Shown: positions 1 through 36,680 of the stretch, piece after piece
Numbering within the stretch: the stretch's first letter is position 1
Layout: the number at the start of each line of letters is the position of its first letter
Assembly (NCBI GenBank): GCA_002778785.1
Contig: PEZS01000001.1
Coordinates: 87,552 to 124,231, forward strand
Direction of reading: 5' to 3'
From: Bdellovibrionales bacterium CG10_big_fil_rev_8_21_14_0_10_45_34
Lineage (GTDB): Bacteria; Bdellovibrionota; Bdellovibrionia; Bdellovibrionales; 1-14-0-10-45-34
DNA: 36,680 nucleotides
Position numbers and translations under genes: made by a program
The notes under the pieces: generated by a model
What the model was told of the DNA's origin: nothing
The model's input: only the letters and a program-made list of their open reading frames with translations
The model's database searches: none

Positions 1-76
1 CGCCGGTGTGACTCCATCGCCGGTGTGACTCCATCGCCGGTGTGACTCCATCGCCGGTGTGACTCCATCGCCGGTG
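1..76. repeat. 17-bp tandem repeat, 4.5 copies, running off the left edge
   Basis: Four identical copies of the 17-base unit CGCCGGTGTGACTCCAT run head to tail from base 1 to 68, followed by a partial copy (CGCCGGTG) to base 76. The array probably continues left of the window. There is no unique spacer between the copies, so it is a simple minisatellite and not CRISPR. It lies upstream of the secreted nuclease gene. A unit of 17 is not a multiple of three, so it is unlikely to encode a repeated peptide. Confidence 0.95.
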
Positions 77-154
77 CCAGATTGGTCTAGAAAATGCGAC
101 CCAATCGTTAAAATCGCTTGGTTACTACTGCTCAGTTGTTAGGCTTAAAACCCA

Positions 155-640
155 ATGCCAATGAGATTCTATTCCTATTTACTTTTTGTACTGATTTTCT
201 TTTTACTCAAGGGAGTCCCTGTGCTCGCGGTAGATGTATCGCCTTCTTGCGATCACACTCCCACCACTTTTAGCTGCGTGAAGTACAAGAAGAATTACGA
301 CGGCGATACCGTAACCTTTGATATACCGAATGTTCACCCTTTGATTGGTAAAAGTGTATCGGTTCGTGTAGCCGGAATTGATGCTCCAGAGAAAAAAGGA
401 AAGAAACCGTGTGAGATGGAAAAGGCTAGAGACGCCCAGCGTTTGGTAGAAAATCTACTAAAAAACGCCAGACATATTGAGCTTAAAAACGTCAAGCGAG
501 ACAAATATTTTCGGATTCTGGCAGAGGTTTTGTTTGACGGAAAGTCCCTCGGTGACACATTGATTAAAAACAAGTTGGCTTACGAGTATGACGGCGGCAG
601 AAAACCATCATCAGTCGATTGGTGCCGTACACAAAATTAA
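155..640 (+). CDS. Secreted thermonuclease-like protein (SNase family)
   Basis: A 161-residue protein of the staphylococcal nuclease family, which cleaves DNA and RNA phosphodiesters using Ca2+. A hydrophobic signal sequence covers about residues 5-26, so it should be exported. The family core is present: DGDTV at 50-54 (metal-binding Asp), RVAGIDAPE at 71-79 (catalytic Arg and Glu region) and KRDKYFRILAEV near 114-125 (second Arg). Cysteines at 32, 41, 86 and near the C-terminus could form disulfides outside the cytoplasm. Two candidate ATGs lie six bases apart (155 and 161); neither has a clear ribosome site. Small exported SNases commonly serve nucleic acid degradation outside the cell. 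The gene converges on its right-hand neighbour. Confidence 0.88.
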   Translation: MPMRFYSYLLFVLIFFLLKGVPVLAVDVSPSCDHTPTTFSCVKYKKNYDGDTVTFDIPNVHPLIGKSVSVRVAGIDAPEKKGKKPCEMEKARDAQRLVENLLKNARHIELKNVKRDKYFRILAEVLFDGKSLGDTLIKNKLAYEYDGGRKPSSVDWCRTQN

Positions 641-688
641 TCCAGCTTGCGCGCACATCCAAGTCAATGGTGAAAGCTACGTCGAAAA

Positions 689-708
689 CTACCCCGCCGC
701 CGGGGTAG
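689..708 (-). terminator. Hairpin between convergent genes, probable terminator
   Basis: CTACCCC pairs with GGGGTAG around a six-base loop (GCCGCC). Read on the minus strand it lies 13 bases past the stop of the secreted protein gene ending at 722 and is followed by TTTTCG, a short U-tract. On the plus strand it follows the nuclease stop by about 48 bases but no T-run follows. It may serve mainly the minus-strand gene. Confidence 0.45.
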
Positions 709-721
709 AGACCTTAAAACT

Positions 722-1225
722 TCAAAACTGAATTGACCCGACATTGAAGTGGCACACCATTGGTTGGTTTTTCACGAAGTTGACTTTGGGTTTTCCATCT
801 TCCGTCTTAAGAATCTCTAGATACCCGCTAATTGAGATTGTCCCCTCGTTCGATGTCACAGGAGTGCGAGATTTTAGGTAAAAGTAAAGCATCAAGCTTT
901 TAGATCTATCGACAATGATTTCAATATTCGCTGGCCTTCCACTCTCGGTGACCACTTCGATTGGCTGCACATCGGCATACTCGTTCAATAACTCTTCTGT
1001 CTTAGTCAACACTGATCCTGATTCTGATTTCTTAAAAGTCTTCTTTTCGACAATAATTTTACCCTTTTCGACCATGCTGGCTGGCGCTGTCACTCTCAGA
1101 TAGAGACTAGTAAACGTAGTCTCATCAAAAGTAGCTTCTTGAAGCGCGCATCCATAAGTGTCTTTAGTGTTGCCATAGGCGCTCCCACCAACCATCAATG
1201 ACAAAAGTAGTGCTAGAAATTTCAA
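722..1225 (-). CDS. Small secreted protein of unknown function
   Basis: A 167-residue protein not recognised as a family member. It begins with a typical signal peptide (MKFLALLLSLMVGGSAYGN), so it is likely periplasmic or secreted. The mature part alternates short polar and hydrophobic segments, suggesting a beta-rich fold, and ends in QF. Two cysteines (in the YGCAL and MVCHF motifs) could form a disulfide. The start is TTG at 1225, supported by a strong GGGAGG ribosome site seven bases upstream; no better ATG is available. The gene is monocistronic, convergent with the nuclease, and ends just before a hairpin. Confidence 0.75.
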   Translation of the reverse strand: MKFLALLLSLMVGGSAYGNTKDTYGCALQEATFDETTFTSLYLRVTAPASMVEKGKIIVEKKTFKKSESGSVLTKTEELLNEYADVQPIEVVTESGRPANIEIIVDRSKSLMLYFYLKSRTPVTSNEGTISISGYLEILKTEDGKPKVNFVKNQPMVCHFNVGSIQF

Positions 1226-1377
1226 ATTACCTCCCAGGTTAAGTTTATCACCGGCCCATGCTAAATTGACGATGCATCTCGGGACGGTAGTGAGTTCAAT
1301 ACTCGCGTGCGGATTCTACCAGAATTAGCGCCTGTGCGTAAGGGGAATGACTAGATGAAAAAAAATTCACAAAAAAA

Positions 1378-1454
<77 letters not shown>

Positions 1455-1554
1455 ATGTAGACTGAATACGTGAGCTCGAAAAATTAACCTAAGCCGTCGA
1501 TTTTGTAAAGCAAAGCTTAATCCAGGCAATGGGTAGTCAGAGACGCCGAAAGAG

Positions 1555-3264
1555 CTAGGCTGCGTTAGCGTTAGCATGAGTCGACAGCATTTTCATGGCT
1601 TCAGCGACCTTCTGAGCCACTGCCTCTACGTCTTCCAGTTTAGATCTATTGGCCTTTAGGGCGTAGGTGATTCCTAGGAGCATACCAATCAAGTTTTCAC
1701 CATCCAGAATCGGTACGATACTCATATGATCTGGCATTTTTCCTTCGTTCCAATGGTCGAAAAACTGATGGGTGATCTTATTTTCGACTAAATAGCCATG
1801 ATACGGAGTTTGAGTTTCAAAGACGATCCTAAATGGGCTCGGTTCCTTGACGCTGACGAGCTTTTGAGCTGCTTTCGCGGGTTTCCATCTTTCGTCCCAT
1901 GCCCAAATTTGAAGTTGGCCATTGATGAGTTTTAAGAACATCGTGCGCGACAAAAACTCTCGCATGTTTGCTAGGGCATAGTAAGCTAGCTTTGCCTCCT
2001 CAGTGACGGTTTCAACGCCAGGTGGATCAAAGCTCTCATCAATTTTAATCTCTCCTAACGCACTACTTTCGATAACCTGAGATGGTGGTCTTGCAATAGC
2101 AGGGTTTAATGTTGCAACAACAGGCGCGTTTATCACAAATGATTTTGTCACAGTGACTTCATTGTCTGACATCGCATTTGTGATCCCTGTTTTCTCTGGC
2201 ACTTGTGGCTCTGCAGGTGGTGTCGCAGGCGTCGCTTCCAATTTAATCGAAGGCTTTGTTCGATCAGAGTCTACGCCATGAGGCTCTGCTGGCTGCGTGG
2301 CATGGGGCGCTTTCAGAGTAATTGAGGGCTTTGTGCTTTCAGAATCTACGCTCGACGGCTCTTTGGCTTTGGTGGATTTCAGTTTAACCTGTGTAACCTC
2401 TTCGTCGGTCAACATGTTGGGAACTTTTGTTTTGTCACCAATCTCGTTAGGGTAGGCCGCTATCTCGATAGGTCTGATTTCTGATTTCTTTATCGGAGGA
2501 GGCGTTCTCTCATCCTTAAACCCAGTGATGGTGCCAAAATCAATATCACCAAAGTCTTCAATTGGTCTTTCGACTATTCCGGTAGGGGAGTCAGCAAATT
2601 CCTCGTCCTCCTCTGTGCGCGAACTAGTTGTCAGCGGTGCAGACAAATCAAGACCTTGCGGTGTCTTGCTTTTTTCGACCTTTGCTTCGTCGATATCAAG
2701 GCCTTCAGGGGATTCGGATTTTGCAATCGCACTTTCATCAAAGTTAAGCCCCTCAGGAGTCGATTCTTTTGCAATCGCACTTTCATCAAAGTTAAGCCCC
2801 TCGGGAGTCGATTCTTTTGCAATCGCACTTTCATCTAAGCTTAAACCTTCTGGCGAAGTACTAACCACCGAGGTGCGTTCATGCGCTTTTTGTTCCCATT
2901 CAAATAGCTGGGTAGGTGGGGCGAGTACTAGTTGATAGGGTTGGGGTGGCTGCTCTAACTCAATCGGGGCAAGGCAAGCGACGAATAGAGTGCCGTCCCA
3001 TTCTGCAACCGGCAGAGACCCTTTGGGCCACAGTCCGGTATGCCTCAGCCAAAGCTCCTTCGGCGGGCTCTTTTGAAAAAATTCCTCGGTGAGGGTAGGC
3101 AGCAGATACTCCGACTGAGCCCACTTGAGGTACTCAGCAGAATCAATTTTCTTTTCCTTAAGACACCAATAAGTAAGTGAGTTTGCCGAACCTTTTTCAG
3201 AATTCCATGCTGAAATATGCTCTTCAACTCTAAAAAATTGGGCCCATTTAGCCACATCGTCCAT
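1555..3264 (-). CDS. Large protein with MshEN-like head, repeat linker and GAF-like tail
   Basis: A 569-residue protein with three visible parts. Residues about 1-110 resemble the N-terminal domain seen in type II secretion and pilus ATPases (MshEN-like: short helices, then a LPTLTEEFF motif and a P-rich strand region with EWDGTLFVACLAP). Residues about 135-430 are a low-complexity acidic and proline-rich linker with two kinds of tandem repeat. Residues about 430-565 look like a GAF-type sensory fold (MSIVPILDGENLIGMLLGI is typical of its last strands). No catalytic motif is visible. It could be a scaffold or a ligand sensor; both domain assignments are weak pattern matches. GTG at 3267 and ATG at 3264 are alternative starts; neither has a strong ribosome site. 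It is divergent from the cysteine desulfurase operon. Confidence 0.8.
   Translation of the reverse strand: MDDVAKWAQFFRVEEHISAWNSEKGSANSLTYWCLKEKKIDSAEYLKWAQSEYLLPTLTEEFFQKSPPKELWLRHTGLWPKGSLPVAEWDGTLFVACLAPIELEQPPQPYQLVLAPPTQLFEWEQKAHERTSVVSTSPEGLSLDESAIAKESTPEGLNFDESAIAKESTPEGLNFDESAIAKSESPEGLDIDEAKVEKSKTPQGLDLSAPLTTSSRTEEDEEFADSPTGIVERPIEDFGDIDFGTITGFKDERTPPPIKKSEIRPIEIAAYPNEIGDKTKVPNMLTDEEVTQVKLKSTKAKEPSSVDSESTKPSITLKAPHATQPAEPHGVDSDRTKPSIKLEATPATPPAEPQVPEKTGITNAMSDNEVTVTKSFVINAPVVATLNPAIARPPSQVIESSALGEIKIDESFDPPGVETVTEEAKLAYYALANMREFLSRTMFLKLINGQLQIWAWDERWKPAKAAQKLVSVKEPSPFRIVFETQTPYHGYLVENKITHQFFDHWNEGKMPDHMSIVPILDGENLIGMLLGITYALKANRSKLEDVEAVAQKVAEAMKMLSTHANANAA
2640..2866 (-). repeat. 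In-frame 48-bp tandem repeat inside the linker
   Basis: About five copies of a 16-residue unit of the form (S/T)PEGL(N/D/S)(F/I/L)DE(S/A)xIAKE. Two central copies are identical as protein and nearly so as DNA (around 2755-2850), which points to recent duplication. A second, longer period of about 25 residues, carrying VDSxxTKPSIxL, follows around 2205-2355. The copy number probably varies between strains. Confidence 0.9.
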
Positions 3265-3342
3265 CACTTTTTATTTCGGATGAAAATCCCTAAAACCGAA
3301 GCATATTGTGGGGTTTAACGTATTGTGCTAGATTCGGCCCCA

Positions 3343-4545
3343 ATGAACCATCCTACACACCCAATCTATCTCGATCACAACTCCACAACACCGCCGAACG
3401 ACCAGGTGGTAGCGAGACTAAAGGAGTGGTCTGGTTTGTGGGCAAATCCAAGTTCCGCACACAGCTTAGCAAGAGGGCCTAAATCCGCACTGACTTCTGT
3501 GCGCCGACAAATCGCTGGTTGGTTGAACGTTGCACCGATAGAAATTGTTTTTACTTCAGGAGGTAGCGAAGGAAACTCCGCTATAATCAAAGGAGTTTTT
3601 GAGTCTCTCAAACAAAAAGGTTCTCGCAATCGGTATGTGTTTTCAGAGGTCGAGCACCCTAGCATTGTTCGAAGCGCTGACTGGCTAAAAAAACAAGGAG
3701 CCGAAGTCGAGTGGATTCCGTGTAATCGAGATGGACTACTTGATTTGGAGTTCTACGAGAGTGTTCTAAAAAAAGAAGACGTGGCTCTCGTCTCCGTCAT
3801 GTTTGCAAACAATGAAACCGGCAGCATCTTTCCTATAAAAAAAATGGCAGCCAAGGCGCATAAACACGGCGCTTTGTTTCACACAGATGCTGTGCAAATT
3901 GCTGGCAAGGTTCGCTTTGATTTTGGCAATCTCAATGTCGATTACGCGACATTCGCAGGGCACAAGTTTTATGCGCTCAAAGGCGCTGGGTGGACATACA
4001 TTAAAAAAAATGTGCCGTATTCAAGTTTGATCATCGGTGGCGGGCAAGAGCGATCTCGCCGCGCAGGCACTGAAAATCTGCTAGCAATAGCTTCAATTGG
4101 CGAAATGATCACCCAGCTTGAAACAAACTTAGATAAACATATTTCACATATGTCCTCACTGCGAGATGAAATGGAAGAACTGGTTGAAAAGCTTTTACCA
4201 GAGGTAAAGATCACCGGTGCAGGTGCCCCTAGACTCTCAAATACGAGCAATTTTGTTATAGATGGCATGGATGGAGACACATTACTTATGCGACTCGATT
4301 TGCGGGGATATTGCGTGAGCACAGGGTCTGCATGCAGTTCGGGAGCTCAAGAGCCCTCAAGGGTACTAAGAGCAATGGGGCTAAGTCATAGAGAAGCCAA
4401 TGCATCTGTTCGCGTGAGCATAGGTTGGGGCACAACTCGAGAACAGATTCACAATTTTTGCCATGAACTGCAGGATGCCGTTCAAAGTATTCGTGAGAGT
4501 CAAACCCATGCGACGGGTTCGCGATCCGACTTGGTGCAGTTATGA
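3343..4545 (+). CDS. Cysteine desulfurase (IscS/NifS family)
   Basis: A 400-residue PLP enzyme that moves sulfur from cysteine onto an active-site cysteine as persulfide. The PLP-binding lysine is K208 in FAGHKFY, and the PLP-contacting SGGSEGN segment is at 72-78. The persulfide cysteine is C331 in [14 protein letters not shown], followed by the class I type loop. Length and spacing match IscS (E. coli K206 and C328). ATG at 3343 is preferred to an upstream GTG at 3325 because homologs start shortly before the YLDHNSTT strand. The stop overlaps the mnmA start by four bases (ATGA). This pairing suggests that the enzyme supplies sulfur to MnmA for 2-thiouridine, and perhaps also to Fe-S assembly. 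No iscU or scaffold gene follows. Confidence 0.95.
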
Positions 4546-5651
4546 AAGAAGTTATGGCAGCAAAAAAGCCTCGAGTATTAGTAGCAATGAGTGGTGGAGT
4601 AGATAGCTCCGTCGCCGCCGCTTTATTGATCGAGCAAGGTTACGATGTCGTCGGCATCACCATGCAAGTTTGGGATTACTCGAAAGATGCCTGTAGCCTT
4701 GAAGAGGGTAAAGGAACCTGCTGCTCTAGTGAAGACGTCGAAGACGCCCGCGCTGTTGCAGATCGCCTAGGATTTCCTTTTTATGTTATGAACTGTGAAG
4801 CCAAGTTTAAGGCTTTTGTGATTGATCCATTTGTAGACAGCTATTTGAATGGAAAGACGCCTGTACCATGCGTAAACTGCAATACATTTTTGAAGTTCGA
4901 TCACCTTTTTCAAAAGATGAAAGAGCTTGATTGTGATTACTTGGCTACTGGGCACTACGCTCGGATCGTCGAAAAGAATGGGAAGTACTCCATTGTAACA
5001 AGTGAAGATCGCTGGAAGGATCAAACTTATTTTCTTTTTACGATGTCCCAAGAGCGGATCTCAAAACTGATGTTTCCGATTGGGCACCTCACGAAACCGC
5101 GAGTTCGCGAAATTGCAGAGCAGCATCAACTTTTAAACTCTCAGAAGAAAGACTCAACCGGCATTTGTTTTATTAGTTCAAAGGGGCATGGTGCATTTAT
5201 AGAACAACACGTCCCAGCGGATTTGCTCAAGCCCGGCTACATCAGGCGGCTGTCGAATCAAGAGGTGTTAGGAGAGCATAAAGGAATTCACCAATTCACG
5301 CTTGGCCAGAGACGCGGCTTAGGGCTCGATCACCACGAAACTCTTTTTGTCGTAAAGATCGATCCAGCCACAAACACAGTTTGGGTGGGCGAAGAAAAGG
5401 ATCTTATGCGGGGCAGTCTCGTGATCGAGAAAACTAATTGGCTGGGTAGTGTAGAAGACGGTGAAAAACTAAGTGTAAAAATTAGGTATCTGCATACAGG
5501 CTCTTTAGCCACCGTGCGAAAGTTGAACGTTAGCAGTGAAGAAAAGTATGTTGTCGACTTTGATGAACCGCAAAGGGCAATTACGCCGGGGCAAGCCGCT
5601 GTATTCTATCGAGGAGACGAGCTGCTTGGGGGCGGCTGGATAGTAGAGTAA
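4542..5651 (+). CDS. mnmA: tRNA-specific 2-thiouridylase MnmA
   Basis: A 369-residue enzyme that adenylates and then thiolates U34 of tRNAs for Lys, Glu and Gln. The PP-loop SGGVDSS is at 17-23. The catalytic cysteine in the CN motif is C113 ([11 protein letters not shown]), and the second, persulfide-accepting cysteine is C209 in STGICFI. GHYAR at 137-141 and the C-terminal beta-barrel domains are present, and the length is normal. It starts at the ATGA overlap with the desulfurase; a second in-frame ATG twelve bases later is an alternative. Overlap with its sulfur donor gene implies translational coupling. Confidence 0.97.
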
Positions 5652-5725
5652 ATGTTGAATAAACTATTGAATAAACTGACGAGAATATTGCTAAGCAATA
5701 TAAAGTCATCACCGGCGAGAGAGTT

Positions 5726-7033
5726 GTGAGTTTGATTAGCTTTCACACACATGGTTGTAAGGTAAATACCTACGACACCGGCCTATTAGAAAACCAACTA
5801 AATGATGTAGCGACTTCGGACGCGCACGTTCATGTTATTAATTCGTGTGCGGTGACAGCGCAGGCGACTTTGGATGTTGTCAAGCAAGCAAGGCGTCTTA
5901 AAAGAAAGCAGCCAGATTCGAAAGTGGTAGTGACAGGTTGTTCTGCACAGGTCGATCATCAAATTCTTTTGGATGCACCAGAGATCGACATAGTAGTTGC
6001 GAACTCCCACAAACCTCACCTGAGAGAAATTTTGCAAGATCATCTATCGGCTAAAGAGAGTTCTCGCTCCTACATAGATGATATATTTAAAAATGAAACG
6101 TTGGGCGAGGGCGGCGGTCTTGAAAGTGCTCATACAAGGGCCTATTTAAAGATACAAGATGGATGCAATAGTTTTTGTACGTTTTGTGTAATCCCTTTTG
6201 CGAGAGGACGAAGTCGATCTCTAAGTGTGAAAGAGCTGTGCGAAAGAGCGAATTCTCTTTACCAGCAGGGCGCCCGTGAAATTGTACTTACAGGTGTTCA
6301 CGTTGGCGACTACGAAAATACAAATGGCGAAAGTAAAGTTGTTTTAGAAGATTTAGTGTCTGAGATGTTAAAAAGGACTGAGGTGCCTCGCTACCGAATA
6401 TCCAGTTTGGAGCCCATAGAGCTGACAGATCGTCTTTTAGATCTTTATTCTGACGAGAGATTATGTCCGCACTTTCATATGAGTATTCAAAGTGCATCTA
6501 CCAAGGTTCTTCACGAGATGAAGAGAAAATATACAGCCGAAGATGTAAAGAGCGCGTTGACGCGAATACGTCAGAAGCTTCCGAGTGCCTACATAGGAAT
6601 GGACGTCATCGCGGGCTTCCCCGGGGAGACGGATGAGGAGTTTTTAGAGACGTGTGAGAATCTTCGATCGACTCCCTGGACGCGGATCCATGTGTTCCCG
6701 TACAGCGAAAGATCTCGCACTAAGGCGGCTCAGAGAGAGGATCAGATTCCAGTGGCAACACGAATGAGTCGCGCCGAAGCATTACGAGAGTTAAGTCATC
6801 AGAGAGCATTTGAAGAAGCTGAAAGGCAGATTGGACTAGTAAAGCGGGCCCTAGTACTGAGAAATAACAAAGAGCGCGGCAGAGCGTTAACGAGGGATTA
6901 CTGGAATTTGGAAATTGATCAGAACGACCTTAGCGTGAACGAGGAGTTAGAGTTTAGGATCGTCGCAATCAGCGACCGTTCCGTTCACAATGGGCCGATT
7001 TTAAAAGCAGAAGTGGTCTGTGCGAGCTGTTAG
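5726..7033 (+). CDS. mtaB: tRNA methylthiotransferase, MtaB type
   Basis: A 435-residue radical SAM enzyme of the MiaB/RimO/MtaB group, which adds a methylthio group to t6A37 of tRNA. The N-terminal cluster cysteines are C11, C41 and C72 (HGCKVN, NSCAV, TGCSAQ). The radical SAM triad is C147, C151 and C154 (CNSFCTFC). A TRAM-like RNA-binding tail spans about 365-435. The HTHGCKVNTYD start and the C-terminal region fit MtaB better than MiaB. The start is GTG at 5726, behind a purine-rich GGCGAGAGAG site. It lies between mnmA and rnc, so this operon carries two sulfur modifications of the tRNA anticodon loop. Confidence 0.92.
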   Translation: MSLISFHTHGCKVNTYDTGLLENQLNDVATSDAHVHVINSCAVTAQATLDVVKQARRLKRKQPDSKVVVTGCSAQVDHQILLDAPEIDIVVANSHKPHLREILQDHLSAKESSRSYIDDIFKNETLGEGGGLESAHTRAYLKIQDGCNSFCTFCVIPFARGRSRSLSVKELCERANSLYQQGAREIVLTGVHVGDYENTNGESKVVLEDLVSEMLKRTEVPRYRISSLEPIELTDRLLDLYSDERLCPHFHMSIQSASTKVLHEMKRKYTAEDVKSALTRIRQKLPSAYIGMDVIAGFPGETDEEFLETCENLRSTPWTRIHVFPYSERSRTKAAQREDQIPVATRMSRAEALRELSHQRAFEEAERQIGLVKRALVLRNNKERGRALTRDYWNLEIDQNDLSVNEELEFRIVAISDRSVHNGPILKAEVVCASC

Positions 7034-7057
7034 TTTTTAACCGTTGGAGTTTGTCTA

Positions 7058-7747
7058 TTGGACATCACATTTTCTGAAGTTCAAAAGAAATTGGGTTATA
7101 CATTCAGCGAGCCTGCACTCCTTGATGTGGCATTGACTCACAAGAGCTTTCGACATTTGAATGGGCTCTCCTACGATAACGAAAAGTTAGAGTTTCTTGG
7201 CGATGTGGTATTAGCTTTGGTTGTCAGCGAGACTCTTATGAAAGCATTGCCAGATGTAGATGAAGGGCATTTGACGAAGCGCAGAGCTAGCCTTGTCAAC
7301 CAATCGGTGCTAGCGGCCGTCGCTGAAGAGCAAGGGTTTGTAGATCACTTGCGGGTGCAGCAGGATGGCTTTCAGTCCTCTAAAAGGATTGAGGCCTGCA
7401 TGGTTGAGGCGATTTTGGGTGCAATATACTTAGATGGTGGGTTAGCACCGTGTAGAAGTGTTGTAGAAAAGTGGTTGTCCAATAGAATATCCGATGCCTC
7501 TCATGAACCATTTGAAGAAGACTTCAAATCTAGGCTTCAAGAGATTGTGCAAAAGCAGCATAAGATGCCACCGACCTATCGTTTAGTTGCAGAAACCGGA
7601 CCCCAGCACGATCGACTGTTCGAAGTAGAGCTGGCTCTTCCAGAAGGAGGAGTGTTTCGCGGAGTTGGAAAAAGTAAAAAGAAGGCAGAACACGAAGCGG
7701 CTCAAGCGGCGCTGCGTGAGCAAGCTGTGAAAAAGGAAGCAAAATGA
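7058..7747 (+). CDS. rnc: Ribonuclease III
   Basis: A 229-residue double-strand-specific RNase that matures rRNA and some mRNAs. The signature NEKLEFLGDVVL is at 41-52, with catalytic D49; the second metal-binding residue E117 lies in CMVEAILGAIY. A double-stranded RNA-binding domain fills about 155-225 (PPTYRLVAETGP, then GKSKKKAEHEAAQAAL). The start is TTG at 7058 with TTGGAG about eight bases upstream; no ATG fits. The stop overlaps era by four bases, the conserved rnc-era pairing in which the two proteins act together on 16S rRNA maturation. Confidence 0.97.
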   Translation: MDITFSEVQKKLGYTFSEPALLDVALTHKSFRHLNGLSYDNEKLEFLGDVVLALVVSETLMKALPDVDEGHLTKRRASLVNQSVLAAVAEEQGFVDHLRVQQDGFQSSKRIEACMVEAILGAIYLDGGLAPCRSVVEKWLSNRISDASHEPFEEDFKSRLQEIVQKQHKMPPTYRLVAETGPQHDRLFEVELALPEGGVFRGVGKSKKKAEHEAAQAALREQAVKKEAK

Positions 7748-8631
7748 AAAGATACGGCGCCATTTCAATAATCGGCGAGCCCAACGTAGGAAAAAGCACT
7801 CTTATCAATGCATTGGTCGGAGAAAAAGTAAGTGCAGTTACGCACAAAGCTCAGACAACCAGAGCTCGGTCTTACGGTCTCATGTCGTCAGAAGAAGATC
7901 AGGTTCTTATAGTTGATACCCCAGGGTTCAATAAGCGCCCCGGCGGCTTAAACCACTTCTTGCATGAAGAAATCTTATCTTCAGTTCATGGAGTCGATGT
8001 TGTCGTCGGACTTTTGAGTTTTTCGTCGGCCAAAGAAGAGAAGATTTTACCGACACTCAATTTACTCGAAAGCCTTTCAAATCCCTATGTTTTATTGGTC
8101 AACAAATTTGATCAGCAGAATGAGGCTTCAGCGAGATTTTGGTCTGAGTTTGAGAAGAATCACAAAAATTTAGAATACATTAGTGCGCTTAAAAACCCCG
8201 TAGGCGTGAAGACGAAACTACTCAGGTTAATTGAACCCTATTTGCATGCCGTTGACGAACATCCTTACGGTCAAGATGAATATACGTTGAATCCGCTGAA
8301 GATGATGGCTTCAGAGCTTATCAGAGAGACTTGTATGGAGTGGCTCCATAAAGAGATACCTTACGAACTTGCCGTCAGAGTGCTCAGGCTAGAAGATAAA
8401 AAAAGCTTAACTGCCATCGATGCTCAAATACTTGTGACACTTGAAAGACATCGCCCCATTGTTTTAGGCCGAGGGGGGCAAATGATTAAAAAAATAGGCA
8501 CTCAATCTCGAAAGAAAATTGAAGCTTTGGTGGGTCGAAAATTGCTTTTAAATCTTCAGGTAAAAGTCGAGCCTAACTGGTTTCTTGATGAGCGCACTCG
8601 CAGAGAGGTGGGTTTTGGAAGCATCGTCTAA
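7744..8631 (+). CDS. era: Ribosome-assembly GTPase Era
   Basis: A 295-residue GTPase that binds the 3' end of 16S rRNA during small-subunit assembly. G1 is GEPNVGKST at 11-19, G3 DTPG at 58-61 and G4 NKFD at 120-123. A KH RNA-binding domain lies at about 225-285 with the loop GRGGQMIKKIG. Length is as expected. It starts in the ATGA overlap with rnc and its 3' end overlaps the start of der, so the three genes are probably translated in a coupled way. Confidence 0.97.
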   Translation: MKRYGAISIIGEPNVGKSTLINALVGEKVSAVTHKAQTTRARSYGLMSSEEDQVLIVDTPGFNKRPGGLNHFLHEEILSSVHGVDVVVGLLSFSSAKEEKILPTLNLLESLSNPYVLLVNKFDQQNEASARFWSEFEKNHKNLEYISALKNPVGVKTKLLRLIEPYLHAVDEHPYGQDEYTLNPLKMMASELIRETCMEWLHKEIPYELAVRVLRLEDKKSLTAIDAQILVTLERHRPIVLGRGGQMIKKIGTQSRKKIEALVGRKLLLNLQVKVEPNWFLDERTRREVGFGSIV

Positions 8632-9952
8632 AAGTCAATCAGCTAAAATAGCCATTATTGGCAGACCTAATGTTGGCAAATCATCGCTATTCAATTATCT
8701 CGTCGGGCGAAGAGAGGCTCTTGTTAAGAATCAGCCGGGTGTAACAAGAGACATCCACCGGGGAGAGTGCCTCTGGCGGGGCCGAACTATTGAAATCTGG
8801 GACACCGGGGGGGTCAGTGATGAGGGAACCCTTTTAAGTGATCATATTCGAGAGCAGATTGAGCAACTACTGCCTCAAGTGGATTCGGTAATTGCTATGT
8901 TTGATGGCCGTGCTGGTTTGTGTATTGAAGACAGTATTATTTTTAGGATAGCTAAAGAATCTGGATTGCCCGTGCTGTATCTGGTTAACAAAATTGATCA
9001 AAACGATATGACTGAAGACCTGCTTGCCGACTTTTATGAGTTTGGCGTCGATCTGCTTGCGGCAAGTATCGAGCAGCGTTTGGGTGTCGATCAAATAATG
9101 GATTGGATCGATGTAACTCTGCCAGATAAAAGTCAGCTTGAACAAACGCGAAATTTTAGTTTGTCTATCGTAGGTAAGCCAAACGTTGGTAAAAGTAGTC
9201 TTTTCAATGAGCTCTGTGGTTTAAAGCGAGCCGCAGTTGAAGACCAGCCCGGCACCACGACAGACGTGAACGTGATACCTATTAAGATCAACGAGATAGA
9301 AATTGATCTGATCGACACCGCCGGAGTTAGGCGCCCGTCAAAAGTAGAAGATCACCTTGAGAAACTCTCTGCGATGAGATCCGAAGAGGCCATTGCAAAA
9401 TCACGGTTGGTAATGATTGTCGTCGATGCTTTGGTGGGGCCCACTGGGCAGGACGCCAGACTCTGTGAACATGCCATTGAGGCGAACACGGCCGTTTTGT
9501 TGGTGGTTAACAAGATGGATCTTCTTTACGAAGCGGGCAAAACAAAAAAAGACATTATCGAAGAAATCGAAAAGGTGTTCCATTTTTTTGAAGATATACC
9601 CTATGTATTTTTGAGTGTGAAAAATAGAAGCGGAATTGGCGATTTAAAAGAGATGATTGTAAGCCTCAAAGAAAAATTGGAGCGACGGATACCTACGCCA
9701 GAGCTCAATGATTTTTTCGTACGTGTTATACGAAAGGCTCCGGCACCCGTTCATCGTAGTAAAGATGTGAAGTTCTACTACCTCACACAAACGAATCAGC
9801 TCCCACCTAGCTTTATCGCTTTTGTTAATTACCCAGAGGGAGTAACACCCTCATATCGGCGATTTTTGGCAAAACAAATCAAATCAGCATTTCATTTGGA
9901 GTCCGTACCAGTTCGAATTTTTGCTATGAAGAAAGGTGGAAGAGAACTTTGA
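8615..9952 (+). CDS. der: Double-GTPase ribosome assembly factor Der (EngA)
   Basis: About 445 residues with two tandem GTPase domains and a C-terminal KH-like domain; it acts in large-subunit assembly. From the TTG at 8615, domain one has GRPNVGKSS at 16-24 and NKID at 125-128. Domain two has GKPNVGKSS at 187-195, DTAG at 234-237 and NKMD at 299-302. TTG 8615 is preferred because an AGAGAGGTGGG ribosome site sits just upstream, inside the end of era, and because it leaves the normal short N-terminus. An ATG at 8588 would add nine residues without a ribosome site. The last bases overlap the next start (TTGA). Confidence 0.96.
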   Translation: MEASSKSQSAKIAIIGRPNVGKSSLFNYLVGRREALVKNQPGVTRDIHRGECLWRGRTIEIWDTGGVSDEGTLLSDHIREQIEQLLPQVDSVIAMFDGRAGLCIEDSIIFRIAKESGLPVLYLVNKIDQNDMTEDLLADFYEFGVDLLAASIEQRLGVDQIMDWIDVTLPDKSQLEQTRNFSLSIVGKPNVGKSSLFNELCGLKRAAVEDQPGTTTDVNVIPIKINEIEIDLIDTAGVRRPSKVEDHLEKLSAMRSEEAIAKSRLVMIVVDALVGPTGQDARLCEHAIEANTAVLLVVNKMDLLYEAGKTKKDIIEEIEKVFHFFEDIPYVFLSVKNRSGIGDLKEMIVSLKEKLERRIPTPELNDFFVRVIRKAPAPVHRSKDVKFYYLTQTNQLPPSFIAFVNYPEGVTPSYRRFLAKQIKSAFHLESVPVRIFAMKKGGREL

Positions 9953-11406
9953 ATAATTCTCTTTCGCGGCGGCAGCGGTATCGTTTCTATTTGATGGCTC
10001 TTGTCACGTCGATTGGAATCGGAAACCTTTGGCGATTCCCTTATGCAGTGGCAGCTAAAGGAGGCGGGGGCTTACTTATATATCTGGCACTCACACTCTT
10101 CATAGGTCTTCCTATACTTATCGGAGAGTTGCTCGTAGGTAGAATGGTCCTTGCGAAGGAGCCCGAAAGCGAAATGTGGAGACGTTCATCGGCGCGTGAG
10201 GATGACGGCGATCAAAAGTTGAATTGGCTACGCAGTCGGTATACCCAAATCTTGCATCAAAGTTTGCGAGTCTGCTCACTCTTGGTTGGAGTTCTCTACG
10301 CTATTGTCAGTAGCTGGGTGCTTTTTATAACTATCCAGTATGGGCGGGCCTTTTTGATTGATTCCGCTGTGCAAGTGGACCTAGCCTTTCGAGACTTTCA
10401 GGCCAGCCTTCTCGCAAGAGTGCTCTACGTTATGCTTCACATTGTTATTTGTGGACTTGTGCTATATCACGACCGAAAGCGGAGCTTCGAGCGTCGTTTA
10501 ACTTGGGTCATGCCGTTGTTTGGTGTGCTGTGTATTTACATACTTGTACGTGCGCTCTCGCTACCCGGAATGCCAGATGCACTGAAGTTCTTGTTTTATC
10601 CGGACTTTCGAAGTTTTGAATTGTCTTGGATATTCGAAATCATCGGGCAGGTTGCCTTTAGTCTGAGCCTTGGAATGGGGACAATGGTGTTAGTGGGAGG
10701 ACTCCTCGAAAAAGATGATCAAGTCGGGTCGGAGGGCTTTAGGATTTCTATTACAGATACGATTGTCTCCATTGGGGCAAGTCTGCTGATTTTGCCTGTC
10801 GTGTTTTCGGTGGGTAACATCCCTACTGGCTCTTCTTTGGTGGTTTTCGAAACCGTTCCGATTCTTCTCAGCCAATCCTTCTTTGGTAAAGGTCTGGGCC
10901 TTTTGTTCTTTTTGATTTTGTATCTCACCACGGTGGCAGGGAGTGTTGCGTTGATCCGGGCCGGTTTGGTGAAATGGAACCTGAGCTCCAGCGTAGAGCG
11001 CAGCACCTACGAGCCAGATTTGGCAAGTAATCTTCCGCTCAGGTTTTTGTGGAAACGTGTAACGAGCGACTGGGGAACAGGTCTTTTCTTTGTGAGCCAG
11101 ATCATATTGGCGTTAGGCTTGTTACTAGTTATTACTTTGCCAAACCCTCGAGCTGCGGCAATCGCCTTTAGAGCAGCTGATATCGTGATAATTGATTGGC
11201 TTTTGCCGCTCATGGTCTTTTTTATGTCTCTCTTTTTGGGATGGATCGTGCCTCGTGATGAATTAGAAAAGCGATTTGTTGATCCCTCAGAAAGAACGAC
11301 TCACCTGATGTTTACCTATTGGCGATTGCTTGTGCGATGGGGAATCCCAATTGTACTATTCATTGGCTTGGCAATGAACCTCTCTTTTCAGATAAAAGCC
11401 CCATAG
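9949..11406 (+). CDS. Neurotransmitter:sodium symporter family (SNF) transporter
   Basis: A 485-residue inner-membrane transporter with about eleven to twelve hydrophobic segments. The first membrane segment carries the family signature SIGIGNLWRFPYA with the following GGGG, which lines the Na+ and substrate sites in LeuT-type proteins. Bacterial members mostly import amino acids with sodium; the substrate cannot be read from the sequence. The start is TTG at 9949, overlapping the der stop, with GGTGGAAGAG as ribosome site. Its position at the end of the rnc-era-der operon suggests cotranscription rather than shared function. Confidence 0.92.
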   Translation: MNNSLSRRQRYRFYLMALVTSIGIGNLWRFPYAVAAKGGGGLLIYLALTLFIGLPILIGELLVGRMVLAKEPESEMWRRSSAREDDGDQKLNWLRSRYTQILHQSLRVCSLLVGVLYAIVSSWVLFITIQYGRAFLIDSAVQVDLAFRDFQASLLARVLYVMLHIVICGLVLYHDRKRSFERRLTWVMPLFGVLCIYILVRALSLPGMPDALKFLFYPDFRSFELSWIFEIIGQVAFSLSLGMGTMVLVGGLLEKDDQVGSEGFRISITDTIVSIGASLLILPVVFSVGNIPTGSSLVVFETVPILLSQSFFGKGLGLLFFLILYLTTVAGSVALIRAGLVKWNLSSSVERSTYEPDLASNLPLRFLWKRVTSDWGTGLFFVSQIILALGLLLVITLPNPRAAAIAFRAADIVIIDWLLPLMVFFMSLFLGWIVPRDELEKRFVDPSERTTHLMFTYWRLLVRWGIPIVLFIGLAMNLSFQIKAP

Positions 11407-11493
11407 CCAGTGACACCATTTAAGCGTTGAGTCCTGCACAAACTTCAGAATTTACGGTTGTCTTTTTACCGATACCTACCATAGACTTTGAAT

Positions 11494-12300
11494 ATGGCTT
11501 TAACTGTGTATTTTAAAATCCTTAGTTCTTTAAAATCTAGAGTATGTCTTCTAGCGATGTTTGTTGTGATGTCTTGGCATCCCGCAAATGTTTTCGGATC
11601 TACGTCAACATGGAACACTGAGAGCTGGATACACAACGCTGCCGACGCACGACCTTTTTTGGTTGGACAAGTTGAGAACGAGTCGGGTGACGGTTATGAT
11701 CCATTTTCGGATTTCAGTGATTTTGAAGATGCTTCCGAAGAAGAGGCCGATGTAAACTTCTTCAGAAATGGTAGATTTTTTTCGTTGGGCTTGCTTGGAG
11801 GTTATCGAGTTTTCACCTCTGTTCTCGGTGAAATATATCAACCAGCTCCCTACTTCGGCCTTTTCATGAATTTCTTTTTTGATTTAAGGTTCGCGCTGCA
11901 GCTCGCCTATTTGACTGGCGATCACAACTACAGTGTACAAGGCCTAGCGGGCACGGTGACAATTCAGAATATCAATGTAGGTGCTAAATACTTTCTGAAC
12001 ACGCAGAACGTCACTCGTGGTCTTGCCCTGTTCAATCCTTATCTGTTGATTGGACTAGCGCAAGTATACCGCATTCAGCGGGTAACCGGGTCTCAGGGTA
12101 CATCTAGAGACGCCGCATTGGCGTTTGAAGGTGGACTGGGGTCAGAGTTCCCATTGATGCAAGGTAAAATGTTTTGCGGAATTGAAGCTACCTATCAGTA
12201 CGTAAACTTTCCTGATGAGGGCAATCCAATAGGCGGTACAAACGTGTACCCACAAGGCGATATCGTTCGCTTCTTGGCAAGTCTCGGTATTAATTTTTAG
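11494..12300 (+). CDS. Outer-membrane beta-barrel protein, unknown role
   Basis: A 268-residue exported protein. A signal peptide ends near the VFGS motif (about residue 35). An acidic stretch rich in Asp, Glu and Ser follows (DPFSDFSDFEDASEEEAD), then alternating amphipathic strands typical of a small barrel. The protein ends in LGINF; a terminal Phe is the usual signal for outer-membrane insertion by BAM. No family is recognised with certainty. The ATG at 11494 and a TTG six bases upstream (11488) are both possible starts, and no clear ribosome site is seen. It stands alone, 87 bases after the symporter and convergent with the patatin gene. Confidence 0.78.
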   Translation: MALTVYFKILSSLKSRVCLLAMFVVMSWHPANVFGSTSTWNTESWIHNAADARPFLVGQVENESGDGYDPFSDFSDFEDASEEEADVNFFRNGRFFSLGLLGGYRVFTSVLGEIYQPAPYFGLFMNFFFDLRFALQLAYLTGDHNYSVQGLAGTVTIQNINVGAKYFLNTQNVTRGLALFNPYLLIGLAQVYRIQRVTGSQGTSRDAALAFEGGLGSEFPLMQGKMFCGIEATYQYVNFPDEGNPIGGTNVYPQGDIVRFLASLGINF

Positions 12301-12311
12301 GTTAACATAGG

Positions 12312-13472
12312 TTAAGTTGCTTGAGTGAGCCAGTGCTGGATGGCGGCTTTGTCTTTACGGACGTCATTGTAACCAAGATCCAGCAATTCACGGGTGAAAG
12401 TTTTTTCAAACAGAATATAGCTTGCAAGCTCGCTCGTCTCCTCTTTGCTTCCGAGACCGGCTAACAAGAATTCCACCGTGGTCGGAAAGTGTGAGAGATT
12501 TCTTTCTACTACGAGCTTCGCGATATCATGACTTGGCCGAATGACTTGAAAGTCCACGAGAGTGTAATCAGATCTGTCAGTCACCAAATCAGACTTTATG
12601 GCAGATAGCATTTCGTTAATGTGATGAATTCTCTCGATATCGACATCAAGAGTATCAAAAAAAAGTGCATTGAGAATTTGGCCTGAAATCCGGGCAATGC
12701 CTGGTGGTTGATCAAGACCGATACCGGAGAGCTCGTGCGGGCCCCTTACGCCGATAACGAGTAGCTTTTTAGCTCCCATATGAATGAGTGGAGATACCGG
12801 AGATAAGTTTCTGAAAGATCCGTCGGCGCAGTACTCGCCTTCGACTTTAACAGTAGGGAAGAGAACTGGGATGGCGCAGCTGGCTAGTACCTTTTGCTCG
12901 TCAATCTTTGTGTGCTGGGAACATCGGCGTCGTTTTTGCCAGCCGATTTCGGGGGGAGCAATGATGTACGAAACAGTCTTACCTTCTGAGTAATTGTAGG
13001 CCGAGACAGAGAATCCTCGAAACAGTTGTGCCTCAAAGTTTTTATGAATCTGATGAAAATCTATGTTTTCTTTAAGGTATTGTTTAAGTGGCTCGGTATC
13101 TAAAAGAAAGTTGGCGCGCGACTTAGAAAACTTTCCACCAAAGGAGAGATCCTTAATCCATTTTACACTATTTCTGCCTAGCGAGACGGCATCCGTTTTG
13201 TAAACCTTTGACGGCGTGATTGTGTTCCACAAGTCGACAAGTCGCTGGGCTTGCTCAAGCAAGCTCGCCTTTGCACTGGCCATAAAGCAAGTATTAATAG
13301 CGCCAGCGCTAACTCCGGACCAATAGGATATCGGGTTCTTCGGAAAGCCGAGGCTCTCTATGATTTCAGCAACAGCAAGAAGGGCTCCTGCTTGGTAGCT
13401 GCCCCGCGCGCCGCCGCCGGTTAGACTAATTCCGAGCACTGGTTCGTCGGGGCTCGCACTATTTGGTTTCAT
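12312..13472 (-). CDS. Patatin-like phospholipase
   Basis: A 386-residue cytoplasmic-looking serine hydrolase of the patatin group, which cleaves acyl chains from phospholipids or other lipids. The oxyanion-hole segment GGGARGSYQAG is at 19-29. The catalytic serine is S55 in GVSAGA, and the catalytic aspartate is D217 in ADGSFRNLSP (DGS in place of the common DGG or DGA). There is no signal peptide. The C-terminal 150 residues are less conserved and may set specificity. It is transcribed toward the barrel protein gene with only 11 bases between the stops. Confidence 0.93.
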   Translation of the reverse strand: MKPNSASPDEPVLGISLTGGGARGSYQAGALLAVAEIIESLGFPKNPISYWSGVSAGAINTCFMASAKASLLEQAQRLVDLWNTITPSKVYKTDAVSLGRNSVKWIKDLSFGGKFSKSRANFLLDTEPLKQYLKENIDFHQIHKNFEAQLFRGFSVSAYNYSEGKTVSYIIAPPEIGWQKRRRCSQHTKIDEQKVLASCAIPVLFPTVKVEGEYCADGSFRNLSPVSPLIHMGAKKLLVIGVRGPHELSGIGLDQPPGIARISGQILNALFFDTLDVDIERIHHINEMLSAIKSDLVTDRSDYTLVDFQVIRPSHDIAKLVVERNLSHFPTTVEFLLAGLGSKEETSELASYILFEKTFTRELLDLGYNDVRKDKAAIQHWLTQAT

Positions 13473-13527
13473 GTTTTTTTTGCACTCGGTGTTTCGTCAA
13501 ATGGAGATACCTTTAATCGAACTTAAT

Positions 13528-14082
13528 CTAGAAGTAAAAAATCATTCCTGCGTTGAGAGGATGATGCGCAATAGTGCGAAATCGCACTTCACTAGAAATG
13601 GATACCACTCCAAATCCGGCTTCAAAGGTTAAGCCGAGATTTTCAAGTCCTGAAAAGAAAAACTCAGCTCCAAATGTTGCCATCAGCTCGTACCCAGATT
13701 CATTAGTGGTTGAGACTTTTTGGCTGATAAGGCCGCCGCCCCCGCCCATATAGAAATTCATGTTGGGCTCTTCAAATACAATGCGCCTTATTTGAACAAG
13801 TAAGCCAAACTTAGAGTTTGTGTCGCCTGAGTCTATTCCGAGTGCTGCAGACAGCCCAATCTCACGGCTGGGGTAATACTGAGTTTTTACAGATGGAACG
13901 TTATTGTAGAGTTGATTCGAATACCCGATGCCTAAGCGGCTCGTCATATCTTTAGCGAAGGCCGCCGTTCCTGAACTCAAAGATATTAGCATTACCAGAA
14001 GGAGCCCGCGAAGTAGACTCAAAGATAACGGATTTGATAAAAGGAAATAGCGAATGAGAGTTCTCAACGAACCTTGTCCCAT
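13528..14082 (-). CDS. Small outer-membrane beta-barrel protein
   Basis: A 184-residue exported protein. A long hydrophobic leader with an AFAKD cleavage region near residue 44 precedes alternating amphipathic strands, a GGGGG turn, and a C-terminal MIFYF, the aromatic end expected for BAM insertion. Eight strands would fit the length. It is not assigned to a known family. The start ATG at 14082 has AGGAG seven bases upstream. It lies upstream of the patatin gene in the same direction, with a 55-base gap, so the two could share a transcript. Confidence 0.78.
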   Translation of the reverse strand: MGQGSLRTLIRYFLLSNPLSLSLLRGLLLVMLISLSSGTAAFAKDMTSRLGIGYSNQLYNNVPSVKTQYYPSREIGLSAALGIDSGDTNSKFGLLVQIRRIVFEEPNMNFYMGGGGGLISQKVSTTNESGYELMATFGAEFFFSGLENLGLTFEAGFGVVSISSEVRFRTIAHHPLNAGMIFYF

Positions 14083-14232
14083 ATTTTGCTCCTGCTCAAG
14101 TTGCCTAGCTCTTATGTTATTGTGTCAGAACTATCTATTCTCTACTTAAGATCAAATCGCTAACTGCTTAAATTTTCAAGATTTTTCTTGCAATAGGAGG
14201 CAATTTTGGCAGATTGTCTACCTTCAGGCCAT

Positions 14233-14308
14233 GGGCGTGTAGCTCAGTTGGGAGAGCGGAAGCATGGCATGTTTCAGGTCGCAGGTTCGATCCCTGTCAC
14301 GTCCACCA
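14233..14308 (+). tRNA. tRNA-Ala (GGC)
   Basis: A 76-base cloverleaf with encoded CCA. The acceptor GGGCGTG/CACGTCC contains the G3:U70 pair that identifies alanine tRNAs. The anticodon loop ATGGCAT gives anticodon GGC, and the T-arm is GCAGG-TTCGATC-CCTGT. A hairpin with a T-run follows at 14394. The last 12 bases are overlapped by the 3' end of a minus-strand ORF that ends in a recombinase-like tail, so this tRNA is a likely former integration site. Confidence 0.96.
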
Positions 14309-15067
14309 ATTTCCACAATAGGCAACTTTTGGAACGAAAGACTGCCAGTTGGCCGGAACTTCTGATTTTGATGGTTTTAGTTTTGGTTTAGGAAAGGCTT
14401 CAGGGAGATCCCCCGAAGCCTTTTTTGTTTGAATTGATGGATTTGAACGGGCCGATTCGGCCAAATAATAGAAACCTTCGAGCCGGTCATCCTTCAAAAA
14501 GATGACATCGAATAATCCCCTGAGCAGCCTTTTTTTCAAAGCCTCGCTGGACTTAGCAAGTCCCTTTTTGAACTTTACTAAACGCTCTTCGATTCCTTGA
14601 ACGGCCACATTTGTATCCACTGAATCGGATCTTCTTGTCTGAAGATCTTCAAATAGCTCGACGATTTTCTTTCTATCAAGCGCCAACTTATCGAGCCTCT
14701 CGCTTGCCAATCGCGCAGCGTTCTGACTGATGGTATTTTGCATTTGGAACTTAAATACAGATTCAATTTCAAGTTCAACTGCAGCTACTTTCTTTTCAAC
14801 CCTCGCAATTTCCCGATCTAGATCTTTACCATTGTCTTTTAGAGACGATTGAATTGTTTTTTCGAGCGCCTTAAAATGGCCGGATCGCCAAACCACTTCG
14901 TCGTCATGCTTGTCCTGATGGTTCTGCCTATTCTCTTTTGACACAAACGGCTTTCTCGCAAAAAAACCCAATTTCTTAACCCCAATTTGAGTTACGGTTG
15001 ATCCAGCAATCGAAGCACGCGAAAATTTTCCGGTGGGTATTGAATCCACGTCTTTACGTTTTGTCAT
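14297..15067 (-). CDS. Chimeric ORF: ABC1-kinase N-terminus fused to recombinase C-terminus
   Basis: A 256-residue open frame that appears to join two unrelated gene pieces. Residues 1 to about 57 resemble the N-terminus of ABC1/UbiB-type kinases (DSIPTGKFSRASIAGSTVTQ, the segment ahead of the kinase fold); the whole kinase domain is missing. Residues about 58-215 resemble the C-terminus of a large serine recombinase: a long coiled coil (REIARVEKKVAAVELEIE and on) and a closing segment RGLFDVIFL. The catalytic domain is absent. The last codons run 12 bases into the tRNA-Ala gene. The start overlaps the end of the TetR remnant by four bases (ATGA), as in intact TetR–ABC1 operons. It is most likely non-functional. 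The two family assignments come from pattern recognition. Confidence 0.6.
   Translation of the reverse strand: MTKRKDVDSIPTGKFSRASIAGSTVTQIGVKKLGFFARKPFVSKENRQNHQDKHDDEVVWRSGHFKALEKTIQSSLKDNGKDLDREIARVEKKVAAVELEIESVFKFQMQNTISQNAARLASERLDKLALDRKKIVELFEDLQTRRSDSVDTNVAVQGIEERLVKFKKGLAKSSEALKKRLLRGLFDVIFLKDDRLEGFYYLAESARSNPSIQTKKASGDLPEAFPKPKLKPSKSEVPANWQSFVPKVAYCGNWWT
14394..14426 (+). terminator. Rho-independent terminator after tRNA-Ala
   Basis: The arm AAGGCTTC-GGG pairs with CCC-GAAGCCTT around a short AGAT-containing loop and is followed by TTTTTT. Its orientation suits the tRNA-Ala transcript 86 bases upstream. The same bases are coding on the opposite strand for the tail of the chimeric ORF. 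Confidence 0.8.
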
Positions 15068-15450
15068 AACTTACGTACTCCTTTCTTTTTTTGAGCGGGC
15101 TCAGGTTTCTTTTCCATAAACTGACGTTTTAATTTCGTGAGATCAAAATTGCGCTCTGAAGCAGGCCTTATTTTAGATAAGATATGCTCACGCACCATGT
15201 ATTGGACAAGGTCCACACCTTTATTTAAAAGGTTACTTTTGAGCATGGCTATAATGAGGCCCAAAGTCATGTCGATCAACTGAGTTGTGCTAGTTGTATT
15301 TACCGATTCATCTTTAAGCCAATAATAGGTAACCCCTATTGAGTAATCCCAGAAAAGTTCGTAAAGAAATGTTTTAAAGGGTGGTTCCTCAAATTCTCCG
15401 ACCTCGACAGCTTGAACGTGAGCAGAAAGCCACTTATGAACGGAGCCCTC
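15064..15450 (-). pseudogene. TetR-family regulator remnant, 5' end missing
   Basis: The minus strand is open from about 15501 to 15064. From about 15438 leftward it reads like the ligand-binding C-terminus of a TetR regulator (for example FKTFLYELFWDYSIGVTYYW, then TTQLIDMTLGLI, then EHILSKI and a Lys-rich tail). The helix-turn-helix half is absent: the frame has no start codon upstream and runs into the oppositely oriented histidine-kinase gene. Only short translations from TTG 15279 or ATG 15270 (71 or 68 residues) are possible. The ATGA overlap with the ABC1-like head supports a former TetR–ABC1 operon, now broken. Confidence 0.65.
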
Positions 15451-16353
15451 AGGCAGATCAGCTCGATAGTTGATGATCTTATCATGAAATATAAGGAGCA
15501 GTCAAAGGGAGCTACTGTTCCTGCGTTGAAACCGGCAGATTTGCATGAGCTGGTTTTTCAAACCGTCGCAGATAAGAGGATCGAGCATCAAGCGGAGTTA
15601 AAAGTAACTGTGATCGGCAACCCAGCCATGTATATGGGCAAAGTGGATCCGACGGGATTTACACGCGTATTCTCAAATATTCTAAACAATGCGGTAGAAG
15701 CCTCGGCGGGTATGTCAGAATGCATCGAGGTCACTCTTAGGACTGAACATTCAAACATGAAAATTGATGTCCGAGACGGTGGCCCTGGCATCAGTTCCGA
15801 TTTGCTGCCACGCTTTGGTAAGGAACCGTTGGATCCTAAGCACTCCGACGGACTCGGAATCGGATTATTTCACGCGTTTCAAACCGTTCACGAATGGGAC
15901 GGACGGATTCGGATTCAGTCGGAAGTCGGCACGGGTACTACGGTATCAATCTTAATTCCGCTCTGCGAGACTTCAACCTCTGAAGTTTCAAATGTCGGTG
16001 TTCAAAGTACAACGCCCGAACTGGCCCTTATCGAAGATAATGACTACATTCGGAAACTTTGGTCGCTAGATGCCAAGGCAGCGAATATGCAAATTGTAAC
16101 TTTTAAATCGGCTTCGGACTTTATCGAGGCCAACATCGCCAAGTGGGTACCGGTCTACATTGATCAGAATCTCGGGCACGAAGATACCGGCCTCGTCGTC
16201 GCTGCGGACCTGAATCAGATCGGGTATCAAAATTTACATCTGGCTACAGCAGACCTAGATTTAAAAGATTTCGAACTACCAAATTACATTAAATCAATTC
16301 AGGGCAAACAATTTCCCGCACCGAGTTTATTTGTCTCTGGTAGTCGTGATTGA
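15439..16353 (+). CDS. Hybrid histidine kinase fragment: HATPase plus receiver domain
   Basis: About 304 residues. The first part (ALRQISSIVDDLIMKYK) looks like the second helix of a dimerisation domain. A HATPase_c domain follows, with its N box (FSNILNNAVEAS), G1 box (DVRDGGPGIS) and G2 box (SDGLGIGLF). The last 110 residues form a receiver-like domain with the acidic pair in IEDND and the phosphoacceptor Asp in VYIDQNLG. The phosphorylated-histidine helix and any sensor region are missing, and the start abuts the TetR remnant, so the gene seems 5'-truncated. ATG 15439 and TTG 15412 are possible starts without good ribosome sites. It could still act as a phosphatase or a decoy, but loss of function is more likely. 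Confidence 0.75.
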   Translation, partial: NGALRQISSIVDDLIMKYKEQSKGATVPALKPADLHELVFQTVADKRIEHQAELKVTVIGNPAMYMGKVDPTGFTRVFSNILNNAVEASAGMSECIEVTLRTEHSNMKIDVRDGGPGISSDLLPRFGKEPLDPKHSDGLGIGLFHAFQTVHEWDGRIRIQSEVGTGTTVSILIPLCETSTSEVSNVGVQSTTPELALIEDNDYIRKLWSLDAKAANMQIVTFKSASDFIEANIAKWVPVYIDQNLGHEDTGLVVAADLNQIGYQNLHLATADLDLKDFELPNYIKSIQGKQFPAPSLFVSGSRD

Positions 16354-16599
16354 TTTTTCCATCAACTTACCCAGACTCTCTAAAAGTTGTTGAGCAAATG
16401 TTTCAGATGCTTTGCTAGTAAGAAGCTCAGGGATCACTTGCTTTCGCAACCACATCCGCCGGCGCCCCACACAAAGCGTGAAGGCCCGAATTAATAGCTA
16501 AGTTACAATCTTAACTTTTGTACGGCAAGTAAGCTGCTGAATTCAATGACCCTTTATGCCTGGCCAGTGTCCCAAATAGATCCAATTACCGAAAATATT

Positions 16600-16628
16600 T
16601 TGCATTATGGACCACTTGGTCCTATACT
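16600..16628 (+). promoter_or_regulatory. tetR promoter, predicted leaderless
   Basis: A -35 TTGCAT (16600-16605) and a -10 TATACT (16623-16628) are separated by exactly 17 bases. The start codon ATG lies at 16635, seven bases after the -10, which is where transcription should begin. No ribosome site precedes it, so the transcript is probably leaderless. The operator palindrome fills most of the spacer. Confidence 0.7.
16609..16622. promoter_or_regulatory. TetR operator O1 (perfect palindrome in the tetR promoter)
   Basis: GGACCA-CT-TGGTCC is a perfect 6+6 inverted repeat with a two-base centre, placed between the -35 and -10 boxes of tetR. Binding there would block RNA polymerase, giving negative autoregulation. 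A matching site with the same architecture lies after tetR. Confidence 0.75.
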
Positions 16629-16634
16629 ATTTTT

Positions 16635-17222
16635 ATGACTGTCGGAAGACCCGTGGAATTTGACAAAGAAAAGGTACTTAACGCGGCGATGAGCGCGTTC
16701 TGGTCCCAAGGCTTCGAGGGGACGTCATTGCAGGAGTTGTTGCAGGTCACTGGGCTTTCAAAAAGCAGTCTGTATCAAGCCTTCGGGGACAAAGAGGACC
16801 TGTTTCTTTTATGCTTGGACCAGTACACTTCTAGCACAAAGGACAAGTTACTGGCTCAGCTAAGCTTAAGTGATTCTGGTTTATACTTTATCAAACAGGT
16901 TTTGCTTTCGGCTGCGGATGAGGCAAAATCTCGTTCTTTACCCAAGGGCTGTATGATTATGAATACAGCTACCGAGTTTGCTCAAAATAATCCTGTGGTA
17001 TCTAAATATGTTAACAAAGGAATCGAAGCCTTTAAATTTGTGTTTCTAACTGCCCTGAAAAAAGCGGTGGCTCAACGAGAGATTCCCGAAAACTCAAATT
17101 TGGATCAAATGGCCGCGTTTGTTGTAAGCAGCATGAGCGGAATTAAGTCGATGGTAAAAGCCGGCGCACACAAGAGAGATATTGAGAATCTTGTCAAATT
17201 TGTCATGAAGTCTATGAATTAG
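16635..17222 (+). CDS. TetR/AcrR-family repressor
   Basis: A 195-residue one-component regulator. Residues about 5-55 form the TetR helix-turn-helix (LNAAMSAFWSQGFEGTSLQE, then TGLSKSSLYQAFGDKEDLF). The rest is a ligand-binding domain related to those of NemR- or AcuR-like repressors (PKGCMIMNTATEFA segment with a cysteine). The ligand is unknown; linkage to an AhpD-like protein and a glutaredoxin suggests a reactive electrophile or a thiol or oxidative signal. Two palindromes of the form GGACCR-NN-YGGTCC, one before and one after the gene, are its probable operators, so it should repress itself and the downstream pair. Confidence 0.93.
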   Translation: MTVGRPVEFDKEKVLNAAMSAFWSQGFEGTSLQELLQVTGLSKSSLYQAFGDKEDLFLLCLDQYTSSTKDKLLAQLSLSDSGLYFIKQVLLSAADEAKSRSLPKGCMIMNTATEFAQNNPVVSKYVNKGIEAFKFVFLTALKKAVAQREIPENSNLDQMAAFVVSSMSGIKSMVKAGAHKRDIENLVKFVMKSMN

Positions 17223-17239
17223 TTTTTTTGACCAATTCG

Positions 17240-17253
17240 GGACCGAACGGTCC
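17240..17253. promoter_or_regulatory. TetR operator O2 upstream of the AhpD-like gene
   Basis: GGACCG-AA-CGGTCC is a perfect inverted repeat with the same layout as O1, 18 bases after the tetR stop and 105 bases before the next start codon. A possible -35 TTGACC sits at 17228-17233; the -10 is unclear. A further half-site GGACCG appears at about 17270-17275. Confidence 0.7.
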
Positions 17254-17358
17254 ATAACAAAGATAGGAGGGACCGGCACTCAGTGGATTGGCTTTCGAAA
17301 AATAGTTCTTTTAGTAGAGCCTTGAGCAATAAACATTTACGAACCAAAGGAGAAGAAA

Positions 17359-17910
17359 ATGGGTAACTTAAAACTTACAAAGAAAGAAGAGGCAAAACCT
17401 CAGGCAGCGGAAATCTTAGGTAGCATTGAAAAGAAGTACGGCTTTATACCGAATCTGATGTCCGTATTGGCCGACTCGCCTGCGACCCTACAAGCTTACG
17501 TGCAATTGTCTGAGTTGGTATCCAAGTCGGCTTTTAACCCCGAAGAACAACAAGCCATACTACTTGCGACTAGCTACGAAAATGGTTGCGATTACTGCGT
17601 GGCTGCACACTCAATGATGTCCGTCAAAATGGCGGGAATGGCTTCCGAGAAGTTAAATGCCATTCGCTCTGGCGAACCTATTCAAGATGCCAAACTCAAC
17701 GAACTCGTAACGTTTACAAGAGAAGTCGTTTCTAAACGCGGCATGGTAAAAAGCGAGTCAGTTTCTAGGTTCATTTCAGCAGGGTTTACGAACCAGCATG
17801 TTCTCGAGGTTCTCCTTGGCGTCGCGATGAAAACGCTAAGTAACTATGCTAACCATTTGGCAGAAACGCCCCTTGATCCAGCATTCGCCGAATTTAAATG
17901 GAAAAAATAG
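17359..17910 (+). CDS. AhpD-like protein (carboxymuconolactone decarboxylase family)
   Basis: A 183-residue all-helical protein of the CMD/AhpD group. The redox motif is C77-x-x-C80 with H84 (CDYCVAAHSMMS), the pattern of AhpD-type disulfide reductases and peroxidases rather than of true decarboxylases. The N-terminal third (EILGSIEKKYGFIPNLMSVL) is typical of the peroxidase-related subgroup. The start ATG has AGGAGAAGAA just upstream. It is followed after 30 bases by glutaredoxin, which could recycle its disulfide, and it is preceded by a TetR operator. Substrate unknown. Confidence 0.9.
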   Translation: MGNLKLTKKEEAKPQAAEILGSIEKKYGFIPNLMSVLADSPATLQAYVQLSELVSKSAFNPEEQQAILLATSYENGCDYCVAAHSMMSVKMAGMASEKLNAIRSGEPIQDAKLNELVTFTREVVSKRGMVKSESVSRFISAGFTNQHVLEVLLGVAMKTLSNYANHLAETPLDPAFAEFKWKK

Positions 17911-17940
17911 CCAACGGCAGTTTATAAAGGAGTGGCTCCA

Positions 17941-18192
17941 GTGAAATCTAATATTAGAATTTATTCGACCAAAACATGTCCTTATTGCGTGAAGGCGAAA
18001 ACTTTTCTTTCAAGGGAAGGATTTACTTTTGAGGAAGTGGATCTCACAGATCGCCCCGACGAAATCGAGAAAATTAAGACTCGCACAGGGCATCGGACCG
18101 TGCCTTTGATTTTCGTGGATGAGAAATTTGTGGGCGGCTATACGGACATGATGTCTCAGATTCAGTCAGGAGATTTAGTACTACAAAGGTAA
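17941..18192 (+). CDS. Glutaredoxin (GrxC type)
   Basis: An 83-residue glutathione-dependent oxidoreductase. Active site CPYC is at 13-16. The cis-proline segment TVPLIFV and the GGYTDM glutathione-binding turn follow in order. GTG 17941 is the preferred start because AAAGGAG lies eight bases upstream; GTG 17932 would overlap that site. It is the last gene of the TetR-controlled unit and a likely electron donor for the preceding CxxC protein. Confidence 0.94.
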   Translation: MKSNIRIYSTKTCPYCVKAKTFLSREGFTFEEVDLTDRPDEIEKIKTRTGHRTVPLIFVDEKFVGGYTDMMSQIQSGDLVLQR

Positions 18193-18200
18193 TACAGTGG

Positions 18201-18223
18201 GCGACCTCGACAGGAGAGGTCGC
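18201..18223. terminator. Strong hairpin between convergent grx and bufC genes
   Basis: GCGACCTC and GAGGTCGC form a perfect 8-bp stem around a seven-base loop, 8 bases after the glutaredoxin stop and 26 bases past the bufC stop on the other strand. No T-run follows on either strand, so it may end transcripts only with help or protect 3' ends. Confidence 0.45.
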
Positions 18224-18249
18224 TCAAAGACTGGATTTACAAGCTTCCT

Positions 18250-19023
18250 CTAGCGAAGCTCGAGTATGTCAAGTTGCCTTATGGTCGAAAATAACTCTTG
18301 AACTCGTTCAGCCCCAATTTGGCTATCAAGTTTGAGAACGGCTTCAATTGAATTTTCCAGACTATTTCCGTTTGATAGGTTTTCAAAAAGACAAAACTCA
18401 TCACTCGCCAGCTTTCTAACAGTAACTTGTGACAGATGCTTATAAATGAGGAGCCGTGTCTCTTGGTGAATGTCTAAATTCAAAGCGTCAGCTGAGTTGG
18501 CGCGCATCTTCCAGATCTCGTAAACAGCGTAGTTGCTTTCGAATATGCGCGCGGATTTCGAAAGACGAAACAAATGTGCACCTGGCTCAGCCACAACTTT
18601 TGACCAATCAACTTTATTAGGAAAAATATTTGGACTATGAAAGACGTCTTTGAATGTCCACTCAAAGCGAGCGAGGTCATGCACAAAAGGCACGTCGTTG
18701 GCGAGAGAGTGGGATTCTACGTATTCTGGAAACGACTGTCCGTAGTTGGACAAATCGTAGACACGGGAGGGGGTTGCATGGATGAAACTTTGGCATAACT
18801 CAAAGAACGCATCGTCTCCCAAAACCCACCAAGTCGCCTCGAACGTTTCACCCAACGATTCTGTGAGTCGGGCAAAGTAGCCTTTACGGTAAATTTCGAT
18901 GCATTTCTCTGGAGTCATGTCAGAAATCGGAATCACTGATTCCAATATTTCTGAACTCGATTGAGTCACCCCATCAGAAAACTTACTTTGAATCGCCTTG
19001 ATCAAATCTTTACCTGAATTCAA
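18250..19023 (-). CDS. bufC: BufC/HvfC-type MNIO partner protein (DUF2063)
   Basis: A 257-residue protein of the DUF2063 family, the usual partner of DUF692 (MNIO) enzymes; it is thought to bring the precursor peptide to the enzyme. The N-terminal half carries the family hallmarks (IEIYRKGYFARLTESLGETF, then LGDDAFFELCQSFI, then DLSNYGQSFPEY and DLARFEW). The C-terminal half is more variable. TTG 19023 lies inside the last codons of bufB (14-base overlap), and no better start keeps the N-terminal helix. It is the last gene of the cluster, ending before a hairpin. The name follows the bufferin literature and depends on context. Confidence 0.88.
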   Translation of the reverse strand: MNSGKDLIKAIQSKFSDGVTQSSSEILESVIPISDMTPEKCIEIYRKGYFARLTESLGETFEATWWVLGDDAFFELCQSFIHATPSRVYDLSNYGQSFPEYVESHSLANDVPFVHDLARFEWTFKDVFHSPNIFPNKVDWSKVVAEPGAHLFRLSKSARIFESNYAVYEIWKMRANSADALNLDIHQETRLLIYKHLSQVTVRKLASDEFCLFENLSNGNSLENSIEAVLKLDSQIGAERVQELFSTIRQLDILELR

Positions 19024-19861
19024 TGGGACCTACTGCATTTTCGCATTTTTGAATTATACTCGTCGCCTTATCAACTTCTGCCTCAAATTTATCAAAACCA
19101 GGAATGTCTTGATCCCATTCGATTAGGGTCGGCGCACTTGCGCCTCGTCGCAAGACACTTTCATAAAGTTGCCAGACTTTTTCCGGCACAGACGTTGAAT
19201 GCGTATCAAAGAGGAAGCCCTCTTCTTGGGATGGACCGGCCAGATGAATTTGGCCAATTAACTTCACCGGAATTCGATCTGTAAATACCTGAGCATCGAA
19301 TCCATGGTTAACTGAGTTGACGTATATGTTATTTAGATCTAACAAAAGCTTGCAACCTGAGCGATTGCATAAATCTATCATAAAAACTGCTTCATCCATG
19401 TCGCTCTCCCTGAACCTTAGATAATAAGAGATATTTTCAAGAAGAATGGGGCGACCCAGAATATTTTGGACCTGGTCTACATTTTCAACAATGAGTTCGA
19501 GCGACGCCTTGTTGAACGGAATCGGAAGGAGATCGTGCATTTGACCTGATGGGGATTGGCCCCAGCACAAATGGTCGGATACGATGAACGGGTCGACGCG
19601 TTCGACGAGTCTTTTGAGCTGCTTAACATAGGCTGCATCAATCCCATGAGCCGAACCAATAGAAAGTGCAACTCCATGCAGAGCGATCGGATAATCCTCA
19701 CGCATCCGCAAGAGCATTTCGAGAGGGCGACCTTCGGAATTCATATAGTTCTCGGAAATAGCCTCAAACCAAGAGGGACTTAAATCGGGCTTTCCTTCGA
19801 GATATGGATAATGAGTGGGGCGAAGCCCCACTCCAACTGAAAAAACGTCTCGGCTGTTCAT
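19010..19861 (-). CDS. bufB: Multinuclear non-heme iron oxidase BufB (DUF692/MNIO)
   Basis: A 283-residue TIM-barrel enzyme of the MNIO family (MbnB, HvfB, BufB). Family members use a two- or three-iron centre to oxidise cysteines in a precursor peptide, in bufferins to thiooxazole heterocycles. Recognisable segments are VGVGLRPTHYPY, FEAISENYM, LHGVALSIGS, IVSDHLCWG, LLENIS, LLDLNNIYVNSVNHG, IGQIHLAG and LIEWD, which supply the His, Asp, Glu and Asn iron ligands. ATG 19861 shares one base with the stop of the upstream peptide gene (TAATG), so translation is coupled; a longer frame to 19903 would overlap that gene. Its substrates should be the two Cys-rich peptides immediately upstream. Confidence 0.93.
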   Translation of the reverse strand: MNSRDVFSVGVGLRPTHYPYLEGKPDLSPSWFEAISENYMNSEGRPLEMLLRMREDYPIALHGVALSIGSAHGIDAAYVKQLKRLVERVDPFIVSDHLCWGQSPSGQMHDLLPIPFNKASLELIVENVDQVQNILGRPILLENISYYLRFRESDMDEAVFMIDLCNRSGCKLLLDLNNIYVNSVNHGFDAQVFTDRIPVKLIGQIHLAGPSQEEGFLFDTHSTSVPEKVWQLYESVLRRGASAPTLIEWDQDIPGFDKFEAEVDKATSIIQKCENAVGPIEFR

Positions 19862-20124
19862 TACATGCTTGCAGCTTTGAATTGGCCTTTTAGTTTCTTG
19901 CATTCAGCTTCAGTTTTGGTCACCCATCCTTTGCCTTTACAAGAATTTTTTCCTGCACATGAATGGCCCGTACCCCCGCACTCGCCTTTACCTTTGCAAC
20001 TATTGACACCATGACATTCACCTTTTGCGACTTCAGTTCCACTTGCGACAGCTTGATTAGCCGAGCCGCCTGCGAGAATGAGTCCAGCAAGTGCTGCACC
20101 TAACATTATATTTTTTTGCTTCAC
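19861..20124 (-). CDS. bufA2: BufA2-type bufferin precursor peptide, copy 2
   Basis: An 87-residue peptide with a Sec-type signal ending near AVAS-G (about residue 28) and a Cys- and Gly-rich core. The core has six cysteines in the order ECHG, NSCKGKG, ECGG, GHSCAG, NSCKGKGW, AECKK; the NSCKG-(K/Q)-G unit occurs twice. This matches the BufA2 type of periplasmic copper-binding RiPP precursors. GTG 20124 is the start, with AAGGGGA upstream. It ends one base into bufB. It is a close paralog of the gene upstream, from which it is separated by a perfect palindrome. Confidence 0.88.
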   Translation of the reverse strand: MKQKNIMLGAALAGLILAGGSANQAVASGTEVAKGECHGVNSCKGKGECGGTGHSCAGKNSCKGKGWVTKTEAECKKLKGQFKAASM

Positions 20125-20142
20125 CTTTTTCCCCTTTGGTTT

Positions 20143-20168
20143 TTCGATACGGAAATTTCCGTATCGAA
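20143..20168. repeat. 26-bp perfect palindrome between the two bufA2 genes
   Basis: Left arm TTCGATACGGAAA is followed directly by its exact complement. As RNA it would give a 10-bp stem with an AAAUUU loop in the short intercistronic gap, four bases after the upstream stop. No U-run follows on the minus strand. It may be an operator, or an mRNA element that stabilises or separates expression of the first peptide. Confidence 0.85.
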
Positions 20169-20171
20169 TTG

Positions 20172-20432
20172 TTACATCATCGACCCTTTAAAAGTTCCAC
20201 CCTTTTGAGAGCAATCTGACTTACTGAGTTTAACCCAGCCCTGACCTTTGCATGAATTTTTGCCAGCGCAAGAGTGCCCGGCTCCACCGCATTCTCCTTG
20301 AGCTTTGCAACTATTAATGCCATGGCATTCTCCCATAGCTACCTCTCCTTGATTTTTCTGCGTGCTAGAGCACCCGCTAGTTGCTACGAGACCGGCGAGT
20401 GCCGCTGCCACGAGAAGCGTTTTGTTGTTCAT
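20172..20432 (-). CDS. bufA2: BufA2-type bufferin precursor peptide, copy 1
   Basis: An 86-residue paralog of the downstream peptide. After a hydrophobic leader come six core cysteines in the same spacing (ECHG, NSCKAQG, ECGG, GHSCAG, NSCKGQGW, SDCSQ) and a GG-containing tail. An extra cysteine at residue 21 (VATSGCSS) resembles a weak lipobox, so this copy might be lipid-anchored while copy 2 is soluble; the -3 Thr makes this uncertain. The start is ATG 20432 with GGAGGAAAAG upstream; a longer frame to 20468 lacks support. It is first of the bufA2-bufA2-bufB-bufC run and 50 bases after yceI. Confidence 0.88.
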   Translation of the reverse strand: MNNKTLLVAAALAGLVATSGCSSTQKNQGEVAMGECHGINSCKAQGECGGAGHSCAGKNSCKGQGWVKLSKSDCSQKGGTFKGSMM

Positions 20433-20482
20433 TCTTTTCCTCCGTTGTTCTGTAGAGTTGATTTCCAACTCATTTGTTTTAA

Positions 20483-21085
20483 TTATTTAGCTTTTTCAGA
20501 TTTCTGAAGGATTGCTTCGCCTTCGAGCAGAATGTTGACGTCATCGGCGATCATCACGCCGCCTTGATCCAAGGACTTATTCCATTTCAGACCAAAGTCC
20601 TTTCGATTTACCTTCGATGTCGCCTCAAACGCAATTCGCTGATTTCCCCATGGATCAGTAGTTTTCCCATTAAAAGTAACTGCCAGAGTGGTTGGTTTGG
20701 TTACACCATGGATGGTTAGGTCACCTTTGACTTCAGTTGGTTTCTTTCCGTTATAAGTTACGCTCTTTCCCACGAAAATCAGAGAGGGAAACTTTTCAAC
20801 GTCAAAAAAGTCAGCACTTTTAAGATGTTTATCTCGGTCAGGCTCATTGGTGTCGATCGAGGCCGCGTCGATCTTAACTTTGAGATCCTCCACCTTGCCG
20901 GTTTTTTCGTCAAAGTTGAATTCGCCTTCGAATTTATTAAATCGACCAGAGACCGTCGATATGACGAGGTGCTTGATTTTGAAACCCACCTGCGTATGGG
21001 ACTCATCCAATTTGTACGATTCAGCCAAAGACATCTGCGGGATGAACAATTGAATCGAAATTATAGCTGCTAATATTTTAATCAC
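20483..21085 (-). CDS. YceI-family periplasmic protein
   Basis: A 200-residue exported lipocalin-like barrel of the YceI family, which binds long isoprenoid lipids in known structures. A signal peptide ends near SLAES (about residue 22). Family segments include YKLDESHTQVGFKIKHL, SGRFNKFEGEF, KHLKSADFFDVEKFPS and DLTIHGVTKP, and the length is usual. GTG 21085 is preferred because GGAG lies seven bases upstream; the frame open to 21199 would run back to the arsC stop with no ribosome site. YceI genes often accompany MNIO and bufferin clusters, so it is likely the first gene of the buf unit, although its role there is not established. Confidence 0.92.
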   Translation of the reverse strand: MIKILAAIISIQLFIPQMSLAESYKLDESHTQVGFKIKHLVISTVSGRFNKFEGEFNFDEKTGKVEDLKVKIDAASIDTNEPDRDKHLKSADFFDVEKFPSLIFVGKSVTYNGKKPTEVKGDLTIHGVTKPTTLAVTFNGKTTDPWGNQRIAFEATSKVNRKDFGLKWNKSLDQGGVMIADDVNILLEGEAILQKSEKAK

Positions 21086-21198
21086 GAGGAATCTCCTTTG
21101 AGTTGCCAGTCCTCGATAAGTGAGACCAATCCGCCAAATCTTACACCCGAATAAAAATATTTCTAGCCGCTGCGCCGAATTCTCCTTTTGACACACCA

Positions 21199-21618
21199 TT
21201 AAAGGCTTAAAGCTAGACTTTCCAGCAGCGGGGCAAGGTCATTTCTCGTCTTTCTAAAACTTTCCAACCGCGACTCAACCGTGCCCTCTTCGGCCGCCGG
21301 ATCTACAAGTGGCCAATGGAGTCGCTTAGCAGACGAAGGCAGAGTTGCAGGACAAACTTCGTCTGCACACAATGTAACTACATGGGTCAGATTCTCTTGA
21401 AATGCCATTGGGAGGTCATGGATTGCTTTCGAGTAGTGATTTGAAATATCGATTCCGACCTCGTTCATGACCTGAACTGCGAGCGGGTTTAATTTCTTTG
21501 GTATCGATCCCGCACTATTTACTTCGGCCTTGCCTCGAAGGATAACTTTTGCGAGTCCTTCGGCTATTTGGCTTCTGGCCGAATTCGCCACACAGAGAAA
21601 CAGAACTTTATTTTGCAT
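21199..21618 (-). CDS. arsC: Thioredoxin-type arsenate reductase ArsC (LMW phosphatase fold)
   Basis: A 139-residue enzyme that reduces arsenate to arsenite with thioredoxin. The phosphate-binding loop CVANSARS carries nucleophile C9, and the relay pair is C84 and C89 (LCADEVCP), matching the spacing of the Staphylococcus enzyme (10, 82, 89). The closing WPLVDPAAEEG segment is also typical. ATG 21618 overlaps the upstream gene by 11 bases. It would supply arsenite to ArsM encoded in the same gene string. A 113-base gap follows before yceI. Confidence 0.94.
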   Translation of the reverse strand: MQNKVLFLCVANSARSQIAEGLAKVILRGKAEVNSAGSIPKKLNPLAVQVMNEVGIDISNHYSKAIHDLPMAFQENLTHVVTLCADEVCPATLPSSAKRLHWPLVDPAAEEGTVESRLESFRKTRNDLAPLLESLALSL

Positions 21619-22267
21619 TTTGATCTGCTTTCCTAACGTCTAGGGAATTGATCAATACGTCGAATGCTGACTTCGTATCGTCCCCATCAATACTTATCCA
21701 GATTGCGAGCACTGCGATTGGGACCTTAAAAGTGTAATTGTAATTAAAGTGCCCTTTTTCAGTTACGCTATCAATAAAGGTTTCATGTATGAACTCAGAC
21801 ATTGGATGAACTCTCTCGGTGCCAACTTGATGGACATCCTGGGTGATGTTAAAAAAAAGAATTTTATCTATCCCTTCTCCTTCTGGCGCAAGGCTGAAGA
21901 GACGGCGCACCCAATCCTTCGCGACTAACTTCTGGAAACCACCTAATTTGTTTTTGCCAGAAACAACAAAACCTACTCGCAACGGAAAATCATCAAACCC
22001 TTTATCGCCTTGCCTTGAAGGATCACCTAATTTGGGGAGGCCTCTAAACTCACCCGAAATTTTAAAACCTTCAAGCCGAGCTTTTTCTTTGAATGGAAAT
22101 ATAAGCGGACTCGCAGAGCTATTAACTTTCACGAGGACTCCGCGCTCCGAAAAATTGACCTCATTCTTTGAAATCGAAGAGTAGGATTGCAGACTCCAGT
22201 TCTCTGGAGTCTGAATTGGAATTAACATCGCGGCGAACATAAGCTTTCTCGAAATTGATAGATTCAT
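21608..22267 (-). CDS. Secreted protein of unknown function in the arsenosugar cluster
   Basis: About 219 residues with a short hydrophobic N-terminus (SRKLMFAAMLIPIQT) that could be a signal sequence. The body is predicted beta-rich. Segments such as FPLRVGFVVSG and, near the end, IWISIDGDDTKSAFDVLINS recall the DUF3047 family in order and character, but the match is distant and uncertain. There are no cysteines. ATG 22267 overlaps the preceding stop (ATGA) and the gene overlaps arsC by 11 bases, so it is firmly part of the operon. Its role in arsenic chemistry is unknown. Confidence 0.75.
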   Translation of the reverse strand: MNLSISRKLMFAAMLIPIQTPENWSLQSYSSISKNEVNFSERGVLVKVNSSASPLIFPFKEKARLEGFKISGEFRGLPKLGDPSRQGDKGFDDFPLRVGFVVSGKNKLGGFQKLVAKDWVRRLFSLAPEGEGIDKILFFNITQDVHQVGTERVHPMSEFIHETFIDSVTEKGHFNYNYTFKVPIAVLAIWISIDGDDTKSAFDVLINSLDVRKADQNAK

Positions 22268-22941
22268 AATTTCAAAGATTTGACCCAATTGATAAGTTCG
22301 ACCTGAGCCGGTATGAGCTCCCTGACTTCGAAACCGTTCGATTGATATATAAGTAGATCCTCTTTTTCATCAACATCAAAATTCGAATCGACTAATCGAA
22401 CTTTACAATACATCGACAGGCCGGCCTTGAGTTGGTTAGCGGTTTGGTCAGTGCTGTAAGCAACACTTTTCCACACCTCCGAAGGCAGAGGGACTCCGCT
22501 TCCGAAGAAGTAGAATCCCCCGTCGCGAGTTTCACCCACAATCGCGCTATCGGAGGCATAAAATTCAGTCGTAGAAATATACCGAGAGAGGTCTTTAAGA
22601 CGAAGGTGAGGTGAGTCAGCGCCTATAAAACAAACGAAAGAATATTTCTGCCTCAGAGACTCATAGGCTGCCGCAAGTCTGTCACCCAGACCGCCGGACG
22701 ATTGAGGCATTGTCTTCATCCCCCGCCAAAACTCGGAAGTTAATCCCTCTGGTTCGGCAACGGCCCAAAGCACATCAACACCATCCATTTGGTGTTGAAG
22801 TTTCTTGGTCAAAGATTCAGTAGCGAGCACCGAAAGGCTGTAGAAGAGGTTTGCATTTTCAGGACCGATACCGGCAGCTAGCCTCGTTTTGACATTGGAT
22901 ATCCCTGGTGTCTTTACAAAAACGACTATGACACCCTTCAT
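22264..22941 (-). CDS. Arsenosugar-cluster glycosyltransferase 1 (TIGR04282/DUF2064 type)
   Basis: A 225-residue nucleotide-sugar transferase-like protein of the group called rSAM/selenodomain-associated transferase 1. The N-terminal nucleotide-binding segment FVKTPGISNVKTRLAAGIG and the metal-binding FIGADSPHL are visible, with GETRDGGFYFFG after. This family travels with ArsS-type radical SAM proteins and is thought to act on the sugar part of arsenosugars. The start ATG 22941 lies in an ATGA overlap with the upstream transferase. Acceptor and donor cannot be told from sequence. Confidence 0.9.
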   Translation of the reverse strand: MKGVIVVFVKTPGISNVKTRLAAGIGPENANLFYSLSVLATESLTKKLQHQMDGVDVLWAVAEPEGLTSEFWRGMKTMPQSSGGLGDRLAAAYESLRQKYSFVCFIGADSPHLRLKDLSRYISTTEFYASDSAIVGETRDGGFYFFGSGVPLPSEVWKSVAYSTDQTANQLKAGLSMYCKVRLVDSNFDVDEKEDLLIYQSNGFEVRELIPAQVELINWVKSLKL

Positions 22942-23636
22942 GGATTTTCCTTCGTTCGAATGATCTTCCATATCTCTGGCAATGCTTGCCTGACGGTTAG
23001 AATCAAGTGACTAGATGTAGTCTTCGACCAACCTTCGCTTCGATACTTTCGCGCACTTGTGTAGATGAAGGAACCAACGTTTCGAATTTTAATTTTGTTT
23101 CTGTGGGCTTTCCAAACCAAAAGATGATCTTCACCGTATGGAGCTTCTTCATTAAAACCTCCCAATTCCTGAAAGACGCTTTTCTTCATAAAAAAAGCCT
23201 GATCGCCAAAGGGTATTTTTAGGACCTGCGAGCGAAACCATACTCCTACGGTATTAACTGCCATCTGACGAGGTCCATCGGCCAAAAATTTTAAACTGAA
23301 AAAGTGAATATCATCCAGATCAAGTGACTCAATGTTTTTTAGTTTGGCAAAGGCCCCCATTGGAATCCGTGAATCACAATGCAAAAACCAAAGGTATCCG
23401 TAGGCCGATACCTTTACGGCGGCATTCATTTGCCGAGCGCGTCCCATTGAATTTTCGACAAACCGGGTGCGAAAGACAACCTTCTTATCCGTAAATGCAG
23501 ATTCAATTTCAGCGATCTGTCTTTTTCCTGTGGAGAAAACGACTTCATCATTGGACGAAAGGAATGAAAGATCGTCTATTAGATTTCGCCAACTTTCATC
23601 ATTTTCACCAATAGGAATGATCACCGATATGCCCAA
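22938..23636 (-). CDS. Arsenosugar-cluster glycosyltransferase 2 (family 2, TIGR04283 type)
   Basis: A 232-residue GT-A fold glycosyltransferase. It opens with ISVIIPIGEND, has NSMGRARQMNAAV, then the metal-binding LHCDSRIP, and later GGFNEEAPYGEDHLLVWKA, in the order of family 2 enzymes. It belongs with rSAM/selenodomain-associated transferase 2. TTG 23636 is chosen as start because AGGGAG sits eight bases upstream (within the end of the phosphorylase gene) and because translation then opens directly at the first strand; the longer frame to 23738 would overlap the neighbour by about 97 bases. Confidence 0.9.
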   Translation of the reverse strand: MGISVIIPIGENDESWRNLIDDLSFLSSNDEVVFSTGKRQIAEIESAFTDKKVVFRTRFVENSMGRARQMNAAVKVSAYGYLWFLHCDSRIPMGAFAKLKNIESLDLDDIHFFSLKFLADGPRQMAVNTVGVWFRSQVLKIPFGDQAFFMKKSVFQELGGFNEEAPYGEDHLLVWKAHRNKIKIRNVGSFIYTSARKYRSEGWSKTTSSHLILTVRQALPEIWKIIRTKENP

Positions 23637-23641
23637 GTCTC

Positions 23642-24487
23642 TTACTCCCTCAAAAAATCTAAAATGTGTTTTTGATCCGGACCCAGTTCGCTCACTTTGG
23701 TCATTACTGCAAATGCAAGAGACGATCGGCACTCGCAAGGAATGGGTTCTTGGTTCAACTGAGTCAAATGGCCAACCACCGATTGAACTTTGGTAATATT
23801 TTTTCTGTAGAGATCCATAACTTTCGCTGCCGTTGCATGTTCCGTTGGATCTTCAAGCCAACAGTCGTAGTCAGTGACAACAGCCACCGTGGCGTAACAG
23901 AGTTGGGCTTCTCGAGCCAAAAAAGCTTCAGGGACATTTGTCATCCCCACAATGTCCGCCCCATTTGATTTTAAAAAGAGACTCTCCGCACGCGTACCTA
24001 ATCTTGGACCTTCCACGCAGGCATAAGTCTTATTTTTGTGAAGTTCGAAATTTAAATTCTTTGCACTGGTTAAAATTCGATAACTGAGATTCTGGCACAC
24101 TGGATTTGCAGTAGAAATATGGACGACAAGGCCACTGCCAAAAAACGTTCCTACTCGTTTCCCTTTTGTCCAATCCAAATATTGATCCGGCAGAGCAAGG
24201 TCTCCCGGTCGAATATCTTGTTGGAGACTGCCAACCGCCGAAACACTTAGGATTTCGCGGACTCCAGCTGACTTCAGACCCCAAATATTCGCTCTAAAAT
24301 TTATCTCTGAGGGCGTGATGCTATGGTTGAGCCCGTGCCTAGCAAGAAAAGCGATCTTTTGACCGTTAATGAGTCCAACGGAAATTTTTGAAGATGGTTT
24401 TCCAAACGGAGTCTCGATATCAAGAGTATCGACTATCTCGAGACCCTCAATTTGGTAAAAACCTGATCCTCCAATGATACCTAACAT
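23642..24487 (-). CDS. MTAP-family purine nucleoside phosphorylase
   Basis: A 281-residue phosphorylase that cleaves the N-glycosidic bond of methylthioadenosine-like nucleosides with phosphate. Visible family motifs are GSGFY near the start, RHGLNHSITPSEINFRAN (phosphate and ribose site), VEGPRLGTRAE, and GMTNVPEAFLAREAQLCYA (purine site). In this setting its likely substrate is the dimethylarsinoyl-deoxyadenosine made by ArsS, releasing adenine before glycosylation; ordinary methylthioadenosine salvage remains possible. ATG 24487 has TAGGAG ten bases upstream and follows arsM by 9 bases. Confidence 0.9.
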   Translation of the reverse strand: MLGIIGGSGFYQIEGLEIVDTLDIETPFGKPSSKISVGLINGQKIAFLARHGLNHSITPSEINFRANIWGLKSAGVREILSVSAVGSLQQDIRPGDLALPDQYLDWTKGKRVGTFFGSGLVVHISTANPVCQNLSYRILTSAKNLNFELHKNKTYACVEGPRLGTRAESLFLKSNGADIVGMTNVPEAFLAREAQLCYATVAVVTDYDCWLEDPTEHATAAKVMDLYRKNITKVQSVVGHLTQLNQEPIPCECRSSLAFAVMTKVSELGPDQKHILDFLRE

Positions 24488-24496
24488 AGTTAGCTC

Positions 24497-25549
24497 CTAG
24501 CAGCAGGCGCCGACGGCGCTATCGCTCCCGGTAGAAGTTGTCGATGGCCCGCAATCAAATAGTCCGAAGTGGGTGCCCGTATCTCCAATAATTCGAAAGT
24601 ATTGAGCGTAACGAGTGTCTTTCAGCATTGACGCTGTATTACTGCATACCGCAATCGCTTTTCCTTTTTCAAAGGTATGGTGGTCATCAAGAACAAAGGC
24701 ATTAGGGCTGTTTTGTATACCGCCCAAATAGGTCGCGATTTGACCGAAGTCTTCGCAGCGATCTTCAAGTTGCAATTTGAAAGCGCGAACCGAAATCGAA
24801 TAGAAATCGATCATTCCAGCGAGCTTTTGAATTTCAGCATTGTTAAGGGAAATTCGCGTGCGTGAAGTCACCCTATAGTCGGGGCAGTTTAATTCTAAGA
24901 GCATTCTTCGGAAGTCCTCAGTGTACATGGCTCCCCCAAGGCACTCCCCAACGAGTGTTGCGTCTTCCGTCAGTTCTTTGGGAATCCGTCTTCCTGAGAA
25001 AACATCGGAAAAGTAAAGTTCTCCTCCTGGTTTTAAAACGCGAAAAATTTCAGAGAATACTCGCTTTTTGTTGGGCGATAGATTGATGACGCAATTAGAA
25101 ACCACCACGTCAATTGACTCTGATTTTATGCCGGCACCTTCAAGGTCCTCGATATAGCCTTTGATAAAAGTAACGTTGGGTTCGTTGTATCCGAATTGCT
25201 GTGTGTGATAATCCAGATGTTTTTTTGCTACAGCAATTTGTTCTTCTGTCATATCTACGCCAATCACTCGGCCTCGAGGGCCGACGAGCTTAGAAAGCAG
25301 AAAGCAGTCGCGTCCGGTGCCACTGCCAAGATCTAGAACTGTTTTTCCTTCAAGAGCGTGTGGAATTGGTGAGCCACACCCGTAAAATTTATCTTTTACT
25401 TCATCATGAATTTCTTTGAGAATCTCGCGCAAGTGGAGCGGCATACTGTCGGCCGTACAGCATGCGCTTGTTTTTAAGTCCTCACTCGATTTTAAGATTT
25501 TCCCATAATACTCTTTTACACTTTCAAGGCCCTGATTGTTCGTACTCAT
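24497..25549 (-). CDS. arsM: Arsenite S-adenosylmethionine methyltransferase ArsM
   Basis: A 350-residue class I methyltransferase that methylates trivalent arsenic. The SAM site is VLDLGSGTGRD at 71-81. The arsenic-binding cysteines of the family are present: C30/C31 (SACCTAD), C58 (YGCGSP), C153 (SNCVINL) and C203 (GECLGGA). The C-terminal extension after about 265 is usual for bacterial ArsM, and the last residues GACC add a vicinal cysteine pair. ATG 25549 has GGAGG nine bases upstream, one base after the previous stop. Its product, dimethylarsenite, is the substrate for ArsS in the same operon. Confidence 0.96.
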   Translation of the reverse strand: MSTNNQGLESVKEYYGKILKSSEDLKTSACCTADSMPLHLREILKEIHDEVKDKFYGCGSPIPHALEGKTVLDLGSGTGRDCFLLSKLVGPRGRVIGVDMTEEQIAVAKKHLDYHTQQFGYNEPNVTFIKGYIEDLEGAGIKSESIDVVVSNCVINLSPNKKRVFSEIFRVLKPGGELYFSDVFSGRRIPKELTEDATLVGECLGGAMYTEDFRRMLLELNCPDYRVTSRTRISLNNAEIQKLAGMIDFYSISVRAFKLQLEDRCEDFGQIATYLGGIQNSPNAFVLDDHHTFEKGKAIAVCSNTASMLKDTRYAQYFRIIGDTGTHFGLFDCGPSTTSTGSDSAVGACC

Positions 25550-25550
25550 A

Positions 25551-26693
25551 TTAAGTTACCTCCTTCAAGTTAAGCGCACTTTGCAGCTCGCGCTGGCGAC
25601 TGACGCGCCAAATTCTCTGATCCAGAAAAAAGTGATGTCCGACAATTCCAAAGTAAATCACTATGGCCCAAAGATGTCCCTGTTTTTGGATCCATTCTCC
25701 GCTCGGCGACGTCCAATCGCCAAGATTCCAGACAATCCACGCGAATCCGGCTCCTGCGATCCAGCAGGCCATAAGGTAATTGAAAGGCTTTCGATGGATA
25801 AGACCGACTAGCGGGCCCGAGTCCTTTTTAGAGGCACGCCTGTTTCCAAACACCCAAACAATCGCTAAATATTGAATATTGTGAAAGAGCGAGTTCATCA
25901 CCGCAATCATCATAAACATTTGAGCGCCATTCTGAGCCTGCTGAAAAAAAGGCTCTCTTGGTGCAATCCAGTAAAACATTGTGGCATAAAAAATCAGGCA
26001 GCCTAGTGTGTATGCGATATGCATAGGAAAACGCTCTTTATTACCGGCACGCGTAGAAAAGTAGAGCTTCGCGATAAAGAAGAGAGCGATCACGCTAATA
26101 ACAGGAGTTAAACTGGCCACGGTCGATAAAAAGTGACCGTATCCTATCAAGGCGCTTGGAAATGCTAGCGCCAATTTAAATTTCAGCAAGAAAAATATTT
26201 GCGGTGGGACTACTGCCAAATAAATCGAATTCAAGATTGAGTTTCGGATGGCAATATTTCCATCGTGCGACTTTCTAAGATAAATTGAAACAAAACCAAA
26301 GTGTTGTCTGGCGTTGTGATAGAGACTCCAGCAAAAAAGGCCAAACCCGTAGAGTTCAAGAGGCGCTGTCGAATTCATTCTCATGTTGAGAAACGCAGCA
26401 AACATTGGTGCTACAACGAAAATAAGTGATCCGAACAAGAGCGGTTTATTCTCGCTAAAAAATGACCGATCCATGTAAGTCCGTGTCCATGTCGAAAAAA
26501 AGTGGGCTCCCTCAAAAAAAATAATCCAGATCCAAAACAAGATAGGCAACAGCCAAGGGACTGCCCAAACAGTGACTGGAAGAGCCAATGTCAGTGCGGC
26601 GCCTCCGAGGATGAGACTGTAGTCAAAGCCCTTTGATACAAACCATTTTGATTCGGTCGGCACAGATTCAACAGCGACTCCGGCGATATTCAT
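25551..26693 (-). CDS. His-rich polytopic membrane protein, unknown, between arsS and arsM
   Basis: A 380-residue protein with roughly ten hydrophobic segments. I do not recognise a characterised family. Histidines recur at membrane edges: FFEGAHFF, YHNARQHFGF, LFHNIQYLAIVW and, near the end, GHHFFLDQRIWR, together with GYGHFLS. This H, HxxxQH, HxxQ and HHxxxD pattern is reminiscent of membrane metal-dependent oxygenases, desaturases or heme proteins, but that is inference. ATG 26693 overlaps the arsS stop (ATGA), and the gene ends one base before arsM. Such tight coupling suggests a dedicated step or an export role in arsenosugar metabolism. Confidence 0.82.
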   Translation of the reverse strand: MNIAGVAVESVPTESKWFVSKGFDYSLILGGAALTLALPVTVWAVPWLLPILFWIWIIFFEGAHFFSTWTRTYMDRSFFSENKPLLFGSLIFVVAPMFAAFLNMRMNSTAPLELYGFGLFCWSLYHNARQHFGFVSIYLRKSHDGNIAIRNSILNSIYLAVVPPQIFFLLKFKLALAFPSALIGYGHFLSTVASLTPVISVIALFFIAKLYFSTRAGNKERFPMHIAYTLGCLIFYATMFYWIAPREPFFQQAQNGAQMFMMIAVMNSLFHNIQYLAIVWVFGNRRASKKDSGPLVGLIHRKPFNYLMACWIAGAGFAWIVWNLGDWTSPSGEWIQKQGHLWAIVIYFGIVGHHFFLDQRIWRVSRQRELQSALNLKEVT

Positions 26694-27646
26694 ACAAGTG
26701 CTCCTCCGCAAGAACTCCCTGCGCCCGCGGTACAAGCGTAGCAATGATCTGCGACAGTAATTCGGTTGTTCTCGAAGTTATCAAATGAATGGATATCCCA
26801 GATGCCGGTTCTCCCACTTCCAAGGGGTAGCTCGAGCATCTGGTTGAAGTCGCAATCGAAGAGTTCGCCGTTCCAGCTTACTGAGATTAGATTTTTACAC
26901 ATGACCCCAGTTAAAGCCTTGGAGTTAAAGCTGTTCGCGAGAAGATCCATGTACTGCTCAAGTCTTTTGGACTTTTCTAGATCAACTAGAAATCGCTTAA
27001 TAGGCATGTTGGTGATTGTGAAAAGATGATTGAATTCAATTCCAAATAATTCTCTGAGTTCTTTTTTGTAATCGATCTCAAGCTTCTGTTGAGATGGAGG
27101 TAGAGAAGGGCCTGTTGGGTTGTAGACGAGGTCTAGATTCAAGTTTGAATCTAATTTGCCGTAACCGAGATTATTTAGAATCCTAAGCGCTTCGATGCTC
27201 TTATTAAACACGCCAGCTCCTCTCTGTCGTTCGACATTCTCTTTTGAGTAGCACGGAAGCGAGGCGACGATATGCACATGGTTTTCTTTTAGGAACTGAG
27301 CTGTGTCTTGTTGATCTTTCTCGAATAAAATTGTTAGATTGCACCGATCGATCACTTTCTTATTTAAATTTCTTGCGGCAATCACAAGTTTTCGAAAATA
27401 TGGGTTTAATTCAGGCGCTCCACCGGTGATGTCAACCGTTTCAATTGTTTTTGAAGCGGCCAACAACTCAATGACTCGATCTACAGTTTTTTCATCCATG
27501 TTTTCGGTTCGAAGGGGGCTCGATTCGACATGGCAGTGATGGCACGCCTGATTACAGCGACGTCCAATGTTCACTTGCAAAATTTGAACGCTTGATCGCT
27601 TCAGCGTTAGGCCGTGTTTTTCTAAGGTAGAGGTGAATGACTGCAT
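26690..27646 (-). CDS. arsS: Arsenosugar biosynthesis radical SAM protein ArsS
   Basis: A 318-residue radical SAM enzyme that transfers the 5'-deoxyadenosyl group of SAM to dimethylarsenite, the committing step to arsenosugars. The cluster motif is C31-xxx-C35-xx-C38 (CNQACHHC), followed by VDITGGAPELNPYF. The Cys-rich C-terminal domain ends with HCYACTAGAGSSCGGAL; in some relatives a cysteine of this region is selenocysteine, but here every position is coded as Cys. ATG 27646 overlaps the transporter stop (TAATG) with GAGGAG eight to nine bases upstream. Longer frames to 27793 are ruled out by this overlap. Confidence 0.94.
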   Translation of the reverse strand: MQSFTSTLEKHGLTLKRSSVQILQVNIGRRCNQACHHCHVESSPLRTENMDEKTVDRVIELLAASKTIETVDITGGAPELNPYFRKLVIAARNLNKKVIDRCNLTILFEKDQQDTAQFLKENHVHIVASLPCYSKENVERQRGAGVFNKSIEALRILNNLGYGKLDSNLNLDLVYNPTGPSLPPSQQKLEIDYKKELRELFGIEFNHLFTITNMPIKRFLVDLEKSKRLEQYMDLLANSFNSKALTGVMCKNLISVSWNGELFDCDFNQMLELPLGSGRTGIWDIHSFDNFENNRITVADHCYACTAGAGSSCGGALV

Positions 27647-28772
27647 TAGAGAACTCCTCGTAAAAAGTAGAATCCTATAAATCCGAGGGCGCCTGCAACC
27701 GGCAAAGTGATCACCCACGCTAATAGAATTCTTACGATTGCACCCCAGTGGGCTTGCTTCGTAACAGCTCCAATTCCAAAAAGGGCTCCACACGACACGT
27801 GGGTCGTAGAGACGGGCAAGCCAAAGTTAGATGCGCCGATGACGATAGCACTTGTCACCAAATTGGCCGTAAAACCCTGGCCGTCATTCATTGACGTGAT
27901 TTGATGTGACATCGTTTCAGCGATTCGGCGAGCAAAGAAGATTCCGCCGGCCGCCATCGCGAGCGATACGACCACGATCGAGGGCAAGGGGGTCATAAAG
28001 CTTCCAACGATTAAAATGGCCGCAATCTTTGGAGTGTCATTCATGCCTCTTGCAAAGCCTACAAGACCGGCGCTCAGGAAGTGGGCTGTATCTAGCAACG
28101 ATTTCGCGCTGACATCCCAAATTTTTCCAACATACCGCTCTTCGCAGCTAACGGTCGTACCGATCGATATTGTTGGAGTCATTGAGATCTGTACCATTGC
28201 TGCAGACGAACCCGGTAGAGTGCCTGGTGGCGCCGCCATGAGAACCTCATTTCCAACACATAAACAGCTCTCTCTCATTATGCCCATTCTTTTCCGCGAA
28301 TAACTAAGAATGGGATAAAGGACAACCGTGCCCGCAATCGCAATGAAGGGGCTCAAAATGAGGGGAAGTACGAAAGCGGAATTCAATTGCGCAAAATTAA
28401 CGCCTTCTGAAGATGCCAGAAGGCCGGTCCCCACGAGAGCTCCGGTTAAAGCATGTGTAGTTGAAATCGGAAACCCTAGCCGAGTTGCCAGTATCACAGT
28501 CGAAGCGGCAGCAAATGCTACCGACAAAGAAAAGGAAGTTAGCTGAGCAACTTGATCGGGCACGAGGCCCTTTCCAGAAAAATTAACCATAAGCTTCTGC
28601 GCGAAAAAAAAGCCGCTAAAGAACCAAGAAAAGTGGTCAAAGTGGCCCAGGTCAGTGCGATTTTATATGATGCCGTTCGACTTCCAAAAAGGGTCGCCAC
28701 CCCTTTAAAATTATCATTGGCGCCATTGGAAACTGCCAGAAAGACTCCGACAGCCAAGATCATAAATATCAT
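27646..28772 (-). pseudogene. PiT-family phosphate/arsenate-type transporter, frameshifted in a T8 run
   Basis: The first frame (from ATG 28772 with AAGGAG upstream) gives the start of a PiT transporter, including the signature NGANDNFKGVATLFGS. It leaves the correct frame at a run of eight T (28604-28611) and stops at 28539. The remainder continues in the -1 frame to 27646 and contains GFPISTTHALTGALVG and PVSTTHVSCGALFGIG, the duplicated PiT signature. The joined product would be about 375 residues, a normal length. PiT proteins move phosphate, and arsenate as an analogue, with a cation. The run may be a sequencing error, a true mutation or a slippage site. It heads the arsenosugar operon. 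Confidence 0.85.
28604..28611 (-). repeat. T8 homopolymer at the frameshift point
   Basis: Read on the coding strand the zero frame is GCT-TTT-TTT-TCG, so the heptamer T-TTT-TTT has the form of a -1 slippery site. Nine T would restore the frame directly. It marks the exact place where the two parts of the transporter separate. Confidence 0.8.
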
Positions 28773-28916
28773 ATTGGTCTAGCTCCTTCAAACTCCTCAA
28801 AATTAAAGGCAGTTCATCATCTATCTGTGACCGAGGAGATCGATTTCTTACAAAAAAAGTAATTTATTCGATACTTCTGCCACTCATAGCTGAAAGTTCA
28901 AAAGGGATGGCATCAA

Positions 28917-29396
28917 ATGAGCAATATCAAAGACGACATTTTCGAGAAAATTAAGAGTGAAAGAGGAGGTCTAGCTTCGATACATTTAGCCTTTTCGGAG
29001 TTTACTCAGGGCGTCGCTGCGCACTACGATTTCTATAAGTCCATAATGCTAAACGAAGGTCTCCCTCTTGGAAGATCAGACCGAGAATTTCTGGCCGTTG
29101 AAACCAGTCGATTGAATCAGTGTCCCTATTGTGTCGCACATCACGCGGAGGCTCTAAAGCACAGCGGGTCCGAACCTGCAGGGGGAAAACTCGAGATTCT
29201 AAAAGCACTGGCGCACACAATGACTTTGGAGCCATGGAAATCATCCCCTCTTTTTACCCAGTTTATCGCTCAGGGATTTTCACAGGCCCAATGGCAGCAT
29301 GCCGTAATGGTCGTATCCTACTTTAACTTCGTAAATCGGTGCGCCCATGCAATGAATCTAGAAATAGAACCGGACTTCAAGGACACCTGTCGCTGA
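28917..29396 (+). CDS. AhpD-like peroxidase-related protein
   Basis: A 159-residue member of the CMD/AhpD group. The motif is C69-x-x-C72 followed by H75 and H76 (CPYCVAHHAEAL), typical of alkylhydroperoxidase-like reductases. The rest is helical. ATG 28917 has AAAGGGATGG some eight bases upstream. It is divergent from the arsenosugar operon across about 144 bases, and other arsenosugar clusters are known to include a small peroxidase-like AhpD homolog, so it may be that accessory protein. Substrate unknown. Confidence 0.88.
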   Translation: MSNIKDDIFEKIKSERGGLASIHLAFSEFTQGVAAHYDFYKSIMLNEGLPLGRSDREFLAVETSRLNQCPYCVAHHAEALKHSGSEPAGGKLEILKALAHTMTLEPWKSSPLFTQFIAQGFSQAQWQHAVMVVSYFNFVNRCAHAMNLEIEPDFKDTCR

Positions 29397-29637
29397 TGCC
29401 CTTGCGATTTGAAAGTCTGAGTCGCAATCCAATCGCCGTCAAACATATGACGAACCCGATCCAAGGTGGGAGTATAGTGAGTAAAAAGCCACCGAGACTG
29501 AGTGTCGAGAGAACTAGAATTAGAAATAGGCGCCAGTGAATTTCAATGGAAGCTAAATGCACTCCCATTCCGCTGAAGTTTATCGCCAGCGACACGAGAT
29601 ATCCCCCGACAAATAGGATGGGCCAATACTTTTTCAC
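29377..29637 (-). CDS. Small membrane protein, unknown
   Basis: An 86-residue protein with probably three membrane segments (YWPILFVGGYLVSLAIN, WRLFLILVLSTLSLGGFLL, WIGFVICLTAIGLRL) and a basic tail. It is not recognised. GTG 29637 is the only reasonable start and has no clear ribosome site. The 3' end overlaps the AhpD-like gene by 20 bases on the opposite strand. It follows the flavin-reductase fusion gene in the same direction after 28 bases, so they may be cotranscribed. Confidence 0.6.
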   Translation of the reverse strand: MKKYWPILFVGGYLVSLAINFSGMGVHLASIEIHWRLFLILVLSTLSLGGFLLTILPPWIGFVICLTAIGLRLRLSNRKGISDRCP

Positions 29638-29665
29638 GACTCAGGAAATTCGACGAAGAGCCATG

Positions 29666-31804
29666 CTAATTCCGCCTCCAGCTATGAAACCGAGAAAGCC
29701 ATTTCAACGCGATTTGCGGAGCATTTTGTTTCTTCCAGACACCTGCTACGTATTTGTTAGCTTCTGCAAACGTGGGATAAATGTGAATGGTTCCCAGAAT
29801 TTTGTTGAGTCCCAATCCGTGCTTCATTGCGGTAACAAATTCTGAAATTATGTCGCCCGCGTGGTCGCCCACAATTGTCACGCCCAATATTTTGTCTGAT
29901 CCGAGCTTTGTGAGAACTCGAACAAAACCATGGGCTTCGCTTTCTGCAATAGCGCGATCAAGGTCATCAATGCCATAGTGAGAGATCTCATATGATATGC
30001 CTTTTTCTTTGGCTTCGATTTCATTGAGGCCAACTCGAGCCACCTCGGGATCTGTAAAGGTACACCAAGGGATGACTCGATAATCGACTTTATAAGTTTT
30101 AAACGGGCTAAATAATGCGTTCACTGCCACGTACCACGCCTGGTGGGCCGCCGTATGAGTGAATTGATAAGGCCCGGTGACATCGCCGCAAACAAAAATA
30201 TTGGGATAATTCGTCGTTCGCATGTAATCGTCAGCTACGACAGTTCCGCGATTGGAGATTTCAATATTCAGTTTTTCGAGACCGAACCCGGTGACATTGG
30301 CTTTTCGGCCAAGCGCGACCAGTATTTCGTCAAACGGAATTTCTACCTCGCGTCCTTCGAATTCACATACTAATATTTTTTTTGCAGAATCGACCCGCAG
30401 AGCCTTGTGACCTGTACGAACCGAAATATTCTCTTTGCTAAATTTATCTGACACATGTTGAGAAACCATTTCGTCTTCACGAGACAAAATGCGGGAAGAC
30501 ATTTCGACTAAAGTCACCTTTGACCCGAAGCGCGCAAAACTCTGCGCAAGTTCGCAACCGATGGGACCTCCTCCCAGAACGATTAAACGTTCCGGAAGCT
30601 CGCGAATATTCCAGATATTATCACTGGTCAAAAACGAAATCTCCGAAAGACCTGGGATAGAAGGAACAAGTGGCGAGGCTCCGGTTGCGACAACGATATT
30701 TTTGGTGGTGAGTACTTTACCATTCACTTCAACTTCATATGGCGATTTTATCTTTGCTGCTCCGATAATGCAGTCGACACCAAGGCCCGCGTAGCGCTCC
30801 ACAGAATCGTGGGGCTCGATATCTTTTATGACATTCTGAACTCGCTCCATCACTTTGCTAAAATCAAAAGTGGGGTTATGCCTGTCTAAGCCAAATTCCT
30901 CTGCACGCTTAAAATAACTTAAAATTTTTGCCGACCGAATCAGCGCCTTGCTGGGAACACAGCCGGTATTGAGGCAGTCGCCCCCCATCTTATGCTTTTC
31001 AATGAGAGCCACCTTAGCTTTTACGGCTGCGGCAATATAAGATGAAACAAGTCCCGCTGAGCCCCCACCGATCACGATCATGTTATAGTCAAATTTGCTT
31101 GGGCGTTTAAAATTTTTGAGATGTTTTCTAGACTTGATAAATCCGATCACGGATTTTGAGACAAATGGAAGCACGCCTATTAGAGCAAACGAAATCAGAA
31201 GCCCTGGAGAGAGAATCCCTCGTAGAGAGGTGATTTCAGCAAGCTCGGTGCCGGCATTAACGTAAACAGCAGTGCCAGCAAGCATACCTAATTGGCTCAC
31301 AAAAAAGTACGTCGCTGTTTTTATGGAAGTGAGTCCCATCACCAGATTAATTAAGAAAAATGGAAATACGGGAACTAAGCGCAATGTGAAGAGATAGAAT
31401 GCTCCCTCTTTTTTAACACCGGCGTTAATACTTTGAAGCCGATCCCCGAAGCGCCTTTCAACAAAATCCTTAAAAAGAAAGCGTGACGCAAGAAAGGCAA
31501 GTGTCGCACCGACAGTGCTAGCAAAGGAGACAATGACGGTGCCTATCCAAAAGCCAAACAGCATACCTCCAGCTAAAGTTAAAACGGTGGCGCCGGGAAG
31601 CGAAAGACCCGTAGCCAACACATAAATAAGAAAATAAATTCCAATTGTTTGCCAGGGATTTGCTTGAAAATAAAGTTCAAGCAAATCCTTCTTTGACTTC
31701 AAGGTTTCGATTGTCAGCAGTTGATCAAGATTTTGCGATTTCGCGAAAAGGAGCAGGCCCAGTGCCACAGCAATAAACCCAACCTTTAGAACAACTTTTT
31801 TCAT
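29666..31804 (-). CDS. TVP38/TMEM64 membrane domain fused to flavin disulfide reductase
   Basis: A 712-residue fusion. Residues 1 to about 225 form a TVP38/DedA-like membrane domain (LPGATVLTLAGGMLFG and RLVPVFPFFLINLVMG are its two re-entrant-loop motifs). From about 238 comes a pyridine-nucleotide disulfide oxidoreductase: FAD site GGGSAG at 246-251, redox pair C277/C282 in GGDCLNTGCVPSK, NAD(P)H site VLGGGPIGCELAQ, second FAD segment VFVCGDVTG, and dimer motif HIYPTFAEA. Database names often call this mercuric reductase, but the C-terminal vicinal cysteines of MerA are missing (it ends SWRRN) and there is no HMA domain. ATG 31804 has AAAGGA upstream. The natural disulfide substrate, perhaps in the membrane, is unknown. 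Confidence 0.93.
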   Translation of the reverse strand: MKKVVLKVGFIAVALGLLLFAKSQNLDQLLTIETLKSKKDLLELYFQANPWQTIGIYFLIYVLATGLSLPGATVLTLAGGMLFGFWIGTVIVSFASTVGATLAFLASRFLFKDFVERRFGDRLQSINAGVKKEGAFYLFTLRLVPVFPFFLINLVMGLTSIKTATYFFVSQLGMLAGTAVYVNAGTELAEITSLRGILSPGLLISFALIGVLPFVSKSVIGFIKSRKHLKNFKRPSKFDYNMIVIGGGSAGLVSSYIAAAVKAKVALIEKHKMGGDCLNTGCVPSKALIRSAKILSYFKRAEEFGLDRHNPTFDFSKVMERVQNVIKDIEPHDSVERYAGLGVDCIIGAAKIKSPYEVEVNGKVLTTKNIVVATGASPLVPSIPGLSEISFLTSDNIWNIRELPERLIVLGGGPIGCELAQSFARFGSKVTLVEMSSRILSREDEMVSQHVSDKFSKENISVRTGHKALRVDSAKKILVCEFEGREVEIPFDEILVALGRKANVTGFGLEKLNIEISNRGTVVADDYMRTTNYPNIFVCGDVTGPYQFTHTAAHQAWYVAVNALFSPFKTYKVDYRVIPWCTFTDPEVARVGLNEIEAKEKGISYEISHYGIDDLDRAIAESEAHGFVRVLTKLGSDKILGVTIVGDHAGDIISEFVTAMKHGLGLNKILGTIHIYPTFAEANKYVAGVWKKQNAPQIALKWLSRFHSWRRN

Positions 31805-31832
31805 TTTAAAGCATCCTTTCGCAGCAATTTTT

Positions 31833-31848
31833 CTTACACATCTGTAAG
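31833..31848. promoter_or_regulatory. Inverted repeat CTTACA-N4-TGTAAG
   Basis: A perfect 6+6 repeat with spacer CATC, 29 bases upstream of the reductase-fusion start. The TTACA/TGTAA ends also occur in the large palindrome about 30 bases away, so the same regulator may bind both. It would lie in the 5' leader of the minus-strand transcript. Confidence 0.5.
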
Positions 31849-31861
31849 TGGCGCTCAGGCC

Positions 31862-31897
31862 CATTTTATTACAGTTAAATTTAACTGTAATAAAATG
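31862..31897. promoter_or_regulatory. 36-bp perfect palindrome forming two overlapping divergent promoters
   Basis: The left arm CATTTTATTACAGTTAAA (31862-31879) is followed by its exact complement. On the plus strand ATTACA (31868-31873) and TAAAAT (31891-31896) lie 17 bases apart, a good -35/-10 pair. By symmetry the same pair exists on the minus strand. It sits almost midway between the start codons of the reductase fusion (58 bases) and the DUF547 gene (51 bases). One bound dimer would shut both promoters. Confidence 0.75.
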
Positions 31898-31947
31898 CCT
31901 CCCCCAACCACTTACTTGCGTAGGCATGTCAGTTCAAAGGAGTGTAT

Positions 31948-32856
31948 ATGCATCTAAACCACAAACAAATAGCTTCAGTCCTTGGGTTCCTGCTCTGCTT
32001 CGCCGCGGCGGGATCAGATGTCTTTGCGAGCGGAACTGAGGAGCCTGTTTATGTCCCATCTGCGCGCTCCATTAACCATGACCATGCGGCCTGGACCAAG
32101 GTCCTTAGCAGGTATGTTACCGTCGAGGGCGGGACTAGTGTGGTCGACTACAAAAGACTCAAAGCCAACCAGCGAGAGTTGGATTCTTACATTGAAACAC
32201 TTCAGTCTGTAGCCGGCACGGAGTTTAGGGAATTTTCTGGTGACCAGAGACTGGCATTTCTCATTAACGCGTATAATGCCTTTACCCTTCGACTTATCCT
32301 AAACAATTATCCCGATAAGATGACGAAGACAGAGACCAAAATAGTTGATGGGAAAGATCAAACCATCTCGATCCGCTCAATACGAAATATTCCCGTTTCG
32401 CGAGGATTTTCGAATTTGGGAGCATCGCCATGGAAAGACAAATTCTTTAAGCTATTTTCCGACGAGCACAGTCTGGATGAGATTGAGCACGAGATGATTC
32501 GCGCTAAGTTCAATGAGCCCAGAATACATTTTGCGGTAGTGTGTGCCTCAATAGGTTGCCCGATGTTAAGACCTGAGGCCTATGTGGCTGATCGCCTGAA
32601 AGATCAGCTAGAGGATGCAACGATCTCCTTTTTAAAACTAAGACCAGGGCATCGCTTTGACCCCCAAACGAAAACACTATACCTATCTTCTATTTTCGAC
32701 TGGTACGGAAAGGATTTCGAAAAGACCGGAGGCACCGTCAAAGACTTTGTTGCACAAAGAATGGCTTCTAATCCTGACGAAGCAAATCTGATCAAAAGTA
32801 GCGACACTAAAATCAAGTTTCTCGACTACGATTGGTCACTCAACGAAAAAAAATGA
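31948..32856 (+). CDS. DUF547-containing secreted protein
   Basis: A 302-residue exported protein. A signal peptide ends near DVFAS (about residue 32). The DUF547 domain follows with its hallmarks LAFLINAYNAFTLRLI, RIHFAVVCASIGCPMLRPEA and SSIFDWYGKDFE. The domain has a cysteine-peptidase-like fold in some relatives, but no activity is established. ATG 31948 has AAAGGAG five bases upstream, better than GTG 31942. DUF547 genes frequently neighbour TVP38 and flavin-reductase genes, and here they share one bidirectional promoter. Confidence 0.92.
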   Translation: MHLNHKQIASVLGFLLCFAAAGSDVFASGTEEPVYVPSARSINHDHAAWTKVLSRYVTVEGGTSVVDYKRLKANQRELDSYIETLQSVAGTEFREFSGDQRLAFLINAYNAFTLRLILNNYPDKMTKTETKIVDGKDQTISIRSIRNIPVSRGFSNLGASPWKDKFFKLFSDEHSLDEIEHEMIRAKFNEPRIHFAVVCASIGCPMLRPEAYVADRLKDQLEDATISFLKLRPGHRFDPQTKTLYLSSIFDWYGKDFEKTGGTVKDFVAQRMASNPDEANLIKSSDTKIKFLDYDWSLNEKK

Positions 32857-32938
32857 ATCACGCTGTAAGAAAATTGCAAAAATCTCCACTTATTGATGTG
32901 CGGATTGTATCCCACAAAACTTCAATGAGGAGGATTTT

Positions 32939-33355
32939 ATGAAGCGTCTTTTAGCAGTATTAACGTTGGTGCTCGGAGTTGGCGCACATGCGGATGGATT
33001 TAAAATTGGCCTGGGCGGATATTGCCCAGTTGGATTTGTAAAAGCCGGAAAGAGCGTATTTGGAGATCCAAAATTTGCATCTGAATATGAAGGCACGACG
33101 TTTTACAATTCAAGTGCCGATGCTAAAAAAATGTTCGACAAGGACCCAGCTAGCTTTGTTGGTGCAATCAAGTACAAAGGATTCTGCGCGACGGGCCTAG
33201 CCATGAGCAAAAAGCTAGAAAGTGATCCGTCGATTTTTTCAAGAATAGATGGAAGCATTTATTTTTTTAGCAGCAAAGAAGCTAAGACAATGTTCGACAA
33301 AGACCCGAAGAAGTTCATTGGTCAAGCGAATGCGGAATGGGCGAAATTACAATAA
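32939..33355 (+). CDS. Secreted protein with two YHS-like repeats
   Basis: A 138-residue exported protein with signal MKRLLAVLTLVLGVGAHADG. Two similar units follow: GGYCPVGFVKAGK…FYNSSADAKKMFDKDPASFV and KGFCATGLAMSKK…YFFSSKEAKTMFDKDPKKFI. Each has one cysteine, an aromatic strand pair and an (A)KxMFDKDPxxF helix, the layout of YHS domains found in metal-handling proteins. A metal ligand role for the two cysteines is an inference. ATG 32939 has GAGGAGG seven bases upstream. It stands alone, 82 bases after the DUF547 gene. Confidence 0.8.
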   Translation: MKRLLAVLTLVLGVGAHADGFKIGLGGYCPVGFVKAGKSVFGDPKFASEYEGTTFYNSSADAKKMFDKDPASFVGAIKYKGFCATGLAMSKKLESDPSIFSRIDGSIYFFSSKEAKTMFDKDPKKFIGQANAEWAKLQ

Positions 33356-33372
33356 CAAACTCTGCCGTTTAA

Positions 33373-33411
33373 GTTCATGTCCAGCGAACAAATGGACCGC
33401 TGGATATGAAC
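33373..33411. repeat. Large imperfect hairpin after the YHS-like gene
   Basis: GTTCATGTCCAGCG and CGCTGGATATGAAC form 14-base arms with one mismatch around an 11-base loop, 17 bases past the stop. No T-run follows. A second weaker inverted repeat (GTAGGCAGGCT … AGCCTGCTAC) lies at about 33475-33525. The pair may be a transcription end or remains of a small mobile element. Confidence 0.55.
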
Positions 33412-33532
33412 CAGATTTTTGCGATTGCTGCTCTCCCGTTCTTCCGTTCAATACTTTTTGTAGACGCTGCAATTTGTAGGCAGGCTTCATTCCGCCGAAA
33501 ACATTAGCAAAACTAGCCTGCTACGAATCTGC

Positions 33533-33564
33533 TTGAGTCTCTAGTATGGTATAGGCTGTACAAT
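33533..33564 (+). promoter_or_regulatory. MerR-type promoter with long spacer
   Basis: A -35 TTGAGT (33533-33538) and a -10 TACAAT (33559-33564) are separated by 20 bases, longer than the usual 17 and in the range that MerR-family proteins correct by DNA distortion. An imperfect dyad (CTA … TAG) lies in the spacer. merR starts 17 bases after the -10, so one promoter should drive merR and the genes behind it. Confidence 0.65.
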
Positions 33565-33580
33565 TTGGTAAGGAGCAGAG

Positions 33581-34015
33581 ATGGAAAAGAATAAGGAGAC
33601 AATGACTATAGGGGCACTATCCAAAATATCTGGTATTGGGATACAAACAATTCGATATTATGAGCGCAAAGGTCTGCTAAAACCCGTAACTCGAAAAAGT
33701 TCTGGGTACAGAGTTTTCAATTGGGACTCCTACAAATCGCTTCGATTTCTGAAACATGCTCAAGAGTTGGGATTTTCACTTTCCGAAATCAAAGACCTAT
33801 TACGACTTAGAGCCAATAAAAAGTCCAGCTGTGTGGATGTTCAAAGTAGAGCGAACAAACATCTCAAAGGTGTCGAGGAAAAAATTGCGCAATTAGGCAT
33901 GATACGAGAGGTACTCTCCGAGCTTATCCAAAAATGTCGATCCCGAGAGGTAGATGATGCCTGTCCGATACTAGATTGCTTTGAAAAAATGGAGGACTCT
34001 CATGGGCCTCGATAA
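33581..34015 (+). CDS. merR: Mercury-responsive regulator MerR
   Basis: A 144-residue MerR-family activator. A winged helix-turn-helix opens the protein (GALSKISGIGIQTIRYYERK), followed by a long dimerisation helix. The Hg(II) ligands match by spacing: C84, C119 and C128 (intervals 35 and 9), exactly those of the Tn501 protein (82, 117, 126). A fourth cysteine C133 lies in the tail. ATG 33581 has AAGGAG five bases upstream. It is the first gene of the operon it presumably controls, unlike the divergent arrangement of classical Gram-negative mer operons. Confidence 0.93.
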   Translation: MEKNKETMTIGALSKISGIGIQTIRYYERKGLLKPVTRKSSGYRVFNWDSYKSLRFLKHAQELGFSLSEIKDLLRLRANKKSSCVDVQSRANKHLKGVEEKIAQLGMIREVLSELIQKCRSREVDDACPILDCFEKMEDSHGPR

Positions 34016-34358
34016 AATTGAGAATAAATCTGGCTGGCTTGTTGGCGGTGGAGTTCTGGCTTCAATCGTCGCCTCTATCTGTTGCATCGGTCCACTAGTG
34101 CTTACGGTATTGGGAATATCTGGAGCTGCGGCGCTTTCAAAATTTGAGACTCTTCGAATCCCAATGATTGTGTTTGTTTTGATTTCGTTTGGAATCGCTG
34201 GTTTTTCTCTTTATCAGAAAAGAAATAGTTGCGAGCAAGGTTCGATATGTGCTGATCCCAGCAAATTCAGAAGAATGGTCGCTTTTTATTGGATAGGATT
34301 GGTGATTGCGATTTTGGGAATTTCGTCCCCGCAATGGGTTGTTTTTCTTTTTTCATAG
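34002..34358 (+). CDS. merT: Mercuric ion transporter MerT
   Basis: A 118-residue inner-membrane protein with three hydrophobic segments. The first holds the vicinal pair C27-C28 (ASICCIGPLVLTVLGISG) and the cytoplasmic loop holds C77 and C83 (NSCEQGSICADP), the two Hg(II)-passing pairs of MerT. ATG 34002 has GGAGGA five bases upstream and overlaps the merR end by 14 bases; the longer frame to 33981 is unlikely. Length matches MerT (about 116). Confidence 0.93.
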   Translation: MGLDKIENKSGWLVGGGVLASIVASICCIGPLVLTVLGISGAAALSKFETLRIPMIVFVLISFGIAGFSLYQKRNSCEQGSICADPSKFRRMVAFYWIGLVIAILGISSPQWVVFLFS

Positions 34359-34367
34359 GGAGCTTAG

Positions 34368-34658
34368 ATGAGATTTTTATTTTTAACGACATTGATCTTG
34401 ACGGTAATCGGAAGAACATTTGCGGCTAGCGCGCATGAGGCATGCTTTACGGTTCAAGGTATGACATGTGCCACATGTGGCCTCACCCTTAAGTCTGCGG
34501 TCAAAAAACTAAAAGGCATTCAAGAGGTAAGACCATCCGTCGAAAAGGGAGATGCAATCATTCAGTTTAACGGACAAGAGGTCAACGCTCGGGCGATCCA
34601 GAAAGCTATTGATGACGTCGGTTATAAAGCTACGCCCAAAGAATGTAAGAAAATCTAA
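34368..34658 (+). CDS. merP: Periplasmic mercury-binding protein MerP
   Basis: A 96-residue exported heavy-metal-associated (HMA) protein. The signal peptide ends near AASA (residue 19-22). The metal site is GMTCATC with C34 and C37, within a normal ferredoxin-like fold ending at KAIDDVGYKA. An additional cysteine, C26, lies before the domain and another near the C-terminus. ATG 34368 is preceded by GGGAGC. It would hand Hg(II) to MerT, the gene just upstream. Confidence 0.92.
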   Translation: MRFLFLTTLILTVIGRTFAASAHEACFTVQGMTCATCGLTLKSAVKKLKGIQEVRPSVEKGDAIIQFNGQEVNARAIQKAIDDVGYKATPKECKKI

Positions 34659-34677
34659 GTATAGAAGGTGAATCCAA

Positions 34678-35049
34678 ATGGACTACAAAAAAATTGATCC
34701 CGCACTCGAACTTATGAAGGATTTTGGAAAAATCACCGGCGGAATACCCGGCCTGATTGATCAAATGAGACAGAAATCTATTTTTTCCGAGAGCAATGTA
34801 CCACAGAAATTCAAGATACTGACGGCAGTCGTCTGGGCAATTTCCGCGCGATGCGAGCCATGCTTCAAATATTATATTCACCATGCGATCAAAACTGGCG
34901 CGACAGAAGCGGAGCTCGGTGAGTTTTTAGCCATCGCCTCTACTATGGGTGGATGTGTTGGTGAAATGTGGGCACTTAAGGCGTACAAGGCGTTCAAGGA
35001 ATACAGTGGAGACTCTTCCTCTAACGAGGCCCCTTCCTGCTGCGATTAG
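34678..35049 (+). CDS. AhpD-like protein at the end of the mer operon
   Basis: A 123-residue CMD-family protein. The CxxC motif is C59/C62 with H68 and H69 (CEPCFKYYIHHA); TMGGCVGEMWALKA carries another cysteine, and the protein ends in SCCD with a vicinal cysteine pair. It follows merP by 19 bases in the same direction with GAAGGTGAA upstream. The conserved thiols and the operon position suggest that it handles Hg(II) or the oxidative damage it causes, perhaps as a thiol relay; no activity is established. Confidence 0.88.
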   Translation: MDYKKIDPALELMKDFGKITGGIPGLIDQMRQKSIFSESNVPQKFKILTAVVWAISARCEPCFKYYIHHAIKTGATEAELGEFLAIASTMGGCVGEMWALKAYKAFKEYSGDSSSNEAPSCCD

Positions 35050-35273
35050 CGGGCGTAGTCGAATCATTTGAAAGAGTCGGAATTGTAGATAGAAGCATGC
35101 GGGTCCGAATCGTATCCCCTTGATTCTTAGAATCATTAATGTGCGCATGAGCCTGGTTCTCGAAAAAATGTCTGTCACTGGACCGCTCAGCAGGGGTGTT
35201 TCACAAGCGACGTACTGCGATTTAAGATTTTTGTTGTATGATCTAAGACGAGGCAGTTTGCGGGGGGACAAAA

Positions 35274-35519
35274 ATGAAAGATCGATATTGGGACCACGTC
35301 TATCTGAAAAAGAAAGAAAATGAAGTAAGTTGGTTTCAGGAGAATCCTAAAACGTCCATTGATTTAATCCAAGAGTTTGGCCTTCGTTCTTCAGACAAAA
35401 TTATTGACATTGATGGCGGCGATTCTCGTCTCGTAGACAATCTGTTCACTCCAAAGGGCGTTACCCAAAGCTTCGTTTACTGTGGCTTTCTCGAGTTGTT
35501 CGTGCCGATGAAGAGTTAA
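35274..35519 (+). pseudogene. Truncated class I SAM methyltransferase
   Basis: An 81-residue frame. The first 57 residues match the start of small methyltransferases (RYWDHVYLKKKENEVSWFQE, then DKIIDIDGGDSRLVDNL, the SAM-binding glycine loop with the first Gly changed to Asp). After that the sequence departs and stops; intact relatives are about 200 residues. The break is near 35440. ATG 35274 has GGGGGG upstream. The opposite strand beyond the break contains a short open frame (MPLTLHRHEQLEKATVNEAL) that I do not recognise. Confidence 0.75.
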
Positions 35520-35543
35520 AGGCATGAGTAGGCCGAAAGACTC

Positions 35544-36614
35544 CTATTTTTGCTTTCGATCCCAGTAACAGATGTTTTGTGCATCCTTTAACGAAGCGGT
35601 CTCTAGCAGCGTGAGACAGGACCTGAGAAGTCCGGTCTTCCATTCCAGCTCGGGAGAGATTGGAAGTTGCGAAATGTACACCAACCTTCGGATCACTTCC
35701 ACAGCAGCAAAACGAAAAATCAAAGAGCGCTCTATTTTGGCATGGACGCAAATGCAAGAATCAATATGCGCCAACAAAGATACTAACGTCGCTGTCGCTT
35801 GCCCTGCCAGCATTGCGTGGGCCAAAAGAACCCCGTAGTCCCATTCCGCACGGCCAAAGAAACAAAACTCAGAATCCAAGACAACTATCTTTGACTCATT
35901 CCCAGATCCCACCTTCACCCAACTGCGCGGGTAAAAGTCGCCATGGACGAGCGTTGGCGCATCCTGAAAATAGACGGAGCCTAAAGCTAAAGCTATTTCC
36001 GAGTACGGTTTTTTAGCCATCCCATCAAAGACAACTTTTGAAAATCCGGGCGTCATTTTATCAAGCATCGACCAATATGGTGTGTCGGTGAAAGGCAATT
36101 CAAAAATGTATCGGTGGTTAAGCTCTCGCATAGCCAGGTTAAATGGCACCTCTGAGATTTCTTGATCCAGATCGTGAAGTCGCGCTAGGTAACTCAGAAG
36201 TGTTCCAATTTCTTCCGGCGTAAATTCGCGATGAAGGTAGATGAGCTCGAAATCTTGACACTGACCAAGATCTTCCATCCACACGATCTTTCTGTCGTCA
36301 TCCACATGCAGAATCGTTGGTGATTGCCGTTCCAAAATTGCATTGCGACTCACATTTTTAAAATAGAAGGCTTCTGCTAAGATACGATTTGTGTCTGCAG
36401 GAATGTCTGGGAAAAAGGCACAAAAGGGAGGCGACTGCTTGGCGACAATAGCGGTGCCCCGGTTCCCCCGCACGCGCAAAGTGACATTCATAAATCCCGG
36501 TCCAGCTGGTTCAACACTCACAGCAGTACCCAAGTGGTCCAGAAGCCCGACCTTATCAATCTCAGCTGTCCATTTTTCAAGTGGCCAGGACCGTATCAAG
36601 TCTATCGGATTCAC
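35544..36614 (-). CDS. APH-family phosphotransferase, methylthioribose-kinase-like
   Basis: A 356-residue kinase of the aminoglycoside phosphotransferase/choline kinase fold. Recognisable are NVTLRVRG and AIVAKQSPP (ATP lysine), the catalytic loop LVHGDFYPRSW and the metal-binding LDSEFCFFGRAEWDYGVLLAH. HGDxxxxS followed by DxEFxFxG is the arrangement of 5-methylthioribose kinase (MtnK) rather than of antibiotic kinases, so methylthioribose or a related sugar is a fair guess. GTG 36614 overlaps the stop of the upstream gene (GTGA), which means that the two are cotranscribed. Confidence 0.8.
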   Translation of the reverse strand: MNPIDLIRSWPLEKWTAEIDKVGLLDHLGTAVSVEPAGPGFMNVTLRVRGNRGTAIVAKQSPPFCAFFPDIPADTNRILAEAFYFKNVSRNAILERQSPTILHVDDDRKIVWMEDLGQCQDFELIYLHREFTPEEIGTLLSYLARLHDLDQEISEVPFNLAMRELNHRYIFELPFTDTPYWSMLDKMTPGFSKVVFDGMAKKPYSEIALALGSVYFQDAPTLVHGDFYPRSWVKVGSGNESKIVVLDSEFCFFGRAEWDYGVLLAHAMLAGQATATLVSLLAHIDSCICVHAKIERSLIFRFAAVEVIRRLVYISQLPISPELEWKTGLLRSCLTLLETASLKDAQNICYWDRKQK

Positions 36615-36680
36615 CGCAGGATATCCTTCGAATCGGAAAGAAGACCCACCGTGATCCTTTTGCTCTCTGCTGGCAGATCA
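36611..36680 (-). CDS. 3' end of a gene cut by the right window edge
   Basis: The last 22 codons of an open frame enter from the right edge (ending SKRITVGLLSDSKDILR) and stop with TGA at 36611-36613, sharing bases with the GTG start of the phosphotransferase. Too short to assign. If the neighbour is a methylthioribose kinase, another salvage gene would be expected here. Confidence 0.6.
   Translation of the reverse strand, partial: DLPAESKRITVGLLSDSKDILR

Follow-up and report, generated by a model that had tools for sequence, protein, structure and literature searches.

The mer operon and its last gene

The window analysed here, a stretch of 36,680 nucleotides, contains a compact mer operon, in which merR, merT, merP and a CMD/AhpD-like gene (hereafter CMD) form a single plus-strand unit behind a mer-type promoter (Table 1). 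The best start of merT is an ATG inside the 3' end of merR, and gaps of 9 and 19 bases separate merT from merP and merP from CMD, respectively. An earlier note had identified merR, merT and merP by the spacing of their cysteines; these cysteines are conserved, MerT (74.6 bits, cut-off 32.9) and MerP (46.6 bits, cut-off 24.8) exceed the Pfam cut-offs, and all genes lie where the note had placed them. MerR scored 120.7 bits, below the NCBIfam cut-off of 150.85. For all three proteins the nearest NCBIfam families are mercury families, yet the stricter equivalog cut-offs are missed, indicative of a divergent mer set. The secretion signal of MerP was judged by eye only. As the note had also claimed, no merA follows merT and merP: the last gene encodes a CMD protein (39.0 bits, Pfam cut-off 23), with a CxxC motif and a terminal CC.

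Table 1 Features of the mer operon and its surroundings in the window
Feature	Position	Strand	Basis and remarks
mer-type promoter/operator	33533-33564	+	pattern scan; TTGAGT, 20 bp spacer, TACAAT
merR	33581-34015	+	metal-responsive regulator; TIGR02051 best NCBIfam match; Cys84, Cys119, Cys128
merT	34002-34358	+	three-helix Hg(II) transporter; PF02411; Cys27-Cys28 in helix 1, Cys77/Cys83 in cytoplasmic loop
merP	34368-34658	+	predicted secreted HMA-domain metal-binding protein; PF00403; GMTCATC, CxxC is Cys34/Cys37
CMD, AhpD-like, in the place of merA	34678-35049	+	123 residues; PF02627; Cys59-x-x-Cys62, Cys93, Cys121-Cys122, Tyr66
Methyltransferase remnant	35274-35519		class I, internally deleted, 81 residues
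TVP38 flavoprotein fusion	29666-31927	-	best TIGR02053 match in the genome
TVP38 flavoprotein/DUF547 pair	29666-33355
Second CMD/AhpD-like gene	28917-29396		peroxidase-related type, other subfamily
Putative phosphate-permease-type membrane protein	27646-28772	-	two overlapping frames

The operator dyad found by the pattern scan is degenerate (CTA-N8-TAG) and lies within the promoter spacer. A plain sigma-70 promoter scan (16-18 bp spacers) and a terminator scan of the operon gave nothing above chance, the former because a MerR-type promoter requires a 19-20 bp spacer. In relatives (L021, L022 and L024) the same box and the 20 bp spacing accompany a near-perfect dyad, CTGTAG(T)..(A)CTACAG (CTGTAGTnnnnCTACAG). 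The classical mer operator CCGTAC..GTACGG (CCGTACnnnnGTACGG) is present in other CMD operons (L025, L057; Vogesella, Cupriavidus) and, by pattern scan, also ahead of the Rhodanobacter ones. The mer-CMD operon of L021 has integrase-like transposase pieces on both flanks (2226-3581 and 5502-5855), suggesting mobility. Next to the window operon lies a methyltransferase remnant, intact relatives of which are found near three other merA-less mer operons (L116 6746-7378, L078 4555-5271 and L086 1779-2414). Mercury methylation by this neighbour was considered and rejected, as the window copy is internally deleted and Hg(II) is, on chemical grounds, an unlikely substrate for SAM-dependent methylation.

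The genome lacks a true MerA

A true merA was searched for throughout the host genome (3.06 Mb, 16 contigs, 100% complete), and no protein exceeded the TIGR02053 cut-off. The best match and nearest MerA relative, with 391.8 bits against a cut-off of 454.45, is the TVP38 fusion, which is encoded on the strand opposite to the mer operon and outside it. The fusion retains the CxxxxC redox motif GGDCLNTGCVPSK and ends in ...LSRFHSWRRN; it was correctly described earlier as devoid of two hallmarks of MerA, the HMA domain (by Pfam) and the C-terminal Cys pair (by its sequence end). The other two full-length flavoprotein matches in the genome also lack a terminal Cys-Cys. A distant merA was rejected as a candidate, the whole-genome search having returned just lipoamide-dehydrogenase-type matches and the TVP38 fusion.

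In three genomes (the window, L114 and L115), 3-12 kb separate the pair of TVP38 flavoprotein and DUF547 genes from the mer-CMD operon; YHS and metal-related genes lie in between, an arrangement that resembles a metal-handling island. The second CMD/AhpD-like gene of the window is kept beside the TVP38 gene in L114. The two overlapping frames listed in Table 1 look like pieces of one membrane protein, separated by a frameshift near 28540-28590.

Conserved cysteines and a lost relay in CMD

The AF2 model of CMD shows with confidence (pLDDT 90.7) a helical AhpD-like fold, residues 111-123 forming a disordered tail, and its closest solved fold is that of lpg0406 (5dik; Z 15.7, rmsd 1.7 over 108 residues). 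Across 31 orthologues, no variation is seen at Cys59, Cys62, Cys93 and Cys121, and Cys122 is present in all but one, three sequences having CxC; the tail around Cys121/Cys122 is otherwise unconserved. In M. tuberculosis AhpD the relay residues are Glu118 and His137 (PMC3141380), which correspond to positions 12 before the first and 4 after the second cysteine of CxxC. Every one of the 31 mer CMDs has the Glu replaced (by Ile, Ala and others) and the His changed to Tyr, whereas all six non-mer relatives retain both relay residues and lack Cys93 and the Cys-Cys tail. The loss of the relay, together with the extra conserved cysteines, speaks against a peroxidase and argues that the mer CMDs would bind metal through thiolates.

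The nearest curated relatives of CMD are an arsenite methyltransferase/AhpD-domain selenoprotein family (NF041537) and an arsenosugar-associated protein (TIGR04169); all 31 members match NF041537 weakly and fall far below the cut-offs of both. Gamma-carboxymuconolactone decarboxylase shares PF02627 with CMD, whose operon context is mer, and the gamma-CMD enzymes are devoid of CxxC (PMC3141380). Apparent domain fusions of CMD in two genomes (G526 and G579) were dismissed as long frames with over-extended start sites, and a phage origin was likewise discarded, as no CMD match was found among phages. Broken copies of CMD (G500:C1:589309-589629, L052 and L059), one with an in-frame stop in G500 and one a split gene in Legionella anisa, indicate ongoing loss of the gene as well.

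CMD recurs behind merT and merP

The earlier note had suggested looking for merT-merP-CMD operons elsewhere; such operons turned up in several phyla, and most of the genomes concerned have no MerA. Among 84,980 species genomes searched, 36 CMD loci were identified; where the flanking DNA was long enough, CMD adjoins merT, merP and/or merR in the majority of loci. The taxa with mer-adjacent CMD include Bdellovibrionota, Alpha-, Beta- and Gammaproteobacteria and one deltaproteobacterial bin, and the orthologues beside mer genes are about 50-79% identical to the CMD of the window. The set of merR, merT, merP and CMD is also carried by Cupriavidus metallidurans pMOL30 and by a Methylocapsa plasmid. 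Among the genomes searched for MerA, a true one was found under just 9 of 38 handles, some of which are duplicated.

In a first sample, comprising 197 genomes related to that of the window, strong CMD matches occur in 7 genomes, in each of them directly beside merT, and merT itself occurs in 16 (17 loci over cut-off), with a true MerA in 6. If relatedness is ignored, CMD would be confined by chance to genomes of the merT set, as it is in all 7 cases, with a probability of about 6e-9, so the adjacency of CMD and merT is far beyond chance. The cargo at the 17 merT loci is MerA at 5, CMD at 7 (one of which also carries a CopZ-type gene) and a CopZ-type protein alone at 4; the single locus with no visible cargo is a MerTP fusion. 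One genome (G164) carries both a MerA cassette and a CMD cassette.

The second sample consisted of 147 Rhodanobacteraceae genomes with 41 merT loci over cut-off, and the slot after merT/merP was filled in every locus, by MerA (21), CMD (7) or a GDCCVxC protein (13). Of the 21 MerA loci, the 18 that were inspected contain neither CMD nor GDCCVxC. MerA is absent from all 7 CMD-merT genomes and present in 18 of the 28 other merT genomes (about p = 0.003, relatedness ignored).

The cassette is patchy, as CMD was detected in just 2 of 250 genomes sampled from a Betaproteobacterial order. Solitary orthologues with no merT nearby (L029, L030, L039, L050 and L051) suggest that CMD may have a wider role, and its co-occurrence with a true MerA at four to five loci (L040, L043, L047, L048) indicates that it is not always a MerA replacement. 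At L040 (2984-5350), the MerA encoded beside merR-CMD-merT has an extra C-terminal region of ~325 residues with no Pfam match. Bufferin-like Cys-rich secreted peptides and DUF692-like genes lie near the mer-CMD operon at L024 (3010-3551) and L114 (5214-6829).

Unrelated cargos share a terminal Cys-Cys

All 13 Rhodanobacteraceae merT-merP loci without merA or CMD (L082-L094) encode a GDCCVxC protein with a Cys-Cys end. Such a protein is also encoded in the merT-merP operon of Xanthomonas citri pXAC219 (L119), which has neither merA nor CMD, and 348 plasmid records contain relatives. At five loci of Bdellovibrionota (L062, L064, L065, L066 and L072), merT-merP is followed by a [2Fe-2S]/zinc protein of the CopZ N-terminal type (NF047645). 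In the examined loci MerA ends in LSCCAG or LSCCAS, CMD in SCC plus a few residues and GDCCVxC in SCCG or similar, and the CopZ-type cargos begin with MSCC, MGCC or MSTCC. The terminal CC is found in 30 of 31 CMDs, in 13 of 13 GDCCVxC proteins and in all MerA checked, against a background of 4 out of 353 other ORFs at the loci with CC in the last ten residues. The C-terminal Cys pair of MerA is one of the signatures essential for its activity (PMC3466566). That unrelated cargos have this end in common suggests that the terminal Cys-Cys would be the site that receives Hg(II) from MerT, with the body behind it interchangeable. MerT, CopZ-type, AhpD-domain, GDCCVxC-type (NF041374) and Cys-Cys-COOH proteins are all listed as selenoproteins in the selenoproteome literature, where several of them are implicated in metal resistance (PMC13188914), a listing that fits the present findings.

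Sensor, transporter and operator look alike across cargos

All 53 aligned MerR have the three cysteines, whichever cargo gene follows, and both MerT pairs are kept, with one or two exceptions among 54, at loci of every kind (CMD, MerA, GDCCVxC and CopZ-type); the MerP CxxC aligned in 48 of 50 MerP. The operator, too, is similar for the different cargos. In a quick tree of MerT, a short protein, the Bdellovibrionota CMD and MerA cassettes share one clade (SH-aLRT 99) and the Rhodanobacteraceae CMD and GDCCVxC cassettes another (96). The cargos are interleaved, and the CMD label must have changed at least 5 times if only well-supported branches are considered. Taken together, the cargo-independent cysteines and the interleaved tree suggest that the substrate of the transport unit stayed the same through exchanges of the last gene.

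These observations bear on whether the operon handles mercury at all, as opposed to another soft metal or metalloid (Cu(I), Ag(I), Au, As/Sb) behind a merely mer-like appearance. Such a substrate would be in keeping with the missed equivalog cut-offs of MerR, MerT and MerP, with the arsenic-linked curated relatives of CMD and with the location of several CMD loci within copper or arsenic islands. However, all three Hg-binding cysteines of MerR and both MerT pairs are kept, classical mer operators precede the CMD operons of Vogesella, Cupriavidus and Rhodanobacter, the same MerT clades carry MerA, and CMD adjoins a true MerA at some loci, which makes another metal unlikely. The cysteines of MerR, MerT and MerP, together with the operator, point to Hg(II) as the probable substrate.

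A candidate acceptor in the place of MerA

The earlier note had reasoned that Hg(II) import would do harm if no reduction followed, so that the imported mercury has to be taken care of by CMD or by a merA located elsewhere. This expectation is supported: no distant merA was found, and CMD, MerA and GDCCVxC replace one another in a single slot. With no distant merA, recurrence in distant lineages and exchange of cargos in one slot, CMD is left as the cargo protein, and we consider it likely that CMD is the Hg(II) acceptor that replaces MerA. That CMD then sequesters the ion, rather than passing it to some other fate, is at best marginally favoured. On balance, the operon as a whole may be somewhat better explained than not as a mercury-responsive import cassette in which merA has been replaced by a non-reductase acceptor, so that mercury is imported and stored.

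The C-terminal Cys pair of MerA receives Hg(II) and serves as a model for the tail of CMD. In the import-and-storage reading, MerR would sense Hg(II) and switch on the operon through the mer-type operator, and MerP and MerT would carry the ion into the cytoplasm. CMD would receive it from the cytoplasmic cysteines of MerT, most likely via the flexible Cys121-Cys122 tail, and would then store it on the helical core, at Cys59, Cys62, Cys93 and perhaps Tyr66. We infer the direct hand-over from MerT to CMD, its stoichiometry, the fate of the stored mercury and the precedence of storage over redox chemistry. A stoichiometric sink saturates, so deliberate mercury import would be difficult to explain unless the metal later leaves the cell by some route.

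The main alternative is a split mercuric reductase, in which CMD provides the Cys-Cys entry site and passes Hg(II) to a separate flavoprotein, here the TVP38 fusion, for reduction to Hg(0). AhpD proteins are known to act together with flavoprotein disulfide reductases, as in M. tuberculosis, and the TVP38 fusion, the closest MerA relative, keeps CxxxxC and has no CC tail. The fusion and the DUF547 gene stand near the CMD operon in three Bdellovibrionota genomes (the window, G050 and G132), and a glutathione-reductase-like flavoprotein follows CMD or merT at three loci (L042, L043 and L048). On the other hand, the other Bdellovibrionota with the cassette (G010, G015, G109) and, for example, Vogesella (G201) offer just lipoamide-dehydrogenase-level matches, the fusion lies on the opposite strand outside the operon, and TVP38/DUF547 pairs are also found in other contexts; we regard a split reductase as fairly unlikely. 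No less doubtful is a broader version, according to which the mer cassette has a plug-in cargo slot: an exposed terminal Cys-Cys would be all that a protein needs to be loaded with Hg(II) by MerT, the AhpD-fold cargo being the mercury-loading half of a split reductase completed by a cellular flavoprotein; if true, two proteins would do what MerA does in one chain.

CMD could instead repair oxidative damage inflicted by the imported mercury, as a thiol peroxidase or thiol-disulfide reductase, which would accord with its AhpD-like fold and CxxC and with the protection against oxidants afforded by the related RclX (PMC7950407). This is improbable, given that the AhpD relay kept in the non-mer relatives is replaced throughout the mer CMDs, that the extra conserved cysteines fit metal binding better, and that the imported mercury itself would be left unaddressed. 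A degenerate mer operon that has lost merA, with CMD as an unrelated neighbour, is hardly credible: some CMDs are broken (G500, Legionella anisa) and merP of pMOL30 is reported to be partly deleted (PMC2864759), but the conservation of CMD already contradicts it, as the merT-merP-CMD order recurs in distant lineages with conserved cysteines and the Rhodanobacteraceae cargo slot is never empty.

Implications and comparison with known systems

The component families are known, whereas CMD or GDCCVxC as cargo of merA-less mer operons is undescribed in the literature searched, which left most subscription journals outside its coverage: within it, no text links a CMD/AhpD protein to merT/merP, and no mer paper mentions GDCCVxC. 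A mercury-resistance survey (PMC3466566) tabulates only merA-proximal genes, and surveys anchored on merA leave merA-less import operons uncounted. Should the CMD, GDCCVxC and CopZ-type cargos indeed accept Hg(II), accumulation of mercury rather than volatilisation may be common among bacteria, which would bear on mercury cycling, on the use of merT/merP as markers of mercury reduction and on bioremediation. The same swap in related bacteria points to a second, barely noticed mode of mercury handling, and the recurring terminal Cys-Cys offers a simple, testable rule for ion hand-over from MerT.

The operon resembles the merRTPA operon of the Tn501/Tn21 type in the functional cysteines of MerR, MerT and MerP, in the MerR-type promoter with its 19-20 bp spacer and in having a cargo gene last, with a vicinal Cys pair at the end of its product. 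It differs in that this cargo is a 123-residue AhpD-fold protein without flavin or NADPH domains, with no mercuric reductase, and in that merR is co-directional with merT. With the AhpD-like/CMD family PF02627 (lpg0406 5dik, RclX 7y4r, M. tuberculosis AhpD), CMD shares the helical fold and the CxxC at a helix start, and it departs from the family in the replaced relay Glu/His, the extra Cys93, the Cys-Cys tail and the mer context. Compared with its nearest curated relatives, NF041537 and TIGR04169, it is a stand-alone protein in a mercury rather than an arsenic context.

The GDCCVxC proteins (NF041374) stand in the slot that CMD fills after merT-merP, for the most part in MerA-less genomes, and have the Cys-Cys end, but they are small, zinc-ribbon-like and unrelated to CMD, with no AhpD fold. 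The CopZ-type metallochaperones (NF047645, PF18423) likewise come after merT-merP in Bdellovibrionota without MerA and carry a terminal, in their case N-terminal, Cys-Cys, but consist of zinc and [2Fe-2S] domains of unrelated fold. A working precedent for mercury import and storage is the engineered E. coli that expresses MerT/MerP and a metallothionein (PMC6215804); it also couples Hg(II) import to cytoplasmic sequestration without reduction, although that system is man-made and its sink is metallothionein, the role for which CMD is the candidate here.
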